Part shown: positions 1 through 64,000 of the stretch, piece by piece
Layout: the number at the start of each line of letters is the position of its first letter
Numbering within the stretch: the stretch's first letter is position 1
DNA from: an uncultured Paracoccus sp.
Lineage (GTDB): Bacteria > Pseudomonadota > Alphaproteobacteria > Rhodobacterales > Rhodobacteraceae
NCBI RefSeq assembly: GCF_937873615.1
Contig: NZ_CALMYP010000066.1
Coordinates: 124,001-188,000 of the forward strand
Reading direction: 5' to 3'
DNA length: 64,000 nt
Notes under the pieces: model-generated
What the model was told of the DNA's origin: nothing
The model's database searches: none
Seen by the model: the letters and a program-made list of their open reading frames with translations, nothing else
Position numbers and translations under genes: made by a program

Positions 1-123
1 GCGGCGACACCTAACTCGCCGGGTTGCTCGTCCGCAGTTCACACGTCGCCGCGTTTTATTGAAAAGCCGCAAGCGATATGCCAAGGGTGGCCCGCATGCC
101 TAACCGCGAAAGACCTTACGGAT

Positions 124-950
124 ATGCCTCAAGCTGACGACACGAACCCATTTCGAACCAATCTGATCGTCGGCACGCATCACAAGTCAGGCACGATGTG
201 GATGCAAGCCTCGCTGAGGGCAATGGCCAAGATGGGAGGGTTGCCTATCTCCGCTACAGAAGATCGCTGAAACTGAACGACAGCCTTCCGCAACTGGCGG
301 CCGAGCGGAAGGGCGTCCTGCTGCGTTTCGAAGAAAACTCGTATATCCGTCAGGAAGACCTCGACAAGGCAACCGTCGTTCATGTCGTCCGCGATCCCCG
401 CGACATGCTGGTCTCGGCCACCCATTACCACCAGAAAGCCACGGAGAAATTCCTTCTCAGGCCATGGGCCGATCAAACCGGCACCTCCACCTACAAGGAT
501 CACATCAGCAGCCTGCCGAGTTTCGAGGAAAAGCTGATGTTCGAAATGGGTGCCTATACCGGAAAGGTATTTTCCGAGATGATGCGGTGGCCTTACGACG
601 CCGAAGCCCATCACGAACTGCACTATGAAGACCTGATGGCCGATACCGAGATGACCATTTTCCGCGGCATTCTCGACGGTGCCGGCCTGACGCCGGACGA
701 GGTCGAAACCTGCCTGCAGGCGCTGTGGAACAACAGCCTGTTCGGGGGGCTCGCGACCAAGGAATCGCAGGGCAAGGTCCGTTACGAAGGGACGAACCAC
801 ATCCGCTCCGGGACTGCGCAGCAATGGGTATCGAGCTTTACGCCCACCATTGCCGAGGCGTTTCGCGAACGCTATCAGCCGCTCCTCGAACGCTATGGCT
901 ACGAGACCGACGATAGTTGGGTCGAAAAGGTGGCGAATCCGAAGCAATAG
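124..950 (+). pseudogene. Sulfotransferase-family gene broken by a frameshift
   Basis: Two reading frames together make one PAPS-dependent sulfotransferase. The first frame starts at ATG 124 and encodes MPQADDTNPF, then LIVGTHHKSGTMWMQ, which is the 5'-phosphosulfate binding loop (KSGTxWM type). It stops at TGA 268. The second frame is open from about 198 to 950 and carries VVRDPRDMLVSATHYH, the 3'-phosphate binding motif, and the family C-terminus. The step from the first to the second frame fits loss of one base between about 240 and 268. Neither piece alone has both PAPS motifs, so the gene is either inactive or contains a sequencing error. It lies beside two glycosyltransferase genes on the other strand, which suggests a former role in sulfating a surface glycan or small molecule; the substrate is unknown. 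Nothing recognisable lies in 1-123. Confidence 0.75.
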
Positions 951-998
951 GCCTTGGCGGGGCGCGATCACCCGGGGTCCCATCCCGGTCAGGCCGGA

Positions 999-1931
999 TC
1001 AGGCCCCGTTCGGCAGCAATTCCATCTTGCGGGCGATCATTGCCACGGCCTCGTCCTGCAACCGCGCAAGCTCCGGGTCGGCCAGGAAGCGGTCGACATT
1101 GGCCCGCAGGCGCGCATGCCAAAGCGGATCGACCTCCAGCGCGACCTCCTGCCGGTTGGCGCGGCGCCAGAACTGCGAGCCGATCTGGTATTTCCCCGGC
1201 TTCGGATTGATGCCGAAGCCCCGTAGCGCCTTGATGGCGAAGGCCTGACGCGAGCGCAGCGCGTAATGGCGCATCTCAGCCGCCTCCCAGGAGAGGTGGT
1301 CGGTGCTGCCACGGATATAACGGCTCTTGCGGGGATGAAACATGGCCGCATTGGGCAGTTCCTCGCCCAGGCTGTTGCGCACGACAACCCCCTCGCGCTG
1401 CGGCATCTTCGGCATGTGATCGCTGAAAAAGCCGAACAGGTCCGGGCGGAACATGGTCTTGGAAAAGGTTTCCGGCTTCGACATCGTGGCCGAACCGAGC
1501 GGACATTGCTCCACCACCAGCCCGCCCGGCCAGGCATCAAGCCCGGTGCCGGCGAAGCGCCAGTCGAAGGCAACCGCATCGCAGGCCGGCAAGCCGGCGA
1601 CGAAACGACCGATATCGGGGTCGGGCATGTGCAGGTAAAGCAGTTCGTCCGCATCGCAATGCAACAACCAGTCGAGCCCATCGAGCTCACCCGAGGATTT
1701 CAGCATGGCCATGCCATGCTCCTGCGCGAAGCCCCCCTCGGGAACCTCGTTGCGCAGATGCGTGACCGGGGCGAGCGCGGCCAGCCGGTCGGCAATCAGG
1801 TCGGTGCCATCGTCGCAATCATTGGTCAGCACGATGGCCCGGTCGAAGCCGAGCGCCAGATAATGCGCGACCCATTCGACGAGGAAGGCCCCCTCGTTCT
1901 TCATACAGGCGGTAACGGCGAATTGCGGCAT
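999..1931 (-). CDS. Glycosyltransferase family 2-like protein
   Basis: 310 aa. The N-terminus (ACMKNEGAFLVEWVAHYLALG) matches the family of short GT-A glycosyltransferases (Glyco_tranf_2_4 type) that open with a K-N-E motif. A DxD-type metal and nucleotide-sugar site is visible as HCDADELLYL around residues 91-100. No signal peptide or membrane segment is seen, so it should act in the cytoplasm or at the inner membrane face. Its ATG overlaps the stop codon of the upstream glycosyltransferase gene by one base at 1931, so the two are translationally coupled. The donor and acceptor sugars cannot be read from the sequence. With its partner and the broken sulfotransferase it probably belonged to a cell-surface glycan locus. 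Confidence 0.8.
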   Translation of the reverse strand: MPQFAVTACMKNEGAFLVEWVAHYLALGFDRAIVLTNDCDDGTDLIADRLAALAPVTHLRNEVPEGGFAQEHGMAMLKSSGELDGLDWLLHCDADELLYLHMPDPDIGRFVAGLPACDAVAFDWRFAGTGLDAWPGGLVVEQCPLGSATMSKPETFSKTMFRPDLFGFFSDHMPKMPQREGVVVRNSLGEELPNAAMFHPRKSRYIRGSTDHLSWEAAEMRHYALRSRQAFAIKALRGFGINPKPGKYQIGSQFWRRANRQEVALEVDPLWHARLRANVDRFLADPELARLQDEAVAMIARKMELLPNGA

Positions 1932-2833
1932 CAGGACGATTCAGCCATCTTGGATCGCAGCTCGGCTGCCCAAGGCGCATCCGCCGCGAAAAGGCCCGGG
2001 AACTGCTGACGCAGCGCCTCGTCCTGCTGCCAGTTCTCGAACTCGTCCCAGTTCCGGCCAAGCTGCACACGGGAATCGTTCACATCGTGGATGCAGCGGA
2101 TGAACATCGGGGCGCTCTCGATCAGCTTGCCGCCCAGGCGCTGATGCGATTTCTTGTGCGCGATGGCAAGGATGTTCTTGCCCGAGCGCGTCCCGACCAT
2201 GGACAGGCCGAGATTGATGAAAGGATAGCGATGGCCATAGACCGCGACCTCGCCCCCGGCATCGTCGCGCAGCGAAAGGCCATAACCGTTCGCAAAGGAG
2301 ATGAGATAGGGCAGCGGATGCAGGTCCTCGGGCGGTTCTTCGTCCAGCAGGGTCAACTCGGTCCGCAAGGTGGCGATGAAGTTCGCGGCCAATCCGTCAT
2401 CGTCGTCCAGAACCACCTGGATGACGGTCTGCTGCTCGAATTTCCGCTCCATGAAGAAGCGCAACGCCCGACGGGCGCGGCCGGGCTTGCCGGCAACCAC
2501 CGAAAAGCGGCTTTCGTCGCCATAAGTTTCCCGGCAGACATCGCGCAGCGCCTCAAGCGCCCATTCGGGCATCTGGTCGCTGGTCAGAACGAAATGATGA
2601 AAGCCCTGATCGGTCTGCGCCTTCAGCGAGGGCAAGGTCACCGCGCGGAACAGTTCCAGCCGGCGTTTCAGCCGGCTTTCTTCGAACAAAAGCTCGGCGT
2701 CGCGCGAAGCTTCGCTTTTCCAGCCGGAATCGCCCAGGAAAGAAAACCGCGTGACGATCAGGATCGGTGCGGAATCGAACCGTTCCTGCGGAGTTGCGGT
2801 TGGCGTGTCGGCTGCGGGGTTGTGATCGGTCAT
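1931..2833 (-). CDS. Putative rhamnosyltransferase-like glycosyltransferase
   Basis: 300 aa. The order of features fits the putative rhamnosyltransferase family (PF11316 type): a TRFS-x-LGDSGW segment near residues 28-39, LFRAVTLPSLKAQTDQGFHHFVL around 61-83, and an acidic VVLDDDDGLAANF cluster at 141-152 that should bind the metal and nucleotide sugar. It is soluble, with no signal peptide. The first about 20 residues are Pro/Thr-rich and outside the conserved fold. It is the first gene of a two-gene leftward unit with the next glycosyltransferase (overlap at 1931). Sugar specificity is an inference from family naming only. Confidence 0.72.
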   Translation of the reverse strand: MTDHNPAADTPTATPQERFDSAPILIVTRFSFLGDSGWKSEASRDAELLFEESRLKRRLELFRAVTLPSLKAQTDQGFHHFVLTSDQMPEWALEALRDVCRETYGDESRFSVVAGKPGRARRALRFFMERKFEQQTVIQVVLDDDDGLAANFIATLRTELTLLDEEPPEDLHPLPYLISFANGYGLSLRDDAGGEVAVYGHRYPFINLGLSMVGTRSGKNILAIAHKKSHQRLGGKLIESAPMFIRCIHDVNDSRVQLGRNWDEFENWQQDEALRQQFPGLFAADAPWAAELRSKMAESS

Positions 2834-2854
2834 ACCCGCTTCACCCTGTCATTC

Positions 2855-3135
2855 ATTGGTCTTGCGCCGGGCAATCTAACGTCTCGAAGCGGGATTGCAC
2901 AGGGCCAGTTTCACCGCATGATGAACAGGCCAAGACGTCAAGCCGGGTGGCCGACATGATCGAGTTGACGCGGCAATACGGTCGCTAGGGCGGTCGCCGG
3001 ACCGCCGTGCTGCTGCGAGATGCCGGCTGGCTGGTGAACGACACGCGGCTCAAACGGCTGCGGCGGCATGGCGACGGGTTTCTGAATGGCGAGTCCTTCT
3101 GCAGCCTGCGCGGGGCGCAGATCCTGACGTCCTGA
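2855..3135 (+). mobile_element. Degenerate IS3-family (IS407-like) transposase remnant
   Basis: Reading the frame that passes through 2956 gives ADMIELTRQYGR, a TAG stop at 2986-2988, then GGRRTAVLLRDAGWLVNDTR and LKRLRRHGDGFLNGESF before a TGA at 3133. This follows the start of IS3-family OrfB (DDE transposase), normally of the form ADMIELxxQYGRYGYRR, LLRDAGWxVNxKRVERLWRREG, then RLWLNDGS. The tyrosine codon of YGY has become the in-frame stop, and the linker before the LND-like segment is missing. The frame upstream of 2950 (about 2855 on) also looks related. No DDE residues or terminal inverted repeats remain, so it cannot move. Confidence 0.7.
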
Positions 3136-3317
3136 GCTTTGTGTCTGTCCTGGCCCATTCTGCGCCAGTTCGCCATGAATCTCGGGATGCGTAGCACCCG
3201 GGTAATCTCGGCCAGCGTCGGAAAGGCGGTCGAGAGCATATCTTTGCAAAGGCCAACCTGCTGAAAGGGTGATCCATGCTGGAACTCCGGCAAGTTGGAC
3301 GATGGATATGGGCCTGT
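3136..3317. other. Intergenic, no gene assigned
   Basis: This stretch separates the IS3 remnant from the 3' end of the copper operon. A minus-strand frame is open across it, but I recognise no family in it and it has no convincing ribosome binding site. No strong hairpin with a T-run follows the stop of the PCuAC gene at 3318. Confidence 0.4.
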
Positions 3318-4136
3318 TTATTGGCCGCTTGCCAGATAAACGGTGCCGTCAAAGCTGTTCAGCCGGGCGATCAGGTCGGGCGCGGTGTCGGCTTCGGCGG
3401 TGTTTACGGCATCGGCCAGGCGCTTCGCTGCCCCCGCACCCAGGCCCATCGAGATATAGCTGGCCGGCAGCACAAGGCTTTCGCCCGAGAAAAGCTGGAC
3501 AGACCAGCCCGCACCGTCATTGCGCAGAAAGGCCCGACCGCCCTTGTCGCCCTGCGTCCAGCCGGCGACAGCGACATTGCCCTGAACGGTGATCGGCGCG
3601 ACCGTGAGCGTCGCTTCAGGCCGCTCAAAGCTGGCCTTCATCGCCGATTCGATCTCGGTGGCATCGTCGCTGTTCTGCGACTGATCGGTCGGTGCTGCAG
3701 CGCCGTGCCCCTCTGCATCGGCGGGATCGACGGAAAACCCGATCTCGACTTTGCCTGCGTGTTCGAAGATCAGGGTTGCGGGGACCATGTCGCCTTCGGC
3801 CAGCGAACCGCTGAGGCCCTGAAGCAGCACATGCATGCCGCCCGGATGCAGTTCGACAGTGCTGCCTGCGGGAATGTCTATCGCGGCCAAGGGCGCGCCA
3901 TCGGCCCCGGCGAAGATCGCCGTTTGTGTCATGGGCGCCTCGATCCCCGTCAGTCGGTCGGGATCGTCCCCGTGGTTCTCGATGCTCATGAAGCCCTTGG
4001 CCTCAGTCGCCCCTTCCGGCGGCACGGCAATCGAAGGGTGAACGACGGTCAGGTTCTCCGCCTCCATCTGGTGTGCCAGCGCCGCGGGCGCAGCAGCAAG
4101 CAGAAATGCGGCGATCATACGCGTCAGGGTTGTCAT
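3318..4136 (-). CDS. PCuAC-family periplasmic copper chaperone with extra C-terminal domain
   Basis: 272 aa from the ATG at 4136, which overlaps the copCD stop by four bases; the open frame extends upstream but has no better start. Residues 1-21 are a signal peptide ending AALA. Residues 27-135 form the PCuAC (DUF461) cupredoxin-like domain, with GSTVELHPGGMHVLLQGL at 91-108. The usual copper ligand motif there is HxM; here it reads H102-V-L104, with M101 and H97 nearby, so the site may be rearranged. Residues 140-160 are an acidic linker. Residues 165-272 are a second domain of the kind annotated as copper-uptake-associated, ending ARLNSFDGTVYLASGQ. PCuAC proteins deliver Cu(I) in the periplasm, for example to cytochrome oxidase CuA. 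It is the last gene of the leftward copper operon. Confidence 0.8.
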   Translation of the reverse strand: MTTLTRMIAAFLLAAAPAALAHQMEAENLTVVHPSIAVPPEGATEAKGFMSIENHGDDPDRLTGIEAPMTQTAIFAGADGAPLAAIDIPAGSTVELHPGGMHVLLQGLSGSLAEGDMVPATLIFEHAGKVEIGFSVDPADAEGHGAAAPTDQSQNSDDATEIESAMKASFERPEATLTVAPITVQGNVAVAGWTQGDKGGRAFLRNDGAGWSVQLFSGESLVLPASYISMGLGAGAAKRLADAVNTAEADTAPDLIARLNSFDGTVYLASGQ

Positions 4137-5695
4137 TTCGTCTCTCCGGTTGTGGTTGTTTGCCAATCGCCGGTCAGCGAAATCTGTTCGAAATCGCTGA
4201 TCAGCAGGGTCAGGTGGATCGTCCAGGGCCCGGGCGTCGGCAGTGTCGAAGGCCCGGCGGACCATTCGCCGGGGCCGAGATGCTGCATCGGGACGGATAG
4301 CGGCCCGATGCCCCTTTGCTGGTCCGTCAGGGTCATGGTCAGTTCCTTCGGGTCCAGCGTCGCCATATCCCCGTCCATCGTCGTCACCTCGAAGGTGATC
4401 GGACCCGGGGGTGCGCCAGATGGCGTGAGCAGGGCCATCGCCCGGTCTCGATGCATGTGGATGATCTCGGCAGGCTCGGGCAGTGCAGCGGCGGGTGGGG
4501 GCGCGAACCGGAATCCCATCGCCAGTACGATCACCGCAAATCCCAGAACAGCCTCAAGGCTGATGCTGCGGGACAGTCCGGCACCCTCGCCGGCGGCCAG
4601 ACGCGGCGTCGAGACAAACCGATGCCACAGCGCCAGCGCCAGCATGGCGGAAACCAGAGCCAGCTTGACCGCCAGCAGACGCATCCAATCAGAGCCGAAG
4701 AGCCCCGGAATGCCGGTGCGGATCCAGATCAGCCCTGTGCCCGACGCGATCAGGACCAGCACAATCGGCAGCGCGAATTGCGAAAAGCGGCGCAAGATGC
4801 GCAGCCGCGCGGTGCCAAGCATCATCTGACGGGCCAGTGGCAGCAGGCTGCCCGCCCAGAACAGCATTGCGCCGGCATGAAGGACGGTCAGAAACGGCGC
4901 CAGATGCCCCGGCGCGGATCGCGCATGGCCCGAGACAGCGAAGGACAGCGCCGCCAGCAGCCAGGCGACAGGCGCCGCCCATCTGCGCCCCGACATCGCC
5001 ACAAAAGCAGCCAAGGCGGACAAGACAACCGTCGGCATGACGGGCGCCGCAAAACCGGCAGAGAGCGCAGCCCAGGACAACAGTTGCAGCGGCGACAGCC
5101 CCATGCGGTCGGCGCCCTCGGCCCCCATCAACAGAAGGCCGGCGGGCAGCACCAGCAATGCCGCCCCGATGGCAATGCGGCGCGAAACCGTATCGACCGG
5201 CGCGATCAGCCAGCCGAATACGGCGGTTCCGACCGACACCACCAGCGCCAGCACCATCACCGCCCGCAGGACCACCGGCGAGACCGCCGGACCACCTTGC
5301 GCAACCTGTGGCGCGCCGGTGATCTCACCCACCGAAAAGACCAGCCCCCCGGAGACCGGATGACCATCGGTGGAGGCGACGCGCCAACTGAGCGCATAGG
5401 TGCCAGTGGGACCGGCGGACGGCGTGGTGATGCGGAGGCCCTCACCATCGCCAACCGCTTCGGCGGGCAGGCTTGCGCCGTCCGGCGTCAACCAGTGAAC
5501 GGTCAGGACGCCGACCGGCTCGGAAAAGCGCAGCACGACTTCGGGCGGCATGGCCTGAAGCAGCGCGTCGGCCTCCGGGGTCGAGCCCCGATATTCCGCA
5601 TGCGCATGGGCCGCGACGATCCCGACGCAGAGCCACAACAGCGCAGCGCCAAGCAAGGCGCCGAACTGCCGAAGGATGTGACGGGGCCGGATCAT
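4133..5695 (-). CDS. CopC-CopD fusion, copper import membrane protein (YcnJ-like)
   Basis: 520 aa. A signal/anchor segment at residues 10-30 precedes a CopC domain (32-124) and then a CopD domain with about eight hydrophobic segments (about 140-400). If cleavage is after AHA, the mature protein begins at H32. With the D110-G-H112 motif this makes the histidine-brace Cu(II) site of CopC (N-terminal His plus DxH). The C-terminal 110 residues form a soluble periplasmic domain (TFEVTTMDGDMATLDPKELT). CopC-CopD fusions such as Bacillus YcnJ import copper. The gene sits 12 bp after ycnI and overlaps the PCuAC gene, the same gene trio found with YcnI, YcnJ and PCuAC in other bacteria. Uptake rather than resistance is therefore the favoured role. 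Confidence 0.88.
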   Translation of the reverse strand: MIRPRHILRQFGALLGAALLWLCVGIVAAHAHAEYRGSTPEADALLQAMPPEVVLRFSEPVGVLTVHWLTPDGASLPAEAVGDGEGLRITTPSAGPTGTYALSWRVASTDGHPVSGGLVFSVGEITGAPQVAQGGPAVSPVVLRAVMVLALVVSVGTAVFGWLIAPVDTVSRRIAIGAALLVLPAGLLLMGAEGADRMGLSPLQLLSWAALSAGFAAPVMPTVVLSALAAFVAMSGRRWAAPVAWLLAALSFAVSGHARSAPGHLAPFLTVLHAGAMLFWAGSLLPLARQMMLGTARLRILRRFSQFALPIVLVLIASGTGLIWIRTGIPGLFGSDWMRLLAVKLALVSAMLALALWHRFVSTPRLAAGEGAGLSRSISLEAVLGFAVIVLAMGFRFAPPPAAALPEPAEIIHMHRDRAMALLTPSGAPPGPITFEVTTMDGDMATLDPKELTMTLTDQQRGIGPLSVPMQHLGPGEWSAGPSTLPTPGPWTIHLTLLISDFEQISLTGDWQTTTTGETK

Positions 5696-5707
5696 CGCGC
5701 CGTCCCG

Positions 5708-6253
5708 TCAGTGCGCCGCCGCAGGGACGATCTTCACGCCGGGCGCCGGCCCCTCAAGCTCGTGGGGGTCCTGACCTTCGGCGGGAATCTCGATCCAGCG
5801 TTCGGCCCCGTTCGCGCATTCCTGCACGGTCGGGAAATAGACGGTCGAGCCAGCAGGGAAGGCTTCGGTTATCGTGGCGCGAAAGACGAACTCGTCATAG
5901 TATTCCTCCGGCAATTCCCCGGTCCAGACCAGTTCCTTGACGCCTTCGGTCAGCTTGGTCCCGAAATAGTCATATTCCTTCTCATAGGCGCCTTTCACCG
6001 TTTCCAGCGCCCAGCCGGCCTTGGGCATCGGCTTGACCGAAATCACCCCCTCGGGGATCTGGACGCGCAGCTTCTGGGTCGGTTCGCCGTCGCAGCCATG
6101 CCCGATCCGCATCACCGCCTTGTAGGTCGCGCCTTCGGGCGCCTCGGACTGTTCAAGCGTGGCATGGGCCAACGCGGCGGGGGCGCCAAGCATGAGGGTG
6201 GCCACGGTCGCAATGAGGCATTTCACGATGTTTGCCTTTCGGGTTTTGGGCAC
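5708..6253 (-). CDS. YcnI-family copper-binding protein (DUF1775)
   Basis: 181 aa. A signal peptide (residues 1-29, ending APAALA) puts H30 at the mature N-terminus. YcnI family members bind Cu(II) through this N-terminal histidine (a monohistidine brace) with a conserved Trp, and H30 plus W81 in KAGWALETV fit. The body matches DUF1775: YKAVMRIGHGCDGEPT at 44-59, LRVQIPEGVISVKPMPKAGW, and the late EEYYDEFVFRATI segment. It lies 12 bp before copCD and 67 bp after the PepSY gene. It probably passes copper to the CopC domain of the next gene product. Confidence 0.88.
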   Translation of the reverse strand: MPKTRKANIVKCLIATVATLMLGAPAALAHATLEQSEAPEGATYKAVMRIGHGCDGEPTQKLRVQIPEGVISVKPMPKAGWALETVKGAYEKEYDYFGTKLTEGVKELVWTGELPEEYYDEFVFRATITEAFPAGSTVYFPTVQECANGAERWIEIPAEGQDPHELEGPAPGVKIVPAAAH

Positions 6254-6277
6254 TCCTGGTGCCGGAAATCGTTGCCC

Positions 6278-6306
6278 GATGCCGCAGGCTCCACGCCGGC
6301 GGCATC
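6278..6306 (-). other. Intergenic stem-loop inside the copper operon
   Basis: Perfect 8-bp arms GATGCCGC (6278-6285) and GCGGCATC (6299-6306) enclose a 13-base loop in the 67-bp gap between the PepSY gene and ycnI. On the transcribed minus strand the hairpin has no T-run after it, so it is more likely an RNA processing or stability element than a terminator. It could set different expression for the four upstream and three downstream genes. Confidence 0.45.
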
Positions 6307-6320
6307 GCTTTTTCGAGGTG

Positions 6321-7700
6321 TCAGGACAGGGCCTGCCGAAGTGCCGGAAGCCGCTCGATGACCAGCAGATCCACCAGCAGGACCACGATCAGAGAGATCC
6401 CGGCCATCGGGAATGCCAGCGCAATGGCAAGCGCGACCAGCAGCGCCCCTTTCCAGTGCGGCAAGGCTTCTGGGCGGGGCGGCGCGGCCAGACGGCCAGC
6501 CCCTGCCGGGCGGCGCTTCCACCAGACCACCGCGCCTGAGATGCAGGTGAACAGGATTGCGCTGATCAGCACGATGTTCAGAACGAAGTTCCAGGTCCCG
6601 GCCAAACCCCTGTGCAGGGCAATGCCCCAGGCCATCGCCTTGGCCACCAGCGAGTATTCGGCATAGCCGATATCGGCCAGCACGTTGCCGGTATACTGGT
6701 CGATATGCACTGTGCGGTCGCTCGAAGGATTGACGCTGTCTTCGTTGCGCCCCTCGGCCATGACGGTATAGACGCCGGTTTCCGAGGCAGGCAGGCTGAC
6801 CTTGTATTGCCTGACAAAGCCGTTTGCAGCGGCCCATTGCACAACACTGTCAAGCGCAACCGGCGACGGAACCCCGGCAATGCCCGCATCTGTACCCGAG
6901 ACGGGCATCGGCGTCAGTTCCAGCCCCCAGGGCACCTCGTCCAGCGGGCCGTGGTTCAGCGAGGCATGGGTGACGTCCGAGGACCACATCGAACTGTTCT
7001 TTTCAGCCGGGAACGACGACCAGGGCTGGACGAATTTTCCGCCCCAGATCCCTGCCCAGGCCAGGCCCGACAAAGCGAAAAGCACGAGGAAGACGGCGAT
7101 CCATGTGCCCGTCGTCGCGTGAAGCGATTTCCAGAAGCTGCGGCCCCTGCCAGAAAGGTCGGGCACCAGCGCGCGCCAGCCCATTTTCGGCAGCCACATG
7201 TAAAGCCCCGTGGCGATGAGCAGCAGCATCAGCGAGACTGCCGCTTCGATCAGCCGGTCCCCCGCGTCGCCGATCATGAGCGTGCCGTGGATCTTGTTGG
7301 CATAGGCGTAAAGCGTTTTCGTCTTGTCGATCTGGTTCAGCACCTCGCCGGTATAGGGATTTACGGCAACCGAGATCACCGCATCGGCGTCACGGATTGC
7401 GAAGAAGGTCGGTCGGTCGACGCCCTCTGGCGCGATATACTGGTTCAGAACGCCGCCGGGAACGGTTGCCAGCGCGGCCTGGGCCTGAGTCGAGATCGGC
7501 AGCGTGCTTTCGCCCACGGCGATGTCGGCGACATAGCCCATCTGGTTGGACTGGCTGGTGGTCAGCAGCATGATCATGCCGGTGATCGCCAGCGTCATGA
7601 CGAAGGGGATGACAAAAAGCCCGGCATAGAAATGCCAGCGCCAGGCGGTGAAGTACAGCGCGTTGCTCCGCGGCGCAGCCTGTTGGTTGCTTGGTGCCAT
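6321..7700 (-). CDS. PepSY-associated membrane protein (PiuB/DUF3526-type)
   Basis: 459 aa. The ATG at 7700 is preferred over an upstream TTG because GGAAAGGAAAG lies just in front of it. The N-terminus ALYFTAWRWHFYAGLFVIPF is the PepSY_TM signature, and four further membrane segments follow at about 150, 190, 370 and 425. Periplasmic loops carry two PepSY-like stretches, NPYTGEVLNQIDKTKTLY and HIDQYTGNVLADIGYAEY. Members of this family occur with siderophore, heme and copper uptake genes and several are thought to be membrane reductases. Sitting between mbnH and ycnI, it may reduce or help pass copper, but no reaction is proven for it. Confidence 0.8.
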   Translation of the reverse strand: MAPSNQQAAPRSNALYFTAWRWHFYAGLFVIPFVMTLAITGMIMLLTTSQSNQMGYVADIAVGESTLPISTQAQAALATVPGGVLNQYIAPEGVDRPTFFAIRDADAVISVAVNPYTGEVLNQIDKTKTLYAYANKIHGTLMIGDAGDRLIEAAVSLMLLLIATGLYMWLPKMGWRALVPDLSGRGRSFWKSLHATTGTWIAVFLVLFALSGLAWAGIWGGKFVQPWSSFPAEKNSSMWSSDVTHASLNHGPLDEVPWGLELTPMPVSGTDAGIAGVPSPVALDSVVQWAAANGFVRQYKVSLPASETGVYTVMAEGRNEDSVNPSSDRTVHIDQYTGNVLADIGYAEYSLVAKAMAWGIALHRGLAGTWNFVLNIVLISAILFTCISGAVVWWKRRPAGAGRLAAPPRPEALPHWKGALLVALAIALAFPMAGISLIVVLLVDLLVIERLPALRQALS

Positions 7701-7717
7701 TATCTTTCCTTTCCAGG

Positions 7718-8827
7718 TCAAGGCATGATGCGATTGGTGTTGGCCGGATGCCCGTCCGGCCAGGGGTCGGAAAGGCGCGGATCGGACAGGAAATCCTCGT
7801 CCGTCAGGCTTTCCAGGAAGGCGATGATGTCGTCGATCTCGGCCTCGGTCGCGGTGAAGCCCGCGATCATGCCGTCCTTCATCGGATGGCCGGGTGCGCG
7901 GCCCGCCGTGGCGTAATGCGCCATCACGCCCCGCAGATCGGGGACCGAGCCGTCGTGCATGTAAGGTGCCGTCACCGCGACATTGCGCAGCGAGGGGGTC
8001 CGAAAGCGCCCTGCATCCTCGGCCCTGCGGGTGATCTCGATCAGGCCGGGGACGGCGGCGGGATAGGGGTCGTAAAGCCCGGTATTGTGGAAGCCGATTT
8101 CGGGCTGCGACGATCGCGAGGTCTGCAGATTATCCGTGAACATCGCGCCCTGATGGCAGTGATAGCACTCAAACCGATGATCAAAGAACAACTGCTCGCC
8201 GCGCTTGGCGGAGGGCGACAGGGCGTCGGTCTCGCCCCAATATTTGTAGCGGTCATAGGCGCTGTTGACCGAGATCATGCTGCGCTCGAACGCGGCCAGC
8301 GCGCGGGTGACGGTAAAGAGGTCTGGCGCGGGCCGGTCGGGGAAAGCCTCGGGAAAAGCCGTGGCGTAATAGGGATCGGCGGCGAGCAGCGCAAAGATCC
8401 GGTCGTCCTGGCCCGCGCTGCCCATCTCTTCCGGGTTTTCGCCGAACATCGGGATCAGCGACTGGAATTCGAGGCTGTCCATATGCGGATTGGCCCAGGT
8501 CAGCACCGGGAAATAACCCGCATTCGCCAGACCCGGCGCGTTCTTCGCCCCGGTGATGCCCTCGATCCCGACAGCGGTTTCCCGGCCATCGGTAAAGGCG
8601 CGCTCCTGCACATGACAAGACACGCAGGCGACCGTGCCGTCGCGCGACAGCCGGGCATCGTAGAACAGGTGCCGCCCCAAATCGACCTTGGCCGCCGACA
8701 TGGGATTGTCGGCGGGCACGGGCGGCGGCGGCATCCAGACGGGCAGCGGCCAGACGTAATCCTCGGCAGGGGCACTTTGCGCCCCGGCCAGGATCATGAC
8801 CGCCACCTGAAAGATCAGGCGGCGCAT
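7718..8827 (-). CDS. mbnH: MbnH-like diheme enzyme (cytochrome c peroxidase/MauG superfamily)
   Basis: 369 aa. A signal peptide of about 21 residues precedes two c-type heme motifs, CVSCH at 68-72 and CYHCH at 221-225, in the spacing of bacterial diheme peroxidases. DLGRHLFYDARLSRDGT (49-65) and the late FRTPSLRNVAVTAPYMHDGS segment (275-294) are superfamily hallmarks. W111 lies between the heme motifs and could be the electron relay. The gene begins six bases after the stop of an MbnP-like gene, the arrangement that defines MbnH. Studied MbnH is a MauG relative that converts a tryptophan of its partner MbnP to kynurenine. A plain cytochrome c peroxidase is the alternative, but the neighbour argues against it. 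Confidence 0.83.
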   Translation of the reverse strand: MRRLIFQVAVMILAGAQSAPAEDYVWPLPVWMPPPPVPADNPMSAAKVDLGRHLFYDARLSRDGTVACVSCHVQERAFTDGRETAVGIEGITGAKNAPGLANAGYFPVLTWANPHMDSLEFQSLIPMFGENPEEMGSAGQDDRIFALLAADPYYATAFPEAFPDRPAPDLFTVTRALAAFERSMISVNSAYDRYKYWGETDALSPSAKRGEQLFFDHRFECYHCHQGAMFTDNLQTSRSSQPEIGFHNTGLYDPYPAAVPGLIEITRRAEDAGRFRTPSLRNVAVTAPYMHDGSVPDLRGVMAHYATAGRAPGHPMKDGMIAGFTATEAEIDDIIAFLESLTDEDFLSDPRLSDPWPDGHPANTNRIMP

Positions 8828-8833
8828 CGATAT

Positions 8834-9676
8834 CTACCGTGCCGTGATCAGCGATTGCTGGCCGGCCGCCACATCCATGTAGGGCAGCCCCAGCTTTGCC
8901 ATCACCGTCATGCAATCGCCATCGTCCGGGAAGGACATGCAGCCGGGCGAGGTCTCGGGGGCGTTTACCGTCAGATCGGCATCGGCCACGACCGGCGCCG
9001 GATCGACAACCAGAACGTTCTTCGCCGGATCGAACCCGTCCACCTTCAGCGAGAGCGTGTTCGGATTCTTGCACGCGGTCGGTGCCTCGGTCTTGGAGGC
9101 GGCATCGCACATGGTCGAGCCGAGGTGCAGGAACCAGCCGGCTGCCTCATTGCCCTCGGCCTTCTGCGCGGGCACCATGTCGATGCGCACGAATTTATAG
9201 CCACCCTGCCAGTTCCAGAACATCGCCGTCGTGTTGAGCGGCGCAGGCGCAAGCGTTGGGTCGACGTGGTTTTCCTCGAAGGGAATGCCGACATCGAATG
9301 CGATGCCGGTATACTCACCTGCCGGGACGGTCCCGGTCAGCGCGGCATGGGTGCCCGGCGTGCCATTGGTGCAGCCACCGCTCGCGTCCTCGAAATCCAG
9401 CAGCGCGACATCGCCCGACTGCCACTGGCCGTCCTGATCCAGCGTGATGGGCTGTCGGCTGCCGTCCGCGCGGATCATTGCCGCGTTCGAGACAAACATC
9501 CGGAAATCGGTCGCGGTCACGTCGGCGCTGGTTGATCCCATCTCCGGATAGCTTTCCGTGCAGGAAAACGGCTTGCCGCCGATCTCGGCCACGAAGGGAA
9601 TCGTGACGTTCACGTCGTCGGCCAACGCGGGCATCGCGACAGCTGCAGCGATTGCTGCGACAAGAATATGTTTCAT
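8834..9676 (-). CDS. mbnP: MbnP-family copper-binding periplasmic protein
   Basis: 280 aa from the ATG at 9676, chosen over an ATG nine codons upstream because a clean signal peptide (MKHILVAAIAAAVAMPALA) begins there after an AGAGAGA motif. The mature protein starts DDVNVTIPFVAEIGGKPF and has the family order: TDFRMFVSNAAMIRADG (56-72), AGEYTGIAFDVGIPFEENH (119-137), FWNWQGGYKFVRID (153-166) and WFLHLGSTMC (181-190). In characterised MbnP one Trp is oxidised to kynurenine by MbnH and helps bind Cu(I). Candidate residues here are W85, W154, W156 and W181, with H137 and H184 as possible copper ligands. It is the second gene of the copper operon and directly precedes mbnH. Confidence 0.85.
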   Translation of the reverse strand: MKHILVAAIAAAVAMPALADDVNVTIPFVAEIGGKPFSCTESYPEMGSTSADVTATDFRMFVSNAAMIRADGSRQPITLDQDGQWQSGDVALLDFEDASGGCTNGTPGTHAALTGTVPAGEYTGIAFDVGIPFEENHVDPTLAPAPLNTTAMFWNWQGGYKFVRIDMVPAQKAEGNEAAGWFLHLGSTMCDAASKTEAPTACKNPNTLSLKVDGFDPAKNVLVVDPAPVVADADLTVNAPETSPGCMSFPDDGDCMTVMAKLGLPYMDVAAGQQSLITAR

Positions 9677-9743
9677 TGTGGTTCTCTCTGGCTTGGTCGC
9701 CATTGCGGCGACATCATGAGTTGATCGAAGTCGTCAGATTCGA

Positions 9744-10109
9744 TCAGGCCAGAGGTGGAGCGCGTGTCCCATGCGCGGGATCAAGAACCGCACGCCGCGC
9801 GCGGTCCTGACATGGGGCAACGATTCTCGCGACGAAGATCAGGTCGGCTTTGAAGACGCTGACGGGTGGGTCGGGCAATATCGTGGCCGCGACGATATGG
9901 CAGGCTGGGCAATCGCCAGTCATCGCCTGCTCGTCATCGCCCATATCGCCGCAAAGCGCCGAAAGATCGCCACCCGAGAGGACATAGTTTTCAAGCGCCA
10001 CATCGGATGCGGTCGGCATGCGATGGCCAAAGCCCACCGCGACAAGCGCGAAGGCGATCAGGCCGACAACGGCGACCCTGCAGACCAATGCACGAACCTT
10101 CATGTCCAT
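9744..10109 (-). CDS. Small exported or anchored Cys-rich protein (DUF2946-like)
   Basis: 121 aa, first gene of the leftward copper operon. An N-terminal hydrophobic segment (residues 10-28) may be a signal peptide or anchor. The rest carries C53, then CPACH at 67-71, and a second hydrophobic stretch (VFKADLIFVARIVA). DUF2946 proteins are small Cys-rich proteins common in copper loci, and the layout agrees, but the match is by eye. CPACH also satisfies the CxxCH rule for covalent heme c. An overlapping plus-strand frame (9771-10178) is judged a shadow because it has no family resemblance and opposes the operon. Metal binding or a chaperone role is inference from context. Confidence 0.6.
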   Translation of the reverse strand: MDMKVRALVCRVAVVGLIAFALVAVGFGHRMPTASDVALENYVLSGGDLSALCGDMGDDEQAMTGDCPACHIVAATILPDPPVSVFKADLIFVARIVAPCQDRARRAVLDPAHGTRAPPLA

Positions 10110-10132
10110 CGGCTCATCTTGTCAGAACGACT

Positions 10133-10154
10133 GCATTGCGACAAGACGCATTGC
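10133..10154. repeat. GCATTGC direct repeat upstream of copper operon
   Basis: Two copies of GCATTGC, at 10133-10139 and 10148-10154, start 15 bp apart and lie 24-45 bp upstream of the first copper gene start (10109). The position suits an operator for a metal-responsive regulator. The repeat does not look like the CueR dyad, so no regulator is proposed. Confidence 0.3.
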
Positions 10155-10469
10155 AGCGCCAGAGCTGGGCATTATTGACACATCCCCTGCCCGGATCGAG
10201 ACGGAACTGCTGTGCGATGCGGGCTGGAGGCACCGAGCATGGTGAGGTGACTGAATTTGATAGAGAAATCGGTTCTGTAGGCAGCGCCGAAACCGGGGCC
10301 GGGACTGTCGGATCCTCGGCAGCGAGGTGCAGAGATTTGCGCCCTGCATCCACCGTTTGCGGCAACTGGGCGTTTACCCTGCACTGTTGCCGTGCCGGAC
10401 GCCCGAGGGTGTCCAACCCATCATCAAAGCCAACATGGCGCAGCATAGCATATTCTTCAAAACAAAAAA

Positions 10470-10498
10470 TTTTGATTGAATAATTTTTTAATTCAAAA
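10470..10498. promoter_or_regulatory. AT-rich inverted repeat upstream of dctQ
   Basis: TTGAAT at 10476-10481 pairs with ATTCAA at 10491-10496, and the match extends imperfectly outward (TTTTGA at 10470, TCAAAA ending 10498). It lies about 33-60 bp before the dctQ start in a stretch that is nearly all A and T. It may be an operator or promoter element. Confidence 0.35.
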
Positions 10499-10530
10499 TA
10501 TTATTTGCCGTAGATCAGCGAGGTGTCTTC

Positions 10531-11019
10531 ATGCGGCGGCAGCCATTGCACTCGAGTCTCGATGCAGTGTTCAAGCTATGCGGCTTTGTCGCCAGCGCCA
10601 GTTTCGGCGCTCTGACGCTGAACGTCACGGCGGATATCCTGTTCCGCAATCTCGGCATCGCCAAATGGCCATGGCTGAACGAAGTCACGGAGTATCTTCT
10701 GACCATCGCCACCTTCTTTGGTGCGCCCTGGCTGTTGCGCGCCCATGGCCATGTCAATGTCGATGTCGTGTTGCGGCTGGTGCCGGATGTGGTGGCGGGG
10801 CTGCTTGGCAGGCTGGCCAATATTCTGGGCCAGCTGATCTGCGCGTTGATGTTCTACGAATCGCTGCGGGTGATCGCTGACACCCGCGCCGTGGGGTCGC
10901 TGGTGTTCAAGAACCTGATCTTCCCCGAATGGTATCTGCAGATCCCCATGGTCGTCTGTTTCGGCCTGTGCACGCTGGAACTGTTGGGCCGCGTCCTTCA
11001 GGGAAGGGTTGAGGCATGA
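10531..11019 (+). CDS. TRAP transporter small permease subunit (DctQ type)
   Basis: 162 aa with four hydrophobic segments (about 15-37, 52-68, 85-108, 125-150). The layout and the conserved NVTADILFRNLG and EVTEYLLTIATFFGAPWLLR segments are those of DctQ, the four-helix subunit of TRAP transporters that import organic acids with a separate binding protein. GAGGTG lies eight bases before the ATG. The gene overlaps the start of the large permease gene by four bases (ATGA), as usual, but that gene is truncated and no binding protein is present. The protein is therefore probably useless unless paired with subunits encoded elsewhere. Confidence 0.85.
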   Translation: MRRQPLHSSLDAVFKLCGFVASASFGALTLNVTADILFRNLGIAKWPWLNEVTEYLLTIATFFGAPWLLRAHGHVNVDVVLRLVPDVVAGLLGRLANILGQLICALMFYESLRVIADTRAVGSLVFKNLIFPEWYLQIPMVVCFGLCTLELLGRVLQGRVEA

Positions 11020-11140
11020 TGACCTGGTGGTTGACCTTGCTGGTGCTGGGCGGCCTGCTGGCGGCGCTCTTCGCGGTTGGGCTGCCGGTGGCCCTGGCCT
11101 TTCTTGGCGTCAATACCGCGCTTCTGGGCGGGACCCTGTC
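11016..11140 (+). pseudogene. Truncated TRAP large permease (DctM) N-terminus
   Basis: About 40 codons remain: MMTWWLTLLVLGG, then LPVALAFLGVNTALLGG, the first membrane helix of a DctM large permease (normally about 430 aa). After about 11135-11145 the frame no longer resembles DctM, and the opposite strand begins to encode an integrase. The break is thus a deletion or recombination junction, not a simple stop. The end coordinate is approximate. Confidence 0.75.
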
Positions 11141-11668
11141 GCAAGCCACAGCGACGTCCTGCCAGCCCAGCACTTCGTCAGCTTCGCCCTGCCAGAAATC
11201 ATCGGCCTTGCCACGGGCGTATTCATACCTGGTCGAGGCTGCCAGATCCTCTGCCGCCTGCCCATGTTCCTCGAAGGTCGGCGTGGGTGCCTCGGGCAAT
11301 TCACCTATGACCCGTCCGTCATCATCCAGTTCGACGAAACCGCCCAACCGGATGTCTTCATCCTCATCCAGCAGATAGCGGTAATAGGCAGCCTTGGCAG
11401 CCGCGACCTGATCGGGCGTCAGTTCATCCTGAACCCCGATCCGCTCGCCCCTGATCTTGCGGCGATGCGCCTCGAACCGGCGATCAACCTCCACCGCAGC
11501 CAGCCGGACCAACCGCAAGGCCACGGCCCGGTCCTTGGTCTTGAGCGAGGAGGTTTCCTCGGCTTTCGGGTAGCTGTCCTTGATGTGCTGCGGGATGGCA
11601 GCACGGTGATAATATACCGCTCCACGGCGGGCCAAACGGGTGTGTCCAGTCACGGCAACAAGCCTCAT
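11141..11668 (-). pseudogene. Truncated tyrosine-type site-specific integrase, N-terminal part only
   Basis: From the ATG at 11668 the product reads MRLVAVTGHTRLARRGAVYY, then HRAAIPQHIKDSYPKAEETSS and LKTKDRAVALRLVRLAAVEVD. This is the N-terminal arm-binding domain (DUF6538 type) found in tRNA-targeting phage and island integrases of Rhodobacteraceae. About 175 residues survive, up to FWQGEADEVLGWQDVAVA. The core-binding and catalytic domains (R-H-R-Y) are gone, replaced by the dctM fragment on the other strand. The gene begins 85 bases from tRNA-Ala, the usual position for an island integrase. Confidence 0.8.
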
Positions 11669-11753
11669 CACTGTAACACTTCCCCGTAGCAGGACACCGA
11701 AATTCCCCGGCAATTGCAGGAAATTAGATGAAAAACAATGCGCTAGAAGTGAC

Positions 11754-11829
11754 TGGTGGAGCCGAGGGGAATCGAACCCCTGGCCTCATCATTGCGAACG
11801 ATGCGCTCTACCAACTGAGCTACGGCCCC
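11754..11829 (-). tRNA. tRNA-Ala (CGC)
   Basis: 76 nt on the minus strand. The acceptor stem is GGGGCCG with CGGCTCC (one G-T pair), followed by encoded ACCA. The D arm reads TAGCTCAGTTGGTAGAGC and the T arm GGGGTTCGATTCCCC. The 7-base anticodon loop TTCGCAA gives anticodon CGC, which reads GCG alanine codons. Its 3' end lies next to the truncated integrase, so it is probably the attachment site of the lost island. The tRNA is intact. Confidence 0.95.
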
Positions 11830-11935
11830 ATCAGGCGCGGTATTTGGGGCAGGCTCGTCTCAATGTCAAGCTGGGAATCGCGGGGCTTGCGCCGGGGGGC
11901 GCGGCGGTTCATGACATTGGGAAAAAAGGAATGTC

Positions 11936-13138
11936 ATGGATATCGTCATCTTGGGCGCGGGGCAGGCGGCGGCGTCGATGGCTGCGAAGCTACGGGCGCT
12001 TGGCTCGGGTGCCACGATCACCGTTATCGGGGATGAGGCAGCAGCACCCTATCAGCGCCCCCCCTTGTCGAAGGCCTATCTGCTGGGCGATATGCCGCTG
12101 GAGCGGCTGACCCTGCGCGCCGACGAGTGGTGGAGAGAGCAGGATATCCGGCTGATGACCGGCACCAAGGCGACCCGGATCGACCGCGCAAAGCAGGTTG
12201 TGGAGACGGGCGCCGGACCCCTGCGCTATGACATGCTTGCCCTGACGCTCGGAGCGGAGCCGCGGCACCTGCCGGTCGGGATGGGCGGCGATCTGGCGGG
12301 GGTTCATGCGATCCGCAAGCTGAACGATATCGCGGGGCTGGCGCCGGAGCTGGTGGCGGGGCGCAATCTCGTGGTGATCGGCGGCGGCTATATCGGGCTG
12401 GAAGCGGCGGCGGTCGCCCGCAAGCTGGGTCTGAACGTGACCCTGATCGAGGCCGCGCCGCGCATTCTCGGGCGGGTCGCGGCGGCGGAAACGGCCGATC
12501 TGATCCGCGAGTTGCACCGGGCGCATGGGGTCGAGATCGTCGAGGGCACCGGGCTGGCGGCACTGGAAGGCACGGATCGGGTCAGCGCCGCGCGGCTGGA
12601 CGACGGGCGCAGCCTGCCAGCGGATCTGGTCATCCTCGGGATCGGGATCGCGCCCGAGACGGCGCTTGCCGCCGAGGCCGGATTGCAGATCGAGAACGGG
12701 ATCGCCTGCGATGCGCAGGGGCGGACCTCCGTTCCCAATATCTGGGCGGCGGGGGATTGCGCCTCGTTTCTTTGGCAGGGGCAGCGGATGCGGCTGGAAA
12801 GCGTCGGCAATGCCATCGACATGAGTGAGCTGGTGGCCGGGAACATGCTGGGCGCGGGGCAGGATTATGCGCCGAAGCCGTGGTTCTGGTCGGACCAATA
12901 CGACGCGAAGCTTCAGATCGCCGGGCTGAACGCGGGCTATGACCGGATCGTGCAGCGCCCGTGCGAGGGCGAACATGCCGGCTCGGTCTGGTATTACCGC
13001 GCGGGGCAGTTGATCGCGGTCGATGCGCTGAACGACGCCCGCGCCTATATGGTCGGCAAGCGGCTGATCGAGGCCGGGCGCAGCCCCGAGCCGGCGCGCG
13101 TCGCCGATGCCGGCATCCCGGTGAAGGAATTGATGTGA
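11936..13138 (+). CDS. NAD(P)H-dependent ferredoxin reductase (FAD, rhodocoxin/putidaredoxin reductase type)
   Basis: 400 aa. The N-terminal FAD Rossmann motif is MDIVILGAGQAAASMAAKLR, followed by YQRPPLSKAYL near residue 40, typical of reductases that feed Rieske dioxygenases or P450s through a [2Fe-2S] ferredoxin. The NAD(P) Rossmann motif is VVIGGGYIGLEAAAVARKLG near residue 145. The second FAD contact is SVPNIWAAGDCA near 265-276. The C-terminal WFWSDQYDAKLQIAGL segment is characteristic of the family. No ferredoxin or oxygenase gene is adjacent, so its partner is unknown. Its stop overlaps the rsmD GTG start. Confidence 0.88.
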   Translation: MDIVILGAGQAAASMAAKLRALGSGATITVIGDEAAAPYQRPPLSKAYLLGDMPLERLTLRADEWWREQDIRLMTGTKATRIDRAKQVVETGAGPLRYDMLALTLGAEPRHLPVGMGGDLAGVHAIRKLNDIAGLAPELVAGRNLVVIGGGYIGLEAAAVARKLGLNVTLIEAAPRILGRVAAAETADLIRELHRAHGVEIVEGTGLAALEGTDRVSAARLDDGRSLPADLVILGIGIAPETALAAEAGLQIENGIACDAQGRTSVPNIWAAGDCASFLWQGQRMRLESVGNAIDMSELVAGNMLGAGQDYAPKPWFWSDQYDAKLQIAGLNAGYDRIVQRPCEGEHAGSVWYYRAGQLIAVDALNDARAYMVGKRLIEAGRSPEPARVADAGIPVKELM

Positions 13139-13698
13139 GGATCATCGGCGGCAGGCTGCGCGGGCTGAAACTGGCCGAGATCGGGGCCGGCGATCCGGCG
13201 GCGCATCTGCGTCCGACCACCGACCGGGTGCGCGAGACCATGTTCAACCTGCTGATCAACAGCCTCGGCATCGGGCTGGAGGGCGCGCGGGTGCTGGATC
13301 TCTTTGCCGGCAGCGGTGCCCTTGGGCTGGAGGCATTGTCGCGGGGCGCGGCACGGGTGGCCTTTGTCGATGACGGGGCGGCGGCACGGGCGCTGCTGCG
13401 CGCCAATATCGAGAAGACGCGCGCCATGGGCACGACCGATGTCTGGCGTCGGGATGCGACAAGGCTGGGACCGAACCGGGGCGCGGGTTACGATCTGGTC
13501 TTCATGGACCCGCCCTATGGCATGGCCCTGGGCGAGGCCGCGCTGCAATCGGCGCTTGAAGGCGGCTGGTTGGCCCCCGACGCCGTGCTGGTCTGGGAGG
13601 AGAGCACGCCCCCCACCCTGCCAGATGGCTTCGCGCTGCTGGATCAGCGCCGCTATGGCGAGACGCTGGTGACGATCCTGCAAAGGCAGGCGGCATAG
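13135..13698 (+). CDS. rsmD: 16S rRNA (guanine966-N2)-methyltransferase RsmD
   Basis: 187 aa. The start is GTG at 13135, inside the reductase stop, because the family begins MRIIGGRLRGLKL; the frame is open further upstream but that part is a shadow. RPTTDRVRETMFN (residues 24-36) is an RsmD signature, ARVLDLFAGSGALGLEALSRG is the SAM-binding motif I region, and FMDPPYG carries the catalytic DPPY. The enzyme methylates G966 of 16S rRNA during 30S assembly. It runs convergently with dapD, separated by 18 bp. Confidence 0.9.
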   Translation: MRIIGGRLRGLKLAEIGAGDPAAHLRPTTDRVRETMFNLLINSLGIGLEGARVLDLFAGSGALGLEALSRGAARVAFVDDGAAARALLRANIEKTRAMGTTDVWRRDATRLGPNRGAGYDLVFMDPPYGMALGEAALQSALEGGWLAPDAVLVWEESTPPTLPDGFALLDQRRYGETLVTILQRQAA

Positions 13699-13716
13699 GC
13701 CGCCCGCCCTGTCCGG

Positions 13717-14541
<825 letters not shown>

Positions 14542-14636
14542 GGGTCTCTCCTCGGTCAGGGTGGAAACTGCTTCGCAACGGCTATAAGCGGGGGGGTGAG
14601 CAGGCGCAATGCGCGCGAACCAACCAGAGGCCATAG

Positions 14637-15467
14637 ATGACCGAAGACGACGCCCGCGCCCATCCCTTCCCGCATAGCCGGGAAGATGCGAAATCCGCCG
14701 AGAAGACCCCGGACACGCCGCAGACCCGCGCACCGGCCTATAAGCTGGCCTTCGCGGATACCGATTTCCTGCTGCGCGAGGAATTGCGCGCCGTGCGCCT
14801 GCAGCTGGAACTGCTGAAGCCGCAGATGATCCTGGACGAGCGCGGCATCGAATCGACCGTGGTCATGTTCGGCGGCGCCCGCATCCCCGCACCCGAAGAC
14901 AAGGGCAGCGCCCGCACCGAAACGCTGGCCGGCCTGTCGAAATATTACGACGAGGCCTATCGCTTCGCCCGGCTGATGACCGAGCGCAGCCTGAAGACCT
15001 ATGGCCGGGAATTCGTTATCTGCACCGGCGGCGGCCCCGGCGTGATGGAGGCCGGCAACAAGGGCGCCCATGAGGCCGGTGGGCAGTCCATCGGCCTCGG
15101 CATCGTGCTGCCGCACGAACAGGCGCCGAACGAATATGTGACCCCGGACCTGTCATTCAACTTCCACTATTTCGCCATCCGCAAGATGCACTTCCTGCTG
15201 CGCGCACGGGCGATCACCGTCTTTCCCGGCGGTTTCGGCACCATGGACGAGCTGTTCGAGACCCTGACCCTGATCCAGACCGGGCGCATGAAGCGGGTGC
15301 CGCTGCTGCTGTTCGGACGCGAGTTCTGGGATTCCGTGATCGACTGGAAGGCATTGGCCGATGCCGGCACGATCAGCGCCAGCGACCTGAGCCTGATGCA
15401 ATATGTCGAGACGGCGCAGGAAGCGGTCGATATCATCGACGCCTTCGATCCCGACGCCTGCGACTGA
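14637..15467 (+). CDS. LOG-family (TIGR00730) nucleotide-binding protein
   Basis: 276 aa. A roughly 50-residue variable N-terminus precedes a Rossmann fold with [14 protein letters not shown], the phosphate-binding [16 protein letters not shown] near residues 125-140, and [12 protein letters not shown] near 196-207. The last two are the LOG family signatures. Characterised members are cytokinin-activating phosphoribohydrolases or related nucleotide 5'-monophosphate nucleosidases; the bacterial substrate here is unknown. The length matches the longer LOG-like subgroup. A strong hairpin follows the stop. Confidence 0.85.
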
Positions 15468-15473
15468 ATTGGA

Positions 15474-15499
15474 AAGGCCCGGCGCAATGGCCGGGCCTT
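15474..15499. terminator. Bidirectional terminator between LOG-family gene and rppH
   Basis: The 10-bp stem AAGGCCCGGC (15474-15483) and GCCGGGCCTT (15490-15499) encloses a 6-base loop between two convergent genes. TTC follows on the plus strand and TTTCC on the minus strand, so it can serve both. Confidence 0.75.
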
Positions 15500-15520
15500 C
15501 TATCCATCCGTGAAATCCGC

Positions 15521-16018
15521 TCAGGCCAGCTTGTCGCGGAAGATCGCGAAAACCTGTTCATAGACCGCGCGCTTGAAGGGCACGATGGTTTCGATCAGGT
15601 CGCCGGCGCGCATCCAGGCCCATTTGTGGAACTCGGGATGTTCGGTGGCGATGTCGATCCGGGATTCGTCGCCGGTCAGGCGCATCAGCACCCATTTCTG
15701 GCGTTGCCCGCCATATTTGCCCTTCCAGACCTTGCCGACCAGTTCCGGCGGCAGGTCGTAATAGACCCAGTCCTCGGCCTCGGCCTCGATCTCGACCGCA
15801 TCGGGCGGCAGGCCGGTTTCCTCGCCCAATTCGCGGATCGCGGCCTCGACCGGGGTTTCGACCTTGTCGATCCCGCCCTGCGGCATCTGCCAGGCTTCGG
15901 CGGTGGTGTCGATGCGCAAACCGGCAAAGACCAGCCCCGCATCGTTGATCAGCACCACCCCCGCGCAGGGGCGATAGGGCAGCCCGGCGGGGCCAAGCCG
16001 TCCCTTATCCCCGGTCAT
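15521..16018 (-). CDS. rppH: RNA pyrophosphohydrolase
   Basis: 165 aa. The Nudix box is readable as [20 protein letters not shown] followed by TGL (residues about 48-70), matching GX5EX7[28 protein letters not shown] before it and [20 protein letters not shown] after it are RppH/NudH features, including the [10 protein letters not shown] strand. The enzyme removes pyrophosphate from mRNA 5' ends and starts decay; related enzymes hydrolyse dinucleoside polyphosphates. It is the last gene of the argC-to-rppH chain and its ATG overlaps the ctpA stop. Confidence 0.92.
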
Positions 16019-17529
16019 TGCGCAGCACCTTCCGGTGCCGGAGCCTCGGCCGAGCCGTCGTCCGCATCGCCGCCGTCGTCCTGCATCTCGGGCGCGTCGG
16101 TGGCGGGTGCGCCGTCTTCTGACGGTGCCGCATCGGTGCCGGAATTCTCGCCGGTCACCGCCGGCGTATCCGCCGCGACCACGTCATCGGCCTTGAAGTC
16201 CACGGCCGCCAGCCCTTTCAGGATGTCGATCGCATAGGCCAGTTGATAGTCCTGCTCGCGCAGCTTGGCGGTCGCCTGAACCTCGGCGGCTTCCTGTTCC
16301 AGCTGACGCTTCTCCTCGTCGGAATAGCTGTCGTTGTTCAGCGCCCCGCGCAGATCCGCTTCCGAGGTCGAGAAGCTCGACTGCGTGCGCGGCGCGTCCT
16401 CTTCCGTCGGTTCGGGCTTCGGTGCGGGCTGGGCCACGATAATATCGGGATTGATCCCGAGCGCCTGAATCGAGCGGCCCGAGGGCGTGTAATAACGCGC
16501 CGTGGTCAGCCGCATGGCGCTGTCCGAAGTCACCGGCAGCACCGTCTGGACCGAGCCCTTGCCGAAGGATTTCTCGCCCACGACGATGGCGCGGCGGTGA
16601 TCCTGCAGCGCGCCGGTCACGATTTCCGAGGCCGAGGCAGAGCCGCGATTGATCAGCACGACGATGGGCTTGCCCTCGGCCAGATCGCCCGGTGTGGCGT
16701 TCCAGCGCTCGCTGTCCTCGGGATTGCGGCCCCGGGTGGAGACGATCTCGCCCTTGTCGAGGAAGGCATCCGAGACATAGATCGCCTGATCCAGCAGCCC
16801 GCCGGGGTTGTTGCGCAGGTCGATGACGAAGCCGGTGACCTTGTCGATCCCGCCAAGTTCCTCGACCGCCTTCTTCAGATCGGCCTCCAGCGAAGATATG
16901 GTCTCGTCGTTGAAGGTGGCGACGCGCAGGACCACGGCATGGCCCTCGGTCCGGCCCTTCACGGCGGTCAGCTTGATGGTGTCGCGCACGATCTTGACAT
17001 CGAACGGTTCCTGCTCGCCCTGACGCAGGATGGTGATGGTCACCTCCGAGCCGATCTCGCCGCGCATCATGTCCACGGCCTGATCCAGCGACAGGCCCAT
17101 CAGCGCCTCGCCATCGACATGGGTGATGAAATCGCCGGCCTGGATCCCGGCCTCGGCGGCGGGGGTGTCGTCCATGGGCGAGATGACCTTCACCAGCCCG
17201 TCTTCCTGCCCGACCTCGATACCGAGGCCGCCGAAGCTGCCCCGGGTCTGGGTCTGCATGTCGGCGTAATCGTCAGCCGGCAGGAACGAGGAATGCGGAT
17301 CCAGCGATTGCAGCATGCCGTTGATGGCCGCCTCGATCAGCTTCTTGGAATCGGTTTCCTCGACATATTGGCTGCGCACCGTCTCGAAGATGTTTCCGAA
17401 AAGGTCGAGCTGTTCATAGACCGATTCGCTCTTGCCGGCATCCTGCGCCGAAAGCGGGCCGGCCAGCGTGGTAGTCAGCAGGATTCCGGCCAGAGTGCCG
17501 CCGATGCCTGCAATCAGATAATGCTTCAT
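16015..17529 (-). CDS. ctpA: Carboxy-terminal processing protease (S41)
   Basis: 504 aa. A signal peptide or anchor (residues 1-28) precedes [22 protein letters not shown], a PDZ domain (about 85-175, with [20 protein letters not shown]) and the S41 catalytic domain. The Ser is in [15 protein letters not shown] and the Lys in [14 protein letters not shown], the Ser-Lys dyad of tail-specific proteases. The last about 120 residues are an acidic Ala/Asp/Pro-rich tail without conserved fold. Ctp enzymes trim periplasmic proteins and often control murein hydrolases. Placement after envC supports a link to peptidoglycan remodelling. Confidence 0.92.
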
Positions 17530-18719
17530 TGCGTCTCCGCCTGTTCTTCAGCCTGCGCGTCCATGCCTTCAACGATATGGTTGAGCACGAACCATTCCCC
17601 GGGGTCCAGCGTTTCCTTGCCCCGCCTCAGTTCCAGATACAGTGTTTCGCTGCGATCCGCATCCCTGCCCGTTGCGGCATTGACGACGAAATCTATCCCG
17701 AATTCCTGCGCCGAGGGTTCGGTGCCGCCCATCAGGCCGACCGGCTCGCCCGCCGCAAGCACATCGCCGACCTCGCCAAAGACCTGGGCCATGCCGGCCA
17801 GGATCAGCAGATAGTCCTTTGCCGGCTCCAGAATGGTGACATTGCCGTAATCCAGCAGCGGGCCGCGATACCGGATCGTGGCCGGCCAGGGTGCGGTCAC
17901 CAGCGAGGCCGGCGCGGTCGCGATCACCAGCTCCGGCCGTTTGATCCCGGCGGCATCGGCTTCATCATAGCGCCGCAGCACCGTGCCCAGCACCGGCATC
18001 GGCAGCGATCCCTGCGCCCCGTCGAAATCGGCCAGTGGCGGGCCGACATCGGATTCCATCCCGGCGATGCCTTCCGCAAAGGCGTCCAGCGTCGCCGCCG
18101 AGCGTTCCAGCGCCTGCAATTCCTCGGGGTTGTCGGCAAAACGCGCCGGCATGGTCGAGCGGTCCTTGGCCGCGCTTGCCAGCAGGCGGCGGGCCTCCTG
18201 CACGCGGCCCAGCCCCTCGGCCAGCGTATTGGCTGCGCCTTCCTGCAATTCGCGCACCTCGCCAATCTCGTCGAGGCCCTGCTTCAGCCGGTCGGCCTCG
18301 GCGCGCAGGCCCGGGGTCACGCTGGACAGGATCATGCCGGAACGCGCCGTCGCCTCTGGCCCCGCCGGATGCAGCAGCATCAGCGTCTCGGGCGATTGCT
18401 GCATCGACAGCATGACGCCGACGATATCGGACAGCTCGGCCCGGCGGCTTTCCCATTCGGCCCGGATCTCCTGCTCGCGGATCCCGGCCTGACGCAGCCC
18501 GGCCCGAAGCGAGGCCAGCCCGGCCTCATAGGCCTCGATCATGTCGGTCAGCGCGGCGACCTGGTCATCCTTGCTGAGCGCATCCTCCAGCCGGCCCGTG
18601 GCCTCGCGCAGTTGGAAGGCGGCGCGGGCGGCATCGTCGCCGGCCCGGCTTTCGGCCAGAACCGGCCCGGCCAGCAGGGCGCAGAGCGCGCCGGACAGAA
18701 GGATCGGCGCCTGCTTCAT
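17526..18719 (-). CDS. Murein hydrolase activator EnvC family (degenerate LytM)
   Basis: 397 aa. A signal peptide (to LAESRAG) is followed by a long coiled coil (residues about 25-240) and a C-terminal LytM/M23-like domain (about 270-385). In active M23 enzymes zinc is held by Hx3D and HxH. Here the equivalent late motif reads LYLELRRG, with no histidine, and FGIDFVVN replaces the usual His-containing turn. It should therefore activate amidases rather than cut peptidoglycan itself, as EnvC does for AmiA/AmiB at the division site. It overlaps gpmI and ctpA by four bases each. Confidence 0.85.
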   Translation of the reverse strand: MKQAPILLSGALCALLAGPVLAESRAGDDAARAAFQLREATGRLEDALSKDDQVAALTDMIEAYEAGLASLRAGLRQAGIREQEIRAEWESRRAELSDIVGVMLSMQQSPETLMLLHPAGPEATARSGMILSSVTPGLRAEADRLKQGLDEIGEVRELQEGAANTLAEGLGRVQEARRLLASAAKDRSTMPARFADNPEELQALERSAATLDAFAEGIAGMESDVGPPLADFDGAQGSLPMPVLGTVLRRYDEADAAGIKRPELVIATAPASLVTAPWPATIRYRGPLLDYGNVTILEPAKDYLLILAGMAQVFGEVGDVLAAGEPVGLMGGTEPSAQEFGIDFVVNAATGRDADRSETLYLELRRGKETLDPGEWFVLNHIVEGMDAQAEEQAETQ

Positions 18720-20242
18720 GCCCGCTCGATCAGGCTCTGGCCGGTCATTTCGGGCGGCAGATCCAGCCCCATCAGATCCAGCACGGTCGGCGCCACATCG
18801 GCCAGCCGCCCACCCGGGCGCAGCGCCTTGGCAGAGGCATCGCCCACCACGATCACCGGCACCGGATTGGTCGTATGCGCGGTATGCGGGCCGCCGGTTT
18901 CGGGGTCGATCATGGTTTCGCAGTTGCCGTGATCGGCGATGATGACCGCAGCCCCGCCCGCATTCGCCAGCGCATCCAGCGCCCGGCCCAGATTGCGGTC
19001 CACCGCCTCGCAGGCCTTCACCGCCGCCGGCAGGCTGCCGGTATGACCGACCATGTCCGGGTTGGCGAAATTCACCACGATCAGGTCATAGCCCTGTTCG
19101 ATCGCCTTCACGAACCAGTCGCCGACCTCGTCTGCGGCCATTTCCGGCTGCAGGTCATAGGTCGCGACCTTGGGGCTTGCCGGCATGTGCCGGTCCTCGC
19201 CGGCCTCGGGCGCCTCCTTGCCACCGTTCAGGAAGAAGGTGACATGGGGGTATTTCTCGGTCTCGGCCAGATGAAACTGGCTCAACCCTTTCGAGGCCAC
19301 CCAGGCGCCAAGCGTGTTTTCCACCTGCCGCTTGGGATAGGCGGCGCTCATGAAGGTGTCATGGATGGCCGAATAATCGACCATGCCCAGCAAAGCCGCC
19401 CATTTCGGCCTCGGGCCGGTCTCGAAAGCGTCGAAATCCGGCTGGCCGATGGCCGACAGGATCTCTCGCGCCCGGTCGGCACGGAAGTTCAGGCAGAAGA
19501 ACCCGTCGCCATCCTTCGCCCCATCGAAACCCGCGACCACCGTCGGCTGAATGAATTCGTCGGTCTCGCCGCGCGCATAGGCGGCGTCCACGGCATGGGC
19601 GGCGTCGGGGGCAGAAAGCCCCTCGCCCCCAACCATGGCGGCATAGGCGCGCCCGACCCGGTCCCAGCGATTGTCGCGATCCATGGCGAAATAGCGCCCG
19701 ATCACCGTGCCGATCCGCGCGCCCTTCGGCAGGTTGCCCTGCAATTCGGTCATGAACCCCATGGCCGATTTCGGCGGCACGTCGCGGCCATCGGTGATCG
19801 CATGGATCACCACCGGCACGCCCTTTTCAGCGACCGCGCGGGCGGCGGCCAGCACATGCTGGATATGGCCGTGAACGCCACCATCCGAGACCACGCCCAT
19901 CAGATGCGCCGTGCCCCCGGTCGCCTTCATCTTCGCAATGAAATCGCCCAGACCGGTATTGTCATAGAAACTGCCGTCCTCGATGGCGAGGTCGATCTGG
20001 CCCAGATCCATCGCCACCACCCGACCGGCGCCGATATTGGTATGGCCGACCTCGGAATTGCCCATCTGGCCCTTCGGCAGACCGACATCGGGGCCGAAGG
20101 TAATCAGCGTCGAATGCGGACAGGTGGCCATCAGCCGGTCCATGACCGGCGTGTCGGCCTGATCGGGCGCGCTCTGTTCCGGTCGGTCGGAAATCCCCCA
20201 ACCGTCGAGAATGCACAGAACGACCGGCTTCGTCGCGCTCAT
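18716..20242 (-). CDS. gpmI: 2,3-bisphosphoglycerate-independent phosphoglycerate mutase
   Basis: 508 aa from the ATG at 20242, which overlaps the argC stop. [19 protein letters not shown] is the family N-terminus with the metal-binding D of LDGWG. The catalytic serine is in [15 protein letters not shown] (residues about 61-75). The later metal-binding segments are [12 protein letters not shown] and [11 protein letters not shown]. The enzyme interconverts 3- and 2-phosphoglycerate with two Mn ions. Length is standard (about 510). The context with argC upstream and cell-wall genes downstream is common in Rhodobacteraceae. Confidence 0.95.
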
Positions 20243-21156
20243 AGCCCCGCCCCCTCGTCGATGCCCAGCATGATGTTCAGGTTCTGCACGGCAGCGCCGG
20301 ACGCGCCCTTGCCGAGATTGTCCAGCACCGCCACAACCACGGCGCAACCCGCCGCATCGTCGCCATGGACCGAGATTTCCAGCATGTTGGTGCCGTTCAG
20401 CGCGGTTGCGTCGATGCGCGCGCCGATCTCCTCGGCCTCGCGGACGCGGACGAATTCGGCGCCGGCATAATGCTGCACCAAGGCGCCGTGCAACGAGGAC
20501 AGCGTCCGCGCACCGCCCAGATGCAGAGGCAGCGACACCGCCATGCCCTGCGCGAATTGCCCGACCGAGGGCGCGAAGACCGGCTGCACCGCCAGTCCGG
20601 TCATGGCCATGATCTCGGGGATATGCTTGTGATGCTGGTTGAGCGCGTAAAGGAATTGCGGCGAAGCCTCGCCCTTCTCGAACTCGGCGATCATCGCATT
20701 GCCGCCGCCGCTATAGCCCGAGACGGCATTGATCGAGACGCCCTCTTCCGGCCCGACCAGCCCGGCCTCGACCAACGGGCGCAGCATGGCGATGGAGCCG
20801 GTGGCATAGCAGCCCGGATTGGCGACGCGGCGCGCGGTGGCGATACGCTGGCGCGCCCCGGCGATCAGTTCAGGGAAACCGTAGGCCCAGTCGGGGTCGA
20901 TCCGATGCGCGGTCGAGGCGTCGATCAGCCGCACCGGCAGATCGGCCGAAAGCGCCACCGCCTCGCGCGCAGCATCGTCGGGCAGGCACAGGATGGCCAC
21001 GTCCGCAGCCTCGAAACAGGCGCGGCGGGCATCGGCATCCTTGCGCAGCGCATGATCTATCTGGATCAGCTGGATATCGTCGCGCCCGGCCAGCCGGTCG
21101 CGGATCTGCAAGCCGGTCGTGCCGGCCTCGCCGTCGATGAAGACCTTATGTGCCAT
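20239..21156 (-). CDS. argC: N-acetyl-gamma-glutamyl-phosphate reductase, short (type 2) form
   Basis: 305 aa from the ATG at 21156; the frame upstream is a shadow. ArgC reduces N-acetylglutamyl phosphate in arginine synthesis. The N-terminal motif [18 protein letters not shown] belongs to the short class, and the catalytic cysteine is in [29 protein letters not shown] follows. The short type 2 enzymes (about 310 aa) differ from the 340-aa type. It heads a five-gene leftward chain with gpmI, envC, ctpA and rppH. Confidence 0.93.
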
Positions 21157-21284
21157 GTTCGCCCCCTTCTTGCCTGCGCCCCTGACATAACGCCACGGCG
21201 TGCCGGGGGCAATGCAGGCAGGGCTTCGCCCAAGCATGTCGCGCAGAGTTGAAACGCCCCTGCCCGATCGCGTATCACCGGCCC

Positions 21285-22004
21285 ATGACCGACCGTTACG
21301 CCCCCAGCCCCTCCGCAACCCGCGCCTCCGCCGGCCAGCCCGCGCGGCTTTATCACACCCCGCTTTCCCCCTATTCGCGCAAGGTCCGGCTGGTCCTGGC
21401 CGAAAAGCGGATCGAGGTGGAACTGGTCGAGGAACGCTATTGGGAGCAGGGGCCGGAACTTTTCCGCCGCAACCCCGCCGGCAAGATCCCGGTGCTGCGC
21501 CATGACGGGATGCTGATGGCCGAAAGCCAGGCGATCTGCGAATATCTGGACGAAACCGTGCCAAGCCCGGCCCTGATGCCCGAAAGCCCCGCCGGGCGTT
21601 ACGAGGTCCGCAGGCTCTGTTCCTGGTTCGACGACAAGTTCAACGCCGAAGTCACCCGCCCGGTGCTGACCGAGCGGGTCTGGAAGAAGGTCCAGAAGAT
21701 CGGCTATCCCGACAGCCGTGTCGTCAAGGCGGGCCTCGGCGCGATCAAGGCGCATGTCGATTACATGCACGGCTTGCTGGAAGAGCGCCGCTGGCTGGCC
21801 GGCCCCTCGCTCAGCATCGCCGATTTCGCCGCCGCCGCGCATTTTTCCTGCCTCGATTACATCTCGGACGTGGATTGGGACCGTTCCGATCTGGTCCGGC
21901 AATGGTATGCGACGATCAAGTCGCGCCCGGCCTTCCGCAGCGTGCTGGCCGATCAGGTGCCTGGGCTGCATCCAGCCCCCCATTACGCCGAACTGGATTT
22001 CTGA
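21285..22004 (+). CDS. fzlA: GST-like FtsZ-binding protein FzlA
   Basis: 239 aa from the ATG at 21285. The N-terminal thioredoxin-like domain reads [33 protein letters not shown] and [11 protein letters not shown]. The C-terminal helical domain has [20 protein letters not shown], and the protein ends [10 protein letters not shown]. This matches my memory of Caulobacter FzlA, whose end (PPAHYADLDF) and SPxSRKVRL start are nearly the same. FzlA is a GST-fold protein that binds FtsZ filaments and is needed for constriction in alphaproteobacteria. A generic glutathione transferase is the alternative. It has its own promoter region, divergent from argC. Confidence 0.78.
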
Positions 22005-22200
22005 ACCGCCAGCCGCCCCCGGAAGCCGCAATAGAGTCAGCATCGAAACGATGGCCCGATTCCCCGCTTTGCCGGGTATGGGCTGGACCCAATCGTCACG
22101 CAGGAATGGGACGGGGACGGCCTGCCCATGACTCGCCCGACTGACGAGAAAATGCCATTTGGCCTTGAGATTTCCGCCGAAATCGCCTCTAAGCTCGGTC
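22005..22200. other. Intergenic upstream of sulP leader, no gene seen
   Basis: This lies between fzlA and the structured leader of sulP. It holds no convincing ORF. It should contain the sulP promoter, but I see no clear -35/-10 pair. Confidence 0.4.
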
Positions 22201-22337
22201 ATCGCGCAAGGACCCGGTGAAATTCCGGGTGGCTCTTCCGGCCGCTGATCCGCCGGACAACCCCTAAGATAAGCCCAAACTGTCATGCCGGCCCGTCTTG
22301 AGAAAGGCGCACCGACACAGGGTCTTGGACTGTAATA
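22201..22337 (+). promoter_or_regulatory. Structured 5' leader of sulP, candidate cis-regulatory RNA
   Basis: Two hairpins lie in series: ACCCGG (22212-22217) with CCGGGT (22225-22230), and TCCGGC (22237-22242) with GCCGGA (22252-22257). A further GC-rich stretch runs to the start codon. No clear Shine-Dalgarno site precedes the ATG at 22338 (GTCTTGGACTGTAATA), so translation may depend on RNA folding. Candidate cis-regulatory RNAs upstream of alphaproteobacterial sulfate transporter genes (sul1 motif) are known. Whether this is one cannot be decided without a covariance search. Confidence 0.4.
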
Positions 22338-23834
22338 ATGATATCGATTTCCGACTACCGGCAACAATGGTTCGGCAATATCCGTGGCGACGTACTGTCG
22401 GGTCTGGTCGTCGCCTTGGCGCTGATCCCCGAAGCCATCGCCTTTTCCATCATTGCGGGCGTTGACCCGAAGGTGGGGCTCTATGCCTCCTTCTCGATCG
22501 CGGTTCTTCTGGCCATTACCGGCGGGCGGCCCGGCATGATCTCTGCCGCCACCGCCGCCACGGCGGTGCTGATGGTGACGCTGGTGCGCGATTATGGGCT
22601 GCAATATCTGCTGGCGGCAACGGTCCTTGCGGGTCTGATCCAGATCGGCGCCGGGTTGCTGAAACTGGGGCGCTTCATGCGCTATGTCTCGCAATCGGTG
22701 ATGACCGGCTTCGTGAATGCACTGGCGATCCTGATCTTCATGGCGCAATTGCCGGAATTGAACCCGGCGACCGAAGGCGTCACCTGGCTGACCTATGCTC
22801 TGGTGGCGGCGGGGCTGGCGATCATCTATCTGTTTCCGCGCATCACCACCGCCGTGCCCTCGCCTCTGGTGACGATCATCCTGCTGACGGCGCTTGTCGT
22901 CGCGATGGGCTGGGACGTGCGAACGGTCGGCGACATGGGCGAGTTGCCCGATACGCTGCCGGTCTTCCTGATCCCGCAGGTGCCGCTGACATTCGAGACG
23001 CTGGCCATCATCTTCCCCTATTCGCTGGCGGTTGCGATCGTCGGGCTTCTGGAAAGCCTGATGACGCAGAACCTCATCAACGACCTGACTGACACCAGAT
23101 CGGACCGCAATCAGGAATGCATCGGTCAGGGCATCGCCAACACCTGCACTGGCTTCATCGGCGGCATGGCCGGCTGCGCCATGATCGGGCAGTCGATGAT
23201 CAACGTGAAATCCGGCGGGCGCGGGCGACTGTCGACCTTCATCGCCGGGGCGGTCCTGCTGGTGCTGGTCGTTGGCCTCGGCGATCTGGTCGCGCGCATC
23301 CCGATGCCCGCGCTTGTCGCCATCATGATCATGGTGTCTATCGGCACCTTCTCCTGGTCCTCGATCAAGAACCTGCGGGTGCATCCGCGCTCTTCCTCCA
23401 TCGTCATGATCGCGACCGTGGTCACGGTGGTCTATACCCACAACCTCGCCATCGGTGTGCTGGTCGGGGTGCTGCTGTCGGGGATCTTCTTCGCCGGCAA
23501 GATCGCGCAACTGTTCCGCATCTCCTCGACCCTGTCAGCGGATGGGCGCGCGCGCACCTATATCGTGGAAGGCCAGCTTTTCTATGGCTCGACTGAGGAT
23601 TTCGCCGATGCCTTCGATTTCCGAGAGGCGCTCGACCGCGTCACCATCGATGTCAGCCGCGCCCATATCTGGGACATCAGTTCGGTGCAGGCCTTGGACA
23701 TGGCGATCCTGAAGCTGCGCCGCGAAGGCGCCGAGGTCGAGCTTATCGGTATGAACGAAGCGACCGAAACCCTCGTCGACAAGCTTGCCATCCATGACAA
23801 GCCCGGCGCGATGGACAAGTTGATGGGACATTGA
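22338..23834 (+). CDS. SulP-family inorganic anion transporter with STAS domain
   Basis: 498 aa. The N-terminal [20 protein letters not shown] and [20 protein letters not shown] segments are SulP signatures, followed by about 11-12 membrane helices up to residue 395. A cytoplasmic STAS domain (about 400-495) ends the protein, with [20 protein letters not shown] as its nucleotide-loop region. SulP proteins import sulfate, bicarbonate or other anions with sodium or protons, and the substrate is not readable. The usp gene follows after 11 bases, and a universal stress protein next to a SulP is a frequent pairing. Confidence 0.9.
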
Positions 23835-23845
23835 GCGAGGACAGA

Positions 23846-24697
23846 ATGGACAAGATACTGACACTTCTTGACGGCTCGGCCTATTCGGAAAGCGTCTGTC
23901 ACCATACCGCCTGGATCGCGCAGAAGCTGAATGCCGGCGTGGTCGCCATGCATGTGCTGGGCCGCGAGGCAGGGGCGTCGTCGAAGGACCTGTCGGGGGC
24001 GTTGCGCCTTGGTGCCCGAACGGCACTTCTGGAGGAGCTTTCGGCGCTGGATCAGCAGCGCGCCCGGCTGGCCCAGGCCAAGGGCCACGCCATCCTGGAG
24101 GATGCGAAGGGAATCATCGAACAGGACGGTGTGCCCGATGTCAGCCTGCGCCTGCGCAAGGGCGACCTTCTGGAAGCGGTGCGCGAGATCGAGGGCGAGA
24201 TGCGCGCGATCACCATCGGCAAACGCGGCGAGGGTGCGGATTTCGCTTCGGGCCATCTGGGGTCGAATCTCGAACGGATCCTGCGCAGTTCCAAGGTTCC
24301 GGTCTTAGTGGCCTCGCGAGAGTTCCGGACGATATCGAAGGTGCTCGTCGCCTATGACGGCAGCGCGAGCGCCAAGGTCGCGATCAAGCGCATGTCGGCA
24401 AGCCCTGTCTTCACCGATCTGGAAATCTGCGTGCTGAGCGTCGGGCCGGATCAGGCGCGCGCGCAGTCAGTCGCGGATGAGGCGGTGGCGGGACTCAAGG
24501 CCGCGAATATCGTTGCGGCACCGCGAACGGCCACGGGCGAGGCCGAGGAGGTGCTGGGCGCGTTGATGACCGGGGAAGGCTTCGACCTTCTGGTCATGGG
24601 CGCCTATGGTCACAGCCGCATTCGCTCGTTGATCATCGGTTCCACGACAACGGCGATGATCCAGTCGGTAAAGGCGCCGGTCCTGCTCTATCGCTGA
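23846..24697 (+). CDS. Universal stress protein with two USP domains
   Basis: 283 aa. The ATG at 23846 behind GCGAGGA is preferred to a TTG inside the sulP stop. Domain 1 (residues 1-145) begins MDKILTLLDGSAYSESV and has a GxxGxxx(9)S-like end (GHLGSNLERILRSSKVPVLV). Domain 2 (about 150-283) begins KVLVAYDGSASAKVAIK and ends MGAYGHSRIRSLIIGST followed by VKAPVLLYR, the ATP-binding G2xG9G(S/T) pattern. It probably binds ATP and modulates stress responses or the neighbouring transporter. It is co-transcribed with sulP. Confidence 0.88.
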   Translation: MDKILTLLDGSAYSESVCHHTAWIAQKLNAGVVAMHVLGREAGASSKDLSGALRLGARTALLEELSALDQQRARLAQAKGHAILEDAKGIIEQDGVPDVSLRLRKGDLLEAVREIEGEMRAITIGKRGEGADFASGHLGSNLERILRSSKVPVLVASREFRTISKVLVAYDGSASAKVAIKRMSASPVFTDLEICVLSVGPDQARAQSVADEAVAGLKAANIVAAPRTATGEAEEVLGALMTGEGFDLLVMGAYGHSRIRSLIIGSTTTAMIQSVKAPVLLYR

Positions 24698-24749
24698 GAC
24701 CGTCGGGCAGCCGCTTCCCGAAAGGCGTTGCGCTTCGGTCGCGGCCCTG

Positions 24750-25442
24750 TCAGCCGAGCGCGTAACCGGCACCGCGCACGGTGCGCACCGGATCGGCGCC
24801 GCCATGGATCATCAGCGCCTTGCGGAGCCGACCCACATGAACGTCGATGGTGCGCGTATCGACATAAATGTCGCGCCCCCAGACCCGATCCAGAAGCTGC
24901 TCGCGCGTCCAGACGCGGCCCGGCTTTTCCATCAGCGTCGACAGCAGCCGGAACTCGGTCGGGCCGAGATGCAGCGCCTGACCGGCGCGAAAGACGCGAT
25001 GCTCGCCCGCATCGAGGATGATGTCGGCGAAGCTGAGCCTTTCGCCCATGGTCGCGGGCCGGGTGCGGCGCAGCTGGGTGCGCAGCCGGGCCATGAGTTC
25101 GACCACCGAATAGGGTTTGACGACGTAATCGTCCGCCCCGGTTTCAAGGCCCCGCACCCGGTCGACCTCGTCGCCGCGCGCGGACAGCATGACGATGGGG
25201 ATCGGCCGGGTCGCCGGATCGGCCTTGATGCGGCGGCAGATCTCGATCCCCGAGACATTGGGCAGCATCCAGTCCAGCACGATCAGGTCGGGCTGTTCCT
25301 CCTGCACCAGAAGCAGCGCCTCGTCGCCGTTCTCGGCCATGACAACCTCGAAACCCTCGGCTTCGAGGTTGTATTTCAGCACCTCGCGCTGCGCGCCCTC
25401 GTCCTCGACCACGAGAACACAAGGAGTCTGACGCACCGACAT
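24750..25442 (-). CDS. phoB: Phosphate regulon response regulator PhoB
   Basis: 230 aa from the ATG at 25442, four bases after the phoU stop. The receiver domain (1-122) has the acidic pocket VVEDE, phosphoacceptor D57 in LIVLDWMLPN and the Lys of VVKPYS. The winged-helix DNA-binding domain (about 130-230) carries LGPTEFRLLSTLMEKPGRVW and the recognition region VDTRTIDVHVGRLRKAL, then VRTVRGAGYAL. PhoB activates Pho-box promoters when phosphate is low. The gene is last in the pst operon. Its kinase gene phoR is not in this window, so it must lie elsewhere. Confidence 0.95.
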   Translation of the reverse strand: MSVRQTPCVLVVEDEGAQREVLKYNLEAEGFEVVMAENGDEALLLVQEEQPDLIVLDWMLPNVSGIEICRRIKADPATRPIPIVMLSARGDEVDRVRGLETGADDYVVKPYSVVELMARLRTQLRRTRPATMGERLSFADIILDAGEHRVFRAGQALHLGPTEFRLLSTLMEKPGRVWTREQLLDRVWGRDIYVDTRTIDVHVGRLRKALMIHGGADPVRTVRGAGYALG

Positions 25443-25446
25443 GGCT

Positions 25447-26178
25447 TCAGCCCCCCAGCTCGATCTGGTCGGCGGTCGGGGTCTGCACCACGCCGTCCCT
25501 CTTGGGTCGCGCATCTTCTGGAAGGGAACCGGTGACCAGATAGATCACCTGTTCGGCGATCGAGGTCGCGTGATCGCCCATCCGCTCGATATTCTTGGCG
25601 ATGAAATGCAGATGCATGCAGGCGGTGATCTGGCGCGGGTCTTCCATCATATAGGTCAGGAATTCGCGGAACAGCGCATTATACATCTGGTCGACTTCCA
25701 GATCGCGCGCGCGCACATCGGCGGCCAGATCCGTATCGCGCTGGATATAGCTGTCGAGCGCATCCTTCAGCAGCCGCTCGGCGGTCACCGCCATGCGGCG
25801 CAGCGCCATCCCGGCGCCGTCGATCACCGGCTGCTGGGACAGGACGTGGGCGCGTTTGGCCATGTTCTTGGCATAATCGCCCACCCGTTCCAGCGAGGCC
25901 GAGATCTTGATGACCGTCAGCACCAACCTGAGATCGGTGGCGGTGGGGGCACGCAGCGCGATCAGGCGCGCGGCCTCCTCGTTGACCTGATGGTCGAGCG
26001 CGTCGATCTCGCGGTCACGGCGGCGCACATCCTCGGCCAGTTCGTCGTCGAAGGTTTCCAGCGCACGGGCGGCATCGATGATGGCGCTTTCCACCATGCC
26101 GCCCATGCGCACGACCAGTGCCTGGACGGTTTCCAGGTCGCGGTCGAAGGCCGAGGCGATATGTCTGTCGTTCTGCAT
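25447..26178 (-). CDS. phoU: Phosphate signalling protein PhoU
   Basis: 243 aa from the ATG at 26178. Two similar three-helix PhoU halves are visible: residues about 12-105 (VVRMGGMVESAIIDAARALE, ending LERVGDYAKNMAKRA) and about 115-215 (MALRRMAVTAERLLKDALDS, ending IERMGDHATSIAEQVIYLV). The E-R-x-GD motif in each half is the metal-binding signature. PhoU links the PstSCAB transporter to PhoR and keeps PhoB inactive when phosphate is plentiful. It lies 19 bp after pstB. Confidence 0.95.
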   Translation of the reverse strand: MQNDRHIASAFDRDLETVQALVVRMGGMVESAIIDAARALETFDDELAEDVRRRDREIDALDHQVNEEAARLIALRAPTATDLRLVLTVIKISASLERVGDYAKNMAKRAHVLSQQPVIDGAGMALRRMAVTAERLLKDALDSYIQRDTDLAADVRARDLEVDQMYNALFREFLTYMMEDPRQITACMHLHFIAKNIERMGDHATSIAEQVIYLVTGSLPEDARPKRDGVVQTPTADQIELGG

Positions 26179-26197
26179 CCTGCTCTCTCCACTTCCC

Positions 26198-26995
26198 TCA
26201 GCCGATGCGGCCGGAGATATAGCTTTCCGTCCGCGGGTCCTGCGGGTTGGTGAAAATGTCGTCGGTCTCGCCGTATTCGACAAGGTTGCCGAGATGGAAA
26301 AAGGCGGTTTTCTGGCTGACCCGTGCCGCCTGCTGCATGGAATGGGTCACGATCACCACCGAAAATTCCTGACGAAGCTGGTCGATCAATTCCTCGACCT
26401 GGCTGGTGGCGATGGGATCGAGCGCCGAACAGGGCTCGTCCATCAGCAGCACTTCGGGCGCGGTGGCCACCGCGCGGGCGATGCAAAGCCGCTGCTGCTG
26501 GCCGCCCGACAGCCCGGTGCCGGGCTCTTGCAGGCGGTCCTTGACCTCGTTCCACAAAGCCGCGCCGCGCAGCGATTTCTCGACGATCTCGTCCAGCTCG
26601 GCCCGGCCCCGGGCGAGGCCGTGGATGCGCGGACCGTATGCCACGTTGTCATAGATCGACTTCGGAAACGGGTTCGGCTTCTGGAACACCATGCCGACCT
26701 TGGCGCGCAACTGCACCGGATCGACGCGGCGGTCATAGATATCCTCGCCATCCAGCGCGATCCTGCCCTCGACCCGGCAGATGTCGATGGTGTCGTTCAT
26801 GCGGTTGATGCAGCGCAGGAAGGTCGACTTGCCGCAGCCCGACGGGCCGATGAAGGCGGTCACCGTCTTGTCGAGGATATCGACATTCACATCCTTGATG
26901 GCGTGTTTCTCGCCATAGAAGACCTGCACGTCGCGGGCCGTGATCTTGATTTCGTCCTGCACCAGTCTACGCTCCACAAGGCTCATGTCGTTCAT
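26198..26995 (-). CDS. pstB: Phosphate ABC transporter ATP-binding protein PstB
   Basis: 265 aa from the ATG at 26995, which has AAGGGTGA in front. The Walker A is [12 protein letters not shown], the Q-loop [19 protein letters not shown] (a PstB hallmark), the signature [14 protein letters not shown], the Walker [14 protein letters not shown], and the switch histidine THSM. It powers high-affinity phosphate import with PstS, PstC and PstA. It begins 20 bp after pstA. Confidence 0.97.
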
Positions 26996-27015
26996 GGGTT
27001 CACCCTTGGCCGCAT

Positions 27016-28380
27016 CTACCAGCGGCGTTCGAACCGGCGGCGCAGGAAGATCGCCAGCAGGTTCATGCAAAGAAGGAAGATCAGCAGCACGATGATCGCC
27101 CCCGAGGCTCGCTCGGAAAAGGCCGGGTCGGCGCGCTGCGTCCAGTTATAGACCTGCACCGGCAGGGCCGAGGCGGGGTCGAAGAAGCCCTCGGGCGGGG
27201 CCGCCGGGAAGGTGGTGACAAAGGCCACCATGCCGATCAGCAGAAGCGGCGCGGTCTCGCCCAGGGCTTGCGCCAGACCGATGATGGTGCCGGTCAGGAT
27301 CCCGGGCATGGCCAGCGGCAGGACATGGTGGAACACCGTCTGCATCCGCGAGGCGCCCACGCCAAGTGCCGCGTCGCGGATCGAGGGCGGCACCGATTTC
27401 AGTGCCGCGCGGGTCGAGATGATGATGGTGGGCAACGTCATCAGCGTCAGCACCAGCCCGCCAACCACCGGGGTCGAACGCGGCAGGCCGACGAAATTGA
27501 TGAAAGCGGCCAGCCCGAGAATGCCGAAGACGATGGAAGGCACCGCCGCGAGATTGGCGATATTCACCTCGATCACATCGGTCAGGCGATTCTTCGGCGC
27601 GAACTCCTCCAGATAGATCGAGGCGGCAACGCCGATGGGCAGCGCCAGGATCAGCACGATCAGCATCATGTAGAAGGACCCGAGGATGGCCACGCCGATC
27701 CCCGCCGCCTCGGCCCGGTTGTCCGAGGCATCGGGCTTGGTGATGAAATCGCCGTTGAACTTCGTCACCAAAGCCCCGTTTTCCTTCATCGCCTGCGCCA
27801 GCCGAAACTGCGCAACCGAAGTCTTGCTGTCGAGCGCCGCCGTTTCCTCGGTCACGCGGCCCTTGAACATGCCGTCGATGCGGCTGGAGGTCAGGGCCGT
27901 CATCTCGACGGTCTGGCCGACCAGTTCGGGATCGGCCAGCACCATGTTGCGCAGCCGCGCCGGCGCCTCGCCCGAGAAGAAGGACTTGGTGTCGGCATCC
28001 GACAGGCCCTCGATCCGGATATTCTCAGCCGCGATCCATGCTTTCAGCGAATCATCCAGAAGCTTGCCGTAGGACAGCGAAATGACCTTGGCCATCTCGG
28101 CCGGATCGCGATTGCCCTTCGGGTCGACGACTTCGGCCGAGACCGTGACCGGGATCGAGGCATAGGTCTGCCGGAACGCCCCCGCGCCGTCCCGAACGAT
28201 GGAAGACATCAGAAAGCACAGTGCCAGCACGGCGATGGCGATGGCGGCGATGCCGTAAGCCTTGAAGCGGGCTTCGGCGGCATTGCGGCGCTTTGTGCGC
28301 GCCGAGGCGGTCAGCAACGAGCCGCTGGTATGGCGCGCTGGCTGGGCTGGAATGGTGCCCGGATCGGTCGCGTCGGTCAT
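27016..28380 (-). CDS. pstA: Phosphate ABC transporter permease PstA
   Basis: 454 aa, longer than the 280-300 aa of the enteric protein. It is the extended alphaproteobacterial form, with one N-terminal membrane segment (about 50-70) and a large periplasmic insert up to about 235. The core permease has five helices and the EAA-like loop [20 protein letters not shown], followed by [20 protein letters not shown]. Its start overlaps the pstC side by four bases. The insert ([19 protein letters not shown]) has no known function. Confidence 0.93.
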
Positions 28381-29831
28381 TCGTACTGCTCCCGGTATTT
28401 GCGCACGATATAAAGCGCGAAGATGTTCAGCCCCAGCGTCAGCACGAACAGCGTCAGGCCAAGGGCAAAGGCGACCAGCGTTTCGGGGCTGGCAAAGTCG
28501 TTATCGCCGGTCAACTGGCCGACGATCTTGACGGTGATGGTGGTCATCGCCTCGAACGGGTTGCCACTGATCTGCGCCATGGCGCCGGCGCCGAGGACCA
28601 CGATCATGGTCTCGCCGATGGCGCGCGACGCAGCCAGCAGCACCGCACCGACAATGCCCGGCAGGGCGGCGGGCAGCACGACCTGACGAATGGTTTCCGA
28701 ACGGGTGGAACCGAGGCCGAGGCTGCCATCGCGCAGGCTTTGCGGCACGGCATTGATGATGTCGTCAGACAGCGAGGACACGAAGGGAACCAGCATCACC
28801 CCCATGACCAGCCCCGCCGTCATCACCGACGATCCGCTATTGCCCAGACCCAGCGGCGAGGCGATCCAGTCGCGGATCATCGGGCCGACCGTCACCAGTG
28901 CGAAAAGGCCGTAAACGATGGTCGGAATCCCGGCCAGGATCTCGATCGCCGGCTTCACGACGGAACGCACACGGGGGCTGGCATATTCCGACATGTAGAT
29001 CGCCGCGAACAGCCCGATCGGCACCGCGAAAAGCAGCGCGATCACCGAGATGTAGAGCGTCCCCCAGAGCAGCGGCAGCATTCCCAGCTTGGAGCCGCCG
29101 CCGAAGCTGGGCGTCCATTCGGTGCCGAAGAAGAAATGCTGCCATTGGTAGAGCCGGAAGAAATGTATCGATTCGAAGACCAGCGACAGCACGATGCCGA
29201 GGGTGGTGGCAATGGCGATGCTGGAACAGGCGATCAGCATCCCGCGCATGACCCGCTCGACCACGTTGCGGGCGCGGAAGTCGGGCTTCGTGCGCATCAG
29301 CGCCCAGGCAAACCCGGTCCCGGCAAGGGCCAGCGACAGGATGCCAAGCCAGATCGAACCCATGCGCTGCATTCCCAGATATTGCTGGGCGGCGCCAAGG
29401 ACCGGCGGACGGGTCAGCACGGCAAGTCCGGCATCCTTCAGGCGACCCATCCCATCGGCGTCATCGACGCGCAGCGCCATCATCTCGGGCCGCGAAAGAA
29501 CCCCCTGCGACACGGCCGAGGATAGTTTGTCGGCGATCTGGGCGGCCTCGCTCAGCACGATGCCGCGGGTCTGGCCCTCGGGGATGGCATCGTCGGAAAT
29601 GGTGGAACTGACACTGTTCCCGATGATCGCCGGCTGCAGGAACAGCCAGATCACCATCAGGACAAGGGCCGGCAGGGCGGTGGAAAAAGCCACGTTCCAG
29701 CCGTAGTAACCGGGCCGGGAATGCAGCTTGCGGGCGTCGCCATCGACCTGGGTCAGGGCGCGGGACTGCCCCAGCACATAACCTGCCGCAGCAAGCGCCA
29801 GAACGATCAGGACGATCCAGAAGACGGGCAT
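28377..29831 (-). CDS. pstC: Phosphate ABC transporter permease PstC
   Basis: 484 aa, again the long alphaproteobacterial type with two N-terminal membrane segments and a periplasmic insert before the permease core. The core begins near residue 230 (FFFGTEWTPSF), and EILAGIPTIVYGLFALVTVG and LGLGSTRSETIRQVVLPAAL followed by PGIVGAVLLAASRAIGETM are PstC motifs. It is separated from pstS by a stable hairpin and overlaps pstA by four bases. Confidence 0.93.
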   Translation of the reverse strand: MPVFWIVLIVLALAAAGYVLGQSRALTQVDGDARKLHSRPGYYGWNVAFSTALPALVLMVIWLFLQPAIIGNSVSSTISDDAIPEGQTRGIVLSEAAQIADKLSSAVSQGVLSRPEMMALRVDDADGMGRLKDAGLAVLTRPPVLGAAQQYLGMQRMGSIWLGILSLALAGTGFAWALMRTKPDFRARNVVERVMRGMLIACSSIAIATTLGIVLSLVFESIHFFRLYQWQHFFFGTEWTPSFGGGSKLGMLPLLWGTLYISVIALLFAVPIGLFAAIYMSEYASPRVRSVVKPAIEILAGIPTIVYGLFALVTVGPMIRDWIASPLGLGNSGSSVMTAGLVMGVMLVPFVSSLSDDIINAVPQSLRDGSLGLGSTRSETIRQVVLPAALPGIVGAVLLAASRAIGETMIVVLGAGAMAQISGNPFEAMTTITVKIVGQLTGDNDFASPETLVAFALGLTLFVLTLGLNIFALYIVRKYREQYE

Positions 29832-29855
29832 GTGATCCTCCGCAAAGGCGCAAGG

Positions 29856-29879
29856 CCGGGCGGCGCGAAGGCCGCCCGG
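29856..29879 (-). other. Stem-loop between pstS and pstC
   Basis: The 9-bp arms CCGGGCGGC (29856-29864) and GCCGCCCGG (29871-29879) enclose a 6-base loop in the 57-bp gap. On the transcribed strand no T-run follows. Such hairpins after a binding-protein gene usually protect its mRNA or partly stop transcription, so that PstS is made in excess over the membrane subunits. Confidence 0.6.
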
Positions 29880-29888
29880 TCGGATGCG

Positions 29889-30917
29889 TTATTGCATCGC
29901 CGCTTCATCAGCGACGGTCTGCTGGACGGTGGCCAGTTCCGGGTCGGGCACCAGACCATAGCTGGACAGCGGGCCGCCGGGGCCGGCGATGGCGTCCGAG
30001 ACGAAGAACTCGGCATATTCCTTCAGACCGGGGATGACGCCGATATGGTCCTTCTTCACATAGAAGAACAGCGGGCGCGACACCGGGTATTCCGCCGAGG
30101 CGACGGTTTCGACCGAAGGCGTCACACCGTTGATGGTGGCAACCTTCAGCTTGGTGGTATTGCTCTCATAGAAGGACAGGCCGAAGACGCCGACGCCGTT
30201 CTTGTCGCTTTCGATGCGGGCCAGGGTCTCGGGATAGTCGCCGTCGACATCCACCGACTTGCCATCGGTGCGGATCGCGATGCAGGCGGCTTCGGCGGCC
30301 TTTTCGTCGGCATTGGCGGCCTTGAAGGCGTCGAGCGCGCCCGATTCCTCGCAGCCGGCCTTCATGACCTTTTCCTCGAAGACTTCACGGGTGCCGTGCT
30401 TGGTGCCGGGGATGAAGGCCATGATCGGCTGTGCCGGCAGGTCCGGGTTCACGTCCGACCAGTTGGCGGCGGCGTTGGCGGTCACCACGCCGTCCACGAC
30501 GACCTCACCGGCCAGCGCCAGGAACACGTCCTTCGGGGTCAGCGCGAAATCGGGGCCGTTGATGTCGCTGGCAAAGACGATGCCGTCATAGCCGAACTGG
30601 ACCTCGATGATATTGGCGACGCCATTGGCCTTGCAGGTCTCGATTTCCGAGTCCTTGATCTTGCGGCTGGCATTGGCGACATCGATGGTATTTTCGCCCA
30701 CACCTTCGCAGAACTGCTTCAGCCCGGCCGACGACCCGCCACCTTCGACCACGGGGGCCGCGAAGCCGGAATTTTCGGCAAAGGCCTCGGCCACGATATT
30801 GGCATAGGGCAGCACGGTCGAGGACCCCGCGACCTGAACCTGATCACGCGCGGCGGCGACCGAGGCCGAGGCGGCGATGACGGCCAGGGCCGAGACGGTG
30901 AGCTTGACGGATTTCAT
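29889..30917 (-). CDS. pstS: Periplasmic phosphate-binding protein PstS
   Basis: 342 aa from the ATG at 30917, which has GGAG nine bases upstream; a further in-frame start six codons earlier lacks one. The signal peptide ends SVAAA. The mature protein begins RDQVQVAGSSTVLPYANIVA, with the phosphate-contact AGSSTVLPY, then VVEGGGSSAGLKQFCEG and FIPGTKHGTREVFEEKV, the last two being phosphate-pocket loops (the GTR arginine). Four or more cysteines suggest disulfides. It is the first gene of the pst operon, behind tandem Pho boxes. Confidence 0.95.
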   Translation of the reverse strand: MKSVKLTVSALAVIAASASVAAARDQVQVAGSSTVLPYANIVAEAFAENSGFAAPVVEGGGSSAGLKQFCEGVGENTIDVANASRKIKDSEIETCKANGVANIIEVQFGYDGIVFASDINGPDFALTPKDVFLALAGEVVVDGVVTANAAANWSDVNPDLPAQPIMAFIPGTKHGTREVFEEKVMKAGCEESGALDAFKAANADEKAAEAACIAIRTDGKSVDVDGDYPETLARIESDKNGVGVFGLSFYESNTTKLKVATINGVTPSVETVASAEYPVSRPLFFYVKKDHIGVIPGLKEYAEFFVSDAIAGPGGPLSSYGLVPDPELATVQQTVADEAAMQ

Positions 30918-30980
30918 AGGATCACTCCTGAACACATAAGGACGGCCCGAATTGGCCTGCGCCTTCCCTAAGGCGGGATT

Positions 30981-31020
30981 GCGACGCTTATGCGACGGGA
31001 ATGTGACGATTTCGTGACGA
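30981..31020 (-). promoter_or_regulatory. Tandem Pho boxes upstream of pstS
   Basis: Plus-strand heptamers GCGACGC (30981), GCGACGG (30992), GTGACGA (31003) and GTGACGA (31014) repeat with exact 11-bp spacing. On the transcribed strand these read as TCGTCAC, TCGTCAC, CCGTCGC and GCGTCGC. Two 7-bp half sites with a 4-bp spacer is the PhoB binding unit (CTGTCAT type), so four half sites make two adjacent boxes. They end 64 bp before the pstS ATG. Confidence 0.8.
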
Positions 31021-31094
31021 TGCCGGGCCGGGGCGAAAGGCCCCTGAAATACCGGGGTTTATCGGGCGCGGGGGGTTCCCCGGCGCGCGGCGAA

Positions 31095-31418
31095 TCATCG
31101 CTTCTTCGCGGCCTTCTTCGGCAGGTTTGCGACGGTCAGCGCAAGGATGCGCGCCATATGGCCGGGATCGTCCAGATCCTCGGGCCCGATTCGCAGATGC
31201 GGACGGGCATTGTGATAGGGAATACCCTCGCGGGGCGCGCGCAGGACGGCGCGGGCGGCATCGGTCGGCTTGATGAAAAGATCGCCGTCGCAGATCACCC
31301 CGAAAATCACCCCGTCCAGATAGACCCCGTATTCGCCGAACATCGGTCGGGCCACGACATCGCCTGCGGGCGTCAGCCTGGCAAGGATGGCCGCCGCCTG
31401 ATCCTTTGTTGTGCCCAT
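31095..31418 (-). CDS. TfoX/Sxy N-terminal domain protein
   Basis: 107 aa. The single TfoX_N domain shows VVARPMFGEYGVYLDGVIFG (residues about 22-41), VICDGDLFIKPTD, then a basic tail KKAAKKR. Full-length Sxy/TfoX regulates competence with CRP, but stand-alone TfoX_N proteins of this size are widespread in alphaproteobacteria and their role is unknown. The ATG at 31418 overlaps the aroC stop by one base, so it is co-translated with aroC. Confidence 0.85.
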   Translation of the reverse strand: MGTTKDQAAAILARLTPAGDVVARPMFGEYGVYLDGVIFGVICDGDLFIKPTDAARAVLRAPREGIPYHNARPHLRIGPEDLDDPGHMARILALTVANLPKKAAKKR

Positions 31419-32518
31419 CAGCCGATCCGGCCCCGGATGCCGCCGGTCTGGGCGCGGTCCAGAAGCAGGTGGTCCAGCACCACGCAGGCGGCCATGGCCT
31501 CGGCCACCGGCACGGCGCGGATGCCGACGCAGGGGTCGTGGCGGCCCTTGGTGATCAACTCGATTTCCTCGCCCGTCCGGGTAATGGTGCGGCGCGGGGT
31601 CAGAATGGAACTGGTCGGCTTGACCGAAAACCGCACCACGATATCCTGCCCGGTCGAAATCCCGCCAAGGATCCCACCGGCATGGTTCGACAGGAATTCA
31701 GGCCCGGCGGGCCCCATGCGGATCTCATCGGCATTGTCCACGCCGGTCAGCGCCGCCGCCGCCATCCCCTCGCCGATCTCGACGCCCTTCACGGCATTGA
31801 TCGACATCATCGCCGCCGCCAGATCGGTATCGAGCTTGCCATAGACCGGCGCGCCAAGCCCGGGCGGGCAGCCGCGTACCAGCACCTCGACCGCCGCGCC
31901 GACGCTGTTCTGCGCCTTGCGAATGCCGGTCAGGTAATCCTCCCACGCCTGCGCGGCACCGGCATCGGGCAGGAAGAAGGCGTTCTGACGGATCGCGGTT
32001 TCATCGAAATTCGCCCGGTCCAGATGCATCTCTCCCATCTGGACCATATAGCCGATCACCGCGACAGAGGGCGCCAGATCGCGCAGCACCGCCTGCGCCA
32101 CCGCCCCCGCCGCCACGCGCGCAGCGGTCTCGCGTGCCGAGGAACGCCCGCCGCCGCGATAATCCCGCAGCCCGTATTTCTGGTGATAGGTGATATCGGC
32201 GTGACCGGGCCGGAAGGCCTTCGCGATCTCGCCGTAATCCTTGGACCGCTGGTCGGTATTCTCGATCATCAGCATGATCGGGGTGCCGGTGGTGCGCCCC
32301 TCGAACACGCCCGACATGATCCGCACCCGGTCGGCCTCCTGCCGCTGGGTGGTGTTCTTCGAGGTGCCGGGCCTGCGGCGGTCCATGAAGGGCTGGATCC
32401 AGTCCTCGTCAAGCGCCACGCCGGGCGGGCAGCCGTCGACCACGGCCCCAAGTGCCGGCCCGTGGCTTTCGCCCCAGGTGGTGACGCGGAATACATGGCC
32501 GAAACTGTTGAGGCTCAT
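31418..32518 (-). CDS. aroC: Chorismate synthase
   Basis: 366 aa from the ATG at 32518; upstream codons in the same frame run into the riboswitch region and are not coding. It makes chorismate from EPSP using reduced FMN. All three family signatures are present: [18 protein letters not shown] (residues about 15-32), the Arg-rich [20 protein letters not shown] (about 120-139) and [17 protein letters not shown] (about 325-341). Length is standard. It runs divergently from the thiamine operon. Confidence 0.97.
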
Positions 32519-32618
32519 CGCGGATCTCCTTTCGTCCTTGGTTAGCGGTCCCGCCCTGCCCGGACAAGCCGGGGCGGGCAACATTCGCTTGCGCTGCCGG
32601 CGCTTATTGCCCATCTTG

Positions 32619-32703
32619 TGCGGGCCTCGGGGGGCCATAAGGCTGAGACGCATCACGCGGACCCGTAGAACCTGATCCGGCTAACACCGGCGGAGGGAAG
32701 GTT
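32619..32703 (+). promoter_or_regulatory. TPP riboswitch (THI element)
   Basis: The conserved core is readable in order: GGGGGGCC, then GGCTGAGA (32641-32648), ACCC (32661-32664), GAACCTGATCCGG (32668-32680), CTAACACCGGCG and AGGGAAGG. These are the pyrimidine-sensing CUGAGA and pyrophosphate-sensing ACCUGAUC parts of the thiamine pyrophosphate aptamer. It lies 43 bp before thiB, whose ribosome site GGAGGAAAG is just downstream. Repression of thiBPQ by TPP, probably at translation, is expected. Confidence 0.97.
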
Positions 32704-32745
32704 TCGCTGCCCTTTCATCCGAAACCCGATCGATGGAGGAAAGCG

Positions 32746-33726
32746 ATGCGACACGCCCTTCTTGCCCTTTTGGCAAGCACCACCCCGGCCCTTGCCGCCG
32801 GCCCTGAATTCACCGTCTATGCGCCGGAATATTTCGCCTCGGAATGGGGTCCCGGCCCGAAGATCGAGGCAGGCTTCGAAGCCATCTGCGATTGCGATCT
32901 GGTCTTCGTCACCGGCGACGTGTTGCCCCGCATCCTGCTGGAGGGTGAAGGCACCAAGGCCGATGCCGTCATCGGGCTGAGCATGGACCAGACCCTGCGC
33001 GCCCGCGACAGCGGGCTGTTCGCGCCGCATGTGCAGGACATCTCGGGCCTGACCATGCCGCTGACATGGGACGACCCGATCTTTCTGCCCTTCAACTGGT
33101 CCGAAACCGCCTTCATCTATGACGAGACCCGGCTGGCCGACCCGCCGCACAGCTTTCACGAACTGATCGAGGCCCCAGACGATCTGAAGATCGTCATTCA
33201 GGACCCGCGCAGCTCGGTCTCGGGTCTGGCGCTGCTGATGTGGATGAGGGAGGTCTTCGGCAGCGAAGGCAACGCCGAGGCCTGGGAGAAGCTGAAGCCC
33301 AAGATCCTGACGGTGACGCAAGGCTGGTCCGAAGCCTATGGCATGTTCACCGAAGGCGAGGCCGACATGGTGCTGAGCTTCACCACCTCGCCCGCCTATC
33401 ACATCGGCGCCGAGGACGACGCGACCAAGCACGCCGCGATTTTCGAGGAAGGCCATTACCTGCTGGCGGAACTGGCCGCGCAGGTGAAAACCTCCGATCA
33501 GCCGGAACTGGCGCAGAAATTCATGGAATATATCCTGTCGCCGGATTTCCAGGGCATGATCGCCGAGGCGAACTGGTCCTATCCGTCGAAACTGCCCGAC
33601 GATCGGTTGCCGGATTATTTCGCCGCCCTGCCCCGCCCGGCAATCACGCTCTGGCTGCCCGAGGATGAGGCCGAGGCCCTGCGCAAGCCCTTGTTGGACG
33701 AATGGCTCAGCGTCTTCGCCAACTGA
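32746..33726 (+). CDS. thiB: Thiamine ABC transporter substrate-binding protein
   Basis: 326 aa. Signal peptide MRHALLALLASTTPALAAG; the mature protein begins PEFTVYAPEYFASEWGPGP, as in ThiB/TbpA (FTVYTYDSFxSEWGPG). The thiamine-site region is NWSETAFIYDETRL and the VTQGWSEAYGMFTEGEADMV followed by LSFTTSPAYH. It is the first gene after the TPP riboswitch, ATG behind GGAGGAAAGCG. It overlaps thiP by 25 bases. Confidence 0.93.
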   Translation: MRHALLALLASTTPALAAGPEFTVYAPEYFASEWGPGPKIEAGFEAICDCDLVFVTGDVLPRILLEGEGTKADAVIGLSMDQTLRARDSGLFAPHVQDISGLTMPLTWDDPIFLPFNWSETAFIYDETRLADPPHSFHELIEAPDDLKIVIQDPRSSVSGLALLMWMREVFGSEGNAEAWEKLKPKILTVTQGWSEAYGMFTEGEADMVLSFTTSPAYHIGAEDDATKHAAIFEEGHYLLAELAAQVKTSDQPELAQKFMEYILSPDFQGMIAEANWSYPSKLPDDRLPDYFAALPRPAITLWLPEDEAEALRKPLLDEWLSVFAN

Positions 33727-35252
33727 GCCCTTCGCCCGGCGGGCTGGCGGCGGGGCTGCTGGTGCTGCTGATCCTCGGCACGCTGGCGGCGGTCGCGACC
33801 CATGCCGGCGGGCTGTCGGCGCTCGGTCCCTGGGACTGGCGCGCGGTCTGGTTCACGCTCTGGCAGGCGGCGCTGTCGGCCACGGTCTCGGCGGTGCTGG
33901 CGGTGCCGGTCGCGCGCGCGCTGGCACGGCGGCGCTTTGGCGGGCGCGCGCTGCTGATCACGCTTCTGGGCGCGCCCTTCATCCTTCCGGTGATCGTCGC
34001 GGTCATGGGACTTGTGTCCGTCTTCGGGCGAAACGGGCTGGTGAACGATCTTCTGGGGGCGTTCGGCCTTGCGCCGCTTTCGATCTATGGCTGGCAGGGG
34101 GTGATCCTGGCTCATGTCTTCTTCAACCTGCCGCTTTCGGTGCGCATGATCCTGCATGGCTGGCAGGCGATCCCGACCGAGCGGTTCCGGCTGGCCGCCT
34201 CGCTGGGTTTCGGGCCGGGGGACATCGCCCGCCATCTCGAACGCCCGATGCTGAGAGAGGTCCTGCCGGGTGCCTGGCTGGCGGTGTTTCTGGTCTGCCT
34301 GACCAGTTTCGCGGTGGCGCTGGCGCTTGGTGGCGGACCAGGCGCCACGACGGTGGAGTTGGCCATCTATCAGGCCTTCCGCTTCGATTTCGACATGGGC
34401 AAGGCGGCAACGCTGGCGCTTGTGCAGGTGGGGCTTTGCGTGGCGGCGCTGGCACTGGCGTCACGGGTCAGCCGGCCCGCCGGTTTCGGCGCCGGGCTGG
34501 ATCGCGACACGCCGCTGCCCGCGCCTGCGGGTTGGCGGCGGGGCGCGGATGCCGGGGCGATCCTGCTGGCGGCGGGCTTCCTGCTGGTGCCGATGCTTGC
34601 CGTGATCCTGCAAGGTGCGCCGGGGCTGGCCGGCCTGCCCGGCGCGGTCTGGGCGGCGGCGGGGCGTTCGGTGGTGATGGCGCTGATTTCGGCCATGGCA
34701 GCACTGGCATTGGCGCTGGCACTCGCGCAGGTCATCGCGGGCGGGCGGGCGTGGGCGGAACTGGCCGGGATGCTGCCGCTGGTGGCCTCGCCCCTCGTGC
34801 TGGGGACCGGGCTTTACCTGCTGCTGCGCCCGCTCGTCTCGCCCACGGCTCTGGCGCTGCCGGTGACGGTGGCGATCAATGCGGTCATGGCCCTGCCCTT
34901 CGCGCTGCGCATCCTCATTCCCGCCGCCCGCAGCCTGCAGGCGGATTACGGGCGGCTGGCCGATTCGCTTGGCCTGCGCGGACTGGCCCGGCTGCGCCTG
35001 CTGACCCTGCCGCGCCTGGCCCGCCCGCTTGGCTTTGCCGGCGGGCTGTCGGCGGCGCTGGCCATGGGCGATCTGGGGGTGATCACGCTCTTTGCCGACA
35101 GCCGCAACCCGACCCTGCCGCTGAAACTTTACCAATTGATGAACAGCTACCGCATGGGTGATGCCGCCGCCTGCGCGGTGCTGCTGATGGCGATCAGCTT
35201 TGCCCTTTTCTGGCTGTTCGATCGCGGAGGACGCATCCATGCTGCGCTTTGA
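33702..35252 (+). CDS. thiP: Thiamine ABC transporter permease
   Basis: 516 aa with about 12 hydrophobic segments in two homologous permease halves, the double-permease design of ThiP. The first half has GAPFILPVIVAVMGLVSVFG and the EAA loop ASLGFGPGDIARHLERPML. The second has SPLVLGTGLYLLLRPLVSPT and DSLGLRGLARLRLLTLPRLA. The ATG at 33702 lies inside thiB, and its end overlaps thiQ by 14 bases. The upstream ribosome site is weak, so coupling to thiB translation is likely. Confidence 0.92.
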   Translation: MAQRLRQLSPSPGGLAAGLLVLLILGTLAAVATHAGGLSALGPWDWRAVWFTLWQAALSATVSAVLAVPVARALARRRFGGRALLITLLGAPFILPVIVAVMGLVSVFGRNGLVNDLLGAFGLAPLSIYGWQGVILAHVFFNLPLSVRMILHGWQAIPTERFRLAASLGFGPGDIARHLERPMLREVLPGAWLAVFLVCLTSFAVALALGGGPGATTVELAIYQAFRFDFDMGKAATLALVQVGLCVAALALASRVSRPAGFGAGLDRDTPLPAPAGWRRGADAGAILLAAGFLLVPMLAVILQGAPGLAGLPGAVWAAAGRSVVMALISAMAALALALALAQVIAGGRAWAELAGMLPLVASPLVLGTGLYLLLRPLVSPTALALPVTVAINAVMALPFALRILIPAARSLQADYGRLADSLGLRGLARLRLLTLPRLARPLGFAGGLSAALAMGDLGVITLFADSRNPTLPLKLYQLMNSYRMGDAAACAVLLMAISFALFWLFDRGGRIHAAL

Positions 35253-35931
35253 CCGGGCCGAGGCCACCCTTGGCGATTTCCGCCTGAACGCCGATTTCGC
35301 GCTTGAGGCCGGCGCGCGGGTGGCGGTGATCGGCCCCTCCGGCTCGGGCAAGTCCACGCTTCTGGGCATGGTCGCGGGTTTCGTGCCGCTCAGCGCCGGG
35401 CGGATCCTGTGGCAGGGGCAGGATCTGGCCGGGATGGCACCGGGGGCGCGGCCGGTCTCGATCCTGTTTCAGGACCAGAACCTGTTCCCGCATCTGAGCG
35501 TGGCCGAAAATGTCGGCCTCGGCCTGCGCCCCGACCTGCGGCTGAGCAGGGCCGAACATGCTGCCGTCGCCGGGGCCTTGCAGGAGGTCGGGCTTCAGGA
35601 CATGGCCGCACGCCGCCCGGCGCAACTTTCCGGCGGCCAGCAGAGCCGCGTGGCCCTTGCCCGCGTGGCGCTGCGCGCCCGCCCGGTCCTGCTGCTGGAC
35701 GAGGCCTTCGCCGCCCTCGGCCCGGCGCTGAAATCCGACATGCTGGCGCTTCTGGCCCGCATCGCCGACCGGAACGGCGCCACGGTGCTGATGGTCACCC
35801 ATGACCCCGACGACGCCCGCGCCTTCGCCGATCAGACCGTCGCCGTCATCGCCGGCAGGGCGCATCCGCCGGTGCCCACCGGCCCGCTTCTGGACGACCC
35901 GCCCCCGGAACTTGCCGCCTATCTCGGTTAG
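35239..35931 (+). CDS. thiQ: Thiamine ABC transporter ATP-binding protein
   Basis: 230 aa from the ATG at 35239 (CGGAGGACGC upstream). Walker A GPSGSGKSTLLG, Q-loop ILFQDQNLFPHLSVAENVGLG, signature LSGGQQSRVALARV, Walker B VLLLDEAFAALGP (Gly in place of the usual Asp after the D-loop Leu/Ala) and switch His in VTHDPDDARAFAD. The FQDxNLFPHL sequence and gene order thiB-thiP-thiQ settle the assignment. Its stop overlaps the convergent DUF2794 stop by four bases. Confidence 0.93.
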   Translation: MLRFDRAEATLGDFRLNADFALEAGARVAVIGPSGSGKSTLLGMVAGFVPLSAGRILWQGQDLAGMAPGARPVSILFQDQNLFPHLSVAENVGLGLRPDLRLSRAEHAAVAGALQEVGLQDMAARRPAQLSGGQQSRVALARVALRARPVLLLDEAFAALGPALKSDMLALLARIADRNGATVLMVTHDPDDARAFADQTVAVIAGRAHPPVPTGPLLDDPPPELAAYLG

Positions 35932-36263
35932 CGAACCGCCCGGATCATCTTGCGATCGAAGACCCGCAGCACCTGCGCCAGGTCCTGCCCGCGCTTCAAT
36001 ATCCGCCCATCCATGGCGATCACCGCATACATGCCCTGCGCGCCGCGCAGCTTCGGACGTTTCTCGACCCGGAAGATCGGCGTCTCGGCGGCATGGCGGA
36101 AGATCGAGAAGACCGCGACATCGTTGAGAAAGGCCATCGCGTAATCGCGCCACTCGCCGGCGGCGACCATGCGGCCATAGATGGAAAGGATCGACGCCAG
36201 CTCCTTCCTGTCGAAGGCGACGCGGTCGGGCTGCGGGGCGAACGGCTGCATCGGGCTTTGCAT
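35928..36263 (-). CDS. DUF2794 domain protein
   Basis: 111 aa. The ATG at 36263 is preferred to a TTG two codons upstream. The conserved body is VAFDRKELASILSIYGRMVA, then EWRDYAMAFLNDVAVFSIFR and KRPKLRGAQGMYAVIAMDGR. This family is restricted largely to alphaproteobacteria and has no known function. It is soluble with no signal peptide. Confidence 0.85.
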   Translation of the reverse strand: MQSPMQPFAPQPDRVAFDRKELASILSIYGRMVAAGEWRDYAMAFLNDVAVFSIFRHAAETPIFRVEKRPKLRGAQGMYAVIAMDGRILKRGQDLAQVLRVFDRKMIRAVR

Positions 36264-36329
36264 GAACAAATGGTGACAGGCCGGACGGTTATGTCAACGG
36301 CAAATCACCGGGCTGCCGGGCAAGGCCCA

Positions 36330-36683
36330 TCAGCCGCAATCGACGCCCGAGATATTGCCCGTCGAATCCAGCCGGAACACGATACGGTTCGGATTGTATT
36401 CCTGCGGCTCGATCCCACGATATTCGACGATGCGATATTCCTTGGTGATCCCCAGCGTCGGCACCACGCCGCCGGGCTGGCCGATATAACCGGCATAGGT
36501 CGAGGCCTTGCACAGGTCCGGCTTGCGCTCGGTCAGCCCGTCATCGGCGGCGGTCGGCAGCGGCTCGATCCCCGGCGGCTGCACCGGCATATCGTTGACG
36601 GGTACGCTGCGCGCGCAGCCGACCACGGCCAGCGACATCAGCAACGGGGCGAGGAAATGGCGCGTCTTGATCATTCTGGTCAT
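36330..36683 (-). CDS. Lipoprotein with peptidase inhibitor I78-type fold
   Basis: 117 aa from the ATG at 36683 (AGGGACAG upstream). A lipoprotein signal ends LAVVGC, so Cys at about residue 23 would be lipidated. The C-terminal 60 residues (CKASTYAGYIGQPGG, then YRIVEYRGI, DSTGNISGVDCG) follow the I78 pattern: C-x3-YAxxIGQ at the start, an R-x-I strand, and LD-x-xG-x-I-xx-VxCG at the end, with two cysteines likely in a disulfide. I78 inhibitors act on serine peptidases, although for most bacterial members this is inference. Confidence 0.75.
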   Translation of the reverse strand: MTRMIKTRHFLAPLLMSLAVVGCARSVPVNDMPVQPPGIEPLPTAADDGLTERKPDLCKASTYAGYIGQPGGVVPTLGITKEYRIVEYRGIEPQEYNPNRIVFRLDSTGNISGVDCG

Positions 36684-36810
36684 CTGTCCCTGATAGGTTC
36701 CCGCGATCCCGACCCGCACCCCTTGGCGGGGCTTTGATCTGGTCGGGCCGTCTGGCAAGCTATACGCGCGCAAATGGCCGCTGTTAAGCCCGACCGCGGT
36801 CAACTTCGCA

Positions 36811-37461
36811 TCAGCAACGGAGAAGGTCACGCGCGGCATCTGTGCCGTAATGGGACAGAAACATTTCGACCGCATTGTCGACCGAGCGCCGGATCATGTC
36901 ATCATCGACCGAATCGCGACCCTTGAGGAGCACGCGTTCACGGACCCCGACCGCGCTCAGGCTGACGAAGCACTCTGCGGCAAGGCCAAGATCGGGAATG
37001 TTCCCGCGCAGCATCCCCTCATCCTGCCAGCGCTTCAACTGTTCGGCCAAAGTGCATTGCAGGGCGGCCGGGCCGATAACGTAATACTCCCGCGCCAAGG
37101 CGGGGAAACGTTCGGCTTCGGCAATCGCAAGTCGCAATGTGCGGGATCCAAATTCCGACACGGCATGGTTGGCGATCAGATGGCCGGTGAAGCGCAACAC
37201 CTGGTCGATGGGCAGGTCCGTGGCCACCAGTTCAGTGCCGTCAACACGCTGACGCTCCAGTTCCTCACGGAACACGGCATCGAACATCAGCCGCTTGTCG
37301 GGAAAATAATTATAGAGAGTCGCCTTCGACACCGCCGCCTCGCGGGCGATGTCATCGACGCTCGCGCCGGCAAAGCCCTCGCGCATGAACACACGCCGCG
37401 CGCCCTCAAGGACCTGATCGAATTTGCGACCGCGTGTAATGATACGTTCCTCGATACCCAT
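36811..37461 (-). CDS. TetR-family transcriptional regulator
   Basis: 216 aa from the ATG at 37461. The N-terminal helix-turn-helix (residues about 13-58) is VLEGARRVFMREGFAGASVD, DIAREAAVSKATLYNYFPDK. The C-terminal ligand domain includes TLRLAIAEAERFPALAREYY, of the TetR_C (AefR-like) kind. It is divergent from a glutamate dehydrogenase 152 bp away, and an inverted repeat overlaps its own start. Autoregulation and possible control of gdhA are inferred from position; the ligand is unknown. Confidence 0.85.
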   Translation of the reverse strand: MGIEERIITRGRKFDQVLEGARRVFMREGFAGASVDDIAREAAVSKATLYNYFPDKRLMFDAVFREELERQRVDGTELVATDLPIDQVLRFTGHLIANHAVSEFGSRTLRLAIAEAERFPALAREYYVIGPAALQCTLAEQLKRWQDEGMLRGNIPDLGLAAECFVSLSAVGVRERVLLKGRDSVDDDMIRRSVDNAVEMFLSHYGTDAARDLLRC

Positions 37462-37492
37462 AATACCTGTGAAAATAAGTGCACTATTATGG
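37458..37492. promoter_or_regulatory. Inverted repeat overlapping the tetR start, candidate operator
   Basis: CCATAATA (37458-37465) and TATTATGG (37485-37492) are perfect 8-base arms around a 19-base spacer. The left arm contains the start codon of the TetR gene. The AT-rich arms also resemble -10 elements on both strands. This is a plausible site for autorepression. Confidence 0.45.
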
Positions 37493-37613
37493 TCATATAG
37501 TTCCCCATCTGGCCCGAAGGCACAAGATGCGAAGCAAGCCGACGAATTTCGTTGCGATTTTCCGCCATTGCCCCGAAGCTCTGCCTTGTAAATGGGCAAA
37601 ACGGAGAACCATC

Positions 37614-39041
37614 ATGTCGAATGCGCATCCCTCCTTCCGCGACTCCGTTGATCGGATGTTCACGCATGCTGCCTCGTTGATGAAACTTCCGCCGGGTCTG
37701 GAAGAAAAGATCCGGGTCTGCAACTCGACCTATACGGTCCGTTTCGGGGTGCGCCTGCGGGGCGCGATTCACACCTTCACCGGCTATCGCTCGGTCCATT
37801 CCGAACATATGGAGCCGGTCAAGGGCGGCATCCGCTATGCCATGTCGGTGAACCAGGACGAGGTCGAGGCGCTGGCAGCGCTGATGACCTATAAATGCGC
37901 GCTGGTGGAGGTGCCATTCGGCGGCTCCAAGGGCGGGCTTCGCATCAACCCGCGCGAATGGGACGAGGACGAGCTGGAGCGGATCACCCGCCGCTTCACC
38001 TATGAGCTGTCGCGCCGCTCGCTGATTTCGCCCTCGCAGAACGTACCGGCGCCCGACATGGGTACGGGCGAGCGCGAAATGGCCTGGATGGCCGATGCCT
38101 ACAAGCGGCTCCATCCCGACGACATCAACGCCAAGGCCTGCGTGACCGGCAAGCCGGTGACCATCGGCGGTATCCTCGGCCGGGTCGAGGCGACCGGGCG
38201 CGGTGTGCAATATGCGCTGCAGGAATTCTTCCGTCACCCCGACGCGCTGAAACGGGCCGGGCTTTCCGGCAACCTCTCGGGCAAACGCGTCGTCGTGCAG
38301 GGCCTGGGCAATGTGGGCTATCACGCCGCCAAGTTCCTGCAGCAGGAAGATGGCTGCGTGATCGTGACGGTGGTCGAGTATAACGGCACCGTCCACAATC
38401 CGAACGGGCTCGATATCGACGCCCTGAAGGCCCATATCCGCGAAACCGGCGGGGTCGAGAACTTCCCCGGCGCCAGCTTCCGCCCGGCCGGGATGGAAGG
38501 GCTGGAGGACGAATGCGACATCCTCATCCCCGCCGCCGTCGAAAGCGTCATTACCGGCAAGAACGCCAACAGGGTTCAGGCCAAGCTGATTATCGAGGCC
38601 GCGAATGGCCCGGTTACCGCCGAGGCCGATGAGATCCTCAAGAAGCGCGGGGTCGTGATCATCCCTGACATGTACGCCAATGCCGGCGGTGTGACCGTGT
38701 CTTATTTCGAATGGGTCAAGAACCTCAGCCAGATCAGCCTCGGCCGGCTGGAGCGCCGGCACGAAGAAGCCCGGAACATGCTGTTGATCTCGGAAATCGA
38801 ACGGCTTTCGGCGGATTCCGGCGTCAAGTGGTCGCTGTCCAGCGGCTTCAAGGAGGCCTATCTGCGCGGCGCAGACGAGTTGGAACTGGTCCGTTCGGGC
38901 CTCGATGACACCATGCGCGAAAGCTACATGAAGATGCAGGAGGTGTGGTTCGACGACAACCGGGTCCGCGACCTGCGCACCGCCGCCTATGTTGTCGCCA
39001 TCCGTCGGATCGGCAATGTCTACGGCTCGCTGGGACTCTGA
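37614..39041 (+). CDS. Glutamate dehydrogenase (Glu/Leu/Phe/Val dehydrogenase family)
   Basis: 475 aa from the ATG at 37614, which has CGGAG eight bases upstream; the frame extends further up but into the intergenic region. Glutamate and 2-oxoglutarate contacts are in PVKGGIRYAMSVNQDEVEAL and the catalytic Lys region KCALVEVPFGGSKGGLR. The NAD(P) Rossmann motif is VVVQGLGNVGYHAAKFLQ near residue 225. AANGPVTAEAD follows. Length and motifs fit the NAD-type hexameric enzymes. It links amino-acid catabolism with the TCA cycle. Coenzyme preference is not settled by eye. Confidence 0.9.
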   Translation: MSNAHPSFRDSVDRMFTHAASLMKLPPGLEEKIRVCNSTYTVRFGVRLRGAIHTFTGYRSVHSEHMEPVKGGIRYAMSVNQDEVEALAALMTYKCALVEVPFGGSKGGLRINPREWDEDELERITRRFTYELSRRSLISPSQNVPAPDMGTGEREMAWMADAYKRLHPDDINAKACVTGKPVTIGGILGRVEATGRGVQYALQEFFRHPDALKRAGLSGNLSGKRVVVQGLGNVGYHAAKFLQQEDGCVIVTVVEYNGTVHNPNGLDIDALKAHIRETGGVENFPGASFRPAGMEGLEDECDILIPAAVESVITGKNANRVQAKLIIEAANGPVTAEADEILKKRGVVIIPDMYANAGGVTVSYFEWVKNLSQISLGRLERRHEEARNMLLISEIERLSADSGVKWSLSSGFKEAYLRGADELELVRSGLDDTMRESYMKMQEVWFDDNRVRDLRTAAYVVAIRRIGNVYGSLGL

Positions 39042-39081
39042 GGTCCAGCCACGGGGCGACAGAAAGCCACCACGCTGAAAC

Positions 39082-39114
39082 AATGGCCGGTCGCGAATAT
39101 CGCGGCCGGCCATT
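39082..39114 (+). terminator. Terminator-like hairpin after glutamate dehydrogenase gene
   Basis: AATGGCCGG (39082-39090) pairs with CCGGCCATT (39106-39114), and an inner CGCG-AATAT-CGCG adds further pairing. It begins 40 bases after the stop codon. The following GCTTTCG is only a weak T-run. Confidence 0.6.
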
Positions 39115-39170
39115 GCTTTCGCCCCCTGCCCTTTCGGTCCCGCACCGACCAACCCATTCCACAAATGAAA

Positions 39171-39190
39171 ACGCGCCCCGAAGGGCGCGT
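39171..39190 (-). terminator. Rho-independent terminator of the bc1 operon
   Basis: ACGCGCCC (39171-39178) and GGGCGCGT (39183-39190) pair perfectly around CGAA. On the minus strand the stem is followed by TTTTCATTT. It lies 23 bases after the petC stop. Confidence 0.85.
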
Positions 39191-39212
39191 TCGCTATCTC
39201 ATGTGCAATGGA

Positions 39213-40670
39213 TCACTCGTCGCGGCCATGCTTGATCGGCCACCACAGGCGCTTGTTGGTCAGGTAGAGCAGCGCCGCCAGGATGGTCAGGAAGATCACC
39301 GCAATGAACCCGTTCTGCTTGCGGTCCATCATCTTCGGCTCGGCTGTCCACATCAGGAAGGCTGAGACGTCACGGGCCATCTGGTCGATCGTCGCCGGGG
39401 TCCCGTCCTCATAGGTGACGAGGTCGTCGAACAGCGGCGCCGGCATCGAGATCCAGTTCCCGGCGAAAGCGGCGTTGTGATAGAGGACGGTGCCCGCCTG
39501 CTCTTTCTCTTCTCCGTCATAGCCGGTCAGCACGGCATGGATATATTCCGGCCCGCCGATACCCCGAAAGAACTGGTTGATCCCCGAACCATAGGGGCCG
39601 TGGAAGCCGGCACGAGCCTTGGCCATCAGCGACAGGTCCGGACCCATGCCATCGGCCTGAATGATGGTCGGGAAATGGTCGGTCGGAATGCGCGGACGAT
39701 CCTCGCCGGTTTCCGGGTCGGTGATATCCATATTCGCGGCATAGGCGCGGACCTGATCCTCAGGCAGGCCGGGGCCGCCATCGTCATGCAGGGTGCGGAT
39801 CGGCACCTGCTTGAGGCCGTGGCAGGCCGAGCAGACTTCCGTATAGACCTGTAGCCCGCGCTGCAACTGGAACTGGTCGTATTTGCCGAAGGGACCTTCG
39901 AAGCTGAAGGCGATATCCTCGATATGCGCGGTTTCATGGCTGGCAGCGGCTTCGCCTTCTGCCGCAGCATGTTCTTCTCCGGCTGCGGCCTCTTCCTCGG
40001 CAGCGGCCTCTTCCTCGGTTCCGGCGGCCTCTTCGGTGGCAGCCTCCTCGACAGCGGCGGCACCTTCGTCTTCAGCGGCGGCCTCCTCGGCGGGGGCTTC
40101 TTCCGCCGGGGCTTCCTCGGTCGCGGCCTCTTCAGGCGCGGCTTCGGGCTCTGCCTGGGCTTCTTCCGCCATGTCGGCCTCGGCGGCGGTTTCTTCCGCC
40201 GCATCGGCTGCTGCTTCCTCGGCCGGAGCCTCGGCTGCCATGTCTTCTGCCGGGGCTTCTTCTGCCGCAGCTTCTTCTGCCGGAGCGGCTTCTTCCGTGG
40301 CCGCATCTTCTGCGGCAACGGCTTCACTGGCGTTGTCGCCAGCGGCTTCGGCGGTTTCAGCCGCAGTCTCCGCAGCGGCGTCAGCCGCTTCGGTCACGGT
40401 CTCGCTTGCCTCGGTCGCAGCGGCATCGACTGCGTCTGCGGCCTCGGTGGCGGCATCCGCAGCCATGTCGGCAGCCGCATCGACGGTTTCGCTTGCGGTA
40501 TCGGCAACGGCGGCAGCCGCGTCATTCGCCGCGTCCATGACGGCATCGGCGGCCTGCGCCGGGGTTGCGGTGTCCGGTGCCGGGACGACAACGGTCGCGT
40601 CCTGCGCCCATGCTGCCGCACCAAGGGACAGCGCGGCGACGGCCGTGAGGGTCTTGGTTCTCAGGGTCAT
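39213..40670 (-). CDS. petC: Cytochrome c1 with long acidic N-terminal extension
   Basis: 485 aa. Signal peptide [22 protein letters not shown]. Residues about 24-245 are almost entirely Ala, Glu, Asp, Thr and Pro with repeats such as [12 protein letters not shown]. Then the true cytochrome c1 begins: [19 protein letters not shown], heme motif CSACH at 280-284, the axial Met likely in [10 protein letters not shown], and a C-terminal anchor [20 protein letters not shown]. It passes electrons from the Rieske protein to cytochrome c. Paracoccus denitrificans c1 is known for such an acidic insert, proposed to help dock positively charged cytochrome c. This one is unusually long. Confidence 0.96.
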
Positions 40671-40682
40671 GCTTGCCTCTCC

Positions 40683-42576
<1,894 letters not shown>

Positions 42577-42724
42577 GGCTATTCTCCGGTTCAGGCCCGC
42601 CAACGCGGACCGGCTATGTTCGGTTGGGCCGCTTGAATCGCAGCCTAGGCATCGCATCTCTACCGATCAATTTCCCGCCAGTCCAGCGGCGCGAGGCGAT
42701 CTGTTTCGGGCAAATGGCCGCAGG

Positions 42725-42753
42725 TGTTGCGTTTTCGCCTTGCGCAATGTCAA
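42725..42753 (-). promoter_or_regulatory. Candidate promoter of the bc1 operon
   Basis: On the minus strand TTGACA (plus-strand TGTCAA at 42748-42753), preceded by CC, is followed after 17 bases by GCAACA (42725-42730). The -35 is perfect; the -10 is poor. It lies about 150 bp upstream of petA. Confidence 0.35.
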
Positions 42754-42806
42754 GGCACCGCGACATTCCGTCGCATATCAGGCCTTGCGGGACCGCCCTC
42801 ACCGCC

Positions 42807-43604
42807 TCAGCCGCGCAGGAAGCGGCGCAGGACCTTTTCCAGCTTCGCCGCCCCCAGAGGCGCCATCTGCTTGGTATGGTCATGGCTGATCGATTCGTCG
42901 GAGAGGCCCGCACCCATATTGGTGATGACCGAGATCGCGGCGCAGCCGAGGCCAAGGAAACGAGCCAGGATGATCTCTGGCACCGTCGACATGCCGACCG
43001 CGTCCATGCCGAGGATGCGCGCCGCGCGAATTTCGGCCGGGGTCTCGAAACTGGGGCCGGAGAACCATCCATAGACGCCTTCGGGCAGGTCCACGCCCTC
43101 GGCCCCGGCGGCGGCTTTCAGGGCGGCGCGCATTTCCGGGTCATGGGCGTCGGTCATCGGCACGAAACGGGCATCCGTCGCCTCGCCGATCAGGGGATTG
43201 GTGCCGGCAAAGGCGATGTGATCGCTCAGCAGCATCAGACCGCCCGGTGCCAGTGCCTCGTTCACTGCGCCGGCGGCATTGGTCAGGATCAGCTTCTTCG
43301 TGCCAAGCGCGGCCAGCACCTCCAGCGGCAGGCGCATGGCATCGGCGCGACCGGACTCGTAGTAATGCGACCGCCCGCCGAAGACCGCGACCCGCGCGCC
43401 CTCAAGATCCCCGATCACCAGTTGCGGCACATGGCCGGAAACCCCGGCATGGGGAAATCCCGGCAGGTCGTCATAAGGAATCGCCACCCCATCCACCGCG
43501 CCCGACAGATGACCGAGGCCCGAGCCGAGGATCAGCCCGTATTCCGGGGCGGCCCCGCCGGCGCGGGCGCGGATCAGATCGGCAAGCTCAACGCTCTTTG
43601 ACAT
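42807..43604 (-). CDS. Purine nucleoside phosphorylase
   Basis: 265 aa from the ATG at 43604. LILGSGLGHLSGAVDG is the phosphate-binding N-terminus of the trimeric PNP class, followed by AVFGGRSHYYESG, LILTNAAGAVNEAL and the base pocket YGWFSGPSFETPAEIRAARI with GMSTVPEIILARFLG. It splits guanosine and inosine into base and ribose 1-phosphate. Size and motifs fit the trimeric class rather than hexameric DeoD. It overlaps the upstream permease gene by 17 bases, tying nucleoside import directly to cleavage. Confidence 0.92.
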   Translation of the reverse strand: MSKSVELADLIRARAGGAAPEYGLILGSGLGHLSGAVDGVAIPYDDLPGFPHAGVSGHVPQLVIGDLEGARVAVFGGRSHYYESGRADAMRLPLEVLAALGTKKLILTNAAGAVNEALAPGGLMLLSDHIAFAGTNPLIGEATDARFVPMTDAHDPEMRAALKAAAGAEGVDLPEGVYGWFSGPSFETPAEIRAARILGMDAVGMSTVPEIILARFLGLGCAAISVITNMGAGLSDESISHDHTKQMAPLGAAKLEKVLRRFLRG

Positions 43605-44553
43605 AGGGTTCTCCGCCCGCGCGCGGCGGGATGGCGCGGCCGACAAAGCCCGCAAGGATGATGACGGTCAGGATATAGGGCAGCGCGTTCATGAACATGG
43701 ACGGAATGGTGACCGGCCCGATTTCAAGGTTCGGATAACGGTTGGCAATCGCCTCCAGCAGCCCGAACAGGAAGGTCGCGAAAAGCGCGCCCCAGGGCGT
43801 CCATTTGGCAAAGATCAGCGCCGCAAGTGCAATGAAGCCGCGCCCGGCGGTCATTTCCTTGACGAAACCCGCAGACAACCCGGTCGCGAGGTAAGCCCCC
43901 GCCAGCCCGCACAGCACGCCGCAGATCGCCACCGCCGCATAGCGCAGCCGGGTGACCGACACCCCCGCCGTATCGACCGAGGCCGGATTCTCGCCCACCG
44001 CGCGCAAGCGCAGGCCGAAGCGCGTCCGGTAGAGCAGCCACCAGGTCGCCGGCACGCAAAGGAAGGCGACATAGACCAGAATGGTATGGCCGGAGATCAG
44101 ATCGGCATAGATCGGACCGATCACCGGCACATCGCGCAACTGATCGGCGAAGGGCAGCCGGATCTCGGAAAACCGCGCCCCGCCGCTGAGATTGGGCGTG
44201 CGCCCGCCGAGGCCGAAGATCTTCTGCCCAAGCAGCACGGTCAGCCCCGAGGCAAGGAAGTTGATCGCCACGCCCGAAATCAGCTGGTTGCCCCGGAAGG
44301 TGATCGAGGCCACGCCATGAACGAGCGACAGCGCCAGAGAACCCGCGATCCCCGCCGCCAGCCCCAGCCAGACATTGCCGGTCAGTGCCGCCACCGTGGC
44401 CGCCGAAAACGCCGCCATCAGCATCTTGCCTTCCAGCCCGATATCGAAGACGCCCGCCCGTTCCGAATAAAGCCCGGCCAGACAGGCCAGCAGCAAGGGC
44501 GTCATCAGGCGCACGGAACTGTCGAGGATCTGGATGATGGTGTTGAAATCCAT
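43588..44553 (-). CDS. Nucleoside ABC transporter permease 2 (NupQ/RnsD type)
   Basis: 321 aa with about eight to nine hydrophobic segments. MTPLLLACLAGLYSERAGVF and DIGLEGKMLMAAFSAATVAA match the BPD_transp_2 permease of nucleoside importers, as do RLRYAAVAICGVLCGLAGAY and VKEMTAGRGFIALAALIFAK. It pairs with the other permease three bases upstream. The BMP-family binding protein, the double ATPase and the PNP make uptake of purine nucleosides the best reading. Confidence 0.88.
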   Translation of the reverse strand: MDFNTIIQILDSSVRLMTPLLLACLAGLYSERAGVFDIGLEGKMLMAAFSAATVAALTGNVWLGLAAGIAGSLALSLVHGVASITFRGNQLISGVAINFLASGLTVLLGQKIFGLGGRTPNLSGGARFSEIRLPFADQLRDVPVIGPIYADLISGHTILVYVAFLCVPATWWLLYRTRFGLRLRAVGENPASVDTAGVSVTRLRYAAVAICGVLCGLAGAYLATGLSAGFVKEMTAGRGFIALAALIFAKWTPWGALFATFLFGLLEAIANRYPNLEIGPVTIPSMFMNALPYILTVIILAGFVGRAIPPRAGGEPYVKER

Positions 44554-44556
44554 GGC

Positions 44557-45662
44557 TCAGCTCCGCTCTGCCGTGCCGCGACGGCGACGCGACAGGAAGA
44601 AGGCCTCCAGCGGCATCCGCACCATATTGTCGAGCGCGCCGGTGAACAGGATCACCAATGCCTGAATGACGATGATCAATTCGCGCGGGATCGAGGTCCA
44701 GAGCGCCAACTCGCCCCCGCCCTGATAGAGGAAGCCGAACAGCAGCGCCGCCAGCAACACCCCAATGGGATGGTTGCGGCCCATCAGCGCCACGGCGATG
44801 CCGATAAAGCCCGCGCCCTCGACATTGTTCAGGATCAGACGCTCGCCCTCGCCCATGACATTGTTGATGGCCATCATCCCGGCCAACCCGCCCGAGATCA
44901 GCATGGCGATCACGGTGATCCGCGTGGGCGAGATACCGGCATAGCGCGCGGCACTCTCGGACTTGCCGAAGGCGCGGATCTCATAGCCCAGCCGGGTGCG
45001 CCAGATCAGCAGCCAGACGGCGAGGCAGGCCAGCAGGGCGACGAAGAAGGTGATATTGGCCGGCGTATGCTTGCCCCATTCGATGCCAAACCCGGCGAAC
45101 ATGTCGGTGATCTTCGGCAGATGGGTCGAGGCCGGGAAATTGGCCGAAGCCGGGTCCATGCTGCCTATGGGGCGCAGCCAGTTAACCAGTGCCCAGTTCA
45201 GCAGGGCGGCGGCGATGAAGTTGAACATGATCGTGGTGATCACGATATGGCTGCCGCGCTTGGCCTGCAGGATCGCCGGGATATAGGCCCAGGCCGCCCC
45301 GAACAGCGCCGAGCCGATCATCGCCGCGATCAGCGCCAGCGACCAATGCGGCCAGGGGATGAACAGACAGACCATGGCGACGCCCAGCCCGCCCAGCCCC
45401 GCCTGCCCCTCGCCGCCGATATTGAACATGGCAGCGTGATAGGCGACGGCGACGGCCAGCCCGGTAAAGATGAAATTCGTCGCATAATACAGCGTGAAGC
45501 CCCAACCATAGCTGGAACCCAACGCGCCGGTGACCATGGTCTTCAGCGCCTCCCACGGGCTTTCACCGATGGCGAGGATCACCAGCCCCGAAATCGCGAA
45601 GGCGAGGAACAGCGAGATCAGCGGAGTCAGCACCACATCCGCCCATTTCGGCATCTTGTCCA

Positions 45663-45663
<1 letters not shown>
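44557..45663 (-). CDS. Nucleoside ABC transporter permease 1 (NupP/RnsC type)
   Basis: 368 aa with about nine to ten membrane helices. YHAAMFNIGGEGQAGLGGLG (near residue 75-95) and the later YEIRAFGKSESAARYAGISP followed by GLAGMMAINNVMGEGE are typical of the longer BPD_transp_2 permease of BMP-type systems. Its ATG at 45663 overlaps the stop of the ATPase gene by one base. Same transport system as its neighbours. Confidence 0.88.
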
Positions 45664-47263
<1,600 letters not shown>

Positions 47264-47264
<1 letters not shown>

Positions 47265-48253
47265 CAATCGGCCGGGCAGGTATTGTCGGTCATGTAGTCA
47301 TGCACGACGATCTCGCCCGATGCGATCTTCGCCTTGGCCTCGTCCACCGCTGCGGTCATTTCCGGGGTCACGAGGGGCGCGTTGTTTTCATCCATGGCAA
47401 CGATCACGCCATCGGATTTCACGTCCCAGACCTTGATGCCCGGCTCGACCGCGTCGCCGGCGGTAAAGGCGTCATAGACGGCGCTGTCGACACGCTTCAC
47501 GACCGAGGTCAGGACCTTGCCCGGATGCAGGTGGTTCTGGTTCGAATCGACCCCTATGCTGAGCACGCCTTCATCGGCGGCGGCCTGCAGCACGCCGATC
47601 CCGGTGCCGCCGGCTGCCGCATAGATGACATCCGCGCCCTGCGCCTTCTGCGCCTTGGCCAACTCGCCCCCCTTCACCGGGTCGTTCCAGGCGGCGGGCG
47701 TGGTGCCGGTATAGTTGATGATGACCTTGCCATCGGGCTTGGCGGCCAGAAAACCCTGGCGATAGCCGCATTCGAACTTGTGGATCAGCGGAATATCCAT
47801 GCCGCCGATGAAGCCCACCGTCCCGGATGTCGAGGCCTGCGCCGCCATGATCCCGGCCAGATAGGAGCCCTCGCCCTCGTTGAAGACGTTCGACTGCACG
47901 TTGGGCTGTTCGACCACCATGTCGATGATGACGAACTTCGTCTCCGGGTAATCGGGCGCAACCTTGTTGAGCACCTCGCCGAAGGCGAAGCCGGTCATCA
48001 CGATCGGGTTGGCGCCGGTCTCGGCCAGCCGGCGAAGCGCCTGCTCGCGCTGCGCCTCGGACTGCATCTCCAGTTCCTTGTAGCTGCCGCCGGTCTCTTC
48101 CTTCCACTTCTCGGCGCCGTGATAGGCGGCCTCGTTGAAGGATTTGTCGAATTTGCCGCCGAGATCGAAGATCAGTGCGGGTTCGGCATGGGCGGCCCCC
48201 ACCAGCAGGCCGACAGCCGTGGCCGAAGCGAGGACGGATTTCAGAAGGGTCAT
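47264..48253 (-). CDS. BMP-family nucleoside-binding periplasmic protein
   Basis: 329 aa. Signal peptide to GAAHA; no lipobox cysteine, unlike the Gram-positive lipoproteins of this family. The mature protein reads EPALIFDLGGKFDKSFNEAA and YHGAEKWKEETGG, the Med/BMP (PnrA-like) start that contacts the purine ring, then the later VGFIGGMDIPLIHKFECGYR and GADVIYAAAGGTGIGVLQAA. It is the first gene of the purine salvage operon, divergent from radC with 191 bp between. Confidence 0.9.
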
Positions 48254-48444
48254 GGCAACCTCTTGATTCAGGCGGGCGACCTTGCCCGCGGATGGACAAG
48301 TTTAGGGCGGAAGCCGGGCCGCCGGTCAAGGCGGTTTATTCATGCTGCCCCAAGGTCAGGGGAATCGAATCGTCCTTTCAGATCATTTTTCCAGCATTTG
48401 CCGACCTTAACGGTTTCTTCAGCATTCTGCCCGATCCTCCTCGC

Positions 48445-49215
48445 ATGAACCGGAATCATCATGCCTTCTCGGAACCGCCCCTGACGTTGTTCCTGCCCGA
48501 CAGCGACGAGGCCGTGCCGACCCCGCCCAAGGCCGGAAAGCCGCCCTCCTACATTGCCGATCACCGTGCCCGGCTGCGCGAACGGTTCATGACCGGCGGC
48601 GCGGGGGCGATGCCGGATTACGAATTGCTGGAACTGCTGCTGTTTCGCGCCATTCCCCGACAGGACGTGAAGCCGCTGGCGCGCCGACTGATCGCAACCT
48701 TCGGGGATCTGGCCCGGGTTCTGGCGGCGCCGGTGGCAAGACTTTCCTCCGTCGAAGGCGTCGGCCCCGCCGTGGTGACGGAATTGAAACTGGTCGGCGC
48801 CGCCGCGCAAAGGATGGCGCGCGGTCGGGTCATGCAGCGCCCGGTCCTGTCCGGCTGGGATGCGCTGCTGGACTATTGCCATACCGCGATGGGTCACGAA
48901 GGGGTTGAGGAATTCCGGGTCCTCTTCCTCGACCGCAAGAATGTGCTGATTGCGGATGAGGCGCAGGGTCGCGGCACCGTCGATCACGTCCCCGTCTATC
49001 CCCGCGAAGTCCTGCGCCGGGCGCTGGAACTGGGGGCTTCCGCGCTGATCCTTGTCCACAACCACCCGTCAGGCGACCCGACGCCGTCCGAAGCGGATAT
49101 CACCATGACGATGCGCATCCGCGCCGGGGCCGAGGTGATGGGAATCACCGTCCACGACCACCTGATCATCGGCACCGGCTGCGAAGTCAGCTTCCGGCGG
49201 GAGGGATTGCTTTAG
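48445..49215 (+). CDS. radC: RadC/JAB-domain (UPF0758) protein
   Basis: 256 aa from the ATG at 48445; the frame is open further upstream but that part overlaps the divergent promoter region and is not conserved. A helix-hairpin-helix-like N-terminal part (DYELLELLLFRAIPRQDVKP; LARVLAAPVARLSSVEGVGP) precedes the JAMM metalloprotease-like domain, with EFRVLFLDRKN and the metal motif HNHPSGDPTPSEAD (H-x-H-x10-D). Despite its name the family has no settled repair role. No strong ribosome site is visible. Confidence 0.88.
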   Translation: MNRNHHAFSEPPLTLFLPDSDEAVPTPPKAGKPPSYIADHRARLRERFMTGGAGAMPDYELLELLLFRAIPRQDVKPLARRLIATFGDLARVLAAPVARLSSVEGVGPAVVTELKLVGAAAQRMARGRVMQRPVLSGWDALLDYCHTAMGHEGVEEFRVLFLDRKNVLIADEAQGRGTVDHVPVYPREVLRRALELGASALILVHNHPSGDPTPSEADITMTMRIRAGAEVMGITVHDHLIIGTGCEVSFRREGLL

Positions 49216-49268
49216 AAACGCGGTCCCAGCTCTCGGGGCCGCCGCTCAAGACGGAACTTACCGCAGGA

Positions 49269-49790
49269 TCAGTTCTGCCAGACCTCGATCTCGGGCAGAT
49301 CGGTCAGGGACACGCCAAGCGCCTGCATCGTGGCCAGCGAAAGCTGGCTGCCCGAGGCCCCGCCGCCCAAAGGTTGCAGATCGACATTTGCCGACTTGCC
49401 ATTGGCCGGGTTGACCACACGCCCCTTTGCCAGGGCCGGGACCAACGGCGTCTTGACCCAGAAACCCGATTCCGTCGCATCGCCAAGCGAGGCGATGGTC
49501 GTCCCCAGCTTGCCCCCCCCGGTCGCGGGCGCAGCGGCGGCCGCCTTTTCCGCCGCCGTGGTCTGGTCAAGCTGCGCGACGGTCTGCCCGCCCCCCTGCA
49601 ACCCCGCCGCCGAGGATGCGCCGGCCACCGGTGCCGAGGCCGGCGCGGCACTGGCCGCCGCAGCACTGGCGGCAGCTTCCTGCGTCGCCGCGTCCGGGCG
49701 CGAGACGATACCGCTGTCCCCGGCCAGCCCACAGGCGCTCAGGATCGGCAGGGTCAGGCTCAGCACGGCCAGGGTTCTTGCTCGGGTCAT
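49269..49790 (-). CDS. Lipoprotein of unknown function with RlpA-like tail
   Basis: 173 aa from the second of two adjacent ATGs (49790), which is correctly spaced from GGAGG. The lipoprotein signal ends LPILSAC, so the Cys near residue 20 would be lipidated. Residues about 35-105 are an Ala/Gly/Ser linker of low complexity. The last 65 residues (SGFWVKTPLVPALAKGRVVN, SLATMQALGVSLTDLPEIEV) look like a double-psi beta-barrel tail as in RlpA-related cell-envelope proteins. I cannot name a function. Confidence 0.65.
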   Translation of the reverse strand: MTRARTLAVLSLTLPILSACGLAGDSGIVSRPDAATQEAAASAAAASAAPASAPVAGASSAAGLQGGGQTVAQLDQTTAAEKAAAAAPATGGGKLGTTIASLGDATESGFWVKTPLVPALAKGRVVNPANGKSANVDLQPLGGGASGSQLSLATMQALGVSLTDLPEIEVWQN

Positions 49791-49887
49791 CATGTCCTCC
49801 GGTTTTGCGCCCGAAGGCTAACGGCGGCAGGCGATGCGCGCAATGGTCGCGCTTGCGACAAGGCAGGGATCGGCCTATCTCCATGGC

Positions 49888-50892
49888 ATGGAACCGGCGC
49901 CGCTGATCGATCCCTTTGCCCGCCCGATCACCTATCTCAGGGTGTCGGTCACGGATCGCTGCGACTTTCGCTGCAACTATTGCATGGCCGAGCACATGCA
50001 ATTCCTGCCCAAGCGCGAATTGCTGACGCTGGAGGAACTCGACCGACTCTGTTCGGCATTCATCGGGCTTGGCGTGCGCAAGCTGCGCGTGACCGGCGGC
50101 GAGCCGCTGGTGCGGCGCGACATCATGTCCTTCTTCCGCGCCGTCTCGCGCCATCTCGGTGCCGGGCTGGACGAATTGACGCTGACCACCAATGGCAGCC
50201 AGCTTGGCCGCTTCGCCGATGAACTGGCCGATATCGGCATTGCCCGGGTCAATGTCTCGCTCGATACGCTGGATGCCGCGAAATTCGCCGAGATAACCCG
50301 CTGGGGTCGTCTCGAACAGGTGCTCGACGGCATCAGGGCCGCGAAGCATGCCGGGCTGCGGGTCAAGATCAATGCCGTTGCGCTGAAGGGCTTCAACGAG
50401 GACGAGCTTTTCCCGCTGATCGACTGGTGCGCGGTCGAGGGCCATGACCTGACCTTCATCGAGGTCATGCCCATGGGCGACATGGCGGAGGCCGAGCGGC
50501 TGGACCGCTACTGGCCGCTTTCGGATCTGCGCGCCCGGCTGGCTGGGCGCTTCTCCCTCGTCGATCTGGCCGAGCGCAGCGGCGGTCCGGCCCGTTATGT
50601 CCGGCTGACCGAGACCGGCCTGAAGATCGGCTTCATCACGCCCCTGAGCCATAATTTCTGCGAAAGCTGCAACCGCGTCCGCATCACCTGCACGGGCGAG
50701 CTTTACATGTGCCTCGGCCAGGAAGACCGCGCCGACCTGCGCGCGCCCCTGCGCGCCAGCACCGAGGATGCCCCGCTGACGCAAGCCATCCGTGCGGCCA
50801 TCGCCCGCAAGCCCAAGGGTCACGATTTCGATTATTCCCGTCAGCAGGTCACAGGCCAGGTCAGCCGCCACATGAGCCATACCGGCGGATAG
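49888..50892 (+). CDS. moaA: GTP 3',8-cyclase (molybdenum cofactor synthesis)
   Basis: 334 aa from the ATG at 49888. The radical-SAM cluster Cys are C25, C29 and C32 in [30 protein letters not shown] is the SAM-binding GGE region. The second [4Fe-4S] cluster Cys are in [20 protein letters not shown], and the protein ends HTGG, the C-terminal GG dipeptide needed for activity. It converts GTP to 3',8-cH2GTP, the first step of molybdopterin synthesis. No other moa gene is adjacent. Confidence 0.95.
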
Positions 50893-50923
50893 GCTGCGCC
50901 CGCGACGCGCAGGTCAAAGCCCG

Positions 50924-52096
50924 TCAGCGGCTGGGCATACGCGCTTCGACCATGCCGGCAAGCCAGCTTGCGCCGAAGGGGATTGCCTCGTCCGCGAAGA
51001 CATAGCGGGGGTGATGCAGGGGGGCGCTGTCGCCATTGCCAAGGAAGATATAGGCGCCGGGACGGGCTTCCAGCATGAAGCTGAAATCCTCGGCGGCCAT
51101 GGTCGGTTGGGTGGCGGTCTCGACATGACCGAGGCCGGCCACGGCTTCGGCCACGGCGATGGCGTGGCGGGTGGCCTCGGGGTGGTTCACGGTGACGGGA
51201 TAGCCGTGATGGTAATCGACCCGGGCCGAGGCGCCGAAGGCCCGGGCGGTGTTTTCGGCCACGCGGGCGATGGCCTCGGCCTGAAGCCTGCGGGTTTCGG
51301 CATCGAGACTGCGGGCGGTGCCGCGAATGATGACGGTTTCGGGCAGGACGTTATGGGCGTTCGAATCCGACTCCACCACGCAGCAGGAAATCACCCCGCT
51401 TTTCAGCGGATCGACATTGCGCGACACCACCGATTGCAGGGCGACGATGATCTGGGCCGCGACCAGCATCGCATCGACCCCGATCTGCGGCAGCGCGGCA
51501 TGGCCGCCCTTGCCGGTCACGGTGATCTCGAATTCGTCGGCCGCCGCCATCAGCCCGCCCTCGCGGATCGCGAAATGACCGAGCGGAATGCCTGGCATAT
51601 TGTGCAGCCCATAGAATTCCTGAATCTTCCAGCGCTCGACCAACCCGTCATCGAGCATCGCCTTCGCGCCGGCCTCGCCTTCCTCGGCGGGCTGGAAGAT
51701 GACGATGGCGGTGCCGTCGAAATTGCGCGTCTCGGCCAGGTATCGGGCCGCGCCGAGCAGCATCGAGCTGTGCCCGTCATGGCCGCAGGCATGCATCCGC
51801 CCCGGCACGGTCGAAGCATAGGGCAGCCCGGTCACCTCGGTCACCGGCAGCGCGTCCATATCGGCGCGCAGCGCGATCACCCGACCGGCGCTGTCGCTGC
51901 GCCCCCGGATCACGCCGACGACGCCGGTCCGGCCGATGCCTTCGGTGACCTCGTCCAACCCGAAGTCGCGCAACAACCCGGCCACCCGCGCGGCGGTGCG
52001 ATGCACGTCGAACTGCAGTTCCGGATGGGCGTGGAAATCGTGCCGCCAGGCGGTGATCTCGGGCAACATTTCGGCGAAGCGGTTCCTGACGGGCAT
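50924..52096 (-). CDS. M20-family amidohydrolase (hippurate hydrolase-like)
   Basis: 390 aa from the ATG at 52096 (AAAGGAGC upstream). TAWRHDFHAHPELQFDVHRT is the M20D start, ALRADMDALPVTEVTG carries the metal Asp, and GRMHACGHDGHSSMLLGAAR the metal histidines, with QPAEEGEAGAKAML next. GKGGHAALPQIGVDAMLVAA is the dimerisation-domain start. Such enzymes cut N-acyl or N-benzoyl amino acids; the natural substrate is unknown. It follows glmS by 17 bp and is probably co-transcribed. Confidence 0.9.
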   Translation of the reverse strand: MPVRNRFAEMLPEITAWRHDFHAHPELQFDVHRTAARVAGLLRDFGLDEVTEGIGRTGVVGVIRGRSDSAGRVIALRADMDALPVTEVTGLPYASTVPGRMHACGHDGHSSMLLGAARYLAETRNFDGTAIVIFQPAEEGEAGAKAMLDDGLVERWKIQEFYGLHNMPGIPLGHFAIREGGLMAAADEFEITVTGKGGHAALPQIGVDAMLVAAQIIVALQSVVSRNVDPLKSGVISCCVVESDSNAHNVLPETVIIRGTARSLDAETRRLQAEAIARVAENTARAFGASARVDYHHGYPVTVNHPEATRHAIAVAEAVAGLGHVETATQPTMAAEDFSFMLEARPGAYIFLGNGDSAPLHHPRYVFADEAIPFGASWLAGMVEARMPSR

Positions 52097-52113
52097 GATG
52101 AGCTCCTTTCGCC

Positions 52114-53931
52114 CTATTCGACCGTAACCGATTTTGCCAGGTTGCGGGGCTGGTCGACATCGGTGCCCTTGGCCACGGCGGCGTAATAGGCAAGATACTG
52201 CATCGGCACCGCATAGACGATGGGCTGGAAGATGCCCCCGCCTTCGGGCATCGTCAGCGCCGCGCGAATGCCGTCGCCGCCCTCCAGGATGCCGTCCGCG
52301 TCCGAGACCAGCAGGACCTGACCGTGACGGGCCATCACCTCCTGCATGTTCGAAATGGTCTTTTCGAACAGGGCATCGCGGGGTGCGACCACCACGACCG
52401 GCATGTGCTGGTCGATCAAGGCGATGGGCCCGTGCTTCAACTCGCCCGAGGCATAGCCCTCGGCGTGAATATAGCTGAGTTCCTTCAGCTTCAGCGCGCC
52501 TTCCAGCGCCACCGGGTAAAGCGGGCCGCGCCCGAGGAACAGCACATCCGTGCTTTCCGAGATCCAGCCGGCCAGCTTTTCGCAATCCTCGGCCGTGTTC
52601 AGCGCCTGATTGACCAGCGACGGGATGGAGCGCAGGTCGGCAAGATGCGCGGCCAGTTCGCCGTCACTGATCCGGCCGCGATCGTGGGCGGCCTTCAACG
52701 CCAGCACGGCCAGCACCGCAAGCTGGCAGGTGAAGGCCTTCGAGGAGGCCACGCAGACCTCGACCCCGGCCAGCGTCGGCAGGGCGATATCGGTATCGCG
52801 CGCGATGGCCGAGGTGCCCACATTCACCACGCCCACCGTCCGGGCCACCTTGCCCCGCGCATAATGCAGCGCCGCCAGCGTATCGGCGGTCTCGCCCGAC
52901 TGGCTGATGAAGATGCCCCAGCTTTTCGGCGACAAGGGCGGCTCGCGGTAACGGAATTCCGAGGCCACATCGAGATCGCAGGGCAGGCCGGCCAGTTTCT
53001 CGAACCAGTATTTCGCCACATGGCCGGCCAGATAGGCGGTGCCGCAGGCGACCAGGGTCAGACGGTCGACATCGCGGAAATCCACCAATTCGGGCAGGAC
53101 GATCCGGCCATCCTTGATGTAATGGTTCAGTACATCGCCCAGAACGGCGGGCTGCTGGGCGATTTCCTTGGCCATGAAATGACGATAGCCGCCCTTGTCG
53201 ATGGCGGTGGCGCCGACATCGATCTGCGCGATCTCGCGATTGGTGGGCCGGCCTTCGGCATCGAAGAATTCGGCACCCGCGCGGGTCAGGACAACGTGAT
53301 CGCCGTCTTCCAGATAGCTGATCCGGTCGGTGAAGGGGGCAAGCGCGATGGCGTCGGAGCCTACGAACATCTCGCCCGTGCCATGACCGACAGCGAGCGG
53401 GCTGCCCTTGCGGGCGGCGACCATCAGATCGGCCTCGCCATCGAACAGGAAGGCAAGCGCGAAGGCGCCATGCAGGCGCTTCAGGGTGGCGCGGGCGGCC
53501 TCGACCGGGGTCATGCCATCGGCAAGGTGTTTCGCGGTCATGAGGGCGACGGTTTCGGTATCGGTTTCCGATTCCGGCGAAAAGCCTGCCGCGATCAGTT
53601 CCTCGCGCAACTCCTTGAAGTTCTCGATGATGCCGTTATGGACCACGGCGACCGGGCCGCGCCGATGTGGATGGGCATTGCCCTCGGTCGCGGCGCCATG
53701 GGTGGCCCAACGGGTGTGGCCTATGCCCGCGTGACCGGGCAGCGGCTCGGTCACCAGCCGGTCGGACAGGTTCACCAGCTTGCCGACCGCGCGGCGGCGA
53801 TCCAGCTTGCCATCGGTGTCGATGGTGGCCACCCCGGCGCTGTCATAGCCGCGATATTCCAGCCGTTTCAGCGCCTCGACCAGTTGCGGTGCGACCTGAT
53901 GATTGCCCAGAATTCCGATGATCCCGCACAT
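52114..53931 (-). CDS. glmS: Glutamine-fructose-6-phosphate aminotransferase (isomerising)
   Basis: 605 aa. Cys2 of MCGIIGILG is the N-terminal nucleophile of the glutaminase domain (to about 240), with HTRWATHGAATEGNAHPHR. Two SIS domains follow: ACGTAYLAGHVAKYWFEKLA with SQSGETADTLAAL, and LGRGPLYPVALEGALKLKEL. The C-terminus KSVTVE is the conserved tail. It makes glucosamine 6-phosphate for peptidoglycan and LPS. It follows glmU by five bases. Confidence 0.97.
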   Translation of the reverse strand: MCGIIGILGNHQVAPQLVEALKRLEYRGYDSAGVATIDTDGKLDRRRAVGKLVNLSDRLVTEPLPGHAGIGHTRWATHGAATEGNAHPHRRGPVAVVHNGIIENFKELREELIAAGFSPESETDTETVALMTAKHLADGMTPVEAARATLKRLHGAFALAFLFDGEADLMVAARKGSPLAVGHGTGEMFVGSDAIALAPFTDRISYLEDGDHVVLTRAGAEFFDAEGRPTNREIAQIDVGATAIDKGGYRHFMAKEIAQQPAVLGDVLNHYIKDGRIVLPELVDFRDVDRLTLVACGTAYLAGHVAKYWFEKLAGLPCDLDVASEFRYREPPLSPKSWGIFISQSGETADTLAALHYARGKVARTVGVVNVGTSAIARDTDIALPTLAGVEVCVASSKAFTCQLAVLAVLALKAAHDRGRISDGELAAHLADLRSIPSLVNQALNTAEDCEKLAGWISESTDVLFLGRGPLYPVALEGALKLKELSYIHAEGYASGELKHGPIALIDQHMPVVVVAPRDALFEKTISNMQEVMARHGQVLLVSDADGILEGGDGIRAALTMPEGGGIFQPIVYAVPMQYLAYYAAVAKGTDVDQPRNLAKSVTVE

Positions 53932-53936
53932 CTGCC

Positions 53937-55298
53937 TTACCCCTTCTTCGCCTTCTGCTCGCGCAGGGCCTGCATGATCCGGCGTGCGAGTCCGGGCTTG
54001 TTGATCTGTCGCGCCCGCCCGAGGCCGAGCGCATCGCCGGGAACATCGGTGGTAATGACCGAACCCGAGGCCGTCATCGCCCCGGCGCCGACCGTGACCG
54101 GCGCCACCAGCATGGTGTCAGAGCCGATGAAGGCATCGGCGCCGATCTCGGTGCGATGCTTCATCACCCCGTCGTAATTGCAGGTCACGGTGCCGGCGCC
54201 GATATTGGTGCGCTCTCCCACATGGGCATCGCCCAGATAGGTCAGATGACCGACCTTCACGCCCTCGTCCAGAACGGTGTTCTTGATCTCGACGAAATTG
54301 CCGACATGGACATCGCCGCCCAGTTCCGCGCCGGGTCGCAGCCGGGCGAAGGGGCCGACCGTGGCCCCCGAGGAGACATGGCAGCCTTCCAGATGGCAGA
54401 AGCCCAGCACTTCGGCCTCGGATTCGACGGTGACGCCCGGCCCGAAGATCACGTTCGGCCCGATGATGGCGTCGCGCCCGATATGGGTATCGAGCGCGAA
54501 CCACACCGTTTGCGGCGCGGTCAGGGTCACGCCGTCCTCAAGCGCGGCAGCGCGGCGGCGGGACTGGAAGATCGCCTCGGCCCGGGCCAGTTCGGCGCGG
54601 CTGTTGACGCCAAGCGTCTCGGCCTCGTCGCAGGTCACCACGGCGGCGCGGAAGCCGGCCTCGCGGGCGAGGCCCGGAATATCGGTCAGGTAATATTCGC
54701 CCGAGGCATTGTCATTGCCGATCTGGCCGATGAAGCGGCGCAGCAAGTCCGCATCGGCGGCCATGACCCCGGAATTGCACAGCCGGATCGCCCGCGTGGC
54801 CGTGTCGGCATCCTTGAACTCGACGATCTTCTGCAAGGTGCCATCGGCATCGGTGACCAGCCGGCCATAGCGACCGGGGTCGGCGGCCTCGAAACCCAGC
54901 ACCACCACATCGGCATCGTGGCCGGCCATGGCAGCGAGCGTGTCTTCGCTGATGAAGGGGGTGTCGCCGTAAAGCACGATGATCCGGCCGGCAAACCCGT
55001 CCAGCAGCGGCAGCGCCTGCGCGACGGCATGGCCGGTGCCAAGCTGTTCGGTCTGCAACGCGATCTGCGCCGTCTCGTCCAGCTTGCCCACGGCCTTGGT
55101 CACCGCCTCGACCCCGTGACCGGCAACCACGACGACACGCTGCGGATCGAGGCTGCGGGCCGCGGCAAGCGCATGGCCGACCATCGGCACCGCGCCGATC
55201 CGGTGCAGCACTTTCGGCAGGTCGGATTTCATCCGGCTGCCCTGTCCCGCCGCGAGGATCACCACGGCCACATCCCGATTTTGCTGCTCTGCCGACAT
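53937..55298 (-). CDS. glmU: Bifunctional GlcNAc-1-P uridyltransferase / glucosamine-1-P acetyltransferase
   Basis: 453 aa. The N-terminal nucleotidyltransferase domain starts VVILAAGQGSRMKSDLPKVL (G-x-G-T/S-RM). LYGDTPFISEDT carries the metal-binding Asp. After a linker near 240, a left-handed beta helix of hexapeptide repeats runs to the end, with YLGDAHVGERTNIGAGTVTC as the acetyltransferase site region. With glmS downstream, two steps of UDP-GlcNAc synthesis are co-expressed. Confidence 0.96.
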   Translation of the reverse strand: MSAEQQNRDVAVVILAAGQGSRMKSDLPKVLHRIGAVPMVGHALAAARSLDPQRVVVVAGHGVEAVTKAVGKLDETAQIALQTEQLGTGHAVAQALPLLDGFAGRIIVLYGDTPFISEDTLAAMAGHDADVVVLGFEAADPGRYGRLVTDADGTLQKIVEFKDADTATRAIRLCNSGVMAADADLLRRFIGQIGNDNASGEYYLTDIPGLAREAGFRAAVVTCDEAETLGVNSRAELARAEAIFQSRRRAAALEDGVTLTAPQTVWFALDTHIGRDAIIGPNVIFGPGVTVESEAEVLGFCHLEGCHVSSGATVGPFARLRPGAELGGDVHVGNFVEIKNTVLDEGVKVGHLTYLGDAHVGERTNIGAGTVTCNYDGVMKHRTEIGADAFIGSDTMLVAPVTVGAGAMTASGSVITTDVPGDALGLGRARQINKPGLARRIMQALREQKAKKG

Positions 55299-55403
55299 CT
55301 TGCCCGTTTCGTTGTTTGCCGTTTCTTGTCGGGCGGTTTACCCCTTGGCGAGGCAGGGCCGCAAGCCATCCTGCCTTCACGTGATTTGACGAAAGGTTAC
55401 AGC

Positions 55404-56075
55404 ATGGCCGGAACGGTGGTTTTCGACCTCGACGGAACGCTTGCCGAAACCTCGGGCGACCTGATCGCTGCGGCCAATGCGGTGCTGGCCCGGCGCGGGC
55501 TTGGGGCGCTCGATCCGGTGACGGATGCGAAGATCGCGGGCTATGGCGCGCGGGCCATGCTGCGGGCGGGCTATGCCCGTGCCAGTGCCGGCATCCTGAT
55601 CCCGCCACAGGCCGAGGATGAGGATTTTCCGCTCGTGCTCGACGCATACGATGCCGCCATCGCCGTGCATTCCCGGCTTTATCCGGGGCTGGAGGCGGCG
55701 CTCGCGCGCCTCGATGCCGCCGGCTTTCGGCTCAGCGTCTGCACCAACAAGCCCGAGGGTCTGGCCGACAAGCTGTTGCGCGAACTGGGGGTGCGCGATG
55801 CCTTCGCCGCGCTGATCGGGGCCGATACGCTGCCGGTCAGAAAGCCCGATCCGGCACCCTATCGCGCGGCGGTCATGCGGGCCGGGGGCGAGGTCGGGGC
55901 GTCGTTTCTGGTCGGCGATACCGAGACCGATTTCAAGACCGCGCGCAACAGCGGCGTGCGGGTGGCGCTTGTCTCCTTCGGGCCCGAGGGGCCGGAGATT
56001 TCGCGCCTCAAGCCCGATGCGATGCTGGATCATTACGATGCGCTGCCGGAACTGGCGCGGGGATGGTTGGGCTGA
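55404..56075 (+). CDS. gph: HAD-family phosphoglycolate phosphatase-like protein
   Basis: 223 aa from the ATG at 55404 (AAAGG upstream). Motif I VVFDLDGTLAET holds the catalytic Asp. The small cap domain follows. Motif II is SVCTNKP, motif III K in RKPDPAPY, and motif IV VGDTETDFKTARNSG. This is the Gph/PGP pattern. The enzyme removes 2-phosphoglycolate made by DNA repair or Rubisco. Other HAD phosphatases are the alternative. Divergent from glmU. Confidence 0.82.
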   Translation: MAGTVVFDLDGTLAETSGDLIAAANAVLARRGLGALDPVTDAKIAGYGARAMLRAGYARASAGILIPPQAEDEDFPLVLDAYDAAIAVHSRLYPGLEAALARLDAAGFRLSVCTNKPEGLADKLLRELGVRDAFAALIGADTLPVRKPDPAPYRAAVMRAGGEVGASFLVGDTETDFKTARNSGVRVALVSFGPEGPEISRLKPDAMLDHYDALPELARGWLG

Positions 56076-56112
56076 ACCTGTCCCGCGCCTGGCGGAAATC
56101 GCAGCGGGCCGC

Positions 56113-56529
56113 CTATTCGACCCCGCCCAACTCCATCAGCACCTGCCATTCGGCATCCGAGATCGGCTGCACCGACAGGCGCGAATTGTTGACCAGCACC
56201 ATATCCTTCAGGCGCGGCTCTTCCTTGGCCTGATCCAGCGTCACGGTCCGCGCCAAGGGCTTCACCGCCTTGATGTCGACGCATTCCCAACGGGCGTCCT
56301 CGGTAGTGCTGTCGGGATGCGCCTCGGTCACGACCTCGACGATGCCGACGCATTCCTTGCCGATATTCGAGTGATAGAAGATCCCGCGCTCGCCCGCCTT
56401 CATCGCCCGCATATTGTTGCGGGCCTGATAGTTGCGCACGCCGTCCCATTCCTCGCCGGTCTCGCCCTTGGCGATCAGGTCGTCGAAGCTGAAGACATTC
56501 GGTTCCGATTTGAACAGCCAATAGGCCAT
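56113..56529 (-). CDS. EVE-domain protein
   Basis: 138 aa from the ATG at 56529, which overlaps the YciI stop by one base. MAYWLFKSEPNVFSFDDLIA, WDGVRNYQARNNMRAMKAGE and GIFYHSNIGKECVGIVEVV are the PUA-like EVE fold. EVE domains are thought to recognise modified bases in DNA or RNA; a stand-alone protein of this length is common in proteobacteria. It is the last gene in a leftward unit with yciI, gpsA and tsaD. Confidence 0.9.
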   Translation of the reverse strand: MAYWLFKSEPNVFSFDDLIAKGETGEEWDGVRNYQARNNMRAMKAGERGIFYHSNIGKECVGIVEVVTEAHPDSTTEDARWECVDIKAVKPLARTVTLDQAKEEPRLKDMVLVNNSRLSVQPISDAEWQVLMELGGVE

Positions 56530-56801
56530 CAGCCGATCACCCTTTTCCATTCGCTGATGGTGACCGACTGGAACAGCCCGGCCTTGCCATAGGGATCGCC
56601 GGCGGCCCAGGTCTTCGCGGCCTCCAGATCCGGCACATCGACAATCGCCAGAGAGCCGGCCATCTGCCCATCCTCGATCAGCGGACCGCCGACGAACAGC
56701 ACGCCGCTTTCGCGGGCATAGGCAAGATGGGCCTCGCGGTTTTCCATGCGCAGGGGCAGCGAATCCGGCTTGTCGCGGCAGATCAGGGCAAAATAGGGCA
56801 T
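56529..56801 (-). CDS. YciI-family protein
   Basis: 90 aa from the second of two ATGs (56801), which is better spaced from [25 protein letters not shown], the HLAYARESG segment and FQSVTISEWKRVIG are YciI features: a ferredoxin-like fold with a conserved His-Asp pair that may be catalytic, though no reaction is known. It overlaps the gpsA stop and the EVE gene start by one base or more. Confidence 0.85.
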   Translation of the reverse strand: MPYFALICRDKPDSLPLRMENREAHLAYARESGVLFVGGPLIEDGQMAGSLAIVDVPDLEAAKTWAAGDPYGKAGLFQSVTISEWKRVIG

Positions 56802-57739
56802 CATTCCTCCTTCAGGGGGCGGCTCATCAGGGTTTCCATCACCTCTGCCACGCCGGCCCGGCCCTCGGCAAGGGCGGCCACGGAATCGGCGATGGGCATC
56901 GGGGTTTTCAGGCGGGCGGCAAGTGCCGCGACGGCGCGGGCGGTGGCGGCACCTTCGACGGTGAGGCTGCTGTCGAAGTCCTCTCCCGCGCCAAGCGCGC
57001 GGCCATAGCGGAAATTGCGCGACAGCTCCGAGGTCGAGGTCAGGATCAGATCTCCCAGTCCCGACAGACCGGCAAGCGTTTCCGCCCGCGCGCCAAGCGT
57101 GGTCGCCAGCCGCACCATCTCGGCAAAGCCACGGGTGATCAGCGCGGCGCGGGCGCTGTCGCCGAAGCCCGCACCGATGGCCACGCCGGCAGCGATGGCC
57201 ACGACATTCTTCAACGCCCCGCCCATCTCGGCCCCGCGCAGATCGTCGCTGCGATAGATCCGCAGGACCGGCGTCGACAGCGCATGTTGCAGCGCCGCGA
57301 TCCCCTCGGCCTCCGAGGCCAGCGTCAGCGCCGTCGGCAGCCCGCGCGCGATATCGGCAGCAAAGCTCGGGCCGGTCAGGGTGGCGATGCGCGCCTGCGG
57401 GCAGGCCGCCCGGATCAGTGCCGAGGGCGATTCCCCGGTGCTCAGGTCGATCCCCTTGGCGGTGTTGATCAGCCAGCGCCCATCCAGCCGCGCACCCTCC
57501 TGCGCCAGAAACCCGCGCAACGCCTGCGCCGGCAGGGCCAGGATCACGCGATCCTGCCCGTCGAGCGCCGCGCCCAGATCGTCGGTCAGCGCCACCGCCT
57601 CGGGCAGGCTTACACCGGGAAGGCGCGTCATCACCCGCCCTTCGGGCAGGCGCCGCCCCCAAAGCGTCACCGGCTGCGTGCCCGACAGCGCCACCGCCAG
57701 CGCAGCCCCGAAAGCACCGGCACCAAGGATCGCAGTCAT
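56801..57739 (-). CDS. gpsA: Glycerol-3-phosphate dehydrogenase [NAD(P)+]
   Basis: 312 aa. [18 protein letters not shown] is the nucleotide-binding motif, [14 protein letters not shown] the conserved strand, and the catalytic Lys is in [20 protein letters not shown]. It supplies sn-glycerol 3-phosphate for phospholipid synthesis. It overlaps tsaD by four bases. Length is slightly short but typical of Rhodobacteraceae. Confidence 0.94.
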
Positions 57740-58800
57740 GCTTTCGCCCCCCGTTTGCCGGCACCCAGCATCGGGGCGGCGTTTTCATCCAGGGGCCAGC
57801 GAGGCCGCCCGGCCAGATCCATGCCGTCGCGCCGGCCCAGCCGGAAGGCCTCGATCCCGGCCCAGGCGATCATCGCGGCATTGTCGGTGCAAAGCCGCAA
57901 GGGCGGCGCAAGGAAACGCGCGCCCCCAGCCTCTGCCACGGCTTCCAGCGCCGTGCGGATCGCGCCATTGGCGGCCACGCCACCGGCCACGGCCAGAACC
58001 GGCACCGGATGGGCGGCAAGCGCGCGGCGGGTCTTTTCGGCCAGCACATCGGCCACGGCGGCCTGAAACCCGGCGCACAGATCGGCGCGGTCCTGACGGC
58101 TCAGCCCGCCCTGCGCCGCGACCAGATCGTCGCGGGCGCGCAGAACCGCTGTCTTGAGGCCGGAAAAGGACATGTCGCAGCCCGGCCGGTCCAGAAGCGG
58201 GCGCGGCAGCGCGAAACGCGCCGGATCGCCGGCCTTCGCCTCAACCTCGACCGAGGGGCCGCCGGGCTGCGGCAGGCCCAGAAGCTTGGCGATCTTGTCG
58301 AAGGCCTCTCCGGGGGCGTCGTCGATGGTGCCGCCCAGCCGGGTGAAGGCGTCCGGGCCGTCCACGCGCAGAAACTGGCAATGCCCGCCCGAGACGAGAA
58401 GCATCAGATAGGGATAATCCACCCCATCGGTCAGGCGCGGCGTCAGCGCATGGCCGGCCAGGTGATTGACCCCGACCAGCGGCAGGCCGGACCCGGCGGC
58501 GATGCCCTTGGCCAGCATCACCCCGGCCATGACCCCGCCGATCAGCCCTGGCCCGGCGGTCACCACCACCCCGTCCAGATCGGCCAGCCCCAGACCGGCC
58601 CCGGCCAGAGCTTCCTCGACACAAAGGTCCAGCTTCTCGGCATGGGCACGGGCGGCGATCTCGGGCACGACGCCGCCGAAATCGGCATGAAGCGCCACCT
58701 GGCCCGCCACGACCGAGGACAGGATCGTGCCATCGGCGCGCACCACGGCGGCGGCGGTATCGTCGCAGCTGCTCTCGATGCCGAGAAAGGTGAGGGTCAT
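57736..58800 (-). CDS. tsaD: tRNA N6-adenosine threonylcarbamoyltransferase
   Basis: 354 aa from the ATG at 58800; upstream codons overlap divergent hemD. It begins [20 protein letters not shown]. The metal-binding HxxxH is in [15 protein letters not shown], followed by [15 protein letters not shown], and [13 protein letters not shown] is in the C-terminal half. It transfers threonylcarbamoyl to A37 of ANN-decoding tRNAs, working with TsaB and TsaE. The gpsA-tsaD pair is common. Confidence 0.96.
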
Positions 58801-58861
58801 GGTTGCGGCCTTGCTCGCGTTGGGGTTAGCACTCAGATAGCCACCCTGACCCGAGGCCGCA

Positions 58862-59551
58862 ATGACCGCACTCCTATGCCTTCTGACCCGGCCCGAGGCG
58901 CAATCGCGCGCCTTCGCCGCCGAATTGCCCGGAATCAAGGCACTGATCGCCCCGATCCTGCGCATCGAGCCGGTGGATTTCGACCGCACCCGCCTTCAGT
59001 CGGCGCCGGGATTCGTCTTCACCTCGGCCAATGCGGTTCCCTTCGCCGGTGCCGCGCAGGGCCGCCCCGCGCTTTGCGTCGGCACCCAGACCGCCGAGGC
59101 CGCCCGCGCGGCTGGCTTTCAGGTCACGCAGGGCCTGGGCGATGCGCTTGGCCTGCTGCCGCTTCTGGAAGGGCGCGCGGATTGGCTGCATCTGCACGGC
59201 CTGCACCGGGCGCGCGAATTGCCGGTGCCGGGCATGGCCGTCTACGATCAGGTGGCGCAGCCGCTCTCTGCTGCCGCCCGGAATGCGCTTTCGCAGCCGC
59301 AGCCCATCATTCTGCCGCTTTTTTCACCACGCAGCGCCAGATTGCTTGGCCCGGCAGCGGCCGGGGCGCAGGCCTCCATCGCCACCGTAGCCATCAGCGC
59401 GGCAGCAGATGCAGCCTATGAAGGCCCCGCAAACCTGCGGCGTGTCGCCGCAGCGCCAGAGCGCGGCGCCATGCGCGCGGCCATCCTGTCGCTGGTCGGA
59501 ACGGAACGATCCAGTATGGGATGGGTTGAGACGGAAAGAAGCGCTCGCTAG
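58862..59551 (+). CDS. hemD: Uroporphyrinogen-III synthase
   Basis: 229 aa. [18 protein letters not shown] is the HemD start, [10 protein letters not shown] the conserved TSxNxV motif, and [14 protein letters not shown] the next. The C-terminal half has VYDQVAQPL and [12 protein letters not shown], where SPRSA is the late signature. It cyclises hydroxymethylbilane to uroporphyrinogen III for heme and siroheme. Divergent from tsaD and followed by the Mic60 homologue, the order found in many alphaproteobacteria. hemC is not adjacent in this window. Confidence 0.88.
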
Positions 59552-59611
59552 ACTGGCCCGGAATGCAGTCCGGGCTTGGTCGCGACTGCCGTGATTTCAG
59601 GGGGATATGAC

Positions 59612-61081
59612 GTGGCCACGTCCGGCAAGAACAACAAGTCACCGAAAGCCGCATCCAGCAGCGCCGCGAAAGGCACAAAGAAGGCGGCAGCCACGACCCC
59701 GGTTGTCCCCTCCGAACCTGTCGCCGCCATGGATCCCGTCGTCTCGCGCATCCCGCCCTCGATCCCGATCGACTCGGCACTCGTTGGCGAGGCGACAAAG
59801 CCGATCGCCGCTGCCAGCGCGCGCGGGACCGAAACCGCGCCGGTGACCAAGGCAGGCTCGGTGCCAGCCGTGCCTGCTTCTGCGAAGCCAGAGGCCAAGG
59901 CGACGGAAAAGCCGGCTGAGAAACCCGCCCCGCCGGCGGCCAAGGCGCCGCCGCCGCAAACCACCGTCATCCGCAAGGGCGGTTTCTGGCCCATGGCGCT
60001 TGGTGGCGTGGTCGCGGCAGGCCTTGGGGCCGGGGCTGCGATCTGGGCCGGTCCGCAACTGATGCCACCGCCCGAACCCGCCCCGGCGACCGAGATCGAC
60101 ACCGCCGCCATCCGCAGCGAAGCCGTGGAAGCCGCAACCGCAGCCGGTGCCGAAGCAGGTGCCGCCGCCGGTGGCGAGGCTGCCGCCAAGGCCATCGCCG
60201 AACTTCCGGCACCCGCCGCCGCAGCCGAAGCCGGCGACACCGCCCCCCTGCAGGCAGAGCTTGAGGCGCAGGCACAGAAGATCGCCGCACTGGAAGCCGC
60301 GCTTGCCGCCCGCCCCGCCGCTGCCTCTGCCGATACGGCACCGTCAGCCGATGCCACGGCCGATAGCGGCGCCACGACGCAGTTGACCGAACAGATCGCC
60401 AGCCTGCGCGATGCTCTGGCGACGCAGGCGGGCCAGATCGCGGATCTCACCGCACGGCCACAGGTGGATGCGCAGGCCATTGCCGAGTTGCAGGCGCTGG
60501 CCCAGAATGCCGCACATGTGAAGGCCGAGATCGAATCCGCCGCCGCGGCGGCGCAGCAGAGCCTCGACACCGTTCAGTCCGAAGCGCAGGCGGCAACGCA
60601 GCGCGCGCAGGCCGTGGCCTCGGTCGCGGCACTTGGCGCGGCGCTCGAACATGGTAATTCGGCCGGCGAGGCGGTGCAGCAGTTGCAGGACGCCGGCATC
60701 GAAGTGCCCGAGCCTCTGGCGCAAGAGGATCTGCCCACGCTCGTGCAGATCCAGATGGGCTTCGACGCTGTCGCCCGCAGCGCGCTGACAGTATCGCTGA
60801 AGGCCGAATCGCGGGAAGGTGGCGCCATGACCGCCGTTGGCAACTTCCTGCGCGTGCAGACCGGCGCGCGCTCCGTTGAGCCGCGAGAGGGCGCCGACCC
60901 CGACGCCATCCTGTCGCGGGCCGGCGCGCTTGTCGATCAGGGCGAAATCGCCTCGGCGCTGGAAGAAATTGCGACCCTGCCGCCCGAGGGGCAAGAGGCC
61001 ATGGCCAACTGGATGGCCCAGGCCAAAGCCTATATCGATGCGGAAGCCGCGCTGAACGATGTCGCCACGACGCTGAACTGA
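59612..61081 (+). CDS. Alphaproteobacterial Mic60 (mitofilin) homologue
   Basis: 489 aa. The start is GTG at 59612, seven bases after AGGGGGAT; the upstream TTG has no ribosome site. An Ala/Pro/Lys-rich N-terminus leads to one membrane helix (residues about 124-146, FWPMALGGVVAAGLGAGAAI). A long coiled coil (about 190-345) follows, then a conserved C-terminal domain with SAGEAVQQLQDAGIEVPEPL and AKAYIDAEAALNDVATTLN. This is the mitofilin layout. Alphaproteobacterial Mic60 shapes inner-membrane invaginations and is the ancestor of mitochondrial MICOS Mic60. It lies between hemD and a HemY-like TPR gene, the known context. Confidence 0.88.
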   Translation: MATSGKNNKSPKAASSSAAKGTKKAAATTPVVPSEPVAAMDPVVSRIPPSIPIDSALVGEATKPIAAASARGTETAPVTKAGSVPAVPASAKPEAKATEKPAEKPAPPAAKAPPPQTTVIRKGGFWPMALGGVVAAGLGAGAAIWAGPQLMPPPEPAPATEIDTAAIRSEAVEAATAAGAEAGAAAGGEAAAKAIAELPAPAAAAEAGDTAPLQAELEAQAQKIAALEAALAARPAAASADTAPSADATADSGATTQLTEQIASLRDALATQAGQIADLTARPQVDAQAIAELQALAQNAAHVKAEIESAAAAAQQSLDTVQSEAQAATQRAQAVASVAALGAALEHGNSAGEAVQQLQDAGIEVPEPLAQEDLPTLVQIQMGFDAVARSALTVSLKAESREGGAMTAVGNFLRVQTGARSVEPREGADPDAILSRAGALVDQGEIASALEEIATLPPEGQEAMANWMAQAKAYIDAEAALNDVATTLN

Positions 61082-61091
61082 GGATCTGAAC

Positions 61092-62951
61092 ATGTTGCTC
61101 TCATTGCTGAAAATCCTGCTGTTCTTCGCCGTGATCCTGGCCGTCGCGCTCGGCCTCAATCGCCTCTCCGGGACCGCCGATGGCGTCCAGGTCGTGCTGG
61201 CGGGCACGGAATACACGCTCGGCCCGGTTCAGGCGATCGTGGCCCTTGTCGTTCTGGTCGTGGCCGGATGGGCCGCGATGAAGCTGCTCGGTATGCTCTG
61301 GGCCTTCATCCGCTTCGTCATGGGCGACGAGACCGCGATCAACCGCTATTTCGCCCGCTCGCGCCGCGAGAAGGGGATAGAGGCATTGTCGCAAGGCCTG
61401 CTCGCGGTCGCCTCGGGCGAGGGCAAGCAGGCGCAGGATCTGGCCGTGCGGGCGGCGAAATACCTCGACGATCCGCGCGCCACCCGGCTGCTGGCGGCGC
61501 AGGCCGCCGAGGTCGCCGGCGACAATGCCAAGGCCGAGACGGTCTATCGCGAGATGCTGGAAGACGACCGCACCCGCTTTGTCGGCGTGCGCGGGCTGAT
61601 GAAGCAGAAGCTGGCGGCGGGCGACACCCACACCGCGCTGGCACTGGCGCAGAAGGCCTATGCGCTGAAGCCCCGCCACCTTGAGGTGCAGAACACCCTG
61701 CTGGAGCTTTCGGCCAAGGAAGGCGACTGGAAAGGCGCGCGCTCGATCCTCAAGGACAAGCGCAAACAGGGCGAGATGCCGCGCGATGTCCATATCCGCC
61801 GCGATGCCGTCCTGGCCCTGCAGGAGGCCCGCGACGTGCTGGCGCAGGGCAGTTCCATTTCCGCGCGCGAGGCGGCGATCTCGGCTGCCAAGGCCTCGCC
61901 CGATCTGGTGCCGGCCGTGGCCATGGCCGCGCGCACCTATATCGAGCAGAAAGACCGCCGCAATGCCGCGCGGCTGCTCGAAAAGGCGTGGTCGGTCCGG
62001 CCCCATCCCGATCTGGCCGAGGTCTATGCCGAAATCATGCCCGAGGAGACGACGAATCAGCGCCTGCGCCGCTTCGAAGCCCTGATGAAGCGCAACCCCG
62101 ACGATGAGGAAACCCGGCTTCTGCGGGCCGAGCTTCTGCTCGCCTCCGAGGATTTCCCGGCCGCGCGCCGTGCCCTTGGCGATCTGGCCGAAACCCATCC
62201 GACGACGCGCACGCTGGCGATCATGGCCGCCGTGGAACGCGGCGAAGGCGCCGACGATACCGCCGTCCGGGCCTGGCTGGTGAAGGCGATGACCGCCTCG
62301 CGCGGGCCGCAATGGGTCTGCGACAAATGTGATCACGTCATGGAAGACTGGGCCCCGATCTGCGAGAATTGCGGCGGTTTCGACACGCTGAGCTGGCGCG
62401 AGCCGGCGCATAAGCGCACGGCTTCCGCCGCGTCCGGGGCCGAGTTGCTGCCGCTTCTCGTGGGCCAGAAACCCGCCCAGGAGGAGGCGCCGGGCGATGA
62501 CGCAGAGATCGTGTCAGAGACGCCACCGCGCCCCGCCGCCAAGCGGGCCGAGGCACCGCGCTCCTCTGCCGGCTCGGTCGTGGCCGATGTCGCACCCGGC
62601 ATGGTGCCGCGCGAAGCCGATTTCCAGAACGAGCCCTCGCGCACCATCACCGACCCGGAACCTGTGGCGGTCAAGCCGGCACCGGCGAAACCCCAGCCGG
62701 TCGAACCGAAGCCGGCCCCGAAAGCCGAAGCGCCGAAACCCGCCGCAACGCCGGAACCCAAGCCGGCGGCCCGGCCCGCCGCGTCCAACGGCGAAGGCAC
62801 AGAGCCGGTGCGCCCCGATGTCGAACCGCCCGAAGGCACCGTCCTGCCGCCCGCCCGCGACCCGGTTCGCGCCCAACGGCTGGTGCTCGACGGCGACACC
62901 CCGCCGCGCCCCGATGTCGAACCGCCCGAGGCCCCGGCCAAGCCGCATTGA
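61092..62951 (+). CDS. HemY N-terminal / TPR membrane protein with zinc ribbon
   Basis: 619 aa. Two N-terminal membrane helices (about 4-22 and 40-65) and WAFIRFVMGDETAINRYFAR mark the HemY_N domain. TPR-like helical repeats follow (about 95-400). A zinc-ribbon motif WVCDKCDHVMEDWAPICENC lies near 408-428 and is absent from enteric HemY. The tail (450-619) is Pro/Ala/Glu-rich, with the repeat RPDVEPPE. In alphaproteobacteria this protein (Orf52 of the mic60 locus) is encoded with Mic60. Its link to heme synthesis is by name and position only. Confidence 0.85.
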   Translation: MLLSLLKILLFFAVILAVALGLNRLSGTADGVQVVLAGTEYTLGPVQAIVALVVLVVAGWAAMKLLGMLWAFIRFVMGDETAINRYFARSRREKGIEALSQGLLAVASGEGKQAQDLAVRAAKYLDDPRATRLLAAQAAEVAGDNAKAETVYREMLEDDRTRFVGVRGLMKQKLAAGDTHTALALAQKAYALKPRHLEVQNTLLELSAKEGDWKGARSILKDKRKQGEMPRDVHIRRDAVLALQEARDVLAQGSSISAREAAISAAKASPDLVPAVAMAARTYIEQKDRRNAARLLEKAWSVRPHPDLAEVYAEIMPEETTNQRLRRFEALMKRNPDDEETRLLRAELLLASEDFPAARRALGDLAETHPTTRTLAIMAAVERGEGADDTAVRAWLVKAMTASRGPQWVCDKCDHVMEDWAPICENCGGFDTLSWREPAHKRTASAASGAELLPLLVGQKPAQEEAPGDDAEIVSETPPRPAAKRAEAPRSSAGSVVADVAPGMVPREADFQNEPSRTITDPEPVAVKPAPAKPQPVEPKPAPKAEAPKPAATPEPKPAARPAASNGEGTEPVRPDVEPPEGTVLPPARDPVRAQRLVLDGDTPPRPDVEPPEAPAKPH

Positions 62952-63024
62952 CCCCGGCGATTCGCCGCGAAAGGGTCTTTTCCCCCGCGCCGGAACCTGC
63001 TATCCGGCGCGGCACGCAGACGGG

Positions 63025-63100
63025 GCCGCTGTAGCTCAGCTGGTAGAGCACGTCATTCGTAATGATGGGGTCGGGGGTTCGAGTCCCTTCAGCGGCACCA
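63025..63100 (+). tRNA. tRNA-Thr (CGT)
   Basis: 76 nt. Acceptor GCCGCTG pairs with CAGCGGC, followed by ACCA. D arm TAGCTCAGCTGGTAGAGC, T arm GGGGGTTCGAGTCCC. The anticodon stem CGTCA/TGATG encloses TTCGTAA, giving anticodon CGT for ACG codons. Confidence 0.95.
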
Positions 63101-63232
63101 CCTCTGCGCAAAACCTGTCCCAAATCATCCTCATTTCAGCGCCGATCCGCCGGATTCTCCCTTTGATTGACTGAAATCAAGGACCGCAACGCCCGCCAGG
63201 CGCAATCTGATGCGCATCCAAAGGGGGTGCCG

Positions 63233-63712
63233 GTGAGACTGACAGTTCGTACGAATCTCGCCATGCGGGTGCTGATGTATTGCGCGGTCCGGCGCGGAGA
63301 GCTGGTCCGCTCGGTCGACATGGCCGAAGCCTGCAATGCCTCCGTGCATCACATCGCCCAGGTGGTGAACCAGCTTTCCGTCCTCGGTTACCTGCATACC
63401 CTGCGCGGCCGGACCGGCGGCGTGAGGCTGGCCCGCAACCCGGCCAAGGTCACCGTCGGGGAAGTCTTCCTGCATTTCGAATCCAATGTGCCGCTGACCG
63501 AATGTTTCGACGACAAGGGCAATACCTGCCCGCTGCGTCAGGGCTGCCGGCTGCGCCATGCCCTGCAAGAGGCGGTCAATGCCTTCTACGGCGCGCTTCA
63601 GGCGGTCACCTTGCAGGAACTGGTCTGTGACAACCTGCGGCTGGAGACGCTGTTTGCAGGCCATGCCTGCGCGGCGGGTGCGGCCGTGACCTCGGCGCCA
63701 GTGACCGTTTGA
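63233..63712 (+). CDS. Rrf2-family Fe-S transcriptional regulator
   Basis: 159 aa from the GTG at 63233 (AAGGGGGTGCC upstream), giving the family start RLTVRTNLAMRVLMYCAV. The winged helix is DMAEACNASVHHIAQVVNQL with the wing GRTGGVRLARNP. Three cysteines for a [4Fe-4S] cluster are in ECFDDKGNTCPLRQGCRL, spaced C-x7-C-x5-C, the spacing of RirA and close to NsrR. It could sense iron/Fe-S state or nitric oxide. Without its targets I cannot choose between them. Confidence 0.85.
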   Translation: MRLTVRTNLAMRVLMYCAVRRGELVRSVDMAEACNASVHHIAQVVNQLSVLGYLHTLRGRTGGVRLARNPAKVTVGEVFLHFESNVPLTECFDDKGNTCPLRQGCRLRHALQEAVNAFYGALQAVTLQELVCDNLRLETLFAGHACAAGAAVTSAPVTV

Positions 63713-64000
63713 ACCTAAAAACTGTGGCTGACCCTGCTGATTCGGTCATGCTCCGGGTCGGATGCTGGTGCCTGTTCCGCCACGGGCGCCGATTGGAAGG
63801 GGCGGCATCGAGCCGCCGCCGAAATTTCGCCGGACGCCAGGGAAAGCACCACGATCTGTCTGATATGTCTGCGACGGATTTTCGGCGCTGCGGCGACGTA
63901 AAATTCCTGCCATTCGTGCTGCGTCCGGCCCGAACATGAGCATTCATATTGCAGTTGCAGCATAGACTGGGCGGATTTGACCGTTTGACATTGTTGAATT
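63713..64000. other. Right-edge sequence without assigned gene
   Basis: 288 bases to the window end. Frames on both strands stay open for 65-115 codons, but none shows a family I recognise or a ribosome site. TTGACA occurs at 63985-63990. It could be the edge of a further gene or a mobile element outside the window. Confidence 0.35.

Follow-up and report, generated by a model that had tools for sequence, protein, structure and literature searches.

In this study, we found that the WxW motif of MbnP is strictly associated with the presence of the diheme enzyme MbnH. Among 143 MbnP loci compared, both tryptophans of the motif were kept in all 130 loci with MbnH and in none of the 13 loci without it (hereafter, orphans). 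This sequence comparison supports an action of MbnH on WxW, which corresponds to W154/W156 of the MbnP that was our starting point. The link between WxW and MbnH is new as far as we checked, in open-licence literature. The starting pair lies in the window, the whole 64,000-nucleotide stretch of Paracoccus DNA analyzed here. It belongs to a copper operon of seven closely spaced genes on the minus strand (3318-10109), delimited by the ORF list and profile searches of the window. We consider it likely that this is a copper-acquisition operon that is on at low copper, in which MbnH would make a kynurenine Cu(I) site in MbnP, MbnP would capture the metal, and the neighbors would pass it on. The genes and motifs of the operon are given below in 5' to 3' order.

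9744-10109, minus strand: CruR/DUF2946-type leader ORF, 121 aa (CPAC, 45 residues, RAPP, 2 residues, stop; PF11162 18.8 bits, below the gathering score of 23.7)
9900-9911, minus strand: CxxC motif CPAC of the leader (sequence motif)
9753-9764, minus strand: C-terminal RAPP motif of the leader (sequence motif)
8834-9676 (ORF 8834-9703), minus strand: MbnP (TIGR04052 283.3 bits, cut-off 140; PF20243 135.3 bits, cut-off 27; PDB 7l6g, E 5e-41; structure model matched to 7l6g by Foldseek)
9209-9217, minus strand: WNW (WxW) motif of MbnP, W163-N-W165 (W154 and W156), aligned with WNW of 7l6g
7718-8827, minus strand: MbnH, MauG-like diheme enzyme (TIGR04039 400.2 bits, cut-off 362.85; PDB 6e1c 320 bits)
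8612-8626, minus strand: first heme motif CVSCH of MbnH (sequence motif)
8153-8167, minus strand: second heme motif CYHCH of MbnH (sequence motif)
7913-7915, minus strand: Tyr305 of MbnH, facing Met of the classical peroxidase 4aal (alignment)
6321-7721, likely ATG start at about 7700, minus strand: PepSY_TM membrane protein (PF03929 170.4 bits, PF03413 32.4 bits)
5708-6253, minus strand: YcnI-like protein, DUF1775 (PF07987 149.5 bits)
4133-5695, minus strand: CopC-CopD fusion (PF04234 70.3 bits, PF05425 75.2 bits)
3318-4136 (ORF to 4265; likely start 4136), minus strand: PCuAC copper chaperone fused to an NF033672 domain (PF04314 76.7 bits; NF033672 101.3 bits, cut-off 50)

The leader, the first gene of the operon, lies upstream of MbnP on the same strand and had been missed in the initial annotation. 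The remaining layout described there was borne out by the ORF translations and Pfam matches: MbnP, with four tryptophans, precedes MbnH, with its CVSCH and CYHCH motifs, by six bases (8828-8833), and the pair is followed by the PepSY, YcnI, CopC-CopD and PCuAC genes. NCBIfam cut-offs were passed by MbnP, MbnH and NF033672, and Pfam cut-offs by MbnP, PepSY_TM, PepSY, YcnI, CopC, CopD and PCuAC. Beyond the leader, genes were either unrelated or on the opposite strand. NF033672 is a copper uptake system-associated domain; among 80 loci from named genomes, 55 had a match to the PCuAC half of the fusion and 20 had one to the NF033672 half.

Both members of the pair exceeded the curated cut-offs of the families to which they had been assigned, and MbnH carries two CxxCH motifs. 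The PDB ranking for MbnH was headed by 6e1c, followed by 9qdt, a probable cytochrome c peroxidase, at 140 bits and by cytochrome c peroxidases scoring no more than 119 bits. A MauG identity was rejected (TIGR03791 148.6 bits, far under the cut-off of 443.85). A classical CcpA peroxidase identity was rejected as well, with Tyr305 in place of the Met of 4aal and 6e1c as the nearest structure. We take the Tyr305 position to be the axial-ligand site, which is Met in classical diheme peroxidases (CcpA), and Tyr occupied it in 77 of 80 MbnH sequences. The enzyme thus scored with MbnH and not with MauG or the classical peroxidases, in line with its initial annotation. Its structure model (mean pLDDT 74.2) was left out of all inference.

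The start of MbnP is likely the ATG at 9676, because signal-peptide-like residues come after it. Counted from 9703, the tryptophans are W94, W163, W165 and W190, which are W85, W154, W156 and W181 in the earlier numbering. The WxW motif aligned with the relatives as well as with 7l6g, so that the partner of MbnH does have the expected MbnP tryptophans. In a sequence search, 7l6g was the sole PDB match. We then modeled the protein by AlphaFold2 on 52 sequences (mean pLDDT 90.7), and Foldseek placed six 7l6g chains on top (TM 0.81-0.83 by query length, E 1e-23 to 5e-22). According to this model, the window MbnP has the 7l6g fold. Work on Methylosinus (PNAS) reportedly showed conversion of the first WxW Trp to kynurenine, which creates a Cu(I) site.

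Methanobactin genes had been described as missing beside the pair, and we looked for MbnB and TonB barrels in the whole genome (3.86 Mb in 74 contigs, 99.63% complete). MbnB (PF05114) had no match genome-wide, and the same search was positive in two of 14 control genomes; we therefore rejected an MbnB-containing methanobactin cluster at another place in the genome. Among the operon genes, neither an MbnA precursor nor MbnC was recognized from the window ORFs and profiles. The operon also has no TonB receptor, as noted before, and both TonB barrels of the genome are on other contigs. The first (L010) was closest to vitamin B12 and siderophore models, all below cut-off, and TIGR01778 (copper) was absent from the best 25 of its 33 matches. 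The second (L011) was closest to heme models, below cut-off, with 41.5 bits against 472.45 for TIGR01778. Neither barrel reached a copper-receptor cut-off among the matches listed, and there was no sign of a copper TonB receptor.

The initial annotation had presented the pair outside a methanobactin operon as a surprise, and this did not hold. Conservation of the MbnP/MbnH pair far beyond methanobactin producers is described in the available part of PMC3621798. The accessible text of PMC9426467 lists MbnPH-like, PepSY_TM, YcnI, CopC, PCuAC and TonB receptor genes in operons headed by CruR, the same mix of genes. MbnH was present in 79 of the 80 named-genome loci, in one of them (L066) 2.1 kb from MbnP. 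In the exception (L068), MbnP is cut short at its end and the contig ends about 2 kb further on. The pair and its operon setting are already known.

The leader contains CPAC, exactly 45 residues, RAPP and then LA to the C-terminus, and its PF11162 (DUF2946) match spans positions 4-117 of 117. Between the leader and the MbnP start at 9676 lie 67 bases, fewer than the 162 bp given for B. pertussis in the available part of PMC9426467. A leader-gene homologue was found in 15 of the 80 named-genome loci. CxxC-45-RAPP was present in 11 of these 15 and CxxC-45-RGPP in two (L029, where the homologue is 3.9 kb away from MbnP, and L050); in L068, RAPP follows 39 residues on, and L018 had no motif match in the frame read. 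A crude 9-mer count revealed no convincing shared promoter motif upstream of the leader. Because the operon begins with a CruR-type leader, we predict, by analogy, that it is expressed when copper is scarce.

A role in copper resistance or periplasmic buffering, with MbnP sequestering excess Cu(I) and CopC-CopD and YcnI aiding detoxification, would agree with the copper-resistance names that CopC and CopD carry in Pfam. We regard it as unlikely. The leader carries the CruR motifs, and at high copper CruR reduces expression of its own operon (PMC9426467, part available). Profile searches found no copper-exporting ATPase or multicopper oxidase among the seven operon genes. The CruR-type leader and the copper-chaperone neighbors suggest acquisition instead of resistance, as had been proposed.

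To place the window among its relatives, we scanned a collection of 84,980 species with a six-sequence MbnP alignment; this yielded 102 relatives, and we retained the best 80. By their titles, these best 80 of 102 came from Rhodobacteraceae, other Alphaproteobacteria, Burkholderiales and a few others, e.g., Myxococcota. One of the two scan patterns contains WxW, so WxW conservation in this 80-locus set is biased. PCuAC was a neighbor in 54 loci, YcnI in 11, CopCD in eight and PepSY in six. From these counts, the window's precise combination of genes is uncommon, and each part is recurrent. In the window's own family, MbnP occurred in seven of 198 genomes, its own included; of two genomes of the same genus seen, G883 had MbnP and G023 did not. 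Three named-genome loci (L034, L054, L064) held two nearby MbnP-MbnH pairs, one of them more divergent from the window. A second, decayed copy was seen in G034 (L117 7547-8722), with an MbnP frame of 185 aa and an MbnH frame of 204 aa without its middle part, and it sits between an intact leader-like ORF and YcnI.

The relation between WxW and MbnH was then examined outside this set. At class level (385 genomes), MbnP (TIGR04052) exceeded its cut-off in 11 genomes and MbnH (TIGR04039) in 12, with both in 10; G378 had MbnP only. PF20243 matched in 19 of 398 genomes at phylum level, the own genome included, and in 121 of 295 genomes of the family f190, with 134 matches counted. The census of 143 comprises all 134 f190 matches, eight other phylum loci not from the own genome, and G378; one family and one phylum make up most of it. 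G378 was included for its lack of MbnH, and leaving it out gives WxW in 0/12 orphans. The census excludes the window and the 80 loci found with the two scan patterns, one of them WxW-containing. It also excludes the family-level matches, including the decayed second copy of G034 and a partial one of G113, and the nine other class-level MbnP genomes, in which the MbnP and MbnH coordinates are adjacent and WxW was seen only in G374 and G470.

MbnH always lay within 300 bases of MbnP in the fetched stretch of paired loci; for L212, the paired assignment depends on a 54-bit match of a partial MbnH ORF. The association of WxW with MbnH gave a Fisher p of about 1e-18, a value that ignores kinship. 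Both WxW tryptophans were lost in nine of the 13 orphans and only the first was kept in the other four, and the second was lost in every one. The positions of W94 and W190 each remained Trp in 12 of 13 orphans, which argues that the loss is aimed at WxW. These positions are of limited use as a control, because they are more variable than WxW in paired loci (Trp in 48/130 and 89/130, respectively). The proposal that MbnH acts on tryptophans of MbnP is thus supported for WxW.

The candidate ligands behaved differently from one another. H193 was found in 129 of 129 paired rows with a letter at that position and in eight of 13 orphans, H146 in 102/130 and 8/13, and M256 in 46/130 and 0/13. Given the counts for His146 and Met256, paired MbnPs cannot all share one ligand set. 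This variation would fit a modification of WxW by MbnH that yields a residue other than kynurenine, or one unable to bind copper here, with a role in redox chemistry or for another metal. MauG relatives are known to make other Trp products, e.g., TTQ. For the window, we find such an outcome quite improbable: its MbnP retains WNW, H146, M161, H193 and M256, the 7l6g match spans its whole length, and the genes around it are copper genes.

A divergent MbnP type was also observed in f190 (L140, L187, L204-L209, L211, L212 and L223), forming one long branch of 11 rows. Lys takes the place of Met256 in this type and His146 is mostly missing, but it carries WxW with an adjoining, lower-scoring MbnH.

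We next asked how often the orphan state arose. In a tree of 43 rows, six label changes were needed, and the starred branches force at least five; an earlier tree (88 rows, 10 orphans) gave four switches. None of 500 label shuffles was as clustered as the observed labels. The placement of L195 and L114, on long branches, is unsure. In genus g526, the paired locus L184, with WSW, is the sister of the orphans L189, L190 and L191, and the genes after MbnP are identical in kind with or without MbnH; here, MbnH is gone from between retained neighbors. It is very unlikely that the tie between WxW and MbnH is a mechanistically empty artefact of search bias and shared ancestry: 12 of the 13 orphans come from f190, eight of them from one genus, the profiles favor WxW and G378 was chosen for lacking MbnH, but PF20243 did find members without WxW, all 134 f190 matches were examined, and the forced switches, the shuffles and the g526 sisters speak against it.

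The orphan genes are not in plain decay, because dN/dS was 0.04-0.10 in four of seven orphan pairs (with finite dS, high and rough); the other three were saturated. MbnH over the cut-off was found in none of the 13 orphans' genomes, and eight were without any match. Weaker matches occurred in G378 (148 bits), G1208 (114), G1087 (89), G1033 (274) and G973 (256). The proteins of G1033 and G973 may be real MbnHs of divergent type, because similar MbnHs adjoin a WxW-bearing MbnP in G1106 (266 bits) and in L204 of G1033. If they are real, they did not preserve the WxW of a separate orphan.

On this basis, there is about an even chance that MbnPs fall into two classes. Beside MbnH, WxW would be strict and its first Trp converted to kynurenine. 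Where MbnH was lost, MbnP would remain under selection without WxW, in a second role or with a kynurenine-free metal site, and the second Trp would exist solely for the step that involves MbnH, either to relay an electron hole or for docking.

In all six MbnH-bearing loci compared, a protein of the choice-of-anchor B family (TIGR04312; 444 bits in L149) lies divergent beside MbnP, at the following positions.

L149 3900-6641: choice-of-anchor B protein
L184 5119-7848: choice-of-anchor B protein
L185 957-3833: choice-of-anchor B protein
L186 964-3732: choice-of-anchor B protein
L188 1905-4649: choice-of-anchor B protein
L240 5499-8219: choice-of-anchor B protein

Among eight orphan loci compared, a related ORF was seen only in L154 (560 aa, farther off), and the protein may be a third partner that disappeared together with MbnH. 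In 13 of 14 loci compared, with or without MbnH, MbnP/MbnH is followed by a gene of about 110 aa (L149 8759-9106) with no Pfam match, which is absent only in L114. Two genomes, G533 (L115 6032-7120) and G345 (L116 6198-7877), had MbnH over the cut-off and no PF20243 match, in a search that was positive in no control. In place of CYHCH, their second heme motif reads CGACH or CATCH, and their MbnH possibly has another substrate. The two stretches had no common protein besides MbnH and overlapping frames.

The window pair was compared with known systems. The MbnP/MbnH of Methylosinus trichosporium OB3b (7l6g, and 6e1c as the nearest MbnH structure) shares families, gene order, the aligned WNW and the MbnP fold with it. 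Unlike the OB3b pair, the window pair is part of a copper operon headed by a CruR-type leader, and its genome has no MbnB match. MopE/SACCP and CorA/CorB of methanotrophs resemble MbnP-MbnH in that a kynurenine formed from Trp lies at the Cu(I) site of a secreted protein and a diheme peroxidase gene is adjacent (PMC3912023, available part). In sequence, MbnP is not markedly similar to MopE or CorA, according to the part of PMC3621798 at hand. MauG belongs to the same diheme superfamily and oxidizes a Trp of a partner protein (PMC3912023, same part), whereas the window MbnH falls far short of the MauG profile. The operon shares the CxxC-45-RAPP leader and the listed copper genes with CruR operons (bp2923-bfrG-bp2921 and relatives); unlike the bp2923-bfrG-bp2921 type, it has no TonB receptor and has the shorter gap after the leader (PMC9426467, in the text available).

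The copper-acquisition reading that we prefer builds on the identities and arrangement of the genes, on the motif of the leader with its spacing, and on the WxW-MbnH tie established here. By analogy with Bordetella pertussis, and from the motif and spacing, the CxxC of the leader would sense copper during translation, and arrest at RAPP would determine whether transcription is terminated by Rho ahead of the next gene. MbnP and MbnH would be exported. As in the Methylosinus pair, MbnH would oxidize the first Trp of WxW (W154) to kynurenine, creating the Cu(I) site, and the second Trp probably serves the MbnH-dependent step. MbnP would then capture Cu(I), and PCuAC, YcnI, CopC-CopD and PepSY_TM may hand copper to copper enzymes or to the cytoplasm.

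The comparison of paired and orphan loci provides independent support from many genomes, beyond one methanotroph, that MbnH acts on WxW. It singles out the second Trp as a putative MbnH-dependent residue. The orphans would offer kynurenine-free MbnPs as natural controls. The CruR-type leader leads to a simple prediction for the organism, namely that the operon would be on under copper scarcity.
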